Assembly (NCBI RefSeq): GCF_000820845.2
Contig: NZ_CBXV010000008.1
Coordinates: 375,001 to 439,000 of the forward strand
Length of the DNA stretch: 64,000 nucleotides
Direction: 5' to 3'
From: Pyrinomonas methylaliphatogenes
Lineage (GTDB): Bacteria > Acidobacteriota > Blastocatellia > Pyrinomonadales > Pyrinomonadaceae
Shown: positions 1 to 64,000 of the stretch, in pieces
How positions within the stretch are numbered: position 1 is the first letter of the stretch
How the letters are laid out: the number at the start of each line of letters is the position of its first letter
Made by a program: the position numbers and the translations under genes
Notes under the pieces: generated by a model
Told to the model about the DNA's origin: nothing
Database searches by the model: none
What the model saw: the letters and a program-made list of their open reading frames with translations, nothing else

Positions 1-14
1 TCAGCGCATCGCAT
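1..14 (-). CDS. Possible start of a gene downstream of the sigma factor (partial)
   Basis: Reading leftward after the stop of the ECF sigma gene, an AAGAGGA-like ribosome site is followed by an ATG at 14 and four codons (M-R-C-A) before the window ends. The spacing suggests translational coupling to the sigma gene. Genes in this position often encode a zinc-finger anti-sigma factor, and an early Cys would fit, but too little is present to name a product. Confidence 0.25.
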
Positions 15-26
15 GTCGTTCCTCTT

Positions 27-719
27 TCACCCCCTTGATCGAGATTTTTCGGACAACTGTCCGTCGGCGCCGATGACGCGCATTCGACGCAGGATCTTCG
101 CCAGCTCGATACGCCCACGGTTGATGCGCGACTTGACGGTCCCTTCCGGGATCTTCAAAAGCTCGACGATCTCCTGATAGCTCAACTCCTCGATATCACG
201 CAGAATGACGCAGACGCGCAGATCGGGCGGCAAACGGTTGATGGCAGCCTGCACCTGCGCGCCCAACTCGTCGCGCTCGATCTCTTCCTGCGGCGATCTT
301 CCGGCAGCGCGCAAGTGATACATGTGGGTTTCGAGATCCTCGGCCTGCGAATCATGTGGCACCCGCTCGCGCCGCCGGTAATCATCGATGATCAGATTTC
401 GCGCGAGCCTCATCAACCAGTTCTGCAGATCCCCTTGTCGTGGATCATATTGATCGAGCGAGCGATAGAGACGGACGAAGACCTCTTGCGTCAAATCCTC
501 CGCCGCATCGGCGCGCGCCGTGAAGCGATAGGCCAGATTGTAGATGCGCCGCGAATAGGTCGCCACGATCTCCTCCCACGCGGCGCCATCGCCGGCCCGC
601 GCGCGTCGCACCAGTTCGGCTCCATCGCCGATCGCCAAGGCTTTCGTCGCCCCCACTGTTGAGCCTCTAATTCGCTGATTCGCCGCCAGCGGACTTTCTG
701 CGGGCGAAACCTCCCACAC
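27..719 (-). CDS. ECF-type RNA polymerase sigma factor
   Basis: This is an extracytoplasmic-function sigma factor that would direct RNA polymerase to a stress or envelope regulon. Region 2 is visible around residues 45-115 (the stretch AEDLTQEVFVRLYRSL is typical), and region 4 around residues 155-215, with LPPDLRVCVILRDIEELSYQ and a helix-turn-helix ending in GTVKSRINRGR. The length given is 230 aa from a GTG at 719 that has no clear ribosome site. A second GTG at 656, preceded by AGAGG, is an equally good start and would trim 21 residues. The gene is divergent from the flippase-like gene at 933, and a short gene seems to follow it at the window edge. The regulon is unknown. Confidence 0.93.
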   Translation of the reverse strand: MWEVSPAESPLAANQRIRGSTVGATKALAIGDGAELVRRARAGDGAAWEEIVATYSRRIYNLAYRFTARADAAEDLTQEVFVRLYRSLDQYDPRQGDLQNWLMRLARNLIIDDYRRRERVPHDSQAEDLETHMYHLRAAGRSPQEEIERDELGAQVQAAINRLPPDLRVCVILRDIEELSYQEIVELLKIPEGTVKSRINRGRIELAKILRRMRVIGADGQLSEKSRSRG

Positions 720-754
720 TTTAGAATACGACCCGTATCTTTGAAAAGTTCCTC

Positions 755-842
755 GCCCACAGAGAGCGCTTTGCGCCGCTCATCGAGCACGCATCGACCG
801 CGCCGCTCGATCATCCCCCGCCCACAGAGAGCGCCTTGCGCC
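755..842. repeat. Repeat-spacer-repeat cassette, 23 bp x 2, pitch 65 bp
   Basis: A 23-bp sequence beginning GCCCACAGAGAGCGC occurs at 755-777 and again at 820-842 with one mismatch, separated by 42 bp of different sequence. It lies in the divergent intergenic region between the sigma factor and the flippase-like gene. The sequence flanking each copy also agrees weakly for about five bases on the left. Similar cassettes with unrelated repeats but the same pitch occur elsewhere in this window. Confidence 0.85.
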
Positions 843-932
843 CCCGGTCAATTTGTAGTAGTGTGTTCTCACGATACAACATATTGTGTTGGGGGGCTCA
901 AAGCGCCCTGAATCCAGCTTGAAATCTACGGG

Positions 933-2027
933 TTGAAGGCCAACGCATTGCGACGGAAGTTTAGCCTTTTCATCTTCACTCTGCTGGCGATCGTGGCCCT
1001 GTGGTGGTTTGGGCGGCGGTTAGACTGGGGGGTTGTGCGCGCTTCGCTCAACGCTGCCGATTGGCGGCTCGTGGGCGTAGCCGCGCTCTTCATCTGCGCG
1101 ACTTACGTCATGCGCGCCTTCCGCTGGCAGGCGCTTCTAGCGCCGCTCAGACCGACGCGGTTTCATGATCTTTTCGCCGCGACGACCGTCGGCTTTGGCG
1201 CCATCTTCACGATCGGGAGGACGGGCGAGATCCTCCGCCCAGCGTTCCTTTCGCTGCGCGACCAGCGCGTGCCGCCGACCGCGTCATTTGTCACGATCGG
1301 CGTCGAACGGATCTACGATATGACGACGATCGTGCTGCTGTTTGCCGCGAACCTTCTGTGGTTCGACCCGCCAGCTTTTTCCGTCGCGCGTTACCGGCAG
1401 ATCAAGATCGCCGGTTTGATTCTGCTCCTCAGCGCCACGTTAGGGATCGTCGGCCTGATCGCCTTCAAGCGACTCTCGTCGCGCGCGATCGGTCAAATAG
1501 AGAGCGCCTCGCGGAACTGGCCGCGCTTTTTACGTCACGCGGCGCGGGTCATCACCCACTCGATGGAGCAGCTTGCGCGCGCGCTGGGAGTGCTGACGAA
1601 CAAGCGCGATCTGCTCGTCACCGCCGCCTGGACGGCTTTTCTGTGGGGCGCGATCACCTTCGCCGATTGGCTGGTCCTGCGCGCCTTCGGTCTCCGATTC
1701 GGCCTGAGCGAGACGATCTTCGTCATGGGCTGGGCGCTAGTTGGCTCGATGGTGCCGACGCCCGGTGGGGCCGCCGGGGCGTTTCACGCCGCGACAGCCG
1801 CGGGTTTGATCTTCCTCGGAGTCGAACGCGAGCAAGCGGCTGCCGTCTCCATTGTGATGCATCTAGTTCTTTTCGGTCCGGCGCTCTTCTTCGGCCTTTA
1901 CTACTTTCTGCGCAGCGGTACGGATCTAGCGCGCCTGTGGGATACGGCGGAACGAGAGGCCGAAGAGGCGCAAAATTCCCAATCGATCGCCCACACGCAA
2001 GAGGCGAAGGACGTTTCGTCATCATAG
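933..2027 (+). CDS. Lysylphosphatidylglycerol synthase TM-region / UPF0104-type flippase-like membrane protein
   Basis: An integral membrane protein of about 364 aa with roughly seven or eight hydrophobic segments spread over the whole length. It shows the family hallmarks: YVMRAFRWQALL near residue 50, GRTGEILRP near 93 and VERIYDMTTI near 127. The family includes the flippase domain of MprF and stand-alone proteins thought to move lipids or lipid-linked sugars. No aminoacyl-transferase domain is attached, so lipid lysylation is not implied. The start is a TTG at 933. The polar tail after residue 325 is probably cytoplasmic. It is followed 40 bp later by nrdR, perhaps in one transcript. The transported substrate is not known. 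Confidence 0.85.
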   Translation: MKANALRRKFSLFIFTLLAIVALWWFGRRLDWGVVRASLNAADWRLVGVAALFICATYVMRAFRWQALLAPLRPTRFHDLFAATTVGFGAIFTIGRTGEILRPAFLSLRDQRVPPTASFVTIGVERIYDMTTIVLLFAANLLWFDPPAFSVARYRQIKIAGLILLLSATLGIVGLIAFKRLSSRAIGQIESASRNWPRFLRHAARVITHSMEQLARALGVLTNKRDLLVTAAWTAFLWGAITFADWLVLRAFGLRFGLSETIFVMGWALVGSMVPTPGGAAGAFHAATAAGLIFLGVEREQAAAVSIVMHLVLFGPALFFGLYYFLRSGTDLARLWDTAEREAEEAQNSQSIAHTQEAKDVSSS

Positions 2028-2067
2028 GAGTGATGGTTGAAACTCATCGGCAAGTGGAGTGTGGAGT

Positions 2068-2550
2068 ATGAAGTGCCCGTTCTGCGGTCATCTCGAGGAT
2101 AGAGTGGTTGATTCGCGCGAATCGCGCGAGGGCGACTCGATTCGGCGGCGGCGCGAATGTCTGCGCTGCGAGCGCCGCTTCACTTCATACGAGCGCATAG
2201 ACGAGATCCCATATATGGTCATCAAGAAGGATGGGCGGCGCGAACCGTTCGATCGCAATAAGGTGATGGCGGGGCTTCTGCGCGCTTGCGAGAAACGTCC
2301 GATCCCGGCGGCGAAACTGGAAGCGATCGTCAACGCCGTGGAGAAGTACGTGCAGGAGTCGCCCGAACGCGAGCGTCCGACATCGAAGATCGGCGAGATG
2401 ATCATGCGCCGATTGAAGGAGCTGGACAAAGTCGCTTATGTGCGCTTCGCGTCCGTCTATCTGGAGTTTCAAGATGTCTCCGAATTCATGCACGAACTGA
2501 AGAACCTCGTGCGCACGCGCTCTGGCGAACGCGCCTCATCGCGCCGCTGA
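2068..2550 (+). CDS. nrdR: Transcriptional repressor NrdR
   Basis: NrdR represses ribonucleotide reductase genes in response to ATP/dATP. The N-terminal zinc ribbon is intact (CPFC at residues 3-6 and CLRC about 28 residues later), followed by [19 protein letters not shown], which opens the ATP-cone domain covering roughly residues 48-140. The length (160 aa) is normal for the family. The ATG at 2068, giving MKCPFCGH, was chosen over an in-frame GTG at 2059 because family members begin exactly at this motif. lon follows after 134 bp. No ribonucleotide reductase gene is in the window. Confidence 0.97.
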
Positions 2551-2684
2551 TCGCGCGCCTGAGGCGGAGAGGGCTAGCTTCGATCGAGTGGCCTGGCGCG
2601 CGCTATTTTTGCGCTCCGGCGCTTCGCTTTCTCGGCGGAATGGTTGATAATCTTTAATTTTCCGATCCCTCGTGGGCGCGTGAA

Positions 2685-5162
2685 GTGATCATGTTGGACG
2701 AAACCCAGACGCACAACATCACGGAATTCGGAGCTTCGGGCGGCGATTCGAACGAGCAACTGCAGATCCCGGAGGTGCTGCCGGTTCTGCCGTTGCGCGA
2801 TATCGTCATCTACCCGTTCATGATCGTGCCGCTTTTCGTCTCGCGCGAGCGTTCGATTCGGGCTGTGGACCATGCGCTCAGCGAGAATCGCATGATCCTG
2901 CTCCTCTCGCAAAAGGATTTGGACAAGGAGGAGCCGACCGCCGAAGACCTTTACACGATGGGCACGGTCGCCCTTGTCATGCGCATGCTGAAGCTGCCCG
3001 ATGGCCGCACGCGCATCCTCGTCCAAGGTCTGGCGCGCGCGCGCGCCGAAGAGATCGCCGAGACGAACGGTTTTTTGAGCGCGCGTCTGACGGTGCTTCA
3101 TGAACCGCCCGTCCCCGAAGACTCGCTCGAGGTCGAAGCGTTGATCCGCAACGTGCGCGCGCTCTTGGAGAAGGCGGCCAACCTCGGCAAGAACATCTCG
3201 CCAGAGGTGATGGCGATCGCGGCCAACCTCGATGATCCGGGCCGACTGGCCGATCTTGCGGCATCCAATCTCGAACTGCGCGTCGAAGAGGCGCAATCGG
3301 TGCTCAACCTCGTCGATACGCTGGCGCGCCTGCGCCGCGTCAACGAACTCTTGAACCGCGAGATAGAGGTCCTTACGGTTCAGCAAGAGATCAACACACA
3401 GGCGCGCGCCGATATCGATCGCTCGCAACGCGAGTTCTTCCTGCGCCAACAGCTCAAAGCGATTCAGGCCGAACTCGGCGAAGGGAACGAACTGGCCGAA
3501 GAGATCGCGCAGTTTCAGAAGAAGATCGCCGCCGCCGGCATGCCGCCGCAAGTCGAAGAGGAGGTCCAGCGGCAACTCAAGAAGCTGGAACGCATGCATC
3601 CAGATGCGGCTGAGACGGCGACGCTGCGCAATTGGCTCGAGATCATGGTTGAGCTGCCGTGGTCCAAATCATCAAAAGATAATCTGGATCTGGCCAAAGC
3701 GGCGCGCATTCTGGATGAAGACCACTACGGTTTGGAGAAGGTCAAAGAGCGCATCCTCGAAGCGCTGGCCGTGCGCAAACTCAAGGAGAAACCGAAAGGA
3801 CCGATCCTCTGTTTGGTCGGCCCGCCGGGCGTGGGCAAAACGAGTCTAGGCCGCTCGATCGCGCGCGCGCTCGACCGCAAATTCGTTCGTTTGAGCTTGG
3901 GCGGGCTCCACGATGAAGCCGAAATCCGCGGCCACCGTCGCACCTATGTCGGCGCGATGCCCGGTCGAATCATTCAAGCTCTGCAACAGGCGGGCACGAA
4001 CAATCCGCTCATTATGCTCGACGAAATAGACAAGGTGGGAGCCGATTTTCGCGGCGATCCGAGCTCAGCTTTGCTTGAAGTGCTCGACCCTGAACAGAAC
4101 AACAGCTTCCGCGATAATTACCTGGGCGTCCCCTTCGATCTGTCGAACGTGATGTTCATGACGACGGCCAACGTGCTCGACACGATCCAGCCGGCTCTGC
4201 GCGATCGAATGGAGATCATCCAGCTTTCCGGCTACACCGAAGAGGAGAAGCTCGAGATCGCGCGGCGCCACCTGCTGCCCAAACAGATGGAGGAGAATGG
4301 GATCACGCCGCGCCACCTGCAAATCTCGCGGCGTGCGCTGGCGGCCATCATCAACCAGTACACGCAGGAAGCCGGGCTCCGCCAACTGGAGCGCGAGATC
4401 GGCAAGATCTGTCGTAAAGTGGCGCGCCGCGTGGCCGAAGGGCGAACCGAGATGGTGCGCGTTTCGCTCAAAAACCTGCACGAATTCCTCGGCGCGCCGA
4501 AGGTCCAGCCCGATGAGATCTTGCGCCGCGATCAGATCGGCGTCGCGACGGGACTCGCTTGGACCGCCGTCGGGGGCGATGTCCTCTTCATCGAAGCGTT
4601 GCGCGTGCGCGGCAAAGGGAATCTCGTCCTGACGGGTCAACTCGGCGATGTGATGAAGGAATCGGCCCAAGCGGCCTTCTCTTACGCCAAAGCGCGCGCG
4701 CGCGAACTCGGCATCCCAGAAGAGGACTTCAACCAATACGACCTACACATCCACATCCCGGAAGGGGCGATCCCGAAGGATGGCCCTTCTGCCGGCATCA
4801 CGTTAGCAACAGCCATGGTTTCCGTGCTCTCACAGCGCCCCGTGCGGCGCGACGTGGCGATGACGGGCGAGATCACGCTGCGCGGAAACGTGTTGCCGGT
4901 TGGCGGGATCAAAGAGAAGGTACTGGCGGCGCGGCGCGCGCGCGTCGCGACCATCATCCTGCCGCAACAGAACCGGCGCGATCTCGACGAGATCCCCAAA
5001 GAGCTGTTCACCAACTTGCGCTTCGTCTTCGTCGACAACGTGCAACAGGTCTTCCGCGAAGCCCTGCGCGAGAAGATTTCAACCGCAACTTCGGCCTCGC
5101 CGCGCCAAGCCAAGCTGCCCCAAGCGGCTGCGCCCTCTTCGACCGATAGCACGCCGGTTTAG
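2685..5162 (+). CDS. lon: ATP-dependent endopeptidase Lon
   Basis: Lon is a cytoplasmic AAA+ serine protease that degrades misfolded and regulatory proteins. It has the full LonA layout in 825 aa: an N-terminal substrate-binding region (residues about 25-220, opening with [16 protein letters not shown]), a coiled-coil middle region, an ATPase with Walker [10 protein letters not shown] near residue 380 and Walker [10 protein letters not shown], and a C-terminal peptidase. The catalytic Ser lies in [10 protein letters not shown] at about residue 702 and the Lys in GGIKEKV at about 745, the usual 43-residue spacing. The start may be the GTG at 2685 or the ATG two codons later; neither has a strong ribosome site. 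The C-terminal tail is rich in Ala/Pro/Ser and probably disordered. Confidence 0.98.
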
Positions 5163-5467
5163 TCAACCGCTCCACGGCTTCGAGCCGGAGCGTCTCGGCG
5201 GGATCGAACCGCTCAGAGTCTTTATCCGCTTGTGCGCACGCGGGAAGAGCGCTCCCTCCCCGTGGCTTGCAGCCAGGAGCTCTCGAATCCGCGCAGTCTG
5301 GTGGAAAATTTCACCGATTCGACCCGTTTTAGCCGATCTAAAGGTTTGACTCCGCCTATGGCGTATGATAACCTGCGCCACTGTTCGCTGCCCCCAGTTC
5401 CCCTTGTTTTGACCGACTCCGAGGGCGCGGCGGTAACCGGCAAGAGACTCTTGCGACGGAGGACCTG
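5163..5467. other. Intergenic region between lon and the lytic transglycosylase gene
   Basis: This 305-bp stretch has no convincing gene. A short hairpin at about 5169-5190 just after lon lacks a T-run. A TATGAT at 5364-5369 could be a -10 element for the downstream gene, but TTGACT at 5346 is only 12 bp away, too close for a standard -35. I looked for c-di-AMP riboswitch motifs here, as the downstream gene type is a common target, and saw none. A GGAGGA ribosome site lies just before 5468. Confidence 0.5.
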
Positions 5468-7204
5468 ATGGCAACCGATTTCTCCCGCCTGATTCAATGC
5501 ACGACTCTTTTGGGGACGCTCCTTTTCTCAAATCTCCCGCTCTATGGGCAGGCCCCTACGGCGTCGGCTCTGCGCAACGCGCAGAGCGAAGTCGAGCGCG
5601 AAGAGGCGCGCGTCACACAGATCATCACGCGGGCGGAGAACTACTTTAAGCAGGGCGAACTGAATCTGAAGGACAATCGTCGCGAACAGGCGCGAGATGA
5701 TTTCGATAAAGCCGTCGACACGATTCTGGAGTCGGGGATTGACGTGCGGGCTAACCCGCGTTTGCAGGATTATTATCTGCAACTCATAGAACGCATCTAT
5801 CGCCTAGAGGTCCCCGCGCCACAACTGACCGCTCAATCGACAAGCGATCAAGAGGCACCGTCGCTCGCCCAAGTCACCCCGCAAATCGGCTTCAGGGAGC
5901 AGAGATTTGAACCCTCCCCGCTCGATGAGCTGAGCCGCTTGACGTTAACGCCCGAGGAGGAGAACGTCAGGCCCGAAGATGTCGCGCAGCTTGAGGCAGC
6001 TAAGAGCCGAGTCGATTTCTCCTTCAAGGTCAATCCGATCATCCAGCAATTCATCAACTACTATCAAGGGCGCGGGCGCGCGACGATGGAGAGCGGGCTT
6101 CGCCGTTCGGGGCGTTACATGAGATTGGCACGGAAGATCTTCCGCGAGGAGGGCGTGCCGGAGGATCTTGCGTGGTTGGGCCAGGTCGAAAGCGCCTGGC
6201 AACCGCTGGCGCGCTCTTGGGCCGGAGCGTCGGGCCTGTGGCAGTTCGTTCCGGGAACGGGCACAAGATACGGATTGAAGCAGACGGCGTGGGTCGATGA
6301 GCGCCACAGTTTCGAGAAAGCGACGCGCGCTTCGGCCCGCTATTTGAAATGGCTGGCCCAGCGTTACGGCGGGAACTGGGAATTGGCTCTCGCCGCATAC
6401 AACACTGGCGAGGGGAACGTCGATCGCGCGATAGCGCGCGCCGGCGTCGCCGATTTCTGGCAGATCTACCCATACCTTGCGCAAGAGACGCGCAATTATG
6501 TGCCGAACATCCTCGCGACGATCTTGATCGCGAAGAATCCGGAGAAGTACGGTTTCGGCCACGTCAGACCCGAGCCGCCGCTCTCTTACGACACGGTGCG
6601 CGTGCCGCCGCTGACGAGCTTGCGTTTTATCGCCGACGCTTTGGATGTCAGCCTCGACTACCTGCGCGAACTTAACCCTGAACTTCGTCGCGATATGACG
6701 CCGCAAGGCGAGCCTTACTTAGTGCGCGTTCCGCCCGGACGCGGGCGCGCGCTCGTCGCGCTTCTCAAACGCATCCCGCCCGAGCGACGTAACTCCGTCA
6801 GATTCGTGCGCCTTGCGCCCGGCGAAGATCTCACCGTCATCGCCGCGCGCACGGGAGCCAATCTGGCCCAACTTCAGGCTTTGAATCAAGGCGTAGAGAT
6901 CAAAGCGGGCGCGCGCATTGCGGTCCCGATCGCCAGCATCCGCAACGTGGTGATGACGCGTCCAGTCGCCGCAGGCGCGAGGAGTCCAGCTGCGACCAAA
7001 AGGCTGGTGCGTGTGCGCGCGCGGGCAGGCGAGACGATCGCCCAGATCGCCGCTCGTTACAGGGCCTCAACGGACGAGGTGGCGCGTTTGAACGGCCTCG
7101 CCGCGCACGCTCGTCTGAGCGCCGGGCGCGAGATCATCGTCCCCGTCTCGAATCAGACGAAAGCTCCCGCTCGCCCGCCACGGCGTTCGTCAAAGCGGCG
7201 CTAG
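5468..7204 (+). CDS. mltD: Membrane-bound lytic murein transglycosylase D-like protein with LysM domains
   Basis: A secreted peptidoglycan-cleaving enzyme. The N-terminus has a hydrophobic signal segment (residues about 8-27, ending near LYGQA). A predicted helical region follows, then an SLT domain from about residue 185 to 330. The catalytic Glu is in LGQVESAW at residue 241, followed by GASGLWQF and the AAYNTGEGNV motif characteristic of the MltD group. The C-terminal third carries two or three LysM-like peptidoglycan-binding repeats (about residues 370-420, 440-490 and 510-560), ending in a basic tail. GGAGGA precedes the ATG. A rho-independent terminator follows at 7227. The protein probably acts in the periplasm on cell-wall remodelling. 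Confidence 0.93.
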   Translation: MATDFSRLIQCTTLLGTLLFSNLPLYGQAPTASALRNAQSEVEREEARVTQIITRAENYFKQGELNLKDNRREQARDDFDKAVDTILESGIDVRANPRLQDYYLQLIERIYRLEVPAPQLTAQSTSDQEAPSLAQVTPQIGFREQRFEPSPLDELSRLTLTPEEENVRPEDVAQLEAAKSRVDFSFKVNPIIQQFINYYQGRGRATMESGLRRSGRYMRLARKIFREEGVPEDLAWLGQVESAWQPLARSWAGASGLWQFVPGTGTRYGLKQTAWVDERHSFEKATRASARYLKWLAQRYGGNWELALAAYNTGEGNVDRAIARAGVADFWQIYPYLAQETRNYVPNILATILIAKNPEKYGFGHVRPEPPLSYDTVRVPPLTSLRFIADALDVSLDYLRELNPELRRDMTPQGEPYLVRVPPGRGRALVALLKRIPPERRNSVRFVRLAPGEDLTVIAARTGANLAQLQALNQGVEIKAGARIAVPIASIRNVVMTRPVAAGARSPAATKRLVRVRARAGETIAQIAARYRASTDEVARLNGLAAHARLSAGREIIVPVSNQTKAPARPPRRSSKRR

Positions 7205-7226
7205 AAGGCGCACAACCTAGCGAGTC

Positions 7227-7257
7227 AAAGCGTGCCCCTTTTAGGCGCGCTTTTTTT
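7227..7257 (+). terminator. Rho-independent terminator
   Basis: A 10-bp stem (AAAGCGTGCC pairing with GGCGCGCTTT, one G-U pair) with a 7-nt loop is followed by a T-run through 7257. It lies 22 bp after the stop of the lytic transglycosylase gene and separates it from comM. Confidence 0.88.
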
Positions 7258-7363
7258 CATCCGCTCGACGGTTTCGAATTTTCGAGGAGGGGTTTCGCAA
7301 ACTCACGATCGGCTACAGGTTTCGATTTCGCTTCTGACGAGATTTTGGAGGAGTGCCCTCACC

Positions 7364-8929
7364 ATGCTCTTTCGCACCCGTTCGGCAGCCGTTTACGGCA
7401 TCGACGCCGATCTCGTGGAGATCGAAGTCGATCTCGCTCCGGCGCGCGGCGAAGCAGATTCGCCATCCTCCGTGACGATCGTCGGATTGCCCGATTTGGC
7501 TGTGCGCGAATCGCGTGAACGCATCCGCGCGGCCATCAACAACAGCGGTTTCTTCTTCCCTTTCCATCGGATGACGGTCAACCTCGCGCCGGCAGATGTG
7601 CGCAAAGAGGGCGCGAGTTTCGATCTGCCGATCGCGCTTGGCATCCTCGGAGCGAATGGCGACCTCGGCGATGAGGGCGAATTGCGCGATGTGCTCGCCG
7701 TCGGTGAACTCGCGCTCGACGGGCGCGTGCGCCCCGTGCGCGGCGTGCTCTCGATCGCCATGCGCGCGCGCCAATCGCAGATTAAAAATCTACTCGTCCC
7801 GGAAGAGAATGCGACAGAGGCGGCGGTCGTAGAAAGCATCAACGTCTACCCGGTAACGGATTTACGCCAAGCCGTCGAACTAGTTTTAGCGTTGCGGCGC
7901 GGCGAGATCAGCCCCGCACCGTTGCGCCTCGATTTAGCGGCGCTGATGGCGCACAAGGACGAGTATTCGGTCGATTTTCGCGAGGTGCGCGGGCAACAGG
8001 CAGCCAAACGCGCGCTTGAAGTGGCGAGCGCGGGAGCGCATAACATCCTTTTGATCGGCCCACCGGGCTCGGGCAAGACCATGCTCGCGAAGAGAATTCC
8101 GACGATCCTGCCGCCGCTGGAGTTCGAAGCCGCGCTCGAATTGACGAAGATCTATTCGGTCGCCGGTCTGACCGGACGCGCGGGGCTTGTCACGCAACGC
8201 CCTTTCCGCGCCCCACACCACACGATCAGCGATGCCGGTTTGATCGGCGGCGGCGCCGTGCCGCGACCCGGCGAGGTCTCGCTCGCCCATCATGGCGTGC
8301 TCTTCCTCGATGAACTGCCGGAGTTCGATCGGAGCGTGCTCGAAGTGTTGCGTCAGCCGCTCGAAGATCAAAAGGTGACGATCAGCCGCGCCGCGATGTC
8401 TTTAACTTTCCCGGCCTCCTTTATGCTCGTCGCGGCGATGAACCCCTGCCCGTGCGGCTTCTGGAACGATCCGACGCGCGAGTGTCGCTGCACGCCGCTA
8501 CAGATCCGCCGTTACATCGGGAAGATCTCCGGCCCGCTGCTCGATCGCATAGACATCCATATCGACGTGCCCGCTGTGCGCTTTCGCGACCTGCGGGGCG
8601 AGCCGCCTCCTGCCGAAAGCTCCGCGGAGATTCGCGCGCGCGTCGTCGCGGCGCGTGCGCGTCAACGCGCGCGCTTCCAAGGCGAAGGCATCCTCGCCAA
8701 CGCGCAGATGCTGCCGCGCCACATCCGGCGTTTCTGTCGAATTGACGCCGAGTGCGAGCGGATGTTAGAGAATGCGGTGGCGCGTCTCGGGTTGTCAGCG
8801 CGCGCCATCGACCGCATACTAAAGGTGAGCCGTACCATCGCTGATCTGGAAGATTCTCCAGAGATTCGGCCCATGCATATCGCCGAGGCCGTGAGCTATC
8901 GGTCGCTCGACCGAACCTACTGGACGTGA
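7364..8929 (+). CDS. comM: ComM / YifB family Mg-chelatase-like AAA ATPase
   Basis: A hexameric helicase-type ATPase; ComM promotes branch migration during integration of DNA taken up by natural transformation. The protein is about 521 aa from the ATG at 7364, chosen because GGAGGAG precedes it and the sequence [15 protein letters not shown] matches the family start; the open frame extends 44 codons upstream through the terminator of the previous gene. The N-terminal Lon-like ChlI domain covers residues 20-140. The AAA+ core has Walker [10 protein letters not shown] near residue 232 and Walker [11 protein letters not shown]. Downstream, the motif NPCPCGF plus ECRCTP forms the family's Cys cluster. 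The C-terminal Mg-chelatase domain is intact. Confidence 0.95.
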
Positions 8930-9115
8930 TACACGAAAACGTCAGCATGGTACACGAAAAAGATTAAATTCGCGGCGGGCAAGGCAACGACGCGCACAAC
9001 CGTGGGCATCACAAGGCGCGTGGGGGAGCTTCACGGAGACCGCCTTCTGGCGGTTCACCCATTGACGAAGCGTCTGCTCGAGCACACGTGTTGTGTCCGT
9101 CGCAAGGGAGGGTTG

Positions 9116-9733
9116 ATGCCTGCCGATCGGACGGACACTGAACACGTGGCTGAGACCGAAAAAGTCGAGACACAAGCGCCGCAGGATTCCGATTACGAAC
9201 TGGCGCAACAGGCTGCCCGTGGCGACATGCGCGCCTTCGAGCAGCTCTATGAACGCCACAATCGGCGCGTCTATTCGCTCTGTTTGCGCATGACGGGCAA
9301 CACGAGCGAAGCCGAAGACCTCATGCAAGAGGTCTTCATTCAGCTCTTCCGCAAAATCGGGAGTTTCCGCGGCGAATCGGCCTTTACGACCTGGCTGCAC
9401 CGCCTGACGGTCAACCAAGTGTTGATGCACTTTCGCAAACGCGGGGTGCGTCTGGAGCAGACGACCGAAGATGGCGAAACTCCCGTGCAGATCGTCAAGG
9501 GGACGGAGAACCCGAACGCGATGCCGATCGTCGATCGCATCGCGCTCGATAAGGCGATCGCGCAATTGCCGCCCGGCTATCGCACGGTCTTCGTGCTCCA
9601 TGACATCGAAGGCCATGAGCATGAGGAGATCGCGCGCATGCTGGGTTGCTCGGTCGGAACGAGCAAATCGCAATTGCACAAAGCGCGCATGAGATTGCGC
9701 GAGCTTTTGAGGCAACAGAATCCGCCTAAATGA
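9116..9733 (+). CDS. ECF-type RNA polymerase sigma factor
   Basis: A second ECF sigma factor of about 205 aa. Region 2 is clear ([17 protein letters not shown], then [12 protein letters not shown]), and region 4 contains [20 protein letters not shown] and the recognition helix ending in [18 protein letters not shown]. The ATG at 9116 was chosen because AAGGGAGGG precedes it; an in-frame GTG at 9002 would add 38 residues without family likeness. The zinc-finger anti-sigma gene follows at 9812, and two DUF4097 genes follow that, so this looks like an envelope-stress sigma operon that also controls its own regulator. Confidence 0.95.
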
Positions 9734-9811
9734 ACTCCAAGTTGAAGCGACGATGGGCGAATCCCGAGGATCTGCTTGCTGCTTTGCCTTCAACGCCGGA
9801 GGGTTGGAAGG

Positions 9812-10510
9812 ATGGAGTGCAGAAACTGCCAGGCTCTACTGAGCGAATTGATCGATGGCGCGTTGAGCGCGGAAGAGGAGGCGCGCGTCGAAGCGCATCT
9901 GGCTGTGTGCGCGCTTTGCGCGCAAGTGCGTGAGGAGCTCAGCAACATCGTCCTCGCAGCGCGCGACTGCCACGCTTACCCGCTGGCCACGCCGAACGAA
10001 CGGTTGATTTGGCAGCGCATCAGAAGCAGCCTCCTCGACGAAGGATCGCGCGCGGCGGCAACTCAATCCTCGGCACGCGCCAGCTGGTGGACGCGCCTGC
10101 TCGATAAAAGATGGGAGTTCTCCCTGCCCCAACTGGGCGCGGCGATCGCCGCGGTCGTCGTCGCGGTTTCGCTGATCACCGCCCTCTCGCTGAACGCGCT
10201 GCAAAGATCGACCGCGCCTTCGGGCGCGGCGGCGAAGGTTGCCGCCGAACGCACGCTCCCGATCGATGATTATCTGCGCCAGCAGCAAGTGGCGATCGAA
10301 TATTGGCAGCAGCGCGTCAACGAACGGCGCGTGCGGTGGAACCCGAAGATGCGCGAAGCGTTCGATCGCAACATGCGGGTCATCGATCAGGCGGTGCAGG
10401 ATTCGCTGCGAGAGCTTGAACGCAACCCGCACGATGAGGTCTCCGAAGAGATGCTCAACGCCGCGCTTCGCGAGAAGATGGAGCTGCTCAAGGAGTTTTC
10501 CGAGCTCTGA
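9812..10510 (+). CDS. Anti-sigma factor with zf-HC2 domain
   Basis: A membrane-anchored anti-sigma factor predicted to hold the preceding ECF sigma factor inactive. The N-terminus is a zf-HC2 zinc finger (MECRNCQALL, then HLAVCALC, giving the H-x3-C-x2-C pattern). A single transmembrane helix lies around residues 105-130 (GAAIAAVVVAVSLITAL). The remaining ~100 residues would be periplasmic and are helical and charged. The ATG at 9812 is preceded by GGAGGG; an ATG at 9776 would add 12 unrelated residues. The activating signal cannot be read from the sequence. Confidence 0.92.
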   Translation: MECRNCQALLSELIDGALSAEEEARVEAHLAVCALCAQVREELSNIVLAARDCHAYPLATPNERLIWQRIRSSLLDEGSRAAATQSSARASWWTRLLDKRWEFSLPQLGAAIAAVVVAVSLITALSLNALQRSTAPSGAAAKVAAERTLPIDDYLRQQQVAIEYWQQRVNERRVRWNPKMREAFDRNMRVIDQAVQDSLRELERNPHDEVSEEMLNAALREKMELLKEFSEL

Positions 10511-10567
10511 TCGAACTCACGACGCGAATTCAAGAGGAAGATCCGTGGAGGGAAGAACGAAAGGCTG

Positions 10568-11332
10568 ATGAGAACGATTCTCGATGATCGACGAGGCATT
10601 TACAGCCTTCGACTGCCACTGACGGCCGCGTTGTTATTCGCGTTGGCCGCTCATCCCGTCAGCGCGCAGCAGCGCTATGCACGTAATTTCGTCGCGCGCC
10701 CGAACGTCCGCGTACAGGTGGTCAATCTATCGGGAAGGATCTCCGTCGAGGGGTGGCGACGGAATGAGGTCAAAGTCACAGCCAATCTCGAATCTCCTCC
10801 GGCGCGCATCTTGCCCAACGTTTCGGAAAACGACGTCATCATCAATGTGGTCCAAGCTAACCGCGGGCGCGAGATCGGCGATGTCAACTTCATGATCTTC
10901 GTCCCGCATAACGCCAGCGTCGATCTCGAGACGAAGCGCGGCGATATAGCTGTGCGCGGTCTCCGGGGGCAGATGCTGCGCGCCCGCGTCAGTACGGAAG
11001 GCGATATCGAACTGACGGACATCAGCGCCGCGATGGTCGTCGCCGAAAATACGATGGGCGACATCCTCTTCGACGGCGATCTGCTGCCTAACGGCAACTA
11101 CACGCTGGCCTCGATGCAGGGCAACATAAATATCCGCATCCCGGCCAATTCGGCCTTCCGTTTGAACGCGACGGCGCCTCTTACGCGTAACATCAACCTC
11201 GGCGAATTCGCCCGCCTGGGCTTCTTCAACTTCATGAGCGGCAATCGCAAGGTGATCGGCAGAACCGGCGATGGACGCGCGCTTCTTAACGTCATTAACC
11301 AACGCGGGCCGATCTTCTTCACGCGCCGGTAA
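10568..11332 (+). CDS. Secreted DUF4097-type putative adhesin
   Basis: A secreted 254-aa protein with an N-terminal hydrophobic segment (residues about 14-33) and a likely cleavage after HPVSAQQ. The rest is built of short repeating beta-strand units with alternating Asn/Gly turns (for example VDLETKRGDIAVRGLRG), the pattern of the DUF4097 'putative adhesin' beta-helix family. It follows the sigma/anti-sigma pair by 57 bp and is followed by a second protein of the same kind 23 bp later, so all four are probably co-transcribed. The molecular function of this family is not established; a role at the envelope under sigma-factor control is inferred from context. Confidence 0.8.
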   Translation: MRTILDDRRGIYSLRLPLTAALLFALAAHPVSAQQRYARNFVARPNVRVQVVNLSGRISVEGWRRNEVKVTANLESPPARILPNVSENDVIINVVQANRGREIGDVNFMIFVPHNASVDLETKRGDIAVRGLRGQMLRARVSTEGDIELTDISAAMVVAENTMGDILFDGDLLPNGNYTLASMQGNINIRIPANSAFRLNATAPLTRNINLGEFARLGFFNFMSGNRKVIGRTGDGRALLNVINQRGPIFFTRR

Positions 11333-11355
11333 AAGCGTTTCGGTTCCATCTGCCG

Positions 11356-12258
11356 ATGCTCTCCGATAGATTCGGCAACGCGAGATCAGACCGCGGCTCA
11401 TCGCGCAACCGGTGGCAACGCGCTCTGCTTTTGCTCCTTCTCGCGCCGCTGGCTAATGCGGGTTACGCGCAACGGAAAGTTCAGGCGGAATCGCTGACGC
11501 GCACCACCACGCGCCAGGAGCGCCGCCCTTTACCTTACGGAGGCACGCTCAGCCTCTTCGGCGCACCGCACGGCTCGATCACCATCGAAGCTTGGCCGCG
11601 GGCTGAAGCGGAGATCGCGGCTGAGATGGAGATGCGAGCCGACTCGGAAGAGGATCTGGCTCAACTTGCGCGCGTGATCGGTTTCGTCATCGATGAAGAG
11701 CCTAACCATCTGCGCATCTTCACCACCGGCACGCACGACCGGCGCACGCTCAAGCGCCTCGCTCCAGATTTTCCCCAGAGATTGCTCGAAGCCGCGTGGA
11801 AGGTCGATTATCGCGTGCGCGTCCCACCGCAAACGGATCTGGAGATATACGCCGGAAACGGCACCGTGCATCTGAGCGGAGTCGAAGGCGCGATCAATCT
11901 CAACGTGAGCGAAGGCGATGTCACGCTCGAGATGACCGGAGGGAGCGTCGTCGCAACGGTCGGGCGTGGATCGCTTAAACTTCGCCTACCGGCACCCAGT
12001 TGGCGCGGGCGCGGCGCGGATCTGCGTCTGGCCAACGGCGAGATGACGATCGAAATTCCGGCCAGCTTGAACGCCGAGGTATCCGCCAGAGTTTTGCGCA
12101 CAGGGCGCATCGTGAACGAAGCGAAACGCGCTGTGAACCGATCCGATCTGTCCGCGGATGGCAAGTCTTGGCAAGCGCGGTTCGGCGCCGGAGGAGCGAC
12201 GTTTTCATTCACCGTAGGCGATGGCCTTCTCAGATTTGCCGAGTATCGCGATAATTGA
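11356..12258 (+). CDS. Secreted DUF4097-like beta-helix protein
   Basis: A 300-aa paralogue-like neighbour of the preceding gene. The N-terminus is basic and then hydrophobic (ALLLLLLAPLANAGYAQ around residues 24-40), a good signal peptide. The mature part has alternating short strands such as LEIYAGNGTVHLSGVEGA and INLNVSEGDVTLEMTG, again the DUF4097 type of beta-helix. Between residues 70 and 150 there is a more polar region without this pattern. It is the last gene of the sigma-factor operon. A 207-bp region without recognisable features separates it from the convergent VWA gene. Confidence 0.72.
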   Translation: MLSDRFGNARSDRGSSRNRWQRALLLLLLAPLANAGYAQRKVQAESLTRTTTRQERRPLPYGGTLSLFGAPHGSITIEAWPRAEAEIAAEMEMRADSEEDLAQLARVIGFVIDEEPNHLRIFTTGTHDRRTLKRLAPDFPQRLLEAAWKVDYRVRVPPQTDLEIYAGNGTVHLSGVEGAINLNVSEGDVTLEMTGGSVVATVGRGSLKLRLPAPSWRGRGADLRLANGEMTIEIPASLNAEVSARVLRTGRIVNEAKRAVNRSDLSADGKSWQARFGAGGATFSFTVGDGLLRFAEYRDN

Positions 12259-12465
12259 GGTCATCCGCCGCTGGGCAGCAACATTGTTAAGGACAAGACG
12301 CGCCCATCCTGCGCGCGCGCTTCCGCTTGGACCGAACTGGGCCAAGACTCTGCCCCAGCGCATCGCGATAATTTTCCCGCCGTCACTTCAGCGATCCGTT
12401 TCCAATCTTCACAACGCGCGCCGATCCGTCTGTCGAGATCTCGCCCCCGGACCGTTTCGGGCCTT

Positions 12466-13785
12466 TCAACGCACGCGACTCTTCTTACGCCGCAAGAAGT
12501 CTATCAAGACGAATTGCGACAGATTGCCCGGAGTGGCGAAATAGGCCTTGCCGTTGGTCATCGCCGTCATCTGTTTGACGAACTCGACCAGATAGTAATC
12601 GCTCGCCAACATGAAGGTGTTGATCATGATGCCGGCCTTTCGACAGGCTTGAACTTCGCGGAAGGTTTCGGCCATGACGATCGGATCAAAGCCCATCGAG
12701 TTTTTGTAGAGCCGGCGACCTGAAGGCGCGCCTTCGGATGAGCGACGACCCAAACTTGCGGCGTCCACAAAACAAGCGGTCGGCTTGCCGTCTGTGATCA
12801 TGACGATCTGGCGCATCTCCTTGCGCTGCGCCAGCAGGAGTTTGCGCGCCAATCTTAAACCTTCCGCCGTGTTCGTGTGGTACGGGCCGACCTGCGTCGT
12901 GGCGAGCTTGGCGAGCGGCAACTCCTCCGCCGAATCGTGAAAGAGGACGACCTTCAGGGAATCTCCCGGATACTGCGTGCGGATCAGATGGGCGAGCGCC
13001 AGCGCGACCTTCTTCGCCGGAGTGAAACGGTCTTCGCCGTAAAGGATCATCGAGTGCGAACAATCGAGCATGACGACGGTCGCGCACGAAGATTGGTAAT
13101 CGCACTGGTGAACATAGAGGTCGCTGTACTCGAGATTGAGCGGGATGCTCAGCCCCTCGCGCCGGATCGCCGAAAGGAGCGTCGCGTTGACGTCCAGGTT
13201 GATCGTGTCGCCAAATTCGTACTGTTTGGAGCTTCGCTCCGCTTCGACGCCCGTTGCCAGATACTGCGTTTCATGTCGTCCAACCGAGGAACGACCTAGA
13301 CTGCCCAAAAGCTTCTGCAACGTCTTGTAACCGAGAAAATCCAATCCCTTTTCGGTGACCTCAAATCTGATGTTGCGCGGCAGAGGCTCTTCGAAACGCC
13401 CCTGTCCCTTTTCGCGTCGCAGGCGCGCCTGCTGCGCGGGCGTCAGCGGCTCTTCGCGCAGGGTAAGATATCCCTCTTCGACGAGCCGCTCGATCAGCTG
13501 ATTGAGAAGCTCTTCGAGCTGCGAGCCGCGGAACCGACCGTTGCTTTCGGCAAGCATCTGCTCGATGTCCTGCTGCGACAACTCGCCCATCTCCATCAAG
13601 GCTTGGAGCAACGCTTGACGGAGCGCATCGAGCGATCGGTCCATAGGGCGCGACCTTCTGGACCAGTAGTAGTCGTCATCGTAACCAGAGTAGAGCAACT
13701 GGTCCTGCAATGCATCCATGAGGTCGCCGAGATTGATGCCTGAAACGTCGAACCCTCTGAATTTTGAGTAGCGTATGAATCTCAT
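12466..13785 (-). CDS. VWA-domain protein partnered with a MoxR ATPase
   Basis: A 439-aa cytoplasmic protein whose C-terminal half is a von Willebrand factor A domain. The metal-ion-dependent adhesion site is complete: LDCSHSM near residue 233, the Thr in HTNTAEG, and the Asp in ITDGKP. The N-terminal half (residues 1-200) is helical and acidic, without a recognised domain. It lies just downstream of a MoxR-type AAA ATPase on the same strand (116-bp gap), the usual MoxR-VWA arrangement in which the two act as a chaperone or metal-insertion pair. No chelatase H subunit or dehydrogenase is nearby, so the client is unknown. Confidence 0.88.
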
Positions 13786-13901
13786 GATCGTTCACCACCA
13801 ACTATCGCATGTGGACGGTCACGCCCCCTTCAAGCGAGCGACGACCGCAAGCGTCTGCCGTTTGGACTTCGGATGATCCGCCCACGGTCATCGGCAGTGG
13901 C

Positions 13902-15371
<1,470 letters not shown>

Positions 15372-15455
15372 CTCCCTTGCCCCTTCATTTGAAGATTTCG
15401 TTCGAGTCATCAAAAGGCGCAAAATTTAAGGATCATCGTCCTCAATCTCGCGCCG

Positions 15456-17072
15456 TCACAAAGCGACATAGCGATCATGATCGACCTGCGCAAGGAGTCC
15501 GTCTGCGACGAGTTTGCGCAGATGTGCGAGCACTGAGCGTTCGGCCAGCGCGCGCGCGGCGGCGGGAAGATCCGCATAAACGCGCGCAGCGATCTCCGCT
15601 GGCGATGCCACCCCATCACGCACCGCAGCGAGTATCTCGCGCTCGCGCGCCAAACGATGCGCGATGTAATCACTGATGCGCGCGCGCGCGTTGGCGATGG
15701 CCGGCCCGTGCGCGCTCAACAATACGGTCAACCGCGGCAGAGCGAGCAGCCTCTCGAGCGAGCGCAAATAGTCGCGCATGTCGCCGTCAATCGGATCGAT
15801 GAGCACCGTCCCGACGCCGACGACGAGATCGCCCGTCAACAACGCTCCCAAACGCTCTTCGTAGAAACATAGATGCCCGCGCGCGTGCCCCGGCGTATGA
15901 AGCGCACGTAGGATGAGCGGTGGATCACCGTCGAGTTCGATCGTTTCGCCGTCTTCGATGAAGCGGTCGATCCCGATCCTTCCCTTCAAGGCTTCAGCCG
16001 TCAGCCGATGCGCAGCGACGGGAACGTTGAGGAACTTCCGTAGCGCTTCAACGCCGCCTACGTGGTCCGGATGATGGTGCGTCAAGATGAGCTCGCGCAC
16101 CGCGCAGCCGCGAGCGCGCATCTCGTTCAAGCAATCATGCAACGAACGCTGCTCTTCTTCGTAAGGCGAGGCTGGATCGATGACCACCAGCTCACGCCGC
16201 CCCACGATATAACAGTTCGTGTGTGTGGCGGGCGGTTTGGTCGGCGTGCGCAAAGGGAAGCAGACGATCCCGGGGACGAATTCGATGCGCCGCACGGGAT
16301 GACCATAAGCATGAGGCGTGCTCAAAAATCGCTCCACCAGATCGTCCCCAACGCCCTGCGCCAGCGTTCGAAGAGCATGTAGCACGGGTGGCACCATCAG
16401 CGCTTCACCGCGTTGCCATTTGGCGACGGCTTCTCGGGCCTCGATCCATTCGCCGAAGGATAATTCCCCCTCGGGATTGATGATGCGCGGCTGTTGTTTG
16501 CGTGGACAGCGGACCAAGAAGAACCACGTGTTGAAGCGCCGCGGGCTGAAAGGCGGCGTCACCCAGCGTCCGACGAAAGTGAAATCGCGGGCGTCGAGAT
16601 GCAGCCCGAAATGTTCGAGGAGCTGAGGGAAATCCATGCGCCCGCTCCGCAGTTCATCGAACAGCGATCCGATCTGACCGCGCGTCAAACGATCGCTGCG
16701 GCGCGCAATGAGCACGCCCAGTTCTTCGAAGAGCTCTCGCGCAGCACACGCGATCATGCTCGCCAGATTGCGATCGTCGCAACCGATCACGACCGTATCG
16801 GCATCGGTCGCCTCGCGCTGCCCTCCGGGGAAAGCGTAGAATCCCCCGAGGAAAGAGAGCCGTTCGTTCCGCCTCACCCAAAAGACTTCGACGCGACTTC
16901 CGCGCTCGCGGATCAGGATGACCGCCGCCGCATCTACGGGCAGCGCATCCTTTGCCGAAGCGAGCGCGCGCGCTCGACTGTGAGCTTCACGAGCGTCTTC
17001 GTTTAAGGCGTGTTCCGCTTTCTCGAATTCAGGCAAACGAACTCTCCCGAAAGTCGAGCGCCGCAAAGGCAT
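15456..17072 (-). CDS. Nudix hydrolase / metallo-beta-lactamase-fold hydrolase fusion
   Basis: A two-domain protein of about 538 aa. Residues about 40-230 form a Nudix domain of the NUDT19-like type, with GGFYAFPGG followed by an insertion and the core AARELFEELGV. Residues about 270-530 form a metallo-beta-lactamase fold with the zinc motif THHHPDHVGG, a second His in HTPGHARGH, the Asp in LLTGDLVVG and a final His in LSAHGP, resembling LACTB2-type hydrolases. The last 60 residues form a winged-helix-like tail. The ATG at 17072 was preferred over one at 17198, whose extra 42 residues look non-coding. Substrates could be a CoA or nucleotide ester processed in two steps, but this is inference. 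Confidence 0.87.
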   Translation of the reverse strand: MPLRRSTFGRVRLPEFEKAEHALNEDAREAHSRARALASAKDALPVDAAAVILIRERGSRVEVFWVRRNERLSFLGGFYAFPGGQREATDADTVVIGCDDRNLASMIACAARELFEELGVLIARRSDRLTRGQIGSLFDELRSGRMDFPQLLEHFGLHLDARDFTFVGRWVTPPFSPRRFNTWFFLVRCPRKQQPRIINPEGELSFGEWIEAREAVAKWQRGEALMVPPVLHALRTLAQGVGDDLVERFLSTPHAYGHPVRRIEFVPGIVCFPLRTPTKPPATHTNCYIVGRRELVVIDPASPYEEEQRSLHDCLNEMRARGCAVRELILTHHHPDHVGGVEALRKFLNVPVAAHRLTAEALKGRIGIDRFIEDGETIELDGDPPLILRALHTPGHARGHLCFYEERLGALLTGDLVVGVGTVLIDPIDGDMRDYLRSLERLLALPRLTVLLSAHGPAIANARARISDYIAHRLAREREILAAVRDGVASPAEIAARVYADLPAAARALAERSVLAHLRKLVADGLLAQVDHDRYVAL

Positions 17073-17256
17073 CCCATAAAGCTTGGCGCGAACGTTGAAA
17101 GTATAGCACTCGCCGCAAAGCCGAAGCGAGCAACGCGATGCACGCCACAGGAGACGGCTCGCCCGCGACAACAGGTGGAAAGCGCCAGCCTCGCCCATAA
17201 AAAGGGCGTCACCAGAGGGAATAAAAAAGATTAATGAGATCCATGCAAACTGACTC

Positions 17257-17283
17257 TTGACAGGGATGGAAAGCAGATATTAC
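17257..17283 (+). promoter_or_regulatory. Candidate sigma-70 promoter for rpsU
   Basis: A perfect -35 hexamer TTGACA at 17257-17262 is followed 15 bp later by TATTAC at 17278-17283. The spacing is slightly short, but the region is AT-rich compared with its surroundings and lies 76 bp upstream of the rpsU start. Confidence 0.5.
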
Positions 17284-17343
17284 TTTGCTGGGTTAATTGG
17301 CCGCTGGCTTAGCTTCGCCGAAAGCCAAAATCTATCGGCCCGA

Positions 17344-17353
17344 AAGGAGGTGA
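17344..17353 (+). promoter_or_regulatory. Strong ribosome binding site that sets the rpsU start
   Basis: AAAGGAGGTG is almost a full complement to the 16S rRNA 3' end and lies five bases before the GTG at 17359. It shows that translation starts at this GTG, not at the ATGs further upstream in the same frame. Confidence 0.88.
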
Positions 17354-17358
17354 GAGGG

Positions 17359-17556
17359 GTGGCGCTCGTGATCGTCAATGAGGGCGAATCGATCGAATCC
17401 GCGCTCCGGCGTTTCAAACGGCGCGTGCAGAGCGAGGATATCATCCGCGATTACAAGAAGCATACCTTCTACCTCAAGCCGGGCGAGAAGCGTCGGTTGA
17501 AATCGGCGCTCGCGCGCAAGCGCAACCGCAAGAAGGCGCGCCGTAATGAGATGTGA
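17359..17556 (+). CDS. rpsU: 30S ribosomal protein S21
   Basis: A 65-aa basic ribosomal protein of the small subunit involved in translation initiation. The sequence VALVIVNEGESIESALRRF at the start and the Lys/Arg-rich tail (KRNRKKARRNEM) are typical. Translation begins at a GTG, as fixed by the near-perfect ribosome site, rather than at the ATG 102 bp upstream in the same frame. It seems to be a single-gene transcript, with its own TTGACA-type promoter and a strong terminator 50 bp downstream. Confidence 0.96.
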   Translation: MALVIVNEGESIESALRRFKRRVQSEDIIRDYKKHTFYLKPGEKRRLKSALARKRNRKKARRNEM

Positions 17557-17605
17557 AGCGATGACCGATGGGTCGCACCAACTCAGCTAATGCGTTGAGC
17601 GACTT

Positions 17606-17657
17606 CCCTCACCGATGTTGTTTGACGCCCGAAACAATCTTCGGTGAGGGTTTTCTT
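17606..17657 (+). terminator. Rho-independent terminator after rpsU
   Basis: A perfect 10-bp outer stem (CCCTCACCGA with TCGGTGAGGG) encloses an inner TTGTTT/AAACAA stem and is followed by TTTTCTTT. It ends the rpsU transcript. Confidence 0.92.
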
Positions 17658-17682
17658 TAAATTGCACGGACGGGGAAGGCGT

Positions 17683-18051
17683 ATGCAGATGGAGGGGAAT
17701 AGTCGAGTCAACGGAGAATGGAACGAAGTCGAGATGGAATTCCGAGATCGCATCATCAAATGTATAGATTGCGGAGAGGAGTTCATCTGGACGGCAGGCG
17801 AACAGATCTTCTTCCGTGATAAGGGGCTACAGAACCCGCCGAAACGATGTAAACCATGCAAGCAGGCGAAGAACGAGCGCATCGCCGCGATCATGGCGGC
17901 GCAGGCTGAAGGCGTTCGTCGTCGCGTCGAAGTTCCCGTCGTGTGCGCGCAATGTGGCCAAGCGACCACCGTGCCCTTCTACCCTTGGCAGGGACGCCCC
18001 GTCTACTGCCGCTCCTGTTTCCTCGCACACAAGAGCGCAGAGCAGAGCTGA
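17683..18051 (+). CDS. Small protein with two CxxC zinc-ribbon units
   Basis: A protein of about 122 aa with two zinc-ribbon units. The first has CIDCGEEFIW with a second pair CKPC about 30 residues later, and FFRDKGLQNPPKRCKPC is characteristic of the 'CxxC-x17-CxxC' probable zinc-binding domain. The second has CAQCGQATTVPF and YCRSC near the C-terminus. The ATG at 17683 was chosen because GGGGAAGG precedes it; an ATG at 17644 would lie inside the rpsU terminator. The family is often found near RNA or cold-shock genes, but its function is not established. Confidence 0.8.
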   Translation: MQMEGNSRVNGEWNEVEMEFRDRIIKCIDCGEEFIWTAGEQIFFRDKGLQNPPKRCKPCKQAKNERIAAIMAAQAEGVRRRVEVPVVCAQCGQATTVPFYPWQGRPVYCRSCFLAHKSAEQS

Positions 18052-18210
18052 AGGCTCGACGTTCGCCGCGGCCATAAGGGCGCAAGAGGTTCGCTCGTTC
18101 AGCCGCTAAGCGCCCGCCTCCTCGCGGCGGTCAAGTCCATACTGTCTCGAAGGCCGAAACCGACGTTCGATCCAATCGAGACGCGCGCTCGAATCCCAAT
18201 CGATCCGCTC

Positions 18211-18317
18211 TCGAAAGAGACCTCTTCCACGCCACTTGGCGGTTTGACTTGGATTTGCCTGATCTCAGCCTGATTGCCAACTTCGAAAGAGACCTTTTCC
18301 ACCCCACTTGACGATTT
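18211..18317. repeat. Repeat-spacer-repeat cassette, 35 bp x 2, pitch 72 bp
   Basis: A 35-bp sequence starting TCGAAAGAGACC occurs at 18211-18245 and 18283-18317, with 31 of 35 positions identical, separated by 37 bp of different sequence. The repeat begins with a palindrome around TCTCGAAAGA. It fills most of the 276-bp intergenic space between the zinc-ribbon gene and the convergent kimA gene, where nothing else is visible. Confidence 0.85.
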
Positions 18318-18327
18318 CAGATCGGCA

Positions 18328-20250
18328 TCATCTCTCGAGGTGGTAGGGAACGCTGGTGACGACAACCCCTTTCCTGAATAACAACGCGCCTTTGAGCAGC
18401 AATGAGCTTTGATTGTGAAGCAGATGTTGCCACCAGCGCGCGGGCACGAACTCCGGGATCACGACCGTGACGAAAGCGCCTTCATCCCGCCGTTTAAGCC
18501 GTTCGATATAGCGGAGCAACGGTCGCGTCAGTTCGCGGTAGGGCGACGGAAGGATGACGAGTTTGATGCCTTGCCCCCATCTTTCCCATTTCTCGCGCAA
18601 TTTCCGCGTCGCCTCCTCATCCAAATCGACATAAACAGCCGTCACCTCATCATCCGGCGAGATCGCTTTGGCATATTCGAGCGCATAGACGACGCCGCGA
18701 TGCACGCCCGAGATGGGGACGACGACGCGATGGCGCGGCGTCGGGATCATCTCCATCCCTTCGGTCGAAAGTTGGCGCGCCACATCTTGATAATGATCAT
18801 AAATGGCGCGGAACATCATGACGAGCAGAGGGACGATCACCACGACGAGCCAGGCGCCATGCACGAACTTCGTCACGACGAAGACGCACAGGACGGTGAA
18901 GGTGCAACATGCGCCCAAACCGTTGATCAAGATGGCGCGGCGCCAATGCGAGCTCTTCGCCGATGAGGACTCGCTGCCCCCCTGCGTCGCTTCGCGCTGA
19001 TGCTCGCGTTCGCGCCACCAATGGCGCACCATCCCGGCTTGCGAGAGCGTGAAGGAGAGGAAAACGCCGATCGCGTAGAGCGGGATCAAACGGTGCGTGT
19101 CGCCGCCGAAGGCGATGATGAGCAGGCTGGCGAAGAGCGCTAACAGCACGATGCCGTTCGAATAGACTAATCGATCGCCGCGATTGGCGAGTTGGCGCGG
19201 CAGATAGCGATCCCGCGCCATGATGGAGGCCAAGCGCGGGAAGTCGGCAAACGACGTGTTCGCCGCGAGCACGAGGATCGCCGCGGTGGTCGCCTGCACC
19301 GCATAATAGAACCAGTTCAGCGGGCCGGCGAAGATGGCGCGCGCAAACTGCGAGATCACCGTCTCGTTCGCGTGCGGATGCACACCATACAGATAGGCCA
19401 TCACGCTCGTCCCGAGAAACATCACCGAAAGGAGAAGGGCCATCCAAACGAGGGTCGTCGCGGCATTCCGCGATTCGGGCCGACGAAAAGCCTGCACCCC
19501 ATTTGAGATCGCTTCAATCCCGGTGAGCGCCGAGCAGCCGTTCGAAAAAGCGCTGAGTAGCAGGAAGAAGGTCAACGGCTGTGGCCTGTAACCTTCGGCG
19601 ATCTTCAACTCTCCGGCACCGATCGGCTCGGCGACGCCGAAATAGAAGTAGCGGCACAAGCCGAATCCGATCATGAAAAGGAAGGAACAGATGAAGGCAT
19701 AGGTCGGAACGGAGAAGATCATCCCCGATTCGCGCACGCCGCGCAGATTGGCGATCGCGATGAAAGCGATGAGCAGCAACGAGAGCAGGACCTTGTGCTG
19801 ATCGAGCCAAGCGTAGCGCGTGCCCTGCGCCGCCGATGTGATCGCCGCAACTCCAGCAGATACGGAGACGGCAACCGTTAGGACATAATCGACGAGCAAA
19901 GACGCTCCGGCGACCAACCCGGCGGTGGCCCCGAGGTTATCTTTGGCGACGATATACGCTCCGCCGCCCGAAGGATAGGCGTAGATCGTCTGCCGATAGC
20001 TCGCGCTGACGATGGCGATCAAAGCGACGATGCAAAGCGACAAAGGGATGATGTAACCGAACGCGCGCGCATCGCCGTAAGCGACGGCGACGGCCAACAC
20101 GAGGAGGATCTCTTCGGTGGCATACGCCGTCGAAGAGAGCGCGTCCGAAGAGAAGACGGCGAGCGCCGTCTTCTTCGTCAACCTTTCATGCACGGCTTGC
20201 GCCGTCGGCAACGGAGTGCCGACCAGCAACCGTTTGATGGAAACCGCCAT
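18328..20250 (-). CDS. kimA: KimA-type potassium/proton symporter of the APC superfamily
   Basis: An inner-membrane transporter of about 640 aa with twelve hydrophobic segments and a soluble C-terminal domain. It closely matches the pattern of Bacillus KimA (formerly YdaO): the start MAVSIKRLLVGTPL, then SSDALSSTAYATEEIL, SYRQTIYAYPSGGGAYIV, SNGCSALTGIEAISN, and the last residues VTSVPYHLER. The C-terminal domain (residues about 510-640) resembles a universal-stress fold. KimA imports K+ and is inhibited by c-di-AMP in Bacillus. The ATG at 20250 was chosen to match the family start. The upstream ydaO-type riboswitch and terminator independently support this identity. Confidence 0.92.
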   Translation of the reverse strand: MAVSIKRLLVGTPLPTAQAVHERLTKKTALAVFSSDALSSTAYATEEILLVLAVAVAYGDARAFGYIIPLSLCIVALIAIVSASYRQTIYAYPSGGGAYIVAKDNLGATAGLVAGASLLVDYVLTVAVSVSAGVAAITSAAQGTRYAWLDQHKVLLSLLLIAFIAIANLRGVRESGMIFSVPTYAFICSFLFMIGFGLCRYFYFGVAEPIGAGELKIAEGYRPQPLTFFLLLSAFSNGCSALTGIEAISNGVQAFRRPESRNAATTLVWMALLLSVMFLGTSVMAYLYGVHPHANETVISQFARAIFAGPLNWFYYAVQATTAAILVLAANTSFADFPRLASIMARDRYLPRQLANRGDRLVYSNGIVLLALFASLLIIAFGGDTHRLIPLYAIGVFLSFTLSQAGMVRHWWREREHQREATQGGSESSSAKSSHWRRAILINGLGACCTFTVLCVFVVTKFVHGAWLVVVIVPLLVMMFRAIYDHYQDVARQLSTEGMEMIPTPRHRVVVPISGVHRGVVYALEYAKAISPDDEVTAVYVDLDEEATRKLREKWERWGQGIKLVILPSPYRELTRPLLRYIERLKRRDEGAFVTVVIPEFVPARWWQHLLHNQSSLLLKGALLFRKGVVVTSVPYHLER

Positions 20251-20267
20251 TTCTTCACCCTGAAACC

Positions 20268-20300
20268 GAAAAGGGCACGGAAGCGCGCAGCCTCCGTGCC
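20268..20300 (-). terminator. Intrinsic terminator forming the riboswitch expression platform
   Basis: On the minus strand the GGCACGGA arm (20293-20300 on the plus strand) pairs with TTCCGTGCC (20274-20282), and the hairpin is followed by CTTTT. It lies between the riboswitch aptamer and the kimA start codon, where an OFF-switch terminator is expected. Confidence 0.85.
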
Positions 20301-20335
20301 CCAAAGATCCCCCGCACGGTCCTCTGCCCTTCCAT

Positions 20336-20462
20336 AACGCCTACGAGGTTAGCTGTCGGGCTCGGGCTGGAAGTGCCCTACGCGCCTATGGCGATTCGCC
20401 CCGGTCGATCTGGTTCCCCCGCGCCGCGCACGAACGCGGCTTCGGCCAGCAGGACGCAGATT
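20336..20462 (-). ncRNA. ydaO/yuaA-type cyclic di-AMP riboswitch
   Basis: Read on the minus strand, this leader contains the conserved blocks of the c-di-AMP aptamer in order: CGGGGGAACCA, GGGGCGAATC, TAGGGCA, then GCCCGAGCCCGACAGCTAAC and CTCGTAGGCGT. In this class c-di-AMP binding promotes transcription termination, and a matching terminator sits just downstream. The 5' boundary is approximate because the first arm of the closing stem (near 20455) is not certain. The controlled gene is kimA, the gene after which the element was named in Bacillus. High c-di-AMP would thus reduce K+ importer synthesis. Confidence 0.93.
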
Positions 20463-20474
20463 GTCAAAACCCCA

Positions 20475-20504
20475 ATTTTACGCTCTAACCCTCACGCAGT
20501 GCAA
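20475..20504 (-). promoter_or_regulatory. Candidate promoter of the riboswitch-kimA transcript
   Basis: On the minus strand TTGCAC (plus 20499-20504) and TAAAAT (plus 20475-20480) are separated by 18 bp. Transcription would start near 20467, right before the riboswitch, and immediately after the stop codon of the upstream permease gene. Confidence 0.6.
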
Positions 20505-22463
20505 TCAGCCGCCGACATGAACGACAGGTCGCCGTTCGGGATTCGGTTCCGCTTGCCGCAAGACCTCATGCGTCACCGGCGCCGTGTCGCCTTCGCCGAA
20601 GGCGACGTACTTGAAGAGGTAAGCGAGCGGGTTTCCCTCGCTCCAACCGAAATAGACGTGCGGCACTTTGCCCGTCGTATCGCGCAAGTAGAGGAGGAAA
20701 GCGGCGATCGCGTTCGGGACCGCCGGACTTTCCGTCCGCAAGACCCGGTAACCGTCCACTTTGACGCCCTTGACGCGAAGCACGCCCGAAAATTCCGAGG
20801 CATCGCCGGGCGTCACCTCGAAGAAGATGATCGGATCGCGCGTCGGGATATGGTTATCGGCGCGCTTTTCGCGCTCCTTCTGCGCGTACTCGCGCACGTC
20901 GCCGCGATCGCGTCGATTGGCGACGATTCTGATCTCATTCCGACCACGACTGACCTCTTCGATGAACTGTCGGGCCAGATCATCAAGTTCGACGCGCTCG
21001 ACGCGCAACTCGGTCGTGCGCAAGGCGCGCGACATGAATGAGGTGAAGATGATCGTCACGATGAAGAACGAAGCGATCTTGATCCCTTCGGGACGCTCGA
21101 TGACGTTGACCACCGTCGTGTAGATGAAGACCAGCGTGATGCACAGGAAGGCGATCGTCCTCGCCCGCTCTCGCCGTCGTCGCGATGAGACGAACACGGC
21201 GATGGCCGCCGAAGTCATCAGCACCAGGACGCCCGTCGCATAAGCGCCGCCTTGCGCGTCCACATCGGCCTCGAAGATGATCGTGACGGCGAAGGCGACC
21301 GCCGTGTAGACCAAGACCAGCGGGCGCGTCGCCCGCGCCCAATTGGGCGCCATGCCGTAGCGCGGCAGATAGCGCGGCACGATGTTCAGCAACCCGGCCA
21401 TCGCCGACGCTCCGGCGAACCACAGGATCGCGATCGTGCTGATATCATAGAGCGTGCCGAACGCATCGCCGAAGAAGAGGTGGGCCAGATAAGCGAGCGC
21501 GCGCCCGTTGGCCTTGCCTCCCGTTTCGAACTCCTCAGCGGGGATGAGCAGCGTCGTCGTCAAACTGCTGGCGATCAACATCACGCTCATGATGAGCGCC
21601 GCCGTGCGCAGCAGTTTTCGCGTGTTGCGGATCCGTCCGAGCGGGCGCTCCTCGACATCACCGGGATCCCCTTTGACGAGCGGCATGACGGCGACTCCGG
21701 TCTCAAATCCGGAAAGGCCGAGGGCCAATTTTGGGAAGAGGATGAAGGCTAGGCCCAGCATCAACAGCGGATTGCCATGCGTCTGTGGGTGTGCAAGGAG
21801 CGCGTGACGCCAGCGCGGGAAGACTTCCGGATGCGCGAGGACTTCGTATAACCCGCGCGCCACGACGATCACGTTCACCGCGAGATAGACGCCGACGAGA
21901 AGGACGGCGAGGCCGATCGCCTCTCTAAATCCTTTCAGAAAGATCGCGCCGAGAATGGCGATGAGGGCGAGCGTCAACAGCACGCGGTGCTCTAAGAATT
22001 GCGGAGTGAATGGGTTTTCGAGGATATGGGCCGTCGCATCCGCCGCCGATAGCGTGATGGTGATGATGAAATCGGTCGCGACGAATCCTAACAGGACGAG
22101 GACGAAGAGCTTGCCTTTCCAGCGCGAGAAGAGCCGCTCGAGCATCGCGATCGAGCCTTCGCCATGAGGGCTTTCGGCGGCGACGCGGCTGTAGATCGGC
22201 AAAGCGCCGAAAAGCGTCAACATCACGAGGATCAGCGTCGCGATCGGGGAGAGGACTCCTGCGGCCAAGAAGGCGATGCCCGGTTGATAGCCGAGCGTCG
22301 AAAAGTAGTCCACACCCGTCAAACACATCACCTTCCACCAAGCGTGTGTCGGGTGGGCGCTTCCGCCCTTGTGCGGACCTTCCGTCTCTCTCGTCAGCCC
22401 CTTGAGCAACCAACGTTTGAAGCGCTTCGACGTCGCCTTACGCTGGACCAGAGTTTCGATCAT
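20505..22463 (-). CDS. APC-superfamily permease
   Basis: An inner-membrane protein of 652 aa with about twelve hydrophobic segments. After a 40-residue polar N-terminus, membrane segment 1 contains [15 protein letters not shown], an APC-type signature; segment 6 carries [17 protein letters not shown]. The last ~140 residues are soluble. It is related in layout to KimA but clearly diverged, so K+ or an amino acid may be the substrate; I cannot decide. The ATG at 22463 gives a good start. The gene lies 255 bp upstream of kimA on the same strand, but the riboswitch and a separate promoter indicate that kimA is independently controlled. Confidence 0.85.
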
Positions 22464-22817
22464 TCGACAACCTCTCGGGCTTCCCTCCCCCGCCGGCTCG
22501 AGACGAGCTCCGGTTTCGAGAGCGAACGGGTCTCGACCTCAAAACTCAAAGATTAAACGGCGCAAGCGCGATCAACGCCGCGCTCGATCGCCGTCCGACG
22601 ATCCATCCTACGCCCGTTTACCGCAAAAGACAAAACTCCCTTGCCCCCGATCGGCGGGCGAAAAGATGTTGTCGCATTCTCGCGTTTTTATGTTAAAGTA
22701 TCGGCTCAAAACCCTTGAAGATCCATAGAACGGCAGCCCCGGTCTCGCTCTCGATAAGGTCCAGTCGAATAGACCGCCCGGACGCCGAATTGTACGCCTT
22801 CGTGGGAGATCGCGAGG
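22464..22817. promoter_or_regulatory. Divergent intergenic region between permease and TPR/sigma-54 regulator
   Basis: This 354-bp region must hold promoters for both directions. On the plus strand TTGTCG near 22670 and TATGTT or TTAAAG 15-18 bp later form a weak promoter candidate in the only AT-rich patch. No repeats or RNA structures stand out. Confidence 0.35.
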
Positions 22818-25800
22818 ATGACGCCACCGAAGATGAGCGCGAAAGCGGTTGAGATCTCGAAGCGGAGTCAAAGCGAAGGGGGCGGGCCGCTCCGAAGCGC
22901 CGCTCCGTCGTCTTGGAACGAAGAGCTTGAAAGGGCCCATCAACTGCTTGATGGCGGGCAATCCCGATTGGCCGAAGAGCGCCTGCGCCGTCTCATCCAA
23001 GCGAGCGGCGACGAATCCCTACAGGCTCAAGCCCGCTGCCTTCTTTCGCTGGCGCTCGAGATGCAGGGGCGTTATCGCGAAGCCCTGGAAGCCGTGCGGA
23101 TCTACGAGGTGCCGAGCAAGCGAGCAGCGCTTACGCCGGAGACGAACATCGCCGTGCGCGTTCGGATCGGGTTAGCCTACAACCAACTGGGCGATCATCC
23201 GAAAGCGATCGCGCTATTGCAAGCGACGTTGCGCGAGATCGGCGAGGATGGTTCGGCCTATCAACTAGGGCTCACCTACAGCGCGCTGGCGCGCGTCTAC
23301 CGTAGCATCAACGAGAACTCCATCTCGCACGATTACGCCGAACGCGCGCTCGCGCATCTGCGCCGAACCGGCGATTGGCGCGGTTTGGCGGAGACTTATC
23401 TCGGCATCGCCGTCACCGACACGCTCGAAGGCAATTACGAGATGGCGCTGGAGAATTTCCAGCACGCGCTCGACCTGATCGGCGATCGCCCGGCCCTCTT
23501 CACGCTCGGCAAGATCTACGCCAACATGGCCGGGGCATACTGGTTCCTCAAACGCCCACAAGACGGCATCCGGTGCCTCGAAAAAGCGATCGGTTATTAC
23601 GAGCGGACCGAACACAAAGCCAACGCCGCGCTCGGCTATAACAACCTCGGCATAAACTTGATCCTGCTCGGCGATTGGAAACGGGCCCAAGAGGCCCTCG
23701 AACGAGCTCTCGAACTGGCTCTCAGCACCGATCGTCACACCGCACAGGTGCCGATGATCCTCGATTCGCTCGGCGAATTGGCGACGTTGCGCGGGGACCA
23801 CAGACAAGCCCAAGACTATCTCGAACGCGCCGTTCGCTTGGCGACGGAGCACGGCAACAAGTGGTACATCGGTCAGGCGCGGCGCACGTTGGGCCGACTC
23901 TATCTGGCGATGGGACAAGCGCGCCGGGCCATCGAGGAGGGTAGGATCGCGCTCGCGTTGGCCGAAAGCATCAGCGATCGGCAAGCGATCCGCGACGCGC
24001 ATCTATTGCTCGCCGAAGCCCATCTCGATTGCGGTCATCTGGACGAATGTAACAACTACCTGCAGACCGTCAGCGAGACGACGAGCAACAGCGCCGCCGA
24101 ACTCGCCAACATCGGCGAAGCGCAGCGCATCTATGGCATCTTGGCGCTGGCCCAGGCCGATCACGCGCTCGCCGCACATCACTTCGGGCGCAGCGTCTCC
24201 ATCTTCGAGATGCTCGGCGATCGGTACCGAAGCGCGTTGGCCCACTACTGGCTCGGGCGCACCTATGCGAACAGTCACCCTGAACGCGCCATCGAGCATT
24301 TGTCGCTCGCCGCCAAAACGTTCCGCGAACTCGGAGCGCGTCCGCTCATCGAACGATCGGAAGAGGCCCTGCGCGGGCTGGGCCAACCGATCAGCGAGTC
24401 GAAGCCGGAACCCTCGGCGCTCGCGCAAATACTGACCCTTCGCCTAACCGAAGCCGTCGCCTCGCGCGAACTCCTGCTGCGCGAGCTTGCCGCGATCATC
24501 CATCAGGAGGCGAATAGCCGCTTCGTCGTCCTGCTCGAACAGGATCGCGATGACAAAGAACGCTATCACCTCGGCGCCGCACAATCGAATCGGAAAGATC
24601 TCCCCAATCTCGTCGTCGCGGAGTGGAACAGCTTGGGCCGCGAGGCGCGCGAACGCTGGATGCAAGAACATGACGTCTCGCTTTTCACCTTGCGCCCGAC
24701 CCATGCCCCGCAGGTCCTGCTCCTCGTCTCTCCGGCCATCACAGACGCGCTGCCCAACGGGCTCGCGCTCTATCCGCTGCTGCGCGTCGTCGAGCTGGGG
24801 CTCGACGTATGCGCGCTTCGCGAACGCACGCAGACAGGCTTCAGCAGCAACCTCGCCGCGTCGCCCACGGACCAGAGCCTGATGCCCGGCTTCATCCACT
24901 CGAGCCCGGCGATGATGCGGCTCATCGAAGAGGTCCACAAGATCCGCTCGTCAGATGTGACGGTGCTGATTACCGGAGAATCCGGAACGGGCAAAGAGCT
25001 GGTCGCGCGAGCCATTCATCAACTCTCTTCTCGCCGAACCAAGGTCTTCATCCCATTCAATTGCACGGCGGTCCCGAAGGAACTGGCCGAAGCCTACTTG
25101 TTCGGCTATCGCCGCGGAGCGTTCACCGGAGCGATCGCTGACTCGCCAGGCGTGATCAGAACGGCTGCCGGCGGCACGCTCTTCCTCGACGAAGTCGGAG
25201 ATCTGCCGCTCGACGTGCAACCGAAACTGCTGCGATTCCTTCAAGAGGGCGAAATCCAACCGCTCGGAGATCAACGCCCGACCAAGATCGATGTGCGCAT
25301 CATCGCGGCCACCAACACCGATCTGGAGAGATTGGTCGCCGAAGGGCGTTTCCGTGAAGACCTCTACTACCGCCTCAACGTCATCCGTCTCTGCGTGCCG
25401 CCCTTGCGCGAACGCCGCTCAGAGATTCCGGCCATCGTCACCTATTACCTGAACCACTACTCATCACGCTTCGGTCGCCGCGATATCCAAATCACCCCGC
25501 AAGCGATGGACCTACTGATGGTCTACGATTGGCCCGGTAACGTCCGTCAGCTCTGCAACGAAATTCAGCGGATCGTCGCGCGCGCGGAAGATGGCACGAT
25601 CATCACGCCCGATCATCTCTCGCCAGAGGTGCGACGCAAGGCGATCCCGCTGCAAACCGCCAATCCCACGATCAGCGCCCCGACGCCCGGAATGACGCTC
25701 GCCGATGCGTTGACGACGCTCGAAAAGCGCATGATCGTCGATGCGCTGCGCCGCCACCGCGGCAACATCTCGCGCACGGCCCGCGAACTCGGACTGACGC

Positions 25801-25871
25801 GGCGCGGCCTCTACCTCAAGATGGAGCGATATGGATTAGATGTTGAGCGGATCGCCGCGCACGACGCCTGA
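22818..25871 (+). CDS. TPR-containing sigma-54-dependent transcriptional activator
   Basis: A 1017-aa regulator. Residues about 35-540 are helical TPR-type repeats (LGLTYSALARVYRSINENS, LGYNNLGINLILLGDWKRA and others), a likely protein-sensing platform. Residues about 545-680 may be a degenerate GAF-like domain. The AAA+ domain follows: Walker A GESGTGKE at about residue 720, the sigma-54 contact loop GAFTGA at about 767, Walker B GGTLFLDEVGDLPL, and the arginine region LYYRLNVIRLCVPPLRERR. The C-terminus is a Fis-type helix-turn-helix (NISRTARELGLTRRGLYLK). It therefore should activate sigma-54 promoters. No response-regulator receiver is present. The target genes are unknown; the pilT operon is its convergent neighbour. 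Confidence 0.94.
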   Translation: MTPPKMSAKAVEISKRSQSEGGGPLRSAAPSSWNEELERAHQLLDGGQSRLAEERLRRLIQASGDESLQAQARCLLSLALEMQGRYREALEAVRIYEVPSKRAALTPETNIAVRVRIGLAYNQLGDHPKAIALLQATLREIGEDGSAYQLGLTYSALARVYRSINENSISHDYAERALAHLRRTGDWRGLAETYLGIAVTDTLEGNYEMALENFQHALDLIGDRPALFTLGKIYANMAGAYWFLKRPQDGIRCLEKAIGYYERTEHKANAALGYNNLGINLILLGDWKRAQEALERALELALSTDRHTAQVPMILDSLGELATLRGDHRQAQDYLERAVRLATEHGNKWYIGQARRTLGRLYLAMGQARRAIEEGRIALALAESISDRQAIRDAHLLLAEAHLDCGHLDECNNYLQTVSETTSNSAAELANIGEAQRIYGILALAQADHALAAHHFGRSVSIFEMLGDRYRSALAHYWLGRTYANSHPERAIEHLSLAAKTFRELGARPLIERSEEALRGLGQPISESKPEPSALAQILTLRLTEAVASRELLLRELAAIIHQEANSRFVVLLEQDRDDKERYHLGAAQSNRKDLPNLVVAEWNSLGREARERWMQEHDVSLFTLRPTHAPQVLLLVSPAITDALPNGLALYPLLRVVELGLDVCALRERTQTGFSSNLAASPTDQSLMPGFIHSSPAMMRLIEEVHKIRSSDVTVLITGESGTGKELVARAIHQLSSRRTKVFIPFNCTAVPKELAEAYLFGYRRGAFTGAIADSPGVIRTAAGGTLFLDEVGDLPLDVQPKLLRFLQEGEIQPLGDQRPTKIDVRIIAATNTDLERLVAEGRFREDLYYRLNVIRLCVPPLRERRSEIPAIVTYYLNHYSSRFGRRDIQITPQAMDLLMVYDWPGNVRQLCNEIQRIVARAEDGTIITPDHLSPEVRRKAIPLQTANPTISAPTPGMTLADALTTLEKRMIVDALRRHRGNISRTARELGLTRRGLYLKMERYGLDVERIAAHDA

Positions 25872-25872
25872 A

Positions 25873-26628
25873 TCATAGCGGCGCAAGCCGCAACGCGGCG
25901 AAATAGTCTTTGTAAAGCTCGTTGAAGCTGCGAATCGTGTAATCGAGAAGCGATGGCAGATCCTTGAGGTCCGCCGTGTTGACGACGAGATTGGCGTTGT
26001 TGAGAAAAGCGGCGTGAGCGTCAGCCGTGCGCACCGTCGGCGAGACCTGCACGAAGAAGAGCCTTCGACGCTCAGCCGGACGAAGCGCCATGATCTCGCG
26101 CGTCAGGAAAGCAGCCCCCTGCTCAGCCGCGTCGAATTCGACGTCAAGAACGAACACGTCGATCTTATCCTCACGCATTCGCTCGATAGCCTGTGAGGTG
26201 TCCGCGGCGAGGTAAACCTCGTAATGGTTCTCCGCAAGCGAGCGGGCGACCGATTCGCGATGGCGCGCCTCAAGGCAAAGGAGCGCGCGGCGCGCGCGCT
26301 GACGCCGCACGAAGTCGACCTGCGCCCCCTCGCCGCGCACGAGCGCAACCAGAGCGTTCAACAGCTCCTCGGTCGAAACTCCGGTCGAACGCTCGAGCGT
26401 TTCGGTCCTGCCCCGCTCTTGACCTTCGAGCGTGAAGGCCGGAGCCGGAATGGGACGCACGGGCGGGCCAGCTGACACCGATTCCTGCACGCCCACGCGG
26501 CTTAAGACCGGCGGCTGGACGTTGACGTTCTGTTGACATTTCGGACACCGCACGGTGAATGGGCGCGACGGCAGTTTCGCCTCGTCGAGTTGCAAACGCG
26601 CGGCGCAGTGCGAACAGGTGACGATCAT
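25873..26628 (-). CDS. Zinc-ribbon protein with a receiver-like C-terminal domain
   Basis: A 251-aa protein. The N-terminus is a zinc ribbon of the MJ0042 type (IVTCSHCAARLQLDEAKL, then VRCPKCQQNV). A Pro-rich linker follows, and residues about 120-235 resemble a response-regulator receiver fold, with VFVLDVEFD as the likely phosphorylation-site strand and hydrophobic strands before and after it. The conserved acidic pair at the receiver N-terminus is not obvious (LLCLEARHRE), so phosphorylation is doubtful. It lies 21 bp downstream of pilT with a GAGGTG ribosome site, so the two are probably co-expressed. A role in type IV pilus control is inferred from position only. Confidence 0.72.
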   Translation of the reverse strand: MIVTCSHCAARLQLDEAKLPSRPFTVRCPKCQQNVNVQPPVLSRVGVQESVSAGPPVRPIPAPAFTLEGQERGRTETLERSTGVSTEELLNALVALVRGEGAQVDFVRRQRARRALLCLEARHRESVARSLAENHYEVYLAADTSQAIERMREDKIDVFVLDVEFDAAEQGAAFLTREIMALRPAERRRLFFVQVSPTVRTADAHAAFLNNANLVVNTADLKDLPSLLDYTIRSFNELYKDYFAALRLAPL

Positions 26629-26649
26629 CTCAACACCTCGACGTGATTC

Positions 26650-27825
26650 TCACTCGATGACCTCGAAGATCGAAGGTTTTGGCTCCGATGCGGGCGACAT
26701 CCCTTGCGCGCGCAGATAGTCGTCGCCCGAAGAGAGCCCTTTGAGCGCCAGGAGCAAGTTGTTCTGGTTGGTGGCAAACGCCAAACCATCCTCGAGCGTG
26801 ATGATCCCGCGTTCGATCATCCCTTTGATCACCGTGTCGAAATCTTGCATCCCGTCCAGTTGACCATCGCGCATCGCATCGAGCAGAGATTTGCCCTCCG
26901 ATTCGCCCTCTTGGATGTACTCGCGCGTGCGCGGCGTGGATTTCAAGATCTCAACCGCTGCGATGCGACCACGACCGTCAGCCCGCGGAATCAAACGCTG
27001 CGAGATGATGTAGCGGAAAGTCTGGGCCAGTCGCGTGCGAATCACCGGCTCTTCGTTCTTCGGATAGAGCCCAATGATGCGATCGACCGTCTTCGAAGCA
27101 TCGATCGTGTGCAGCGTCGAAAGGACGAGATGGCCAGTCTCCGCCGCTTCGAGCGCGATCTCGGTCGTCTCGAGATCGCGCATCTCGCCGATCAGGATAA
27201 CCTTCGGCGCCTGACGTAGCGCGGCGCGCAGCGCCGAAGGGAAATCGACGGCGTCCGAACCGATCTCGCGCTGGTTGATGGTCGAATTCTTGTGCGTGTG
27301 CAAGAACTCGATCGGATCCTCGATCGTGACGATGTGATAGTGCTTCGTCTCGTTGATGAGATCGATGATCGCGGCTAAGGTCGAACTCTTGCCCGATCCG
27401 GTAGGCCCGGTCACGAGGACTATGCCGTTGCGCAACTCGGCGATCTCGGCAAGCTGCGGCGGCAAACGCAACGAGCGGAGCGTCGGGATCTCGGTCGGGA
27501 TCAAGCGCATGACGATCGAATAGGTGCCGCGCTGCTGGAAGATGTTCACGCGAAAGCGCGTGCGCGACGGCAGAGAGAAACTGAGATCGACGGCGCCGGT
27601 CCGAATCAAACGCTCCGCTGCGTCGGGATGGCCCTTGAGGATCGCCATGGCGAGGATCTCGGTCTGATAGGGCGTAAGCTTCTGCACCCCCAAAGGCTGT
27701 ACGGGAGTCAATTTCCCGTTGATCTCCACCTGCGGCGGCTGCCCGACGGAGAAGTTGAGGTCGCTGATCTTGTCGGAAACGAGCAACATGCGTTCGATGA
27801 TCGGCGCAGGATCGAAGAAACTCAT
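26650..27825 (-). CDS. pilT: PilT-type twitching motility ATPase
   Basis: A 391-aa secretion-type ATPase of the PilT/PilU group that powers pilus retraction. Walker A GPTGSGKSS is at residues 140-148, the Asp box includes VTIEDPIEFLH, Walker B is VILIGEMRDLETTEIA, and the His box is HLVLSTLHT, all intact. The ATG at 27825 (MSFFDPAPIIERM) was chosen because GGAG precedes it and PilT proteins begin there; an open frame extends 119 codons upstream without protein-like composition. The zinc-ribbon/receiver-like gene follows. No pilin or PilB gene is present in the window. Confidence 0.93.
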   Translation of the reverse strand: MSFFDPAPIIERMLLVSDKISDLNFSVGQPPQVEINGKLTPVQPLGVQKLTPYQTEILAMAILKGHPDAAERLIRTGAVDLSFSLPSRTRFRVNIFQQRGTYSIVMRLIPTEIPTLRSLRLPPQLAEIAELRNGIVLVTGPTGSGKSSTLAAIIDLINETKHYHIVTIEDPIEFLHTHKNSTINQREIGSDAVDFPSALRAALRQAPKVILIGEMRDLETTEIALEAAETGHLVLSTLHTIDASKTVDRIIGLYPKNEEPVIRTRLAQTFRYIISQRLIPRADGRGRIAAVEILKSTPRTREYIQEGESEGKSLLDAMRDGQLDGMQDFDTVIKGMIERGIITLEDGLAFATNQNNLLLALKGLSSGDDYLRAQGMSPASEPKPSIFEVIE

Positions 27826-28254
27826 AGCGGCTCCGGAAAAGAAGGCTCGTCTCGAGGTCGGCGGGACGCAAGCGCGCCCCGCCCGCATCATTGTTGCCCA
27901 TCTCCCGCGATAAACGCAAGCAAAAATTTTTAAACACACTCCTTGTTCCGAAACTAGCTTTAGCGCGGGGCCGTCCTCAGGCTCTCCGTTCGGCTCTTCG
28001 CGCCCTCCTGCGCGCCTTTTGGCTTCCCGCCTCTGCCAACAAAGCCGCCCTTCCGCTTGATTCCGCCCTAGATCATGCGTTAAATTCCTCGTGGGGTCGT
28101 GCACATTCAAACGCTGGCTGCGCTCCGTAGCGGCTTGGAAACTTAAAGATCTTGTTCGCTCGTTTTTCCATTGCGCCCGCAATGCGAACTGTGTCGTCCA
28201 CTACGCCGCTTCCCGAGCGGCGCGTGATAGCGAGATCGAGTAGAGAGAGGCACG
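27826..28254. promoter_or_regulatory. Divergent intergenic region between pilT and cdaA
   Basis: This 429-bp region separates two divergent operons and must contain both promoters. The AT-rich patch at about 27905-27955 may hold the pilT promoter on the minus strand. An AGAGAGAGG ribosome site precedes cdaA. I see no hairpin terminator, repeat or small gene here. Confidence 0.4.
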
Positions 28255-29109
28255 GTGATACTGCTCTTGTCCTACACGGAGTATCTAGAACGGCTAAGCG
28301 AACCGCGCAGCATCGTGGATGTCGCTTTGGTCTTCGTCATCGTCTACACCGTGCTTCGTTTGGTGCGTGGGACGCGCGCGGCCCCGATGGCTGCGGGACT
28401 GCTCGGTTTTGCGGCCCTCTACTGGCTCGCCATCTGGCAGAGACTCGCGACGCTTGAATTCATTCTGCGCAGCGCGCTTCTGTATGTCGGCGTCGCGGTC
28501 ATCGTCCTTTTCCAGACCGAGATCAGGCAAGCGCTCATCTCCCTTGGGAACCGGTTGCGTCTCCCTTTGTGGCGGAGCCATCGCGGGCAGTTTGGCGAAG
28601 GCGTATACGATGAGATAGTGCTTGCCGCGACGACGCTCGCCTCGACCAAAACGGGGGCCTTGATCGTCATCGAGCGCGGGATAAGTTTGACGAACGCAGC
28701 CGAGAGCGGCATCAGACTTGACGCCGAGCTGAGCTACGATCTTCTCGTGGCGATCTTCAATCCGGCCTCCCCCTTGCACGATGGGGCGGTGATCATTCGC
28801 GAGCATCGCATCGTCGCCGCCTCGTGCTTTTTGCCGTTGACGCTCAATCCGCTTCTGTCGAAAGATTTGGGCACGCGCCATCGCGCGGCCATCGGCATCA
28901 CAGAGGTCACCGATGCCGTCGCCATCGTCGTTTCGGAGGAGACGGGCCTCATTTCGTTCGTCGAACGCGGGCAGATCAAGCGAGGTCTCGATGCCACGCG
29001 GTTGCGGGCCGCGATCGTGCAGGCCTTGCTGGCGCCGCGTCAGAGGCGCAGGGTGGGAAGGCTGGGCGCGGAGACCGAGCGCGAAGCGGAAGAGGCGATC
29101 ACCACTTAA
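28255..29109 (+). CDS. cdaA: Diadenylate cyclase CdaA
   Basis: CdaA makes cyclic di-AMP from two ATP at the membrane. The 284-aa protein has three N-terminal hydrophobic segments (residues about 20-95), a short linker and the DAC domain. The catalytic motifs are intact: DGA at residues 176-178 (in LHDGAVII) and GTRHRAA from residue 206. The C-terminal tail is charged. The start is a GTG at 28255 with AGAGAGAGG upstream. It heads the classic order cdaA, cdaR, glmM, in which CdaR and GlmM modulate its activity. The product should be the ligand of the riboswitch upstream of kimA. Confidence 0.96.
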   Translation: MILLLSYTEYLERLSEPRSIVDVALVFVIVYTVLRLVRGTRAAPMAAGLLGFAALYWLAIWQRLATLEFILRSALLYVGVAVIVLFQTEIRQALISLGNRLRLPLWRSHRGQFGEGVYDEIVLAATTLASTKTGALIVIERGISLTNAAESGIRLDAELSYDLLVAIFNPASPLHDGAVIIREHRIVAASCFLPLTLNPLLSKDLGTRHRAAIGITEVTDAVAIVVSEETGLISFVERGQIKRGLDATRLRAAIVQALLAPRQRRRVGRLGAETEREAEEAITT

Positions 29110-29119
29110 CCAGAGCTTG

Positions 29120-29436
29120 GGCAAACGAGAAGTTTTCGAGAAGGCGAACTTCGATCTCTTGCGGGTTCTTCTGCATCTCCGCTTACGGCCAACGAGAAGT
29201 TTTCGAGAAGGGCCGGGGATCGGGCGGATCGAAGCCTTCAAAAGCTGCCGCACCGCAGAACGATGCAGGAGTCATCAGCTTTGCCGCGCTGCGCAAACTA
29301 CAGGGCGCGCAGGTGCACCGTCAGAACGATGCGGGAGTCATCAGTCCAAGTTCGGGCGGATTAAAGTTCAAGCCATGCGCGGGCAAAAGGCGGCGCAGCC
29401 ATCAATCCAAGTTCGGGCGGATTAAAGCCTTTAAAA
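29120..29436. repeat. Cluster of interleaved 25-30 bp direct repeats with 61-67 bp pitch
   Basis: The 347-bp gap between cdaA and cdaR is filled by paired repeats. A 25-bp unit containing AACGAGAAGTTTTCGAGAAG lies at 29120-29144 and 29187-29211 (pitch 67). A 29/30-bp unit containing CAGAACGATGC and GGAGTCATCAG lies at 29250-29278 and 29315-29344 (pitch 65). A 28-bp unit containing CCAAGTTCGGGCGGATTAAA lies at 29339-29366 and 29400-29427 (pitch 61). A variant of GGGCGGAT-AAAGCCTT is at 29221-29245 and again at about 29412-29436. Open frames across it appear to be by-products of the repeats and are not called as genes. Confidence 0.85.
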
Positions 29437-29456
29437 GCGGCTGAGCCTATTCGAGA

Positions 29457-30416
29457 ATGAACGGACGCGGATCGAGCTTTCAACCGGTGACTGGATTTTT
29501 GTACGCGATCGGGCGTTGGATGCGCGCCCTGCTTTTCGATGACTGGGCATTGAAGGCGTTGGCGCTGGGCATTTCTTTGGCCTTGTGGTTTGCGGTTGCG
29601 AGCCAACGCACTCCGGCGGCGATCCGTTTGCGCGGCGTGCCGTTAGTCTTCCTGCTTCCCAACGACGTAGAGATCGGCAATACGCCGCGCGACGAAGTCG
29701 AGCTGACGTTGCGCGGCGCGAAGAGCGCGCTCGATTCGCTCAACGTGCGCAATTTGGTGGCGACGGTCGATTTGCGTAACTACGAATTGGGCGAGCGCGT
29801 TCTGATCCTCACGCCTGACCGCATCTCGATGGAACTTCCCGAAGGCGTGCGCATAGAGGATGTCGAGCCCGATCGGATACCGATTCGACTCGAACGGCGC
29901 ATCGTGCGCGAGGTGATGGTCGAGCCGCGTTTCGAAGGGCGTCTCCCTGATGGGTTTGAGATCCGTCGCGTCCAGGTCATGCCGGAATTGATCAAGGTCC
30001 GCGGTCCAGAGAGCCACGTCAACGCGCTTCAGAAGGTGGCGACCGAATCGATCCTGCTCGATGGGCGGCGCAACAGCTTTACAGCGCAGCAAGTTGCGGT
30101 GAACATCCCGGATGCCAAAGTCGTCGCGCTGGAGCCGAGCGTCGCCGTGCAAGTAGAGATCGCGGAGCAGCGCGTAGAAAGGCAGATTTCGAACATCACC
30201 GTCATCAATGATGAGCGCCATGCGCCCGACCATGCGAGCATCGTCGTGCGCGGCCCGCGTTCGGTCGTCGAGAGTTTGCGCGCAGAAGACTTGACCTTGA
30301 AACTCGAGCGAAGCGATGATGGCTCCATCCGTCCGCATCTGGACGGACCGCCGGGGATCGTCGGGCAACTGGAACTCGTCTCCATCACCCCAAAACTCTT
30401 CACGAAGAAGTCTTGA
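29457..30416 (+). CDS. cdaR: YbbR-domain protein CdaR
   Basis: A membrane-anchored extracytoplasmic protein of 319 aa that in Firmicutes regulates CdaA. One hydrophobic segment near the N-terminus (residues about 30-50, containing LALGISLALWFAVASQ) is followed by three or four YbbR-type beta-rich repeats of about 80 residues, each with patterns such as RLRGVPLVF, VEPRFEGRLPDGFEI and VRGPESHVNAL. The tail is polar and ends in KKS. It lies between cdaA and glmM, the conserved order. The spacing to cdaA is unusually large because of the repeat cluster. glmM follows after 33 bp. Confidence 0.9.
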   Translation: MNGRGSSFQPVTGFLYAIGRWMRALLFDDWALKALALGISLALWFAVASQRTPAAIRLRGVPLVFLLPNDVEIGNTPRDEVELTLRGAKSALDSLNVRNLVATVDLRNYELGERVLILTPDRISMELPEGVRIEDVEPDRIPIRLERRIVREVMVEPRFEGRLPDGFEIRRVQVMPELIKVRGPESHVNALQKVATESILLDGRRNSFTAQQVAVNIPDAKVVALEPSVAVQVEIAEQRVERQISNITVINDERHAPDHASIVVRGPRSVVESLRAEDLTLKLERSDDGSIRPHLDGPPGIVGQLELVSITPKLFTKKS

Positions 30417-30449
30417 AATCCTTTTCGCGAAACGAGGCGGCGAACAGAG

Positions 30450-31853
30450 ATGGCGAAACTATTTGGGACTGACGGGATGCGCGGCGAGGCTGGTCGTTTC
30501 CCGCTTGACGTCGAGACCGTGTGCGCGACGGGACGTTCGCTCACACGTCATCTGGCCGAAAGATTGGGGCGCGCGCCGCAGATCATCGTCGGACGCGACA
30601 CGCGCGAATCGGGGGCCTGGATCGCGTCGGCGCTCATCTCAGGCGCGCAGCAAGCCGGCGCTCGATGCTCTTCCGCCGGCGTCATGACGACGCCCGGCGT
30701 CGCCTTCCTCACGCAACATCTTCAGGCCGATGCCGGCGTCGTCATCAGCGCTTCGCACAATCCTTTCAGCGATAACGGGATCAAGATCTTCGCGCCGACG
30801 GGCCAGAAGCTCGACGAGCGGTTGGAGCGATTGATCGAAGAGGACATCTTCGCGGAACGCGCGGCAAGCGAAGTTGAGGATCATTCAGGGGAAGCGCGCC
30901 ATTCGAGCTTCACCGCCGGTCCAGTAGAAACGCCCGCGCGATCCATAGAGGATTCAAATCTGGTCCGCGAGATGCGCGAGCTTTACCTTCAACATCTCGC
31001 GAGCAAAGCCGATGGGCTTCGCCTCGATGGCTTGAAGGTCGTGATCGATTGCGCCAATGGCGCGGCTTCGGAGATCGCGCCCGAGTTCTTCGCGCGGCTC
31101 GGCGCGCGCGTCGCGCCGATTCACAATCGCCCCGACGGACGCAACATCAACCGCGATTGCGGATCGCTCCATCTCGACAGCCTACGGCGTACCGTCCTCG
31201 AACAGGGAGCCGATGTCGGCGTCGCTTTCGATGGCGATGCCGATCGCGCCCTCTTCATCGACGAACGCGGCGAGACGGTGGATGGCGACGCTGTGCTTTG
31301 GATCATGGCGCAGCGCATGCAAGAGCGCGGCGAGCTTTCGGCGAACACGGTAGTCGCCACGGTGATGAGCAACATGGGGCTTGAAGTGGCTTTGCGCGAG
31401 CGCGGGATCAAATTGCTCCGCACGCCTGTGGGCGATAAATACGTTCTCGACGAACTCATCCGAACGGGGGCGACGCTCGGCGGCGAGCAATCGGGCCACA
31501 TCATCTTCCCTCGTTTGAGTCTGGCGGGCGACGGGTTGCTCACGGCGTTGCAAGTCTTCCGTGCGATGCGCGAGGCGGCGAAGGGCCTGAGCGAACTCGC
31601 CGCCGGTTTCGCGCCCTTCCCGCAAGTGCTCGTCAACGTGCGCGTGCGCGAGAAAGCGCCGTTCGATGAAGTGGCGGCGATCAAAGCTTGCGCCGACGAG
31701 ATCGAACGGGCGCTCGACGGTCAAGGCAGGCTTCTGCTCCGTTATTCGGGAACGGAACCGCTCGCCCGCATCATGATCGAGGGGCGCGATCGCCCCATGA
31801 TCGAAGCGCTGGTCTCACAACTAGCCTCAGTCATCGAACGTGAACTCGGCTGA
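30450..31853 (+). CDS. glmM: Phosphoglucosamine mutase GlmM
   Basis: GlmM converts glucosamine-6-phosphate to glucosamine-1-phosphate for UDP-GlcNAc synthesis, feeding peptidoglycan and the nucleotide-sugar genes downstream. All four domains of the alpha-D-phosphohexomutase family are visible in 467 aa. The phosphoserine loop VISASHNPFSDNG has the active Ser at residue 102, the metal-binding loop is FDGDADRAL, the sugar-specificity loop is GGEQSGHI, and the phosphate-binding loop is RYSGTEPLARI. N-terminal KLFGTDGMRGEAG is the usual start. It is the third gene of the c-di-AMP operon; GlmM is known to inhibit CdaA in Gram-positives. Confidence 0.97.
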   Translation: MAKLFGTDGMRGEAGRFPLDVETVCATGRSLTRHLAERLGRAPQIIVGRDTRESGAWIASALISGAQQAGARCSSAGVMTTPGVAFLTQHLQADAGVVISASHNPFSDNGIKIFAPTGQKLDERLERLIEEDIFAERAASEVEDHSGEARHSSFTAGPVETPARSIEDSNLVREMRELYLQHLASKADGLRLDGLKVVIDCANGAASEIAPEFFARLGARVAPIHNRPDGRNINRDCGSLHLDSLRRTVLEQGADVGVAFDGDADRALFIDERGETVDGDAVLWIMAQRMQERGELSANTVVATVMSNMGLEVALRERGIKLLRTPVGDKYVLDELIRTGATLGGEQSGHIIFPRLSLAGDGLLTALQVFRAMREAAKGLSELAAGFAPFPQVLVNVRVREKAPFDEVAAIKACADEIERALDGQGRLLLRYSGTEPLARIMIEGRDRPMIEALVSQLASVIERELG

Positions 31854-31930
31854 GGAGTCGTCCCCTTCGATCCGTTTTATCAGCAAAGTACAACTTCCCA
31901 ATCGAGATTCAGCGCGCTGCCCGAACGACC

Positions 31931-32086
31931 TCACGCTCGCTTCAACAGGTCTTCGAAAACCTCTTCGGCGAGGCTCTGCTTTGTTGGCTCGACCGTTCAC
32001 GCTCGCCTCAAAAGGTCTTCGAAAACCCGATCGCCTACGCGAAAGCCTTCGTCCTGTCACGCTCGCTTCAACAGGTCTTCGAAAAC
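31931..32086. repeat. Three-copy 30-bp repeat array with 36- and 30-bp spacers
   Basis: Three copies of a 30-bp sequence (TCACGCTCGC at the left end, GGTCTTCGAAAAC at the right) lie at 31931-31960, 31997-32026 and 32057-32086. Copies 1 and 3 are identical and copy 2 has two changes. The spacers (31961-31996 and 32027-32056) are unrelated to each other. Read on the minus strand the repeat starts GTTTTCGAAGACC, which looks CRISPR-like, but no cas genes or further copies are here. The rest of the 467-bp gap between glmM and the dehydrogenase gene has no clear feature. Confidence 0.88.
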
Positions 32087-32320
32087 TCCCGGCGACATTA
32101 GCCCTCTCCCCTGCCTTGTGGTAGATTTAAGGGCCCGCCGGAGAGTCCAGCGGCGGAGAAGTGGATGCGTGATCGTCTCGTGTTCGGGCCCACAAACCAT
32201 CTCGCCGTCATTGGGCGCGACCGTTTTCGCGGGATGATGTTGGAAGGCGGCGAGCTTTAGCCTTTTCATCAAATGCGATCTCTCACGAAACCATTTCATG
32301 ATCGGGTCAGCTGAAGGGTC

Positions 32321-33658
32321 ATGATCAAAGAAAGCTTGATAGATCTTATTGAAAAGAAGCGCGCCCACATCGGGGTCATCGGCCTCGGCTATGTGGGTTT
32401 GCCGTTAGCCGTCGAGTTCGCGCGCAAAGGGTTCCGCGCGACAGGATTCGAGGTGGATGGCCGCAAAGTCGAGCGCATCAAAAGCGGCGATTCCTACATC
32501 GGCGATGTCCCATCCTCAGCGCTCAAAGAGGCGGTCACGGCGCAACGTCTAGATGCGACGACCGATTTCAAACTGCTCCGCGATTGCGATTGCATCATCA
32601 TCTGCGTGCCGACGCCGCTTCGCAAAACCAAAGAGCCTGATATCTCCTACATCCTCGCCGCCACGGAAGAGATCAAGAAGAGTTTGCGGCGCGGGCAATT
32701 GATCGTCCTCGAATCGACCACTTACCCGGGCACGACCGACGAGGTACTGCTTCCAGCGTTCGAGGAGACGGGATTGAAGCTCGATCAGGATTTCCTGCTC
32801 GCTTTCAGTCCCGAACGAGTCGATCCGGGCAATCCCAAGTACCAAACGCACAACATCCCGAAGGTGGTCGGCGGCGTCAGTCCGGCTTCGACCGAAGCGG
32901 CCGCGGCACTCTACGGTCAGATCGTCAACGAGGTTCATCCCGTCAGTTCGGCGCGCGTGGCGGAAGCGGCCAAGCTTCTCGAGAACACTTTCCGCGCCGT
33001 CAACATCGGCATGGCTAACGAGATGGCGCGCCTTTGTTACGCGCTCGGCATCGACACATGGGAAGTGATTCGCGCCGCTGCGACCAAACCTTTCGGCTTC
33101 ATGCCTTTCTATCCTGGACCGGGGATCGGGGGGCATTGTATTCCTCTCGACCCGCATTACCTTTCGTGGAAGGCGCGGCAGCACGGGTTCGAGTCGCGCT
33201 TCATCTCGCTGGCCGAAGAGGTCAACTCACGCATGCCGGAGCATGTGGTCCAGCTCGTCATCGACGGGTTGAACGACGATCGCAAAGCGCTCAAAGGCGC
33301 GCGCATTCTGCTTCTGGGCGTCGCTTACAAAAAGGATGTTGACGACGTGCGCGAAAGTCCCGCGCTTTCGATCATTGACCGGCTGCGCGCCAAAGGCGCT
33401 GACGTGCGCTACCATGATCCTCATGTGGAGGAAGTCCGCTTCGATGACGCGCACACGCAAGCGGGCGGAGATCCGCTCCGTTCAGTCGCTTTGACGCCGG
33501 AAGAATTGGCGGCTGCCGATTGCGTTGTGATCGTCACCGATCACAGCAAGGTGGATTACGAGATGGTCGTCGAGCACGCGCGTTTGATCGTCGATACGCG
33601 AAACGCGCTGAACGGCGATCTTCGCCAAACGGCGAAAGCGCGCATCATTCGCCTGTGA
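32321..33658 (+). CDS. UDP-N-acetylhexosamine 6-dehydrogenase (WbpA/WecC type)
   Basis: An NAD-dependent nucleotide-sugar dehydrogenase of 445 aa that oxidises C6 of a UDP-N-acetylhexosamine to a uronic acid. The Rossmann motif is VIGLGYVGLPLA near residue 20; ESTTYPGTT and FSPERVDPGNP follow; the catalytic Cys is residue 273 in GIGGHCIPLDP. These sequences favour the WbpA (UDP-GlcNAc) group, although with the 2-epimerase next door the final product is probably a UDP-ManNAcA-type sugar by either order of reactions. It is the first gene of the polysaccharide locus. Confidence 0.92.
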   Translation: MIKESLIDLIEKKRAHIGVIGLGYVGLPLAVEFARKGFRATGFEVDGRKVERIKSGDSYIGDVPSSALKEAVTAQRLDATTDFKLLRDCDCIIICVPTPLRKTKEPDISYILAATEEIKKSLRRGQLIVLESTTYPGTTDEVLLPAFEETGLKLDQDFLLAFSPERVDPGNPKYQTHNIPKVVGGVSPASTEAAAALYGQIVNEVHPVSSARVAEAAKLLENTFRAVNIGMANEMARLCYALGIDTWEVIRAAATKPFGFMPFYPGPGIGGHCIPLDPHYLSWKARQHGFESRFISLAEEVNSRMPEHVVQLVIDGLNDDRKALKGARILLLGVAYKKDVDDVRESPALSIIDRLRAKGADVRYHDPHVEEVRFDDAHTQAGGDPLRSVALTPEELAAADCVVIVTDHSKVDYEMVVEHARLIVDTRNALNGDLRQTAKARIIRL

Positions 33659-33916
33659 TCTTCGCGCGGCCCGCCCGCTCCGTTCAATCCGAACAGACAT
33701 GACGCCCGCTCACGGAACCGGATCGGAAGATCTTCGCCAGGCGGGGCTAACCGGGCGATCATCAGAGGCGTTGGCTCCTTACCCTCTCCACCACGACCCC
33801 AGGTTCGACAGCGGGTAGACGAGAAAGCTTTCTCTCCACCATTACCACCTCAAATTGAATCGCCGCCCGACTTTGTGCGAATATCTCGCCTCAAGCTCGT
33901 GAACTTCTCGACCTCC

Positions 33917-35017
33917 ATGCTCAAGACGATCGTCGTCGCTGGCGCGCGTCCGAATTTCATGAAGGTGGCGCCCATCATCCGCGCGATGCGGCGTCGCGCC
34001 GATGAGTTCACTCCGATTCTGGTTCACACTGGCCAGCACTATGACGCGCAGATGTCAGACGCATTCTTGCGCGATCTCGAACTTCCCGAACCGGATGTCT
34101 ATCTCGGCGTCGGGTCGGGAACGCACGCCGAGCAGACGGCCGCCGTCATGACGCGGTTTGAACCTATCGTCGCGCGCGAACGGCCCGACTGGGTCGTGGT
34201 CGTCGGCGATGTCAACTCGACGCTCGCTTGCGCGCTCGTCTGCGCGAAGATGTGCGTTAAAGTCGCGCATGTCGAAGCCGGGCTTCGCAGCCGTGATCGC
34301 ACCATGCCGGAAGAGATCAACCGTCTGCTGACCGACCAGATCGCGGATCTGCTGCTGACGCCTTCGCCCGATGCTGATGAAAACCTTTTGCGCGAAGGCA
34401 TCTCTCCCGAACGGATCAAACTGGTCGGCAACGTGATGATCGATTCGCTCTTCGAGAATCTGGCGCGAGCCGCCCGTTCGAACGTGCGCGAAAGGCTCGG
34501 ACTTCAGGTGGGCCAGTACATCGTCGCCACTTTACACCGCCCGTCGAACGTGGATGAGCCGCAGACGCTGGCCCGACTGCTCGGCGCGTTCGATGAGATC
34601 GGAAAGGCGCTCCCCGTGATCTTCCCTGCGCATCCGCGGACGGAGGCGCGGCTGGATGAATTCAATCTGCGCGGCTGTTACTCCGCCGAGCGCGTGCGCC
34701 TCATCGAACCGCTCGGCTATCTCGACTTTTTGCAGCTTTTCAGCGGCGCGCGCCTCGTGCTGACCGATTCCGGCGGCATTCAGGAAGAGACGACGGCGCT
34801 TGGCATCCCCTGCTTGACTTTGCGCGAGAACACGGAACGTCCCATCACCGTCACGATGGGAACGAACAAGATCGTCGGCACGGATCGGGCGCGCATCGTC
34901 GAAGAGGCGTCGCGCGCGTTGACCGAAGAGATCCGGCGCGCGCCCACACGCATCCCTCTCTGGGACGGACGCACGGCGGATCGTATCCTCGATGCGTTGC
35001 TAGAAGCATCAAGGTGA
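33917..35017 (+). CDS. wecB: UDP-N-acetylglucosamine 2-epimerase (non-hydrolysing)
   Basis: WecB interconverts UDP-GlcNAc and UDP-ManNAc in the cytoplasm. The sequence shows VAGARPNFMKVAPI at the start, HTGQHYD, the nucleotide-binding stretch VVGDVNSTLA, VEAGLRS, and the C-terminal DSGGIQEETTALGIP plus RENTERP. The length (366 aa from the ATG at 33917) fits the family. A GTG at 33875 would add 14 residues; neither start has a good ribosome site, and the first is chosen for family alignment. The 258-bp gap upstream shows nothing definite. Confidence 0.93.
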   Translation: MLKTIVVAGARPNFMKVAPIIRAMRRRADEFTPILVHTGQHYDAQMSDAFLRDLELPEPDVYLGVGSGTHAEQTAAVMTRFEPIVARERPDWVVVVGDVNSTLACALVCAKMCVKVAHVEAGLRSRDRTMPEEINRLLTDQIADLLLTPSPDADENLLREGISPERIKLVGNVMIDSLFENLARAARSNVRERLGLQVGQYIVATLHRPSNVDEPQTLARLLGAFDEIGKALPVIFPAHPRTEARLDEFNLRGCYSAERVRLIEPLGYLDFLQLFSGARLVLTDSGGIQEETTALGIPCLTLRENTERPITVTMGTNKIVGTDRARIVEEASRALTEEIRRAPTRIPLWDGRTADRILDALLEASR

Positions 35018-35156
35018 GGCGACTCGCTATGGTCCGAGAAACTCCCGTCCCACCTGACGCTCAACGGGGAAGCCTCTTCTGATCGCGCGCCGCTCGTTTG
35101 GAGCTTTCGCCGCAGCCGCGGCGCTTCGATCCGCTTTCGATCGCCCTTCCTGGGGC

Positions 35157-37301
35157 TTGCCCTTCGCCCGATCATCTGAAAGACTCATCCGTGTGAAGCT
35201 TCTTCGTTCGATCAGACGAGCCATGCGCGGCGATGTGACGTGGCGCGCGCTCGCGCTAGAGGCTTGGCGACGCTCGATGCGCTGCGCGTTGCTCCGGTTG
35301 GAGCGGATGGAGCTTGCGCGCCGGCGCGACCAAGGCGCACGCCTTACGGCGGAGTTTGCGCGTCTCTCCGATGCCGCGTTGCTCGATCGCTTTCGTTCGC
35401 GACGCGCTCCGATCTTTCTCCCCGGCTTCGCTTCCGCGCCGCGTGTGACACTTGCGCGCTTCCCGCGCGAGACCGAAAAGCTCATCGCTACTGCAAGGAA
35501 GATCGCCGACGAGCATCGTTGGCCACTGCTCGGCTTTGGCGATGTGCAATTCGGACATCAGGTGGATTGGCTCCGTTGCCCCGTCTCCGGAACGGGATGG
35601 CCGCTCGCTTTTCACGCCGATCTGAAGATCGTGCGCGGCGATGGATCGGACATTCGCGTGTTGTGGGAGCTGAACCGTCTGGGCCACCTATTGACGCTCG
35701 CTCAAGCGTGGAGCATCGCGCAAGATGAGCGGTGGAGCGAAGAGTGCTGGCGACAGATCGAAAGCTGGCGCGCGCAAAATCCCATCGGCTATGGTCCGAA
35801 CTGGACTTGCGCGATGGAGGTCGCGCTTCGCGCCGTCAACCTGCTCGCCATCTTCGAACTGCTTCGGCGATCGTCGAACATGACTGCCGAAAGGTTGAAG
35901 ATGATGCTCGCCCTTTTCGACGAACACGGCGCGCACATCCGAAGGAACTTAGAGTTCTCGTATCTCGTGACGAGCAACCATTACCTTTCGAACATCGTCG
36001 GCCTGTTGTGGCTCGGCGTGATGCTACCTGAGCTCCGCGCCGCGCGCGAATGGCGCGCTTTCGCTTTGCGTGAACTTCGCTCCGAGATGGACAAGCAGAT
36101 ACTCGATGACGGCGCTGATGACGAATCTTCCACCGGCTATCATCGCTTCGTGCTCGAAATGTTGCTTTACACCTTCATGCTCTGCCGCGCCAATCGCATA
36201 GAGATCGGCGAACGCTACTGGGAGAAGCTACGCGCGATGCTCGCCTATGTACGCGCCTATTTGCGACCGGATGGCCGCGCGCCGCTCATCGGCGACACGG
36301 ATGGCGGACGCTTTCTCCCTTTCGCCGAGCGCGAAGCTGATGATCACGCCTATCTGTTGGCGGTCGGCGCGGCGCTGTTCGACGCTTCGGAATTCAAACT
36401 GTCGAACGATGTTCCGCCGGAGCTTCTCTGGACCGGCGGCGAAGAGGCGCTCGACCGATTCCTCGCGCTTCCCACCTCCGCCCAACTGACCTCTGTCGCA
36501 TTCCCCCGGGCCGGCGTTTACATCCAGCGCGCGGACGATGCCTATCTTCTCTTCAACGCGACTTCGACCGGACTTCATGGGCGCGGCTCGCACGCGCACA
36601 ACGATGCGCTGGGCATAGAGCTTTCTGCGTGCGGGCGTCCATTCTTGCGCGATCCGGGCACGTTCGTCTACAGCGCCGATCTGCACGCTCGCCATCTGTT
36701 CCGCTCAACCGCTTTCCATTCAACCGTCGAAATAGACGGCGAAGAGCAGAACAGAACTTGCGAGAGGGCTCCATTCGTCATTGGCGACGATGCGCGCCCG
36801 CGCATCATCCGGTGGGAGACCGGACCAGATCGCGATCTAGTCATCGCCGAGCATTACGGCTATCATCGCTTGTCTTCATCTGTTACGCACCGGCGCGCCG
36901 TCCTCTTCGATAAGCGTTCGCGCTTCTGGCTGATCGAGGATGCGTTGCTCGGCGAAGGGCATCATCGCGCCAAATTCATCTTTCATTTCGATTCGGGCCT
37001 CGTGGTCGAATCTCTCGATGCGGGATTGGTCGAAGCTTGCGATCATCGCGCGGGAGCCGCGCTGCTTGTGGCGGCGCTCGGATCGAACGGCGCTTTAACG
37101 ATTGAGGATCGTTGGACCTCGCGCCACTACGGCGAGCGGCGCGCTTCGCAGGCCGCCGTGTGGAGCGTCGATTCCGCGCTGCCGCTGGTCGTCTCTTGGG
37201 CGCTCGTGCCGGTTTGCGCTGAACGCGAACGGGGAACGGCGCAAGGGCTTATCGCGCGCTTGCGCGCGGATCGTTTTTCGGTCTTAATGTCAGAGCGATA
37301 A
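35157..37301 (+). CDS. Heparinase II/III family protein
   Basis: A 714-aa polysaccharide lyase-like protein. The N-terminal two thirds (residues about 60-440) are alpha-helical, as in the alpha/alpha toroid of this group, with SSTGYHRFVLEMLLYTF and YLLAVGAALFD. The C-terminal part begins with SRGSHAHN-like GRGSHAHNDALGIEL, the heparinase II/III signature, followed by beta-strands. No signal peptide is evident, so it may act inside the cell or use another route. Such genes are frequent in polysaccharide loci beside asparagine synthase and Gfo/Idh/MocA genes, where they may trim or epimerise uronic acids. The start is uncertain: TTG 35157, GTG 35193 or ATG 35223. Confidence 0.88.
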   Translation: MPFARSSERLIRVKLLRSIRRAMRGDVTWRALALEAWRRSMRCALLRLERMELARRRDQGARLTAEFARLSDAALLDRFRSRRAPIFLPGFASAPRVTLARFPRETEKLIATARKIADEHRWPLLGFGDVQFGHQVDWLRCPVSGTGWPLAFHADLKIVRGDGSDIRVLWELNRLGHLLTLAQAWSIAQDERWSEECWRQIESWRAQNPIGYGPNWTCAMEVALRAVNLLAIFELLRRSSNMTAERLKMMLALFDEHGAHIRRNLEFSYLVTSNHYLSNIVGLLWLGVMLPELRAAREWRAFALRELRSEMDKQILDDGADDESSTGYHRFVLEMLLYTFMLCRANRIEIGERYWEKLRAMLAYVRAYLRPDGRAPLIGDTDGGRFLPFAEREADDHAYLLAVGAALFDASEFKLSNDVPPELLWTGGEEALDRFLALPTSAQLTSVAFPRAGVYIQRADDAYLLFNATSTGLHGRGSHAHNDALGIELSACGRPFLRDPGTFVYSADLHARHLFRSTAFHSTVEIDGEEQNRTCERAPFVIGDDARPRIIRWETGPDRDLVIAEHYGYHRLSSSVTHRRAVLFDKRSRFWLIEDALLGEGHHRAKFIFHFDSGLVVESLDAGLVEACDHRAGAALLVAALGSNGALTIEDRWTSRHYGERRASQAAVWSVDSALPLVVSWALVPVCAERERGTAQGLIARLRADRFSVLMSER

Positions 37302-37302
37302 G

Positions 37303-39240
37303 ATGTGCGGCATCTGCGGAGTTTGGGAATACGCTTCATCCGACGGCGCGCGCGTCGGCACGTCGCTCATCGAACGTATGCGCGACACGATGGCCCATCG
37401 TGGTCCCGATGACGCGGGCTGCGCGATCCTCGACGAAGGAAGACTGGGGTTCGGTCACAGGCGCCTTTCGATCATAGACCTTTCGGAAGCCGGGCATCAG
37501 CCGATGCGCGGGTGCAGCCACCGCGACGTTTGGATCACGTTCAACGGCGAGATCTACAACCATCTCGCTCTGCGCGAAGGCTTGGAAGCGCGCGGTCACC
37601 GTTATGTCTCGCGCACGGATACCGAAACGATCATTCACCTTTACGAAGAGCACGGGTTGGAGTTCGTCCGTCATCTCGATGGCGACTTCGCCATCGCATT
37701 GTGGGATGGTGAAAGCGAGCGACTGGTGCTCGCGCGTGACCCACTGGGAGTCAAACCGCTCTACTTTCATCAAAGCGGCGGACGCCTCATCTTCGCTTCC
37801 GAGATCAAAGCGATCCTCGCCCATCCGCAGATCAGCGCGGATTTGGATGAGCGCGCCCTGTGCGACTACCTGTCGTTCCTCACAACGCCCGCGCCGCAGA
37901 CGCTCTTTCGCGGCATAAGGAAGCTGCCCGCCGGTCACATGCTCGTCTGCGAGCGCGACGGCACGCTGCGCATGGAGCGTTACTGGGACGCGCTCCCGAA
38001 GCGAGCGCTTGCGGAGCGTGCGGAAGAAGAGCACATCGTTGAAATACTCCGCCTGCTTCGCGCTTCGATCCGCAAGCGCATGATGTCGGACGTGCCCTTC
38101 GGCGTCTTCCTGTCGGGCGGAGTCGATTCTTCGGCCAACGTCGCGTTGATGGCTGAAGAGATGTCGCAGCCGGTGCGCACGTTCACTGTCGGTTTTCGCG
38201 AAGACGAGGCGTTGAATGAGTTCGAGTCGGCGCGGCGCATAGCGAAGCTGTTCAGCACGGATCATCACGAGATCGTCATCGGCGCGCGTGAGATGGCCGA
38301 CTTTTTGCCGCGCTTGATCTTCCATCAAGACGAACCGCTCGCCGATCCCGTCTGCGTCCCGCTCTACTACGTGGCCCGCCTGGCCCGCGAGGCGAATACG
38401 CCCGTCGTCCAAGTCGGCGAAGGGTCGGATGAGATCTTCTGCGGCTATGCGAACTACGTTCGCCATCTACGCATTCACGAGCTTTTTTGGCGGCGGGCCG
38501 AAAAGTTGCCGCGCGCGTTGAAACGCGCGGCTGCGGCGTTGGCCGTTCCGGCGCTCGAAGCGACGGGGAGCCGCCCGCTCGGAGTCGAGCTTGCGCGTCG
38601 CTTTGGCGCCGACGAACCGCTTTTTTGGGGCGGCGCGATCGTCTTCGATGAGTGCAACAAAGCGCGATTGGTTACGGAAAAGTTGAATCGCGCGCTCGCC
38701 GGTCACGCGACGCTTGATACGATCTCGGCCCATCTTTCGCGCATCGCCGCCGCGTGCCCGACCGTTGATTATCTTGCGCGCATGACTTATCTCGAACTCA
38801 AACTCCGGTTGCCGGAACTGCTTTTGATGCGCGTTGACAAACTCACGATGGCGACTTCGGTCGAAGCGCGAGTGCCGTTTCTGGACCAGCAACTGGTGGA
38901 GTATGCGATCAGCTTGCCGCAGAGTTTGAAGGTGAAAGACGGGATCGGCAAATGGATCCTAAAGCGCGCGCTCGAACGCCTCTTGCCGCGCGAAGTTCTT
39001 TATCAAAAGAAGCGCGGCTTCGGCGCGCCGATCCGCGCCTGGTTGCAGCGTGAAGCGACGGCGCTGCTCGACGAGCATCTGCTGCACGCTTCTTTGCGGC
39101 GGCGCGAACTTTTCGATTACGGGTTCATCGCGCGCATGGCCGATGAGCACCGTCGCGGCAAACGCGACTGGAGCTTTCACCTCTGGTCGTTGCTCAACTT
39201 GAGCCTATGGTACGACCGATGGATCGAGCGGCGGATCTGA
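37303..39240 (+). CDS. asnB: Asparagine synthase (glutamine-hydrolysing) family amidotransferase
   Basis: A 645-aa two-domain enzyme. The N-terminal Ntn glutaminase begins MCGICGV with Cys2 as nucleophile, then MAHRGPDDAG and FNGEIYN. The synthetase domain has the PP-loop SGGVDSS at residues 271-277 and later GEGSDEIFCGY. In polysaccharide loci, proteins of this family may amidate a uronic acid rather than aspartate; that would fit the uronate-forming genes nearby, but the sequence alone does not show it. It starts one base after the heparinase stop, so the pair is tightly coupled. Confidence 0.9.
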   Translation: MCGICGVWEYASSDGARVGTSLIERMRDTMAHRGPDDAGCAILDEGRLGFGHRRLSIIDLSEAGHQPMRGCSHRDVWITFNGEIYNHLALREGLEARGHRYVSRTDTETIIHLYEEHGLEFVRHLDGDFAIALWDGESERLVLARDPLGVKPLYFHQSGGRLIFASEIKAILAHPQISADLDERALCDYLSFLTTPAPQTLFRGIRKLPAGHMLVCERDGTLRMERYWDALPKRALAERAEEEHIVEILRLLRASIRKRMMSDVPFGVFLSGGVDSSANVALMAEEMSQPVRTFTVGFREDEALNEFESARRIAKLFSTDHHEIVIGAREMADFLPRLIFHQDEPLADPVCVPLYYVARLAREANTPVVQVGEGSDEIFCGYANYVRHLRIHELFWRRAEKLPRALKRAAAALAVPALEATGSRPLGVELARRFGADEPLFWGGAIVFDECNKARLVTEKLNRALAGHATLDTISAHLSRIAAACPTVDYLARMTYLELKLRLPELLLMRVDKLTMATSVEARVPFLDQQLVEYAISLPQSLKVKDGIGKWILKRALERLLPREVLYQKKRGFGAPIRAWLQREATALLDEHLLHASLRRRELFDYGFIARMADEHRRGKRDWSFHLWSLLNLSLWYDRWIERRI

Positions 39241-39291
39241 TTCGCGCTGCATGCGCGCCGTATTTGCTCGATAGGACGATGGATCGAACGG
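39217..39291. repeat. Weak direct repeat, 15 bp x 2, pitch 60 bp
   Basis: CGATGGATCGAGCGG at 39217-39231 (end of the asparagine synthase gene) and CGATGGATCGAACGG at 39277-39291 differ at one base and are 60 bp apart. It has the pitch of the stronger cassettes but is short and could be chance. Confidence 0.45.
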
Positions 39292-39333
39292 AGAGATTGA
39301 ATCCATCGCGGAGCGCGGTTCGTTGAGATTGCG

Positions 39334-40698
39334 ATGATCCGGCAAGACGAGAAATCGCTCGTGGCGGCGAATGCGGAACGACTAGGCACAGCGCGGCGGT
39401 CCTTTTCGACCCACGTCGCGTGGACGCTGTTGGCGCGCCTGATCATCGCCGGGAGCAACGTTCTGGCCGGCGTAGTCATCGCGCGCACGCTCGGCGCAGA
39501 AGCGCTCGGCACCTACGTGAGCCTAAACGTCGTCGCACTCACCGCCGTCCAACTGGGAAGTTTCGGATTGCCATCCGCCGCCACCTATTTCGTCGCACAG
39601 GACGCGCGAAGATTTCGCTCGATCTCTTTCAACGCGCTCCTTTTCGCCTTTGCGATGGGCGTGTTGCTGGCTTTCGCTTTGACCGCCGCGACCTACGGCG
39701 ACGCGCCCTTCTTACCTCAAGCCCCGATGAATCTGCTCTTCCTCGCCGCCCTTTCCGTCCCATTTCAACTTCTGACCCTTGTCAGTCTGAACATCCTTCT
39801 CGGCGCAGGCGAAGTCGGGCGATTCAGCGCATTCGACGCGCTCGGACAATCGCTCACGCTCATCAACGCGATCGCCGCATTGCTGCTCGCTCGCACGGGA
39901 CTTTTCCATTTCATGGCGCTCAATCTAGCGGCAAGCGCAACGATCACGCTCATCGTCCTGGCCCGAATCTTTCGCCATCCGACCTTCACGGAAGGACACA
40001 TGGCGCCCGATCTCGCTCTGCTTTCGGAGATGATCCGCTACGGGTTGAAAGCGCACGTCACGCTCGTCGCTTCATTTCTCATCTTCCGCATCGATCTGTT
40101 GATCGTTGAGCATTTTCGCGGTGCGGCGGAAGCTGGCGTGTATGCGGTCGCAGCGCAGTTCGCCTCGCTGCTGATGCTTCTGCCGAGCGTCATCGGGACG
40201 CTCCTTTTCCCACGGATCGCGGCGATCGGCGATGAGGATGCGGTCATGACTTGCGAGGTGGCGCGGCGCACCTCCGCCGTTATGGCGTCTATCTGTGTGG
40301 CGACGGGCGCGCTCGGGTTCATGTTGCCCGCGCTTTACGGCGCGGCCTTCGCTCCCGCTCCATATCTTCTCCTCATTTTGCTTCCCGGGGTCTTTTTGAT
40401 CGGGATTGAATCCGTGCTGGTCCAGTATTTCACGGGTCGCGGACTGCCGCGCGCGATCCCCTTCTTCTGGATCATCACGCTCGCGATCAACCTCGCCCTC
40501 AACTTCGCCTTCGTGCCCGCATTCGGCGCGTATGCGGCGGCGGTGGTCTCAACCATCAGCTACGCGACCATCTTCGCGCTCGTCGCATTGCACCTTCGTT
40601 CGAAGACCGGACAGGCGCTTTCGGCGATGCTCGTGCCTCGTCCGTCCGAAATCAACGGAATTTTGGGGATGAGATGGAAGGGCTCGAAAGCGCATTGA
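39334..40698 (+). CDS. Wzx-type polysaccharide flippase
   Basis: An integral membrane protein of 454 aa with about 12-14 hydrophobic segments over its whole length, typical of the MOP-superfamily flippases that move lipid-linked oligosaccharides across the inner membrane. Typical pieces are LLARLIIAGSNVLAGVVIARTLG in the first helix region and FVPAFGAYAAAVVSTISYA towards the end. The N-terminal 30 residues are polar. It follows asnB by 93 bp and closes the first half of the polysaccharide locus; the next 4 kb is an accessory island. Confidence 0.88.
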   Translation: MIRQDEKSLVAANAERLGTARRSFSTHVAWTLLARLIIAGSNVLAGVVIARTLGAEALGTYVSLNVVALTAVQLGSFGLPSAATYFVAQDARRFRSISFNALLFAFAMGVLLAFALTAATYGDAPFLPQAPMNLLFLAALSVPFQLLTLVSLNILLGAGEVGRFSAFDALGQSLTLINAIAALLLARTGLFHFMALNLAASATITLIVLARIFRHPTFTEGHMAPDLALLSEMIRYGLKAHVTLVASFLIFRIDLLIVEHFRGAAEAGVYAVAAQFASLLMLLPSVIGTLLFPRIAAIGDEDAVMTCEVARRTSAVMASICVATGALGFMLPALYGAAFAPAPYLLLILLPGVFLIGIESVLVQYFTGRGLPRAIPFFWIITLAINLALNFAFVPAFGAYAAAVVSTISYATIFALVALHLRSKTGQALSAMLVPRPSEINGILGMRWKGSKAH

Positions 40699-40867
40699 GC
40701 TTTATCGAGCTTTACGCACGCCCAGAGTCTATAAATCCTCTCGATAGCCGAGAAGGGGTACTATCTTCCGCCGTAGAAGCTCCTTTGACAAATAACTGTA
40801 GCCGTCGCCGCTCATTGATGCCTATCGGGCGCGATTCCCCGCTGGCCGTGTCCCTTAGGGCAAGAGA

Positions 40868-41068
40868 TTGCCGCCGCCGCCAGCCGAACTTCAGCAGTTA
40901 CAGCGTGAGCGTAACTGGATCATCTTACGGGCGCGTGACCGGTTGCGTGCGGCTTTAGGGCCACAAGCCTTCCGTCAACTCGACGATTACGTTAAACTGA
41001 AGATCGTCCCAAACATCAAGCCTGCGTTGCCTGGGGTGCGTCCGAACGGTCCGACATCAACAAGATAG
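40868..41068 (+). pseudogene. 3' fragment of a hypothetical gene
   Basis: A 66-codon frame beginning at a TTG, with a sequence (LQQLQRERNWIIL, then FRQLDDYVKLKIVPNIKPAL) that I recognise as resembling the C-terminal end of longer hypothetical proteins in Acidobacteriota. No upstream part is present and the preceding 170 bp has no coding match, so it is probably a remnant. A TTGACA at about 40785 has no matching -10. The small secreted-protein gene follows by 32 bp, as if a normal operon end had been captured. Confidence 0.5.
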
Positions 41069-41100
41069 CCGTAGAGCGCGACTGAAAGGGGGAGCCCGCG

Positions 41101-41439
41101 ATGAACGCCCTAGCTTGTCACCGGCGGTTTGTCTGTCGCAGCCTTCTGATCATCTCTGTTTGTTACCTGTTGTTTCAAGAGAGCGCGCCAGCGCAACATG
41201 TTTGGGGTTACGCATCGCTCGAATTCGATGCGAGCGCTGATAAGCTCATCGGTTATGCCTCGGTTGAGACCGACTACAACACGGCAGCGCTGTATAACGT
41301 GCAACTTGACGCCACCATTTACGACCAGAATCAGAACGCGGTCGCTTACGGCAGCGTCCAAGGGTACCAAACAGCTTCGATCATCAAGGAGGTGGCCGAT
41401 CTGCAGGAGCTGCCAGCTCCCGGCCCAACGGATAACTAG
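41101..41439 (+). CDS. Small secreted protein of unknown function
   Basis: A 112-aa protein with a good signal peptide (basic start, then SLLIISVCYLLFQESAPAQ). The mature part has repeated Tyr/Ala-rich strands (VWGYASLEFDASADKLIGYA, TDYNTAALYNVQLDATIYD), suggesting a beta-rich fold. AAAGGGGGAG is an excellent ribosome site before the ATG. The end at 41439 runs straight into the remains of another gene, so it may itself be truncated at the 3' end. No function can be assigned. Confidence 0.65.
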   Translation: MNALACHRRFVCRSLLIISVCYLLFQESAPAQHVWGYASLEFDASADKLIGYASVETDYNTAALYNVQLDATIYDQNQNAVAYGSVQGYQTASIIKEVADLQELPAPGPTDN

Positions 41440-41440
41440 G

Positions 41441-42798
41441 AAAGGTGGCATAGAGGATGGGAATCGGCAACATCCGAACGGGCATTATGGGACCGCCAGG
41501 GCGAACGCCGCGTTGATCGAGATCGCCAATGACTATCAGCAGCGGGTCTATCCTGCGGGCATCCCAGCCGAACACAAGCTGCGATACAACGACCAGAGCT
41601 TGCGGCTTGGCGGGAAGTTTGACGTCACAAGGGACTTCAGAACACAACCATCGAGTTGGCTCGTGTCAGGTCCTCACAAAGAGCACAAGGTAGGGATCAA
41701 TTGTGACGTGAACAACAGGAATGTGCCTGACGATGTGATCACAGGAATGTGCCTGACGATGTGATCACGGTAGAGGGTCGGCAGCGACGGCGGCGGGAGG
41801 TGTTAGAGGAGATCTTCTGCTGTCACGGATCGACGCGGACGCTGAGAGAGTTTGCAGCTAACCACTGGCATTTGCGTTTTGAATTTGCATATTCGGGCGA
41901 AGGGTACGATCTTTGTACCGTTACTGATAAAAATACCGGTCTTACAAAAACGGTGAAGTGTGGCTCTCTGCAAAACCCTGCTGGGAATGGAGCCCAAGAT
42001 CAAGCTTCGGCGAGTTCACAAGAGGTATGGATGTGTACACCGACACCGTATAACGGTGTCCCCGCAGCAGTTCCGGGAAAGGTCGAAGCGGAGGAGTATG
42101 ATGATGATGGCGATTGCGATGGCTTTTACGTTCCACCATACTATGAGCCAAAGCCTGACGATCCGGATATTGTCTACAACTATCCGGAAGTCCTACCAGT
42201 AGATCTCAACGCCCCCGACAAGGAGGAGAAGGTCGCCATGGTCGGCGGTGAGTGGATAAACTATACGATCAGCGTGACGGTGGCGGGGGAGTATCGGTTT
42301 GCGGCGCGAGTGGCCTCGGCGGTCGATGGCGAGAGTTTTCATGTGAAGATAGATGGGGTGAATCGGACCGGATCGGTCATCATCCCGAACACCGGTTCGT
42401 GGGACAGTTACCAGATGGTCGAGGCGGATTTGGGCTATTTGGAGGCTGGGCGCCACGTGATGCGCCTGGCGATCGAAGGCAACTCAGAAAAGAGCGGCCA
42501 CTTTGACTACTATCTGCTGACACTGCCGCCGCCGTGTACGGATAACGATGGGGATGGATATTGTTCGGACGTCGATTGCGATGATTGGGATCCGTTAAAC
42601 TATCCCGGCGCTCCGCGCGATTGTTCCTCGTGGGTAGACAGAGACTGTGATGGTATCCCCAATCGAGAGGAATGCTCTTTTGGCGGGCCTGGGCCGATTC
42701 TTTCTCTTCTCGACAGCTTCGACAGGTGGTTCGCTTTCAATTCTCGGCTCGGAGCTGATTTGATCAGGCCAGTGTCGATGAGGAGAAGATGTAGGTAA
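41441..42798 (+). pseudogene. Broken M15-type peptidase / CBM6 / MopE-like metal-binding protein gene
   Basis: This gene lacks a start and is frameshifted. Its first part, in the frame through 41764, has an M15 (VanY-like) peptidase pattern, EHKVGINCD, with His at 41684 and Asp at 41705. The second part, from 41749 in another frame, has HWHLRF (41863-41880), the final zinc-binding motif. The 26-bp duplication at 41717-41768 causes the frame change: deleting one copy joins the two frames. After the peptidase comes a CBM6-like domain (KVEAEEYDDDG through VMRLAIEGNSE, about 42083-42500) and then Asp-rich calcium-type repeats (DNDGDGYCSDVDCDD, about 42540-42660). No start codon is present just before the first domain, so the 5' end is also lost. 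Confidence 0.75.
41717..41768. repeat. Exact 26-bp tandem duplication
   Basis: The 26-bp unit AGGAATGTGCCTGACGATGT... occupies 41717-41742 and 41743-41768 without any difference. Because 26 is not a multiple of three, it shifts the reading frame of the peptidase-like gene. Confidence 0.95.
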
Positions 42799-43371
42799 TG
42801 CGCTGCTGAGGCAGGGGGCGAGGATTTTCCGTGCGACCCTTTTCTCAAGTTCTCGGGCGAGATTTTGGGAGCTTCTGAGATGAGACGGTTGCTACTGGCG
42901 ATCTTCTTGCCGCTCAACGCAGCATGTTCGTTCGCGGTGAATCAAGCCGCACAAAAGGCGCAAAGACGACCGTTGGTGAAAGAAGCGCGAGAGTATAGGA
43001 CTCTCATCAAGTACGAACGGCGCGTCATCGGCTATGATCCGCGGACCGGCGAGGAGATCACCTACGATCACAAACCGCGAATTGAACCACTTGGTGATGG
43101 ATCTGACAGATGGGCGCTCAAGTGGATCGGATTCGACGGACGAGAGAAGACCGTTATCTTCCAAGGAGCGGGCGCGCTCGATGTGATCGTTTCGGCCTCG
43201 GTCGCAAAGATGCCCGATGGCCAATACCTGTACACGTATGAAGTGATGAATCTTCCCACAAGCCGCACGCACCTGAAACGTTTCATCGTGCAAAACTTCG
43301 CTTCAGAGTATCCTTTAGCATAGACAAATATCCCTTAGGCGGGATTTGCCCATACCTCAGGTTCGAAGCTA

Positions 43372-43679
43372 TCACCCAAAACCACCCGAAAATAGTGGTT
43401 TCGGGCGAGTAAGCTGCGCCCCCTTACTCCACAGGCTCCGATACCGCGCAGACGATAGGTTCGCGATTGATACGTTAACCTGTCGCCTGAGGGCTTGCTC
43501 CTTACCGCCGCGCGAAACTGCCCATCCCGCAAGAAAACGTTCCTTGAGGTTTCTGGCGGCGTTCACGTCAGCATGGAGATTCTTTCGACAAACTCGGCAC
43601 TCAAACTGATCTCTCACCCTTCTGTTCTCTTCATCAACATAACTACACGACGAGCAAGTGATGACCGCCTGAGACTCCT
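43372..43679 (-). pseudogene. tnpB: IS607-associated tnpB C-terminal fragment
   Basis: The frame encodes the TnpB zinc finger, ITCSSCSYVDEENRR then FECRVCRKNL, followed by HADVNAARNLKERFLAG, the last RuvC-containing motif with its catalytic Asp. The remaining ~40 residues are a variable tail. Everything before the zinc finger is deleted. TnpB proteins are RNA-guided nucleases; this fragment cannot be active. Confidence 0.8.
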
Positions 43680-43820
43680 CTCTTTTTCATCTTCAATGAC
43701 GATGATCGTTCCGGTCGGCATTTGATGGCCCTTTATGTAGCCCTCTTTGCACAAGCGCCAAGCCGTCCTGTAACTGACGCCGTTCTTTCTCGCCCAAACG
43801 GAGAGTTTCATGTCGGACAT
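43680..43820 (-). pseudogene. tnpA: IS607 tnpA (serine transposase) N-terminal fragment
   Basis: The first ~45 codons encode the MerR-like DNA-binding region of an IS607 serine transposase: MKLSVWARKNGVSYRTAWR and then MPTGTIIVIEDEKE. The catalytic serine-recombinase domain is absent because the frame runs into tnpB sequence near 43680. The likely start is the ATG at 43811, three codons inside the longest frame. Confidence 0.75.
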
Positions 43821-44100
43821 GTTACAACAAAAGATACTGTTTGTTATATTTTATGCGGATAGTCGCGAAGACGTGCAACCGGAGAAGGATGGCGATCTGA
43901 TGCCGTTCTTCGTGTCCAATTCGATCCTCGCCTTCAAAGAAGGGCATTGGATCGATTTTGCCGATGTCTCGGATGATGTCGAGATCAGTCTGGGGCAGGT
44001 CGTTAAAGTTAATCTTACATCAGCCGCCGGGGTTGGTCGAGTGTCGCGCCAGCGGTGAGACTGTTTTGGAAGGCGTGGATGAAGACTCACCGCCTGAACT

Positions 44101-44210
44101 GGAGGCCCTATTGCCGGGATATGAGGAGTGGCCGCACGCTCCCGCGCCCGTGAAGTTGATCTTGCCGCGGGCGGAGGCCCTATTGCCGGGATATGAGGAG
44201 TGGCCGCACG
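44101..44210. repeat. Repeat-spacer-repeat cassette within coding sequence, 38 bp x 2, pitch 72 bp
   Basis: GGAGGCCCTATTGCCGGGAT and the next 18 bases occur identically at 44101-44138 and 44173-44210, separated by 34 bp of different sequence. The 72-bp pitch keeps the reading frame, so the protein motif EALLPGYEEWPH appears twice with a 12-residue insert between. Confidence 0.95.
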
Positions 44211-44722
44211 GCTACACGATCGGTCCGGACGAGAGAGGGAAGGGGCGAACACCAACCGAACGCGCCAAGCATTTGCTCGCCGAATTGCCGCTACTTGAGG
44301 AGCTTGGATTGATTACGCCCACTGTGCGCCAATTGTATGAGAGCGATCTGAGGCGCGGCGATCTTGAAGCCATAGTCAAACGCGCCGAACGAGATTTGTG
44401 GTCCGAGAGGATTTCCTCCGAGGTCTTCGCCTTGATTCAAGCTCTGAAGTGAAAGCGCGGTTCGAACGTCTCATCAGCGTGAAAATCCTCTGGGTTCTCC
44501 GCTTGAAGCTTCATTCAAGCTACTCGGTCATCTGCGCCACATCCCTCTGATTTCGATCCAGATCGGCGCACTATCGGAGAAAGGTTTGCGCCATTTTGGC
44601 GGCGAACGCCAACCTCACTTGATATCTCGTGTGATAGATTCTAGAGTGCCTTTAGAGAGCGATCTGGCTTGAAAAACGCGGAGCGCCGTTTTGAATCGTC
44701 TGCGTCGAACTGAAGGCGAGCG

Positions 44723-46492
44723 ATGAAAACTCTGCTGCTTCCACTAAGCGGTGATCCGCACAAGGCGCTGCTCACGTTGCGAGAATCTCATCCGGAAGCG
44801 CGCGAGATTGAGACGCTCGCGCGCGATGAGCTGGAACGGCTCTGGGTGGGCGCGCGCTTGCGCTCAGTGCGACGAAAGGCCCCGGACCTTTTCGTCATCG
44901 CGACCGAAAGGCTCACGTGGCAACAGGGGCGCGATCTGCTCTTGCTATTTGGCGCGCTCGCAGGTGCGCGGAAGTCGATCATCGTGGACGCGCACGGCGG
45001 GATCTGTGAAGAGGCGCGCGCAGAGACCTTGCTTCGCGCGCCCGCGCGTCTTGCGCGCGAAGCGGTTTTGAGCGCGACGGCGATAATCGGAGCGCGCCGA
45101 CAGTTGCAGCGTCTCGAACGCGAAGCGGCCAGATGCTGCCTTTTCGAAACCGCTGAGGCGAGCGTCGAACTTCCCCGATCGATTGACCGAAAAGGAGCTT
45201 GTCCCGGCGAAACCGATGGAGCGATGAGCGCGCCGCGCGTGCTCTACTTGCGCACCATGCCGGGCGCGGCGACGCAAGTTGGCGGCGCAGCCACCCACAC
45301 CGTCGGCGTCATTAACGCTTTGATCGGCTGCGGCGCGAGGCTTTTCGTCTTGAGCAATGATCCGATTCCAGGACTCGACCCTACGCGCCTGGCGCTCGAA
45401 GTGATCGAGCCTGAACCATATGGGTTGACGCGCGCGCTCTTCGATCTGCGCAACGCGCTGCTCTTCACCCGCCGCGCGCCCGACCGTCTGAAAGGGGCGA
45501 CTTTCGATCTCATCTACCAGCGCTACAGTCGCTTCAACTGGACCGGCGTCGAAGTGAGCTTGCGCACGGGCCGCCCGCTCTTTCTCGAGTACAACGGATC
45601 GGAAGTGTGGATCGGGCGGCACTGGGACCGGACCGGACTGCGCGACCTTCTCGCTCGCTGCGAGCGACTCAATCTCGCGGCGGCGGCGCGCATCTTCGTC
45701 GTCTCCGAAGTCGAGAAGCGCAACCTGGTCCGCGCCGGACTCCCAGAAGAGAAGATCATCGTCAATCCGAACGGCGTCGATGTGCAAACGTTCCGGCCCG
45801 GCGTGGGCGGCGACCGCGCGCGCGCCGAACTCGGCATCGATCCGGATGAGATTCTGGTCGGGTTCACCGGCACTTTCGGGCCGTGGCATGGCGTGACGAC
45901 GCTGGCCGAAGCGATCGCTTCCGTTCCGCGAGAAGCGCGCATACGCTTTCTCCTGATCGGAACGGGCCGCTTGCGCGGCGAGGTCGAGCGCAGGGTGCGC
46001 GAAGCCGGCGCATCCGACCGCGTGATGTTCGTCGGTCCGGTCCCGCATGAACACGTCCCACGGCTGCTCGACGCTTGCGAAATACTCGTTTCGCCGCACG
46101 TGCCGCTCGCCGATGGGAGCGAATTCTTCGGTTCGCCGACGAAGCTCTTCGAGTATATGGCGATGGGGAAGGCGATCATCGCCAGCCGACTGGGCCAGAT
46201 CGCTGAAGCCCTGACCGACGGCGAAACGGCGCTGCTCGTCCCGCCGGGCGACGTGCGCGCTCTGCGCGAAGCCATTTTGGAGCTTGCGCGCGCGCCGGAA
46301 CTTCGCGCGAGGTTGGGCGCGGCGGCGCGTCGAGTAGCCATCGAAAGGCACACCTGGGAAGAGAACGCGCGGCGCATCCTGCGCGCCTACTTCGACCTCA
46401 TGCGGTCAAGCGCAGAAAGCGGCGGCGAAGAACGCTCTTGTGTCATGAATGCGCTCGGCGACTGGTCCGAACCGAACGGCGCCGCAACTTAA
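44723..46492 (+). CDS. Glycosyltransferase family 4 with an extra N-terminal region
   Basis: A cytoplasmic glycosyltransferase of 589 aa for polysaccharide assembly. Residues about 172-570 are a GT-B fold of family GT4: VGGAATHTVGVINAL at the acceptor side, a donor domain with VGFTGTFGPWHG, then SEFFGSPTKLFEYMAMGKAI containing the conserved second Glu of the EX7E motif, and DGETALLVPPGD. The first ~170 residues (MKTLLLPLSGDPHKALL...) form a separate region with its own alternating strands and helices, perhaps a degenerate Rossmann unit; an internal ATG at about 45222 marks the start of the standard enzyme. It resumes the polysaccharide locus after the accessory island. Confidence 0.88.
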   Translation: MKTLLLPLSGDPHKALLTLRESHPEAREIETLARDELERLWVGARLRSVRRKAPDLFVIATERLTWQQGRDLLLLFGALAGARKSIIVDAHGGICEEARAETLLRAPARLAREAVLSATAIIGARRQLQRLEREAARCCLFETAEASVELPRSIDRKGACPGETDGAMSAPRVLYLRTMPGAATQVGGAATHTVGVINALIGCGARLFVLSNDPIPGLDPTRLALEVIEPEPYGLTRALFDLRNALLFTRRAPDRLKGATFDLIYQRYSRFNWTGVEVSLRTGRPLFLEYNGSEVWIGRHWDRTGLRDLLARCERLNLAAAARIFVVSEVEKRNLVRAGLPEEKIIVNPNGVDVQTFRPGVGGDRARAELGIDPDEILVGFTGTFGPWHGVTTLAEAIASVPREARIRFLLIGTGRLRGEVERRVREAGASDRVMFVGPVPHEHVPRLLDACEILVSPHVPLADGSEFFGSPTKLFEYMAMGKAIIASRLGQIAEALTDGETALLVPPGDVRALREAILELARAPELRARLGAAARRVAIERHTWEENARRILRAYFDLMRSSAESGGEERSCVMNALGDWSEPNGAAT

Positions 46493-46698
46493 GTTTCGCG
46501 GCTTCCGCGATCTCCTCTCGATTCACCAGCGCGCGCTTCTCTTGATGGCGGCGAGCGCGGCAACTCGCTCTCAGAAGGATCGCGTCTGGCGACGCGGCAT
46601 GGCGTGAGGTATCATGCTTCGCTCAAAAGAAGCACGGATCGCTGAGAGGCGTCGTTCGACAGCCGTGTATCCGAAACCGGAGTTTCGTTGAAATCGTC

Positions 46699-47955
46699 AT
46701 GATCCGAGATCGCTCGATCATCTGCTTCGGTGGCGAAGATTGGTTCTATCATCACCCGCACTCGAAGAACCATCTGATGCGGCGTTTTGCGCGCGCCGGC
46801 AACCGCGTCCTGTTCGTCAACTCGATCTCGATGGGCTTGCCCGCCATAACGCACAAAGATCTGCTGCCGCGCATCAAACGGAAATTGCGCTCCTACTTGC
46901 GCTTCATGCGCGAAACGGAAGAGGGCATCGCCGTCGTTTCGCCGCTGACGGTCCCCTTTTTCGGCAACGCGCTCGCGCGAAGCATCAATCGTTTCTTGCT
47001 TCGAACCCAAGTCGGCTTCATCGCGCGCCGCCGCAGACTTCGCACACCCATCCTGTGGATTGCGATCCCGACCGCAGCGGAGATGATCGGGTGTTTCGAT
47101 GAGTCGCTCGTCATCTATCAGGTGTCGGACAAGTACGAGGCGAACACGATGGATCACGCGACCGATCCGGCCAAGATCCGCCGTCTGCATGAGCTGGCGA
47201 TCGATCGCGCGGATATCGTCTTTTATTCGGGCCGCAAGCTCTTCGATGAAGCCGAGCGCGGGCGCGAGAAATCGTATCTGCTGGAGCAAGCGGTCGATTT
47301 CGACCATTTCGCGCAAGTGACGAGCGGGCGCCTGGAGATCGCGCCCGAGATCGAGCGCATTCAACGCCCGCGACTCGGCTATTTCGGCGCGATCGATCCA
47401 TGGTTGATCGACCAAGAGTTGATCCGTCTGGCGGCCCGGCTGCGCCCTCATTGGCAATGGGTCTTCATCGGCAATCGCGCGCGCGGCGTGGAGATTGAAG
47501 CGTTGCCGAACGTGCATTTCATCCCGCCTGTGCCATACGAGGCGCTGCCGCGCTACGCCGCCGGCTTCGATGTCTGTGTGCTTCCGTGGGACATCGAGAA
47601 CGTTTGGACCAGCTATGGTTCGGCGATCAAAGTGCGCGAGTATTTGGCGACCGGATTGCCGGTCGTCATCTCGCCGCTTCCCGAATACGAACCGATGGCC
47701 GACGTGTTGCGCATCGCCCGCAGCCGTGAACACTTCATCGAATTGGTCGATGAAGCGCTCGCCGAACGCGATCCCGAAGCCAAACTCGCGCGACAACGCG
47801 CCGTCGCCAGCGGCACGTGGGATGCCCGCGCCGAATGGGTGAGCGCGTTGATCGAAGATGCTCTCGCCGGCAAGCGAGAAGCCAGCCGGAGGGTCGCGCT
47901 TCGACCGAACGCGACGCTTGAGAGCGATTCGACGGTGCGAGACAGAGCGCGATGA
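46699..47955 (+). CDS. Glycosyltransferase (TuaH-like, GT-B fold)
   Basis: A 418-aa glycosyltransferase. The start IICFGGEDWFYHHPHSKNHL resembles TuaH-type transferases in which a Trp-rich acceptor loop follows the first strand. The donor half has RLGYFGAIDPWLIDQELI and then YGSAIKVREYLATGLPVVIS, the equivalent of the EX7E region. The sugar transferred cannot be told. Its stop overlaps the start of the next gene by four bases (ATGA at 47952), implying translational coupling with the Gfo/Idh/MocA gene. Confidence 0.85.
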   Translation: MIRDRSIICFGGEDWFYHHPHSKNHLMRRFARAGNRVLFVNSISMGLPAITHKDLLPRIKRKLRSYLRFMRETEEGIAVVSPLTVPFFGNALARSINRFLLRTQVGFIARRRRLRTPILWIAIPTAAEMIGCFDESLVIYQVSDKYEANTMDHATDPAKIRRLHELAIDRADIVFYSGRKLFDEAERGREKSYLLEQAVDFDHFAQVTSGRLEIAPEIERIQRPRLGYFGAIDPWLIDQELIRLAARLRPHWQWVFIGNRARGVEIEALPNVHFIPPVPYEALPRYAAGFDVCVLPWDIENVWTSYGSAIKVREYLATGLPVVISPLPEYEPMADVLRIARSREHFIELVDEALAERDPEAKLARQRAVASGTWDARAEWVSALIEDALAGKREASRRVALRPNATLESDSTVRDRAR

Positions 47956-49544
47956 GATACCTGTTTCGAGATCGGTGGCGCGAAGTTCCCTGCTATGCGC
48001 CCTATCGCTCGTGCGCGCTCGTCGAAGTGCGCCTTTCGTTCCCGGTCGCGCGCGTCGCCCCGCACGATCAACGCGCGATCGCGCGCGATTGGCGTAAAGT
48101 CTTAAGCTTCGTCCGCGCCGAAGGGCCGGTGGCGACGTGGCGCAAGGTGCGTTCTAAAAGGGAACAGGAACTTTTGACGAGCGATTTCCACGTCGTCGTC
48201 GCTGTTGGCACGCTCCGCGGCGAAGAGGCGCCCGTGATTTGTCTCGGGACGCGCCATCCGCGCTGCGCCGAGCACATGCTCTTTCATCGAGATCTCACGG
48301 TCCGTATTGATCGCTGGCCCAGCGAAGAAGAACTTGCGCGGGCGGTGCAGAAGGTCGATCCGATGAGGTGGCAAAGCGTCGCCGGTTACAACTTCTACTC
48401 GGACCAGCCTCCCCCGCCGGAAGCCATCAGATTGATTCAAGCGGTCGCCGAAGCTTTAGCCGAACAGGATACGGACGCGCCGACCGGAAGGGCCAAGCCG
48501 GTCGCGCCCGTGAGATCTCCGGCGCAAGCGCTCGAAGACGAAGAACGCACGAGAGGCGGCGTCGCTATCATCTCAGCCGGAGATTACGCGCGGACGCAAA
48601 TCATCCCGGCGCTCCGTCGCGCTGGCGCGCGTCTTGATGCGATCGTCGATCTAGAGCCGCTTTTCGCCGCACACGTGAAAGAAGAGTATGGTTTCTCTCG
48701 CGCGTTGACCGATTGGCGCGAGGCGATCAGGAGCGCGGCGATCGAATTCGTCGTCGTCGCCTCGTATCACGACACGCACGCGCTGATCGCTTCCGAAGCG
48801 GCACGGCACGGCAAAAAAGTTCTGGTCGAAAAACCGCCCGCCATCACGCGCGAGGATCTACAGATGCTGCTCGATGCGATGCGCGACGGGCGCGCTTTCA
48901 TCGAAGTCGGGTTCAATCGCCGCTTCGCTCCGCTGACGCGCCAAGCGCGCAAGTTGCTCGATAAAGTTGCCGGTCCGGTGACGCTCATCTGCCGCGTCAA
49001 AGAGGTCGAGATACCCGACGCGCACTGGTATCGCTGGCCCAAAGAGGGGACGCGCATCGCGGGCAACTTGTGCCATTGGATAGACCTTGCGGTCCATTTC
49101 CTGGGCGACCGAGCGCGCCCCACGGAGATCGCGCTTTCGCCACAAGTCACCGCTCATCCGGATGAGGAACGCACGCTTACAATCGCCTTTGACGACGGAT
49201 CGGTCGCGGCGATCACGGCGACCTCGCGCGGCGATGCGACGCTCGGCGTGCAGGAGCGCATCGAGTTGAGACGCGATCAATTGACCATCGAGATCGAAGA
49301 TTACCGCGCGCTGAGGGCGAGTTGGAAGGGGAAACCTCTTGCGCGCCGGCGCGGCCTGCGCGACAAGGGGCATCGCGCGATGTATCTCGAAACCTTCCGT
49401 CGGGCGCAGAAGGGCGAGCGCCCCCTTTACTCCCCGCGCGATCTTTTCTGGACGACGACGCTCACCATCCGCGCGACGGAGATGGCCCGCGCAGGCGAGC
49501 GAAGTTCGAAGGTGGATTGTGAAGCGCCACCTTTTCAAACTTGA
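47952..49544 (+). CDS. Gfo/Idh/MocA oxidoreductase with a novel N-terminal domain
   Basis: A 530-aa protein. Residues about 200-520 are an NAD-dependent Gfo/Idh/MocA oxidoreductase: GVAIISAGDYARTQIIPAL is the Rossmann start (with A/G in place of the full GxGxxG), HGKKVLVEKPPAI contains the conserved EKP, and GNLCHWIDLAVHFLG carries the catalytic His-Asp region. Residues 1-180 form an extra domain (MRYLFRDRWREVPCY..., HVVVAVGTLRGEEAPVICLG) that I do not recognise. Related proteins in polysaccharide loci are fused to alcohol dehydrogenases; this domain is not one. A role in modifying a nucleotide sugar is likely from context. Confidence 0.82.
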   Translation: MRYLFRDRWREVPCYAPYRSCALVEVRLSFPVARVAPHDQRAIARDWRKVLSFVRAEGPVATWRKVRSKREQELLTSDFHVVVAVGTLRGEEAPVICLGTRHPRCAEHMLFHRDLTVRIDRWPSEEELARAVQKVDPMRWQSVAGYNFYSDQPPPPEAIRLIQAVAEALAEQDTDAPTGRAKPVAPVRSPAQALEDEERTRGGVAIISAGDYARTQIIPALRRAGARLDAIVDLEPLFAAHVKEEYGFSRALTDWREAIRSAAIEFVVVASYHDTHALIASEAARHGKKVLVEKPPAITREDLQMLLDAMRDGRAFIEVGFNRRFAPLTRQARKLLDKVAGPVTLICRVKEVEIPDAHWYRWPKEGTRIAGNLCHWIDLAVHFLGDRARPTEIALSPQVTAHPDEERTLTIAFDDGSVAAITATSRGDATLGVQERIELRRDQLTIEIEDYRALRASWKGKPLARRRGLRDKGHRAMYLETFRRAQKGERPLYSPRDLFWTTTLTIRATEMARAGERSSKVDCEAPPFQT

Positions 49545-49590
49545 AGGTCAACTGCCGTTGGCGCGAGAATAGCATAGCTCAGCATCTTCC

Positions 49591-50166
49591 ATGGAGAGTA
49601 AAGTGATCGGCAAGCGACTGCTTCTTTTGTCCATAGCTTTGTGCGCCTGCCAGGCCGCCCAATCGCCGAGGAACGCCAATCAACGATCTTCCACGCAGAA
49701 AGGAGGCATGGCGATGAAACTGACGAGCGCCGCCTTTCAGGATGGCGGGTTGATCCCGCAAAAGCACACGTGCGATGGCGAAGACGTCTCGCCACCACTC
49801 ACGTGGTCGGATCTGCCGAACGAAACGCGGAGTCTCGCGTTGATCGCCGATGACCCGGATGCGCCGCGCGGCACGTGGGTCCACTGGGTCCTCTATGATC
49901 TTTCGCCCGACGCGCACGAGCTTCCCGAAGCCGTTCCGCCTATTGAATCCCTTCCCAACGGCGCAAAACAGGGGCGCAACGACTTCGGCAAGATCGGCTA
50001 CGGCGGACCGTGTCCGCCCGGCGGAACGCACCGCTACTTCTTCAAGCTCTACGCGCTCGACCGCAAACTCGGGCTGCCCGCCGGTAAGACGAAACAGGAA
50101 CTGCTCGATGCGATGCGCGGTCACGTTCTCGCCGAGGCGCAATTGATGGGCCGGTACGGGAGATGA
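49591..50166 (+). CDS. YbhB/YbcL-type PEBP (Raf kinase inhibitor-like) protein
   Basis: A 191-aa phosphatidylethanolamine-binding-protein-fold protein. The core shows CDGEDVSPPLTW, IADDPDAPRGTWVHWVLYD and GPCPPGGTHRYFFKLYALD, all signature elements. From the ATG at 49591 it would have a lipoprotein-like leader (LLLLSIALCAC). A perfect AGGAGG at 49701-49706 lies well placed before an internal ATG at 49714 (MKLTSAAFQDGG), which would give a cytoplasmic form without leader. The long start has no ribosome site of note. The biological role of bacterial members is not clear, and it seems unrelated to the polysaccharide genes around it. Confidence 0.9.
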   Translation: MESKVIGKRLLLLSIALCACQAAQSPRNANQRSSTQKGGMAMKLTSAAFQDGGLIPQKHTCDGEDVSPPLTWSDLPNETRSLALIADDPDAPRGTWVHWVLYDLSPDAHELPEAVPPIESLPNGAKQGRNDFGKIGYGGPCPPGGTHRYFFKLYALDRKLGLPAGKTKQELLDAMRGHVLAEAQLMGRYGR

Positions 50167-50256
50167 CTGGCGGAAAGAGGCTCTGGAGCTTGGCGAAATC
50201 ATCAACGCTCTGTGTCGAGCGAAAAGTTGTGGCTCGGGAAAGGAGGGTTCTGAGTT

Positions 50257-51234
50257 TTGCTCTCTTCTAGACGCGCGCTCATCACCGGCGGCGCCGGATT
50301 CATCGGCTCTCATCTTGTCGATCTGCTGTTGAAGGAAGGCGGCTGGCGCGTGACGGTCGTCGATGATTTCAACGATTTCTACGATCCGCAGATCAAGCGC
50401 GCCAACATCGCGGCACACATCGAGCGCGATGACTTTGAGCTGATCGAGTGCGACATACGCGACCGGGAAGCGCTTCGGGATCTCTTCTTCCGAGAGCGCT
50501 TCGACGTGATCGTGCATCTGGCGGCGCGCGCTGGCGTCCGCCCCTCTTTGCGCGAGCCGTTTCTCTACACGGAGACCAACGTCACCGGCACGCTTAATTT
50601 GCTCGAGCTCGCGCGCGAAAGTGGCGTTCGGCAGTTCGTCTTCGGCTCTTCTTCATCGGTCTACGGCATCAACGCCAAGGTTCCCTTCAGCGAAGAGGAT
50701 CCGATCCGCCAACCGATCTCGCCTTATGCGGCGACCAAAGCGGCTGGCGAACTCCTCTGCCACACCTACTCGCACCTTTACGGCATCAGGTGTATCTGTT
50801 TGCGCTTTTTCACCGTCTACGGCGCGCGGCAGCGCCCCGATTTAGCGATCCACAAATTCGCGCGTTTGATAGCGGAAGGGAGACCGATTCCCGTCTTCGG
50901 CGACGGCACGACGCGACGAGATTACACCTACATAGATGACATCTTGCAGGGCGTGCGCGCGGCGATGGATTACGATGCGAGCGCGTATGAGATCATCAAT
51001 CTCGGCGAAGCGCGCACCGTGGAACTGCGCGAACTGATCGCACTGCTCGAACGCGAATTGAACAAACGCGCCATCATCGACTGGCAACCGCCGCAGCCGG
51101 GCGACGTGCCGCAAACTTACGCCGACATCGCGAAGGCACGCCGTTTGCTCGGATATGATCCGCAGACTCCGATCGAAGAGGGCATTCGGCGCTTCGTCGC
51201 ATGGTTTCGTGCGGCGAATCGCTTATCGAGTTGA
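50257..51234 (+). CDS. NAD-dependent nucleotide-sugar epimerase (UDP-glucuronate 4-epimerase-like)
   Basis: A 325-aa extended short-chain dehydrogenase. The Rossmann motif [14 protein letters not shown] lies at residues 8-21, [11 protein letters not shown] follows, the catalytic SSSSVYG plus the Tyr-x3-Lys of YAATKAAGE are intact, and [13 protein letters not shown] and [11 protein letters not shown] are typical of UDP-sugar epimerases. [12 protein letters not shown] is typical of UDP-glucuronate 4-epimerases, which make UDP-GalA. The start is a TTG at 50257 preceded by AAAGGAGGG. Confidence 0.9.
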
Positions 51235-51482
51235 GATGTGCGCCGTTGTCTTCCGGCGCAAGATCAGTGCGCGCGGCCAGTCGAATATCGTGAGTTTTGC
51301 CATTTGCGCACCGAAGGGCGTATCATTTCCAGACTTCGTGCGGAGCGGCGACAAGCTTCGAAGTCTCGTGTAAAGAACCGCGCTCTGGCAGAGAACGGAG
51401 GGCGCGGGGACGGCCCAGTCGGCGGATGATCCTTGCCGTAGCACGATGAAGACTCTCACAGCGAAAAGATTTCAGGCGGACG

Positions 51483-52496
51483 ATGAGAACTTACGCTGAA
51501 TTAAAGACGCAGATCGAAGCGCTCGGCGACCGAGCGGCGCAACAACCTGATCTTTCGATCTTCCTGCCCGTCTTCAACGAAGAGCCTAATTTGCGCCCGT
51601 TGCACGCTAAATTGAATGCGGCGCTCGCCGAATTGGGCCGGACGGCTGAAATCATCTACGTCGATGATGGCTCGACCGATGGCAGTCTGAAGGTGTTGCG
51701 CGAAATCGCCGAGACGGATCCGCGCGTGCGCGTCATCGTCCTCAAGCGGAACTACGGACAGACGGCAGCGATGGCCGCCGGCATCGATGCCTCCCGGGGA
51801 CGCATCCTCATCCCGATGGATGCCGACATGCAGAACGATCCGGCGGACATCAAGCGCCTGCTCGACAAGCTCGAAGAGGGTTACGACGTGGTCTCGGGCT
51901 GGCGCAAAGATCGCAAAGACAAGTTTCTCACGCGGCGCCTCCCCTCGATCCTCGCCAACAAGCTCGTCTCGTGGATCAGCGGAGTCAAACTTCACGACTA
52001 CGGCTGTTCGCTGAAAGCCTACCGGCGCGAAGCGCTCGCCGACGTGCGCCTTTACGGCGAGATGCACCGCTTCATCCCGATCTACGCTTCGTGGGCCGGA
52101 GCGCGCGTCACCGAGATCCCCGTCCGGCACCACCCGCGCACGATGGGCAGGTCAAAGTATGGACTTTCGCGCACGTTCAAGGTCATTCTCGACCTGGTGA
52201 CGATCAAATTCATGGCTTCATATCAGACGAAACCGATCTACGTCTTTGGCACGTGCGGGCTGGTTGCTTTCGCCATCTCTTTTCTCGCCGCGTTGTGGGC
52301 CGTGATCAAGAAGATCGTGGATGGAACGTCATTCATCCGCACGCCGCTCCCTCTTTTCGCGCTCGTCATGTTCGCGCTCGGCGTACAGTTCCTTCTGATG
52401 GGTCTACTCGCCGAAATGCTCGTCCGCACCTATCATGAATCGCAGGCGAAGCCGATCTACGCCGTGCGCGAACGGATCGGATTCGAAAGGCGGTGA
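51483..52496 (+). CDS. Glycosyltransferase family 2, dolichyl/polyprenyl-phosphate mannosyltransferase type
   Basis: A 337-aa membrane-associated GT2 enzyme. The N-terminal catalytic domain has SIFLPVFNEEPNLRPL, IIYVDDGSTDGSL and MDADMQNDPADI (the DxD region), then WRKDRKDKFLTRRLPS and the acceptor-side motif HHPRTMGRSKYG. Two transmembrane helices lie near the C-terminus (residues about 250-275 and 285-318), as in GtrB-like transferases. It likely moves a sugar from a nucleotide donor to undecaprenyl phosphate for later use outside the membrane. The 248-bp region upstream has no clear features. Confidence 0.92.
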   Translation: MRTYAELKTQIEALGDRAAQQPDLSIFLPVFNEEPNLRPLHAKLNAALAELGRTAEIIYVDDGSTDGSLKVLREIAETDPRVRVIVLKRNYGQTAAMAAGIDASRGRILIPMDADMQNDPADIKRLLDKLEEGYDVVSGWRKDRKDKFLTRRLPSILANKLVSWISGVKLHDYGCSLKAYRREALADVRLYGEMHRFIPIYASWAGARVTEIPVRHHPRTMGRSKYGLSRTFKVILDLVTIKFMASYQTKPIYVFGTCGLVAFAISFLAALWAVIKKIVDGTSFIRTPLPLFALVMFALGVQFLLMGLLAEMLVRTYHESQAKPIYAVRERIGFERR

Positions 52497-52660
52497 GCGG
52501 CGCTCGGCATCGAGAGGCGAAAAGCGATGGGTTCGAATCGCTCTTCTCGCTTCGGCCCAAATGAGAGGAAGCCGGATCGCACCTCGTCACCAGTAACGGT
52601 GAATCGCCAAAAGCGCGTTCAGTAAAAGGATTTCGATCGCTCGCTATCGGTGCGAACCCT

Positions 52661-53158
52661 TCAAAGCGTTCGTTCGCCGACGCGACCGCGCTCTTCGAGG
52701 ATCATCTCCAATTCGGCGATCGTCTCCAGATCCTTCGGGCGTCCGGCGGCGCGCTTCAGCTCGATCAACTTCTCGAGCCGCACGAAAAGGCAAACGCCGC
52801 CGAAGATCTGCAACTGCACTGTGTGCGCAAGCAGATCATCATAGCTTCCTCCGCCGGTCACCTCTCCGAACAGATCAATGGCTCCGAGCGATGTCATCAA
52901 AGCGAAATTCAGACCGCGGCGAACCGTGCGCTCATCCCAGATGAACGGCAGCCCTGGCGGTGCGCCACGCAGGTACGGTTGATACGGAGCGAGAGCTTGA
53001 ACTAGGCGATGGATGTTTTCATCCGTGCGGCGATAGACGATGTCAAGATCCTCTGTCAAACGTGATGCGCCATGAGCGACAGCCGCCGCGCCGCCGATGA
53101 TGATGAATTCGACTCCCGCTTCGTTCAAGGCGCGAAGAAGATGATCGTAACTGGTCAT
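52661..53158 (-). CDS. Nucleotidyltransferase-fold protein (MNT/AbiEii-like)
   Basis: A protein of about 165 aa with a minimal nucleotidyltransferase core: FIIIGGAAAVAHGASR followed by TEDLDIVYRR gives the GG...DxD pattern, and a later Asp lies in GAIDLFGEV. Such proteins often pair with a small partner as a toxin-antitoxin module or are stand-alone. Here a short gene lies directly upstream on the same strand. The ATG at 53158 is used; a GTG at 53188, directly after a GGGAGG, would add ten residues. Substrate and effect are unknown. It interrupts the polysaccharide locus on the opposite strand. Confidence 0.8.
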   Translation of the reverse strand: MTSYDHLLRALNEAGVEFIIIGGAAAVAHGASRLTEDLDIVYRRTDENIHRLVQALAPYQPYLRGAPPGLPFIWDERTVRRGLNFALMTSLGAIDLFGEVTGGGSYDDLLAHTVQLQIFGGVCLFVRLEKLIELKRAAGRPKDLETIAELEMILEERGRVGERTL

Positions 53159-53197
53159 GCTTTCATCCGGAATTCGCCCCCGAATCACCCTCCCAAC

Positions 53198-53437
53198 TCA
53201 ACTTTTGGGCTCCTTCTGTCGCCTCTGCGCTTCACGGCCAGCCCGCCGCAATTCTTCGGCGAAGCGCTGCATTTCCATCAGTTTCAGAAAACGCTCTTCC
53301 ACCGAAAGGCGCAGGTTCTCGCGGATCAACGTGCGATCTATCTGGCGTTTATAAGTTTCGATGACGGGATCGGCAAACCGTTCTGCGTCTTTCCGATCGT
53401 TAGCGTCTTCGTTCACCTCGCGCTCCCGCGGTATCAT
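53198..53437 (-). CDS. Small charged protein upstream of the nucleotidyltransferase
   Basis: A 79-aa, highly charged, helical protein: DPVIETYKRQIDRTLIRENL then VEERFLKLMEMQRFAEELRR. I recall similar short proteins coded next to nucleotidyltransferase-fold genes, consistent with a two-gene module, possibly of antitoxin type. The ATG at 53437 is preferred; the open frame runs 63 codons further upstream but has no protein-like character there and would overlap the divergent gene at 53509. The two genes are separated by 9-39 bp depending on the start of the second. Confidence 0.65.
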   Translation of the reverse strand: MIPREREVNEDANDRKDAERFADPVIETYKRQIDRTLIRENLRLSVEERFLKLMEMQRFAEELRRAGREAQRRQKEPKS

Positions 53438-53508
53438 CTTCGGCGAGATTATACCACCGCGACTCCTCCCCATGCGCGAAGGCGGGGGAGCCGGTCGCCG
53501 ATGATCCG

Positions 53509-54774
53509 GTGAGAACCAACGACGAACTAGAGCGAGCCTGTGAGAGCTTGGCGAACTGGTGTCGAGCGCGCGACTATGCCGGCCATGATCCGTATGACGG
53601 TTTGAACAGCCGCATCTTTCAAGCAACTCCGTTCAAACGCTGGCGCGCGGCGCGCCTCTTCTGGACGCAGCTTTTCAAACGCTCGCCGATCAACTTCCGG
53701 TCCATCGCGCGCGTGCCCGCGGAGAAGAACGCCAAAGGGATCGCTCTTTTCGCGCTCGCCGCGCTCGCGCGCTTTCGCACCTACCGAAAGCTGGAGGATG
53801 AAACGGAAGCGCGCGCGCTTCTTGACACACTGCTCCGATTGCGCTTGCCGCAAAGGCGCGGCGCGTGTTGGGGCTACCCGTTCGATTGGCAAGGGCGCGC
53901 GTTCTTTGCGCCGCGCGGGACGCCGACCATCGTCCCGACGGCCTTCGCCGTGCGCGCGCTGGTCGAAGCGTCGCGCGACCTCGATGAAGCGCGCTATTTG
54001 GCCGTAGCGCGCAGCGCGTGCGATTTCATCAGCGAAGAATTGAACCGAAGCGAGGAATCGGCAAACGAGCTCTGTTTCAGCTACTCGCCGATTGATCGAA
54101 CGCGCGTCTACAATGCGAGCCTGTTGGCCGCGGAAGCGCTCGCTTCGGTCGGCGCTGTGACGGGCGAAGCGCATCTGCTCGAATATGCCGCGCGCGCCGC
54201 GCGCTATGTCGTCCGCCGCCAGCGCGATGACGGTTCGTGGGCTTACGGCGCAGATGATTTTCAATCGTGGTGCGATAACTTCCACACGGCGTTCATCCTC
54301 ACGTCGCTTGCGCGCATCATTCATAGCGGCGTGCGCGAAGCCGCGTTCGAAAAAGCCCTCGAACGCGGCTACCTTTTCTGGCGCGAGCGCTTCTTCCTCG
54401 CCGATGGCCGACCGAAGTACTATCACGATGCGCTCCATCCCGTGGACGCTCATTCGATCGGCGCGGCCATCATCGCTTTCATAGAGATCGGCGAAAAGGA
54501 TGGTTTAAGACAAGCGGAGCGCGTGGCGCGCTGGGCGATCGAGCATCTGCGCGATCCTGAAGGCTACTTTTACTACCAGCGCCGCCGGTTCTTCACCGTG
54601 CGCATCCCGTACATGCGCTGGACGCAGGCGTGGATGCTCTACGCGCTTGCGCGATTGATCGAACGAAAGTACGCTGATAGTTTCGACGCGACGACGAGCC
54701 ATGCGCTCGTTGCGAACCGCCATATCGAGTCGAACGATCACGCGACGCAGGACTGGTCCGGCGAGGAGGCTTGA
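53509..54774 (+). CDS. Alpha/alpha-toroid protein of the polysaccharide locus
   Basis: A 421-aa protein that appears wholly alpha-helical, with repeated motifs such as WGYPFDWQGRAFFAPRGTP, YNASLLAAEALASVG, DDGSWAYGADDFQSWCDNFH and TQAWMLYALARLIE. This is the pattern of the (alpha/alpha)6 toroids shared by glycosidases, epimerases and terpenoid cyclases; the regular Gln-Trp or Asp-x-Gly-Ser-Trp repeats suggest the last. Similar proteins occur in polysaccharide gene clusters, but I know of no proven reaction. The start is a GTG at 53509. It overlaps the beginning of the following frame by four bases only if the longer DUF354 start is used. Confidence 0.7.
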   Translation: MRTNDELERACESLANWCRARDYAGHDPYDGLNSRIFQATPFKRWRAARLFWTQLFKRSPINFRSIARVPAEKNAKGIALFALAALARFRTYRKLEDETEARALLDTLLRLRLPQRRGACWGYPFDWQGRAFFAPRGTPTIVPTAFAVRALVEASRDLDEARYLAVARSACDFISEELNRSEESANELCFSYSPIDRTRVYNASLLAAEALASVGAVTGEAHLLEYAARAARYVVRRQRDDGSWAYGADDFQSWCDNFHTAFILTSLARIIHSGVREAAFEKALERGYLFWRERFFLADGRPKYYHDALHPVDAHSIGAAIIAFIEIGEKDGLRQAERVARWAIEHLRDPEGYFYYQRRRFFTVRIPYMRWTQAWMLYALARLIERKYADSFDATTSHALVANRHIESNDHATQDWSGEEA

Positions 54775-54845
54775 TTCGAACGCGACGAGCTGACGGCATA
54801 AGGACATGCAGTCGGGTCGGCCCTGATAACGGGGAATCAACCGGC

Positions 54846-55877
54846 ATGCGCATCTGGATAGATCTCGCCAATTCGCCTCACGTTCCGCTCTTTCGCGCGC
54901 TGCGCGCGGAATTGGAAGCGCGCGGTCACGAAACAGTATTTACGGCGCGGCGTTTCGCGCAGACGGTTGAGATGGCCGAAAGTTCCGGCCTCTGTGCGGC
55001 CGTTATCGGCCAATGCGAGAGCGGCAAGATCGCCGTCAAAGGTAGCGATCTTTTCAAGCGCGCCTGGCAGCTCATGAGGTGGGCGCGCGGGCGAAAGATA
55101 GATCTCGCCATCAGCCATAATTCTTACGCGCAGATTCTCGCCGCGCGATCTTTGCGCATCCCATGCGCGACGATGATGGATTACGAGCACCAACCGGCCA
55201 ATCATCTGGCCTTCAGACTGGCCCACCGCGTCATCGTCCCGCGAGCCTTCCCTGAAGAGGCGCTCCGGCGATTCGGCGCCCACCGCAAAGCGCGCCGCTA
55301 CGACGGCATCAAAGAGGACATCTATCTAGCCGATTGGGAACCGGACCAGCGCTTCGCCGAGGAGCTGCGGGCGTTCGGCATACGGGGCGAAGATAAACTC
55401 ATCGTCATCCGCCCCCCGGCTCGCGGCGCGCTCTACCACAGATTCGACAACGAGCTCTTCGATGAACTGCTCGAACGGCTATCGGCGCGCTCCGATGTCA
55501 AGGTCATCCTCCTTGCGCGCACGACGGAGCAACGCGCCCACTATGCGGAACGTTTCGGCGGAAGCAATGTGATCGTCACGGAACGCGCGCTCGATGGGCT
55601 CAACCTCATCGCCGCAGCGGATCTCGTGATCAGCGCGGGCGGGACGATGAACCGCGAGGCGGCGGCGCTCGGCGTCCCCGCGGCGAGCATCTACGCCGGA
55701 CGATGGGCCGCCATCGACGATCTTCTCGTGCGTGAAGGGCGGTTGCGGCGCATCTCAACGCGCGAAGAGCTAGGCGCCTTGCGCGTCGAAAAGCGTCCGG
55801 CAGGGATCGCGCCGCGCCGCGCGCACGCCGTCCGCAAGCAGGTCGTAGATTTGTTACTGGAGACGGTAAAAGGCTAA
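54846..55877 (+). CDS. DUF354 protein (GT-B-like)
   Basis: A 343-aa cytoplasmic protein of the DUF354 family, with the opening MRIWIDLANSPHVPLFRAL and the motif HNSYAQILAARSLRIPCATM. The second half has the glycosyltransferase-B/2-epimerase-like stretch DLVISAGGTMNREAAALGVP. Members are common in archaeal and bacterial polysaccharide clusters; a glycosyltransferase role is likely but not proven. The ATG at 54846 was chosen for the family start, with 25 extra codons available upstream from 54771. Confidence 0.85.
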   Translation: MRIWIDLANSPHVPLFRALRAELEARGHETVFTARRFAQTVEMAESSGLCAAVIGQCESGKIAVKGSDLFKRAWQLMRWARGRKIDLAISHNSYAQILAARSLRIPCATMMDYEHQPANHLAFRLAHRVIVPRAFPEEALRRFGAHRKARRYDGIKEDIYLADWEPDQRFAEELRAFGIRGEDKLIVIRPPARGALYHRFDNELFDELLERLSARSDVKVILLARTTEQRAHYAERFGGSNVIVTERALDGLNLIAAADLVISAGGTMNREAAALGVPAASIYAGRWAAIDDLLVREGRLRRISTREELGALRVEKRPAGIAPRRAHAVRKQVVDLLLETVKG

Positions 55878-55904
55878 GATTAGCGCTTCTGAAAAGGACT
55901 CGCC

Positions 55905-57455
<1,551 letters not shown>

Positions 57456-57473
57456 CAAAGTCGATGATCCTTC

Positions 57474-58907
57474 ATGGACTACGCTGAACAGGAGGAACAG
57501 CTCCGCCGCTACCGCATCATCGGCGGTTGCGGCGCGGCAGTGGTGGCACTCATTGACTTGTTCGCGATCTACTCCGAAAGGGGGTCGAACGCGGGCAAGC
57601 TCGCCCTAGCGTTGTTCGCTTTGGCGCTCGCCAGCTCGGTCTATTACCTGCCTTTCTACCTCAACCTGACGACCGAAACGGAAAAGAGGCTTCGTTGGGC
57701 GGTGAAGTTTCGTTGGATCGTCAGCGCTTTTGTTCTGCTAGCGGGCGCTCCGTTCATTGTCCGCGCGGCTGATCGCGGCGTCATGTGGCTCGCTCTGTTC
57801 GGCACGGCGCTGTCAGTCGCGGCGACGAATGTGCTGGTCCGGCAGTTGATCAAAAGACGCGGCCATGAGCGGGCGTTTGATTTCGTTCCGGCGATCTACT
57901 TGGTGAGCGACGTTGCGATCGCGCTCTTTTGGACGTGGTGGAAGATCGGTTCGATCACCTTTCTCTCGCTCGCGCTGCAATGGGCGCTGCTTTCCTTCTC
58001 TCTCACGTCGCGACCAGGACGGGCAGTTTGGGAGCGGGCGCGCCGCCGCGTCGTCATCTTTGTCTTCGCCGCCGTCGCCGCCTTCGTTCTCGCATTGGTT
58101 GCAGAGGGCGATCGAAGCGCGTTCGCGGCATGCGCAGGATTGTTTGCGTGTTTGGGCACGACCGAAGTGCTCGCCGCCTTCACGTTCAACTGGCACGGGC
58201 GCACGCTTGCGCGCGTCGCTGACGAAATCGCGACTTTCACCGGCGAGACGCGCGACCAAGTGTGTTGCCAACTTCTTTCAGCGAATCGCACGCTGGCGGA
58301 AAACTGGAGGCGCGAGCGGCCTTCCTCGCCCGAAGAGGCGGCGGCTTGGTATCGGCGCAACGCGCGACTTTACATCTACGATCTGGCAAACTTCCACCTT
58401 TACGGCAAGCACATCAGGTTCACGCTCGATCTCATGAAACTGGCGCGCGGGCGCGTGCTCGATTTCGGCGCTGGGACGGGCGATCTGGCATTGGAGCTTG
58501 CGCGTCGTGGGCACGAAGTGGTCCACTTCGACGTGGATGGCGAGGCGAGGCTTTTCGCCTCATGGCGCGCGCGTCGCGCTGGTCTGCGCAACATAGAATT
58601 TCACACCGATCGGCGCCGGATAAGAGGTCTGTTCGAGACCATCTACGCGCTCGACGTGCTGGAGCACCTGGTCGATCCGGAAGAGGCGCTCCGCTTCCTC
58701 GTCGAACGGCTCGCGCCGCACGGCCTTCTCATCTTGACGGCTCCGTTCGGTTCGACCGAGGCGCATCCGATGCATTTTTCTCATGCGCTCGACGTGCGCC
58801 GCTTTTTGCGCGAACATGGATTGCGCGACGCCAAAGGCCGGCTGCGTTGGATCGGTTCGGCGATGGCGCGTCGCCGCCACGTGCTGATCTATCGGCGCGA
58901 CGGTTGA
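57474..58907 (+). CDS. Multi-pass membrane protein with a C-terminal SAM-dependent methyltransferase domain
   Basis: A 477-aa protein with two parts. Residues about 15-250 contain seven or eight hydrophobic segments without a known family signature. Residues about 320-475 form a class I methyltransferase: VLDFGAGTGDLALELA (SAM motif I, near residue 328), VVHFDVDGEA, FETIYALDVLEHLVDPEEAL, and GLLILTAPFG. The fusion would anchor methyl transfer at the membrane, perhaps on a lipid-linked glycan. It starts 18 bp after the WbaP-type gene. The methyl acceptor is unknown. Confidence 0.85.
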   Translation: MDYAEQEEQLRRYRIIGGCGAAVVALIDLFAIYSERGSNAGKLALALFALALASSVYYLPFYLNLTTETEKRLRWAVKFRWIVSAFVLLAGAPFIVRAADRGVMWLALFGTALSVAATNVLVRQLIKRRGHERAFDFVPAIYLVSDVAIALFWTWWKIGSITFLSLALQWALLSFSLTSRPGRAVWERARRRVVIFVFAAVAAFVLALVAEGDRSAFAACAGLFACLGTTEVLAAFTFNWHGRTLARVADEIATFTGETRDQVCCQLLSANRTLAENWRRERPSSPEEAAAWYRRNARLYIYDLANFHLYGKHIRFTLDLMKLARGRVLDFGAGTGDLALELARRGHEVVHFDVDGEARLFASWRARRAGLRNIEFHTDRRRIRGLFETIYALDVLEHLVDPEEALRFLVERLAPHGLLILTAPFGSTEAHPMHFSHALDVRRFLREHGLRDAKGRLRWIGSAMARRRHVLIYRRDG

Positions 58908-59048
58908 CCGCCAACCGATGGGGGACCGAAAGATCGCCGGGCGCGGAAGAAGAAGGCGCGATTTGAGGGCGAGGCGCTCGGTCGCACGGGAATCGGCGAA
59001 AAAGCGATCGAGCGAGAAGACCGGACGACCGGCACCAAAAACGAGACC

Positions 59049-60542
59049 ATGCTGCACTCGCTCAGTGAAGTGACCGAACAGGGCGGAGGGCGGCTCCGCC
59101 GTCTGATCCTATTTTCGCTCTTCGCGCTCGCTTTCTGTGCGCCCCATTCGATAGCTGCAACGCAACTCTTCTGGGCTGTGGGGCTGCTTCTGTGGGCGGC
59201 GCTCCTGTGCACGAAGCGCGGTCGTGCGGAGCTTGCGCGCACGCCGCTCGATTATGCCCTTCTCGGTTTCTTCGCGCTCACGATCATCTCTTCGCTCTTC
59301 TCCTACGAACCGGAAGTGTCCATCGGCAAGCTCCGTGGCGCGAGTCTTTTCACCATCGCTTATCTTGTCGCACAGAACGCTCGCACGTTGAGCGCTGTGC
59401 GGAAGCTCGCCTTCGTGCTCATCGCTTCGTGCATGATCAACGTCGGCTATACGTTCATCGAACGCGCCATCGGGCGAGGAGTGAAGATCTACGCGCTGGC
59501 GGCAAATAGCCCGCTGCGCGCGGCGAAGGTTCAAGAAGGCGATACGCTGCTTGAAGTGGATGGGCACAAGATCAAGAGCGCGCAAGATCTCGAGAGCGCG
59601 TTGTCTACGCCTTCCGCGCAGCCCGCTCAAGTGAAGGTCTACCGCTACGAATGGGTCGGCACGCTCGATGTTCCGCGCGCGTTATTGAACGGAACGAGCG
59701 CAGAAGAGCGGCTCGGCATCGTCCGGTGGGGGCGCGGGCGCGATTGGCGCGCTTCCGGTTTCTACGGCCACTATGCGACCTATGCGGAAGTTTTGCAGTT
59801 GATCGCCTCGCTCGCCCTTGGCCTTCTCGTCGCCGCATGGCAGGGCGGCGTCCGGCAACGCGCCGTTCTGTCGCTCACCGTGGCGTTGGTCGGGTTGCTC
59901 GGCGCGCTCTTCTTGACGGTGACGCGCGCTTCGTGGCTCGCGTTTTTGCTTTCGGGCTTTGTCATCGTCGCGGTTGGCACGATGAGTCGGCGCGCTGTTT
60001 TGGCGATGGTCGTCGCGGCCTTGCTCGTCGCGCCGTTCGGCATAAGCTTCCTGCAACAGAAAAGGAACGTCGGCTTTTTCGATCGCCGCGATGGCTCCAT
60101 ACAGTGGCGCGAGACCGTCTATCGCGAAGGCCTTCACCTGCTCATCAGTCGTCCGCGACATCTGCTCGTTGGCATCGGGATGGATTCGATCAAACGCCAT
60201 TGGCGCGAGTGGGGCATGTTCGATCAGGGGCGACTGCCGATCGGGCACATGCACTCGACGCCGTTGCAATTGGCGCTCGAACGCGGGATACCAACGCTCG
60301 TCGTGTGGCTTATTCTTCTCGCCCTCTATGCGCGCATGCTCTGGCGCATGTTGCGCGAAAGAGATCTCAGCGATTGGCGAGATCGCGGGATCGTCTTAGG
60401 TGCGCTCGGCGGGCTTGTCGGCTTCTTCGCGAGCGGCCTCGTGCACTACAATCTCGGCGATTCGGAAGTGGCGATGGTTTTTTACTTCATCATGGGATTG
60501 ACGCTCGCCATCGAACGCGAAACCGTTAGAGACGGCATCTAA
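59049..60542 (+). CDS. O-antigen ligase/polymerase family protein with an embedded PDZ-like domain
   Basis: A 497-aa membrane protein of the Wzy/WaaL superfamily. Hydrophobic segments occur at residues about 20-140 and again at about 240-490. The long periplasmic loop contains ETVYREGLHLLISRPRHLLVGIGMDS and HMHSTPLQLALERG, the O-antigen ligase signature. Between the two membrane halves, residues about 145-215 resemble a PDZ domain: LAANSPLRAAKVQEGDTLLE then VDGHKIKSAQDLESAL. This domain would face the periplasm and could bind protein termini. I do not know such an insertion as standard. The protein may be the ligase or the polymerase of this locus; no other candidate is in the window. Confidence 0.85.
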   Translation: MLHSLSEVTEQGGGRLRRLILFSLFALAFCAPHSIAATQLFWAVGLLLWAALLCTKRGRAELARTPLDYALLGFFALTIISSLFSYEPEVSIGKLRGASLFTIAYLVAQNARTLSAVRKLAFVLIASCMINVGYTFIERAIGRGVKIYALAANSPLRAAKVQEGDTLLEVDGHKIKSAQDLESALSTPSAQPAQVKVYRYEWVGTLDVPRALLNGTSAEERLGIVRWGRGRDWRASGFYGHYATYAEVLQLIASLALGLLVAAWQGGVRQRAVLSLTVALVGLLGALFLTVTRASWLAFLLSGFVIVAVGTMSRRAVLAMVVAALLVAPFGISFLQQKRNVGFFDRRDGSIQWRETVYREGLHLLISRPRHLLVGIGMDSIKRHWREWGMFDQGRLPIGHMHSTPLQLALERGIPTLVVWLILLALYARMLWRMLRERDLSDWRDRGIVLGALGGLVGFFASGLVHYNLGDSEVAMVFYFIMGLTLAIERETVRDGI

Positions 60543-60572
60543 ACTTTGACGGCGAAAAAGGGGAAGCGCGTG

Positions 60573-61445
60573 ATGAGCAGGTTTGCGATCATCGGGGCGA
60601 TCACGCTTTCGCTAGCTAGCGGCGGAGCGTTCAACTGCAATCCAGCGCGATTCGAGACCGGAACGAGGTCCACGATGCGAGTTCTATCGGAAGGGGCGCA
60701 CAGCCCGGTTGCCGATGCTTTCCTGGCTATCGCGCGCGACGCCGAAACTTACGCGAAACTACGCGCGCTCGTGACCGATCTTCCGCAGCTTAGCGAAGAT
60801 CATTTCGCTTCCAACATCGTCGTCGCCGCATTTCTCGGGCAACGCCCGACTGGCGGCTACCGCGTCACAATCGAAAGCGATGGGCGAAGAATCCGGATCG
60901 GCAGCGAAGGCCCACCGCCCGATGCTCTGGTGACACAAGTTCTGACGACGCCTTTCAAGATCGTCTCCTTACCCTGGGCGAAAGATGATCCGGTGATCAT
61001 CGAAGCCGATGGTGCGTGGCAACGCATGATGCGGCCTTACCGCGTGTTGTCTGGCGAATTCAAAGTTTCGGGCGGGATCGCTGGGCGAAGCGAGAGTTTT
61101 GAGTTGACTGGCGAGTTGCGCATCATGCGCCAAGGCGATTTGGCGACGGTGTTGTTTGAACTTCAGGGGCCAAAAGCTGCACTAAGAGGCGCGGCCACTG
61201 GCAGCGTCCGCCGCGATGGCGCGGTCGAGATCGATGATTTGAGCTTCAAACCCTTGATTCCGCCGCCATGCCCGCGAGTGAGGGCGAGCGGACTGTTTAC
61301 GGAGAACGAAGAGGAACTGAAGCTCAATCTCTCCCCGCAACCCTGTAATGCGACGGACGCTTTCAACGGCAGCGGGCAGTTGAATTCGAGGGCGACGGCC
61401 CCTGCTCCCAAACGCAACGATCCAAACAAAGGACGGCTGCTTTAA
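60573..61445 (+). CDS. Secreted hypothetical protein
   Basis: A 290-aa protein with a signal peptide (IIGAITLSLASGGAFNC; the Cys may be a lipobox, though the preceding residues are atypical). A Gly/Arg-poor middle has regular strands (YRVTIESDGRRIRIGS) around a PrcB-like pattern (HFASNIVVAAFLGQRPTGGY), which suggests the protease-complex PrcB C-terminal-like domain. The last third is of low similarity. The ATG at 60573 has AAGGGGAA upstream; a TTG at 60546 is the alternative. It follows the O-antigen ligase gene closely, but a functional connection is not evident. Confidence 0.68.
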   Translation: MSRFAIIGAITLSLASGGAFNCNPARFETGTRSTMRVLSEGAHSPVADAFLAIARDAETYAKLRALVTDLPQLSEDHFASNIVVAAFLGQRPTGGYRVTIESDGRRIRIGSEGPPPDALVTQVLTTPFKIVSLPWAKDDPVIIEADGAWQRMMRPYRVLSGEFKVSGGIAGRSESFELTGELRIMRQGDLATVLFELQGPKAALRGAATGSVRRDGAVEIDDLSFKPLIPPPCPRVRASGLFTENEEELKLNLSPQPCNATDAFNGSGQLNSRATAPAPKRNDPNKGRLL

Positions 61446-61475
61446 CGGAGAGCAACCTCCTTTCAAGGATGAGGG

Positions 61476-61507
61476 TCGGCGAAGCGAGACGCACCTCGCT
61501 TCGCCGA
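61476..61507. terminator. Bidirectional hairpin between convergent genes
   Basis: A perfect 13-bp stem (TCGGCGAAGCGAG with CTCGCTTCGCCGA) and a 6-nt loop lies between the convergent genes ending at 61445 and 61514. It lacks a T-run on either side, so it may be a transcription barrier or RNA 3'-end stabiliser. Confidence 0.65.
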
Positions 61508-61513
61508 GAGTCT

Positions 61514-62884
61514 TCAAGGCCTATCTTTGAACTGATCGTAAAGCTCAGTGTGCCGGCTGACGAGCGGGATCTGTTTTCCGTTGATGAACAGATAGCGGAT
61601 GTTCGTGCGCGGTTCGAGCAGATCGCCATCGGCGACGACGAGGTTGGCGATCTTACCCGGCTCGATCGAGCCGACGCGATCGGCGATGCCCAGAATCTGT
61701 GCCGGATAGAGCGTCACGGCCTTCAGAGCTTCATCTTTAGGCAGTCCGAAAGCCGCCGCCATTCCAGCGTGATAAGGTAGATCGCGCACATGCGCGCCCG
61801 TATCTCCGGTCGAGATGCAAAAGCGCACGCCAGCCTTCTGGAGTTTGGCCGCATTTTCAAAGAGCAGATCGTATGGGTCGTCTTCGCGCATCGGTAGATC
61901 GAGCACGCCATCTAGGATCACGGGAATGTTCTTCTCATGAAGGAGCGACGCGACCTTCCACGCATCGTTTCCGCCCAAGATGATCGGCTTCAACTTCATC
62001 TCTTCGGCGAAGCGGATGACGGCGCGGATCTCCTGCTCGCGATCGGCGCGGAAGATCACAGGACGTTCACCGCGAACGTATGGGACGAGCGCTTCGAGCA
62101 CAACGTTGCGATCTGGACGTGGGACGTTTCGATTGTCGCGCGCGTAAGCTTCTTGCGCGCGCGCATAAGCTTCCGCATCGCGCAACAGTTTGCGCAGGCG
62201 CTCCACCTGCTGATCGCGCGCGCGGATCGCTTCGGTTAGATCTGGCTGCCGCTGCTGCGCCTGCATGAAGGCGAATTCGGCGCGCCCGCCACCACCGACG
62301 CGCGGGAAATCGATGACGAGCGCGGCGGCGGGAACCAACGCCATCTCCCATTGGGTCGTTCCGTCAAGGTTGATGATGGCGGCTTGTCCCGCAATGATGC
62401 CGCCGCGCGGAAGCGTAGCAACGGTCGTCACGCCGTTGAAGCGCGTGACGCCGACGTGCGCGCTGTGCGGGTTGATGGCGATGATCGCTTGCGCGTTCGG
62501 GTTCATGTCGCCGATTTCGCTGAGATCCACCGTCCCGGGCGCGCCCGTCGGAACCTCGACCAAGCCGAGCGACGTTCCGGCATCGATCATTCCGGGATAG
62601 ACGGTGAGGCCGCTTGCGTCTATCTCTTGCGCGCCAGCGGGGATCGAAACGTTCGCTCCGACAGCCTCGATCTTGCCGTCGCGAATGACGACCGTGCCGC
62701 GCTCGATCACCGGACCGGCAACCGTCACGATGCGCGCGTTCTTGATGGCATAAAGGCCCTGTGGACCGGTTTTGACGCGCTCGACGACGACGCGATTGAG
62801 CTGCTGCGCCCCGATTGCCGCGGCGAAGGCGAGAACGATCACGGAGAGTTTGATCGGATTAGCGGCGAGCTTTTTCATGATCAT
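61514..62884 (-). CDS. Secreted amidohydrolase family protein
   Basis: A 456-aa protein of the imidazolonepropionase-like amidohydrolase group, with a signal peptide ([16 protein letters not shown]). After a small beta-sandwich ([19 protein letters not shown]) comes the barrel entry [13 protein letters not shown], in which the metal-binding His pair of typical members is replaced (DAGT instead of DxHxH), and a region near [21 protein letters not shown] late [19 protein letters not shown] and [20 protein letters not shown] complete the fold. Lack of the canonical HxH hints at a non-catalytic or altered-metal role. Its ATG overlaps the stop of the preceding gene by four bases. Confidence 0.85.
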
Positions 62885-64000
62885 TGGTCGTAGTCACCTC
62901 CATCCCAGATGTCATCCGCATACTCGTAAGCTGTGCGGCGCGGACGGGGCACCGCCGGCGCGGGCCCTTGCGCTGGCGGGCGATTCGGTTCGGCTTGTTC
63001 TAGTTGCGCGCGCTCGCGTTCGAGCTCGGCGCGACGGGCGAGATCCTGTTGCCGATCGAAGAAGACTTCGCCATCGATCAGCGTCATCTCGACGCGCGAA
63101 TAGACGCTCAACGGATGACCATTCCAGATCGCCAGATCGGCATCCTTCCCGACGTCGATCGAACCGACGCGATCGTCGATCCCCAACTGCCACGCCGGAT
63201 TGAGCGTGATGAGCTTGAGCGCCTCGTCTTCGGTCAATCCGCCATACTTCATCATCTTAGCCGCTTCGATGTTCAGCCGACGCGCGCGCTCATCCGAATC
63301 AGAGTTGACCGAGACGTTGACGCCATGCCGCACCATGATCGCCGCGTTGTACGGGATCCCGTCGTAAGCCTCGATCTTGTAGCCCCAAAAGTCGGCGAAA
63401 GTGGACGCTCCTGCGCCATGGCGCGCGATCTCGCTGGCGACCTTGTAGCCTTCGAGCACGTGTTGGAAGGTGCGCACTTTGAAGCCGAACTCATCGGCCA
63501 ATCGGATGAGCATCAGGATCTCGTCCGCGCGGTAACAGTGCGCGTGGACCAATCGTTTGCCTTCGAGGATTTCGACCAAAGGTTCAAGCTGTAGATCGCG
63601 CCGCGGCGGGATCAGATTCTTTTCGCCGCGCGCAAGTCGCGCTCGATACTCGTCCCACTCGGCTTTGTAATTGCGCGCGCGCGTGAAGGCGTCGCGGATC
63701 GTCTCTTCAACGCCCATGCGCGTGGCCGGATAACGGCGCGGCTGGCCCGGCAAGGCCGGAAAGTTGGACCGCTTCGGATTTTCGCCGAGCGCGAATTTGA
63801 TCCCGGGCGGCGCGCCGGGAAAGATGAACTCTTCGATGGGCCGCCCGTATTTGATCTTAACGACCATGTTCTGCCCGCCGATGGCATTGGCCGACCCGTG
63901 CAGGACGTTGAGCGTGGTGACGCCTCCGGCCAACTCGCGGTAGAGATCGACATCAGTCGGATTAAGCACATCGCGGATGCGGACCATCGAGGTGACCGAC
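62881..64000 (-). CDS. Amidohydrolase family protein (partial, 5' end beyond the window)
   Basis: The C-terminal ~373 codons of an amidohydrolase; the frame stays open to the window edge, where the codons read [14 protein letters not shown], so the start lies outside. Metal-ligand-type motifs are seen: [13 protein letters not shown], and [15 protein letters not shown] corresponding to the late Asp. [20 protein letters not shown] and [20 protein letters not shown] are typical of the imidazolonepropionase-like group. The tail is Pro/Arg/Asp-rich. It is coupled by a 4-bp overlap to a paralogue downstream, and together they may act as a heteromeric pair outside the cytoplasm. Confidence 0.88.

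Follow-up and report, generated by a model that had tools for sequence, protein, structure and literature searches.

A predicted c-di-AMP riboswitch in front of the potassium transporter gene kimA of Pyrinomonas methylaliphatogenes

We analyzed a 64,000-nucleotide stretch of Pyrinomonas methylaliphatogenes DNA (the window; contig NZ_CBXV010000008.1, positions 375,001 to 439,000), whose minus strand carries a ydaO/yuaA-class c-di-AMP riboswitch. It very probably acts on kimA as an OFF switch at the level of transcription. The element is well formed and ordinary: its riboswitch class is known, kimA is the best-known target of that class, and c-di-AMP control of kimA at the RNA level is a strong prediction from its sequence. 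In the proposed mechanism, RNA polymerase would start just behind the gene of the upstream transporter, here called APC-X, and transcribe the aptamer. At plentiful c-di-AMP, which corresponds to sufficient potassium, ligand binding would keep the P1 helix of the aptamer in place, the hairpin at 20302-20272 would form, and transcription would end ahead of kimA. At low c-di-AMP, the unbound RNA would pair in another way, bypass the terminator, and allow KimA to be made. B. subtilis uses switches of this class to repress kimA and ktrAB when c-di-AMP is high (PMC5573677), and one class member has been shown to terminate transcription upon c-di-AMP (PMC9337991). The features of the locus, in window coordinates, are:

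20505–22463, minus strand: APC-X, an uncharacterised KimA-fold transporter of 652 aa, predicted K+ importer (model closest to KimA; shared K+-site residues; riboswitch-linked in relatives)
20475–20504, minus strand: putative sigma-70-type promoter, -35 TTGCAC at 20504-20499, 18-nt spacer, -10 TAAAAT at 20480-20475 (sequence and layout conserved in relatives)
20323–20457, minus strand: c-di-AMP (ydaO/yuaA) riboswitch aptamer (80.2 bits against a gathering score of 38, full length)
20294–20319, minus strand: candidate antiterminator helix, CCGUGC (20319-20314) with GCACGG (20299-20294, the left arm of the terminator), six G-C rich pairs
20272–20302, minus strand: intrinsic terminator hairpin GGGGCACGGA-GGCTGCGCGC-TTCCGTGCCCT followed by UUUUCGG (hairpin scan; -25.8 kcal/mol)
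18328–20250, minus strand: kimA, K+/H+ symporter of 640 aa (ATG at 20250 with AGGG 7 nt upstream; match to KimA in the PDB)

The aptamer assignment comes from the covariance model RF00379 (c-di-AMP, ydaO/yuaA leader), which matches the minus strand at 20457-20323 with E 4.8e-17 and spans the full model (1-134). The initial annotation had read a c-di-AMP riboswitch here from its conserved blocks, and both blocks it quoted are present: CCCGACAGCTAAC at 20360-20348 and CTCGTAGGCGT at 20347-20337. The aptamer is compact (135 nt) and G+C-rich, its conserved core is intact in the RF00379 match, and it is the single copy in the whole genome (3.79 Mb, 99.5% complete). The outermost pair of P1 is a non-standard G-G. 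The leader as a whole has an ordinary folding energy (z -0.15), and the case for a riboswitch comes from the covariance model and from comparison and does not draw on stability. By its sequence, the aptamer at 20457-20323 would bind c-di-AMP.

The expression platform behind the aptamer is a hairpin of 13 pairs. It was earlier called a textbook terminator; the hairpin bears this out, and the adjective is slightly generous because the U-tract is only UUUUCGGUUU, with four consecutive U. Comparison across 25 transporter-linked copies (the window copy and those of relatives) places a strong terminator 8-32 nt past the aptamer in 16, against 0.05 expected in shuffled sequence. The stems vary in sequence and keep their pairing, as in GCACGGA/TCCGTGC, GCGCGGA/TCCGCGC, and CCACAAA/TTTGTGG. 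Regulation of translation instead of termination would fit a few relatives (L030, L031) that have no terminator and leave little room before the start codon. This reading is nonetheless quite improbable for the window, where the 3' end of the hairpin lies 21 nt 5' of the kimA ATG and leaves the AGGG Shine-Dalgarno sequence free, and the terminator is present in most relatives. A degenerate or non-functional relic, to which the non-standard closing pair of P1 and the short U-tract might point, is hardly credible given a full-length match at twice the cut-off with a conserved core, and a terminator, promoter, and target gene that are all intact.

How the preferred transcriptional switch would avoid termination is less clearly written in the sequence. 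The candidate antiterminator CCGUGC/GCACGG is unproven, since a fraction of 0.15 of shuffles gave an equal or better helix. A search for shared complementarity across 26 copies showed no consistent excess over shuffles, and in minimum-energy and prefix folding the terminator always won, with the aptamer held or free, so that the two states were not separated. Because no convincing antiterminator emerged, we infer ligand-induced termination at 20302-20272 from the riboswitch class, and the OFF direction and the antiterminator are likewise proposed rather than observed.

The putative promoter lies directly past the stop codon of the upstream gene and fits sigma-70 weakly. A strict consensus scan returned nothing in the kimA leader, though the promoter proposed in the initial annotation gains credit from comparison: among 46 copies, 35 have a TANNWT -10 at the right distance (10.4 expected from shuffles), and 22 of the 46 combine a -10 with a TTG -35 (1.15 expected). 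The -10 of the window is about 6 nt farther from the aptamer than in most relatives. We also considered TTGACA at 20467-20462 as a -35 and rejected it; it sits 3' of the conserved -10, it aligns with the conserved leader start, and no -10 fits within the aptamer. The switch could alternatively be an operon-internal attenuator with no promoter of its own, acting on transcripts that read through from APC-X. The stop codon of APC-X is only 47 nt from the aptamer, and the order transporter, switch, transporter is conserved; roughly half of the copies linked to a transporter have an APC-X gene directly before the switch. Against this stand the conservation of the -35/-10 layout in that very 47-nt gap and four loci (L022, L028, L164, L166) that have switch and kimA but no adjoining APC-X gene. 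We therefore hold the attenuator to be an unlikely, though not negligible, alternative to a separate transcription unit; judging from the conserved sequence, kimA probably has its own promoter. The APC-X gene itself is not controlled by the window riboswitch because it ends 47 nt before the aptamer.

The downstream gene is kimA, as initially annotated. Its start lies 73 nt past the RF00379 match, and a PDB sequence search with the frame from 20241, which begins at codon 4, matched the B. subtilis KimA structure 6s3k over query residues 1-636 (E 6.2e-153). The structure paper names the residues for potassium and proton binding and reports D36 and Y43 of TM1 as essential (PMC6994465). In our KimA alignment of 26 relatives, the K+-site residues (B. 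subtilis D36, Y43, T121, S125, T230, E233, and Y377) are invariant. The window protein also keeps the Arg and the His-Asn-Gln of the c-di-AMP pocket of KimA (PMC10284832); in the same alignment, the pocket His and Asn are invariant, and the pocket Arg and Gln nearly so. Since this pocket is conserved, the KimA protein, too, is probably inhibited by c-di-AMP. The closest relatives of the window KimA come from Pyrinomonadaceae, Blastocatellia, and other Acidobacteria MAGs, in keeping with the acidobacterial host suspected from the DNA.

The enzyme that would make the ligand, the diadenylate cyclase CdaA, is encoded nearby. The cdaA-cdaR-glmM operon, in classical order, lies 8 kb from the riboswitch:

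28255–29109, plus strand: cdaA, diadenylate cyclase (PF02457 DAC, 1.7e-41)
29457–30416, plus strand: cdaR, YbbR-domain regulator of CdaA (PF07949, 1.6e-18)
30450–31853, plus strand: glmM, phosphoglucosamine mutase, third gene of the operon (PF02878/79/80/00408)

A phosphodiesterase-type protein of the PgpH 7TM-HD kind is encoded elsewhere in the genome. Besides CdaA there is a second DAC-domain protein of 215 aa (G000:C8:211253-211621, L003).

The switch is common in the class and confined to a minority of the phylum, as RF00379 was found in 33 of 60 relatives and, across the phylum, in 53 of the 297 genomes sampled. Among 56 copies from the window genome and relatives, 12 precede kimA, 12 a member of the APC-X family, and one kup, and the remainder stand before other genes or none. 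The proposal that the riboswitch identifies kimA independently of protein similarity thus fails; with 12 of 56 copies before kimA, it is the protein that identifies the gene. Seen from the transporter, kimA directly follows the switch in 12 of the 20 relatives that encode KimA and does not in eight, and no missed riboswitch was found before the switch-less kimA at five loci, even at E 0.1. We found no paper describing ydaO switches in Acidobacteria in the literature open without subscription.

The sister genome G001 (L254) shows switch and kimA as one module. Relative to window 18045-20504, promoter, switch, and kimA are absent there as one block and both neighbours are kept: the APC-X gene (80% DNA identity) is followed by ~350 bp and then by the counterpart of window 18045-17321. 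Further along the window, the minus strand at 15456-17198 encodes a 580-aa protein in which a NUDIX domain is fused to a metallo-beta-lactamase with its winged helix.

Other arrangements were noted among the relatives. Tandem APC-X copies with a c-di-AMP riboswitch between them occur at G021:C38, G008:C67, G007:C16, G026:C14, and G006:C39 (L031, L160, L026, L163, L005), and at G036:C20 (L021) the second copy is replaced by a kup-like gene. Two unexpected targets, named by the look of their sequences only, are an apparent ABC transporter substrate-binding lipoprotein (L012, L019, L032, L149) and an apparent FAD/NAD(P)-binding protein (L013, L152, L156). Ten riboswitches have no evident sense-strand gene behind them (L144, L146, L147, L148, L150, L155, L158, L024, L014, L143); none is in the window genome. 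They share a conserved stretch of 70-95 nt and a terminator. The next gene is mostly convergent and ends ~15 nt past the terminator, which by its A-stem-T form looks bidirectional. These ten may be stand-alone c-di-AMP-binding small RNAs.

The upstream transporter, APC-X, has no sequence match in Pfam, NCBIfam, or the PDB. Pfam K_trans (PF02705) is absent from the matches of APC-X and its 45 aligned relatives, three of which match AA_permease_2. The AlphaFold model (pLDDT 86) has KimA as its best solved structure by two programs, and the match takes in the C-terminal domain as well as the membrane part: Foldseek gave E 1.5e-14, and the second program Z 41.6 over 514 residues at rmsd 13.8. Amino acid transporters come next, matching in the membrane part only (Z 36). 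Given the high rmsd, the two domains probably sit in a different arrangement relative to each other in the model than in KimA. A profile comparison with KimA gave 97.5% and E 7e-12, at an identity of about 15%. Five residues, D52, Y59, T135, S139, and Y408, are present in 23 of 23 aligned APC-X sequences, common to KimA, and nearly always found in Kup. D52 and Y59 of TM1 correspond to KimA D36 and Y43, which also occur in Kup, and T135 and S139 (TM3) and Y408 (TM10) match remaining K+-site positions of KimA. In TM6, the invariant S251-G-F-E254 resembles the T-G-I-E of KimA, which holds the TM6 Thr and the proton-coupling Glu (B. subtilis T230 and E233), with the alignments putting the two motifs 10 residues apart. 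APC-X thus resembles KimA (KUP family, PDB 6S3K and 8B70, to which the window kimA product belongs) in its predicted fold, including the C-terminal domain, and in the K+-site Asp, Tyr, Thr, Ser, and TM10 Tyr; it differs in its low identity, in going unrecognised by K_trans, and in lacking the pocket His and Gln. Plasmid-borne relatives occur in Deinococcus, Thermus, Streptomyces, and others, and Deinococcus members are annotated as amino acid transporter, APC family permease, or hypothetical protein.

The distribution of importers was compared across 40 genomes of relatives. The APC-X family is present in 34, and in 11, ten of which are at least 90% complete, it occurs without TrkH, KdpA, Kup, or KimA; in two genomes (G043, G047) none of the five was found. 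The window genome has KimA, APC-X, and KdpA, and no TrkH or Kup. APC-X is thus found in 11 of the 13 genomes without the other four, and Trk or Kup in four of the six without APC-X. This complementarity with Trk, Kdp, Kup, and KimA is suggestive, not significant, because APC-X is in so many of the genomes. Taking the riboswitch link, the residues, and the genome pattern as the basis, we lean toward APC-X being a second K+ importer, distantly related to KimA. With similar, somewhat better than even, confidence we see in the family a branch of KUP-like K+/H+ symporters that is widespread and has no name, that in Blastocatellia is a target of the switch as often as kimA, and that provides several genomes with their only identifiable K+ importer. 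In the open literature, subscription papers aside, we found no description of the family in this role. In the window genome, APC-X would then be the constitutive importer and KimA its inducible, c-di-AMP-repressed partner, a pair that can be likened to KtrCD versus KimA/KtrAB of B. subtilis.

The B. subtilis switches of ydaO (kimA) and yuaA (ktrAB) resemble the present one in aptamer family, in the kimA target, and in the terminator after the aptamer. Here, in contrast, the host is a soil-type acidobacterium, and the aptamer is G+C-rich, compact, and set between two transporter genes. In Bacillus thuringiensis, a riboswitch before kdpFABC likewise places K+ uptake under c-di-AMP control (PMC6488665), with a transporter class and a phylum other than those described here.

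The locus would extend to Acidobacteriota the c-di-AMP control of potassium uptake that was worked out in Firmicutes. It brings a complete parts list together in one place: the cyclase operon, the riboswitch, and a KimA with a conserved c-di-AMP pocket. The neighbourhood also points to a transporter family that has neither a name nor a Pfam model and is probably a potassium importer in many bacteria.
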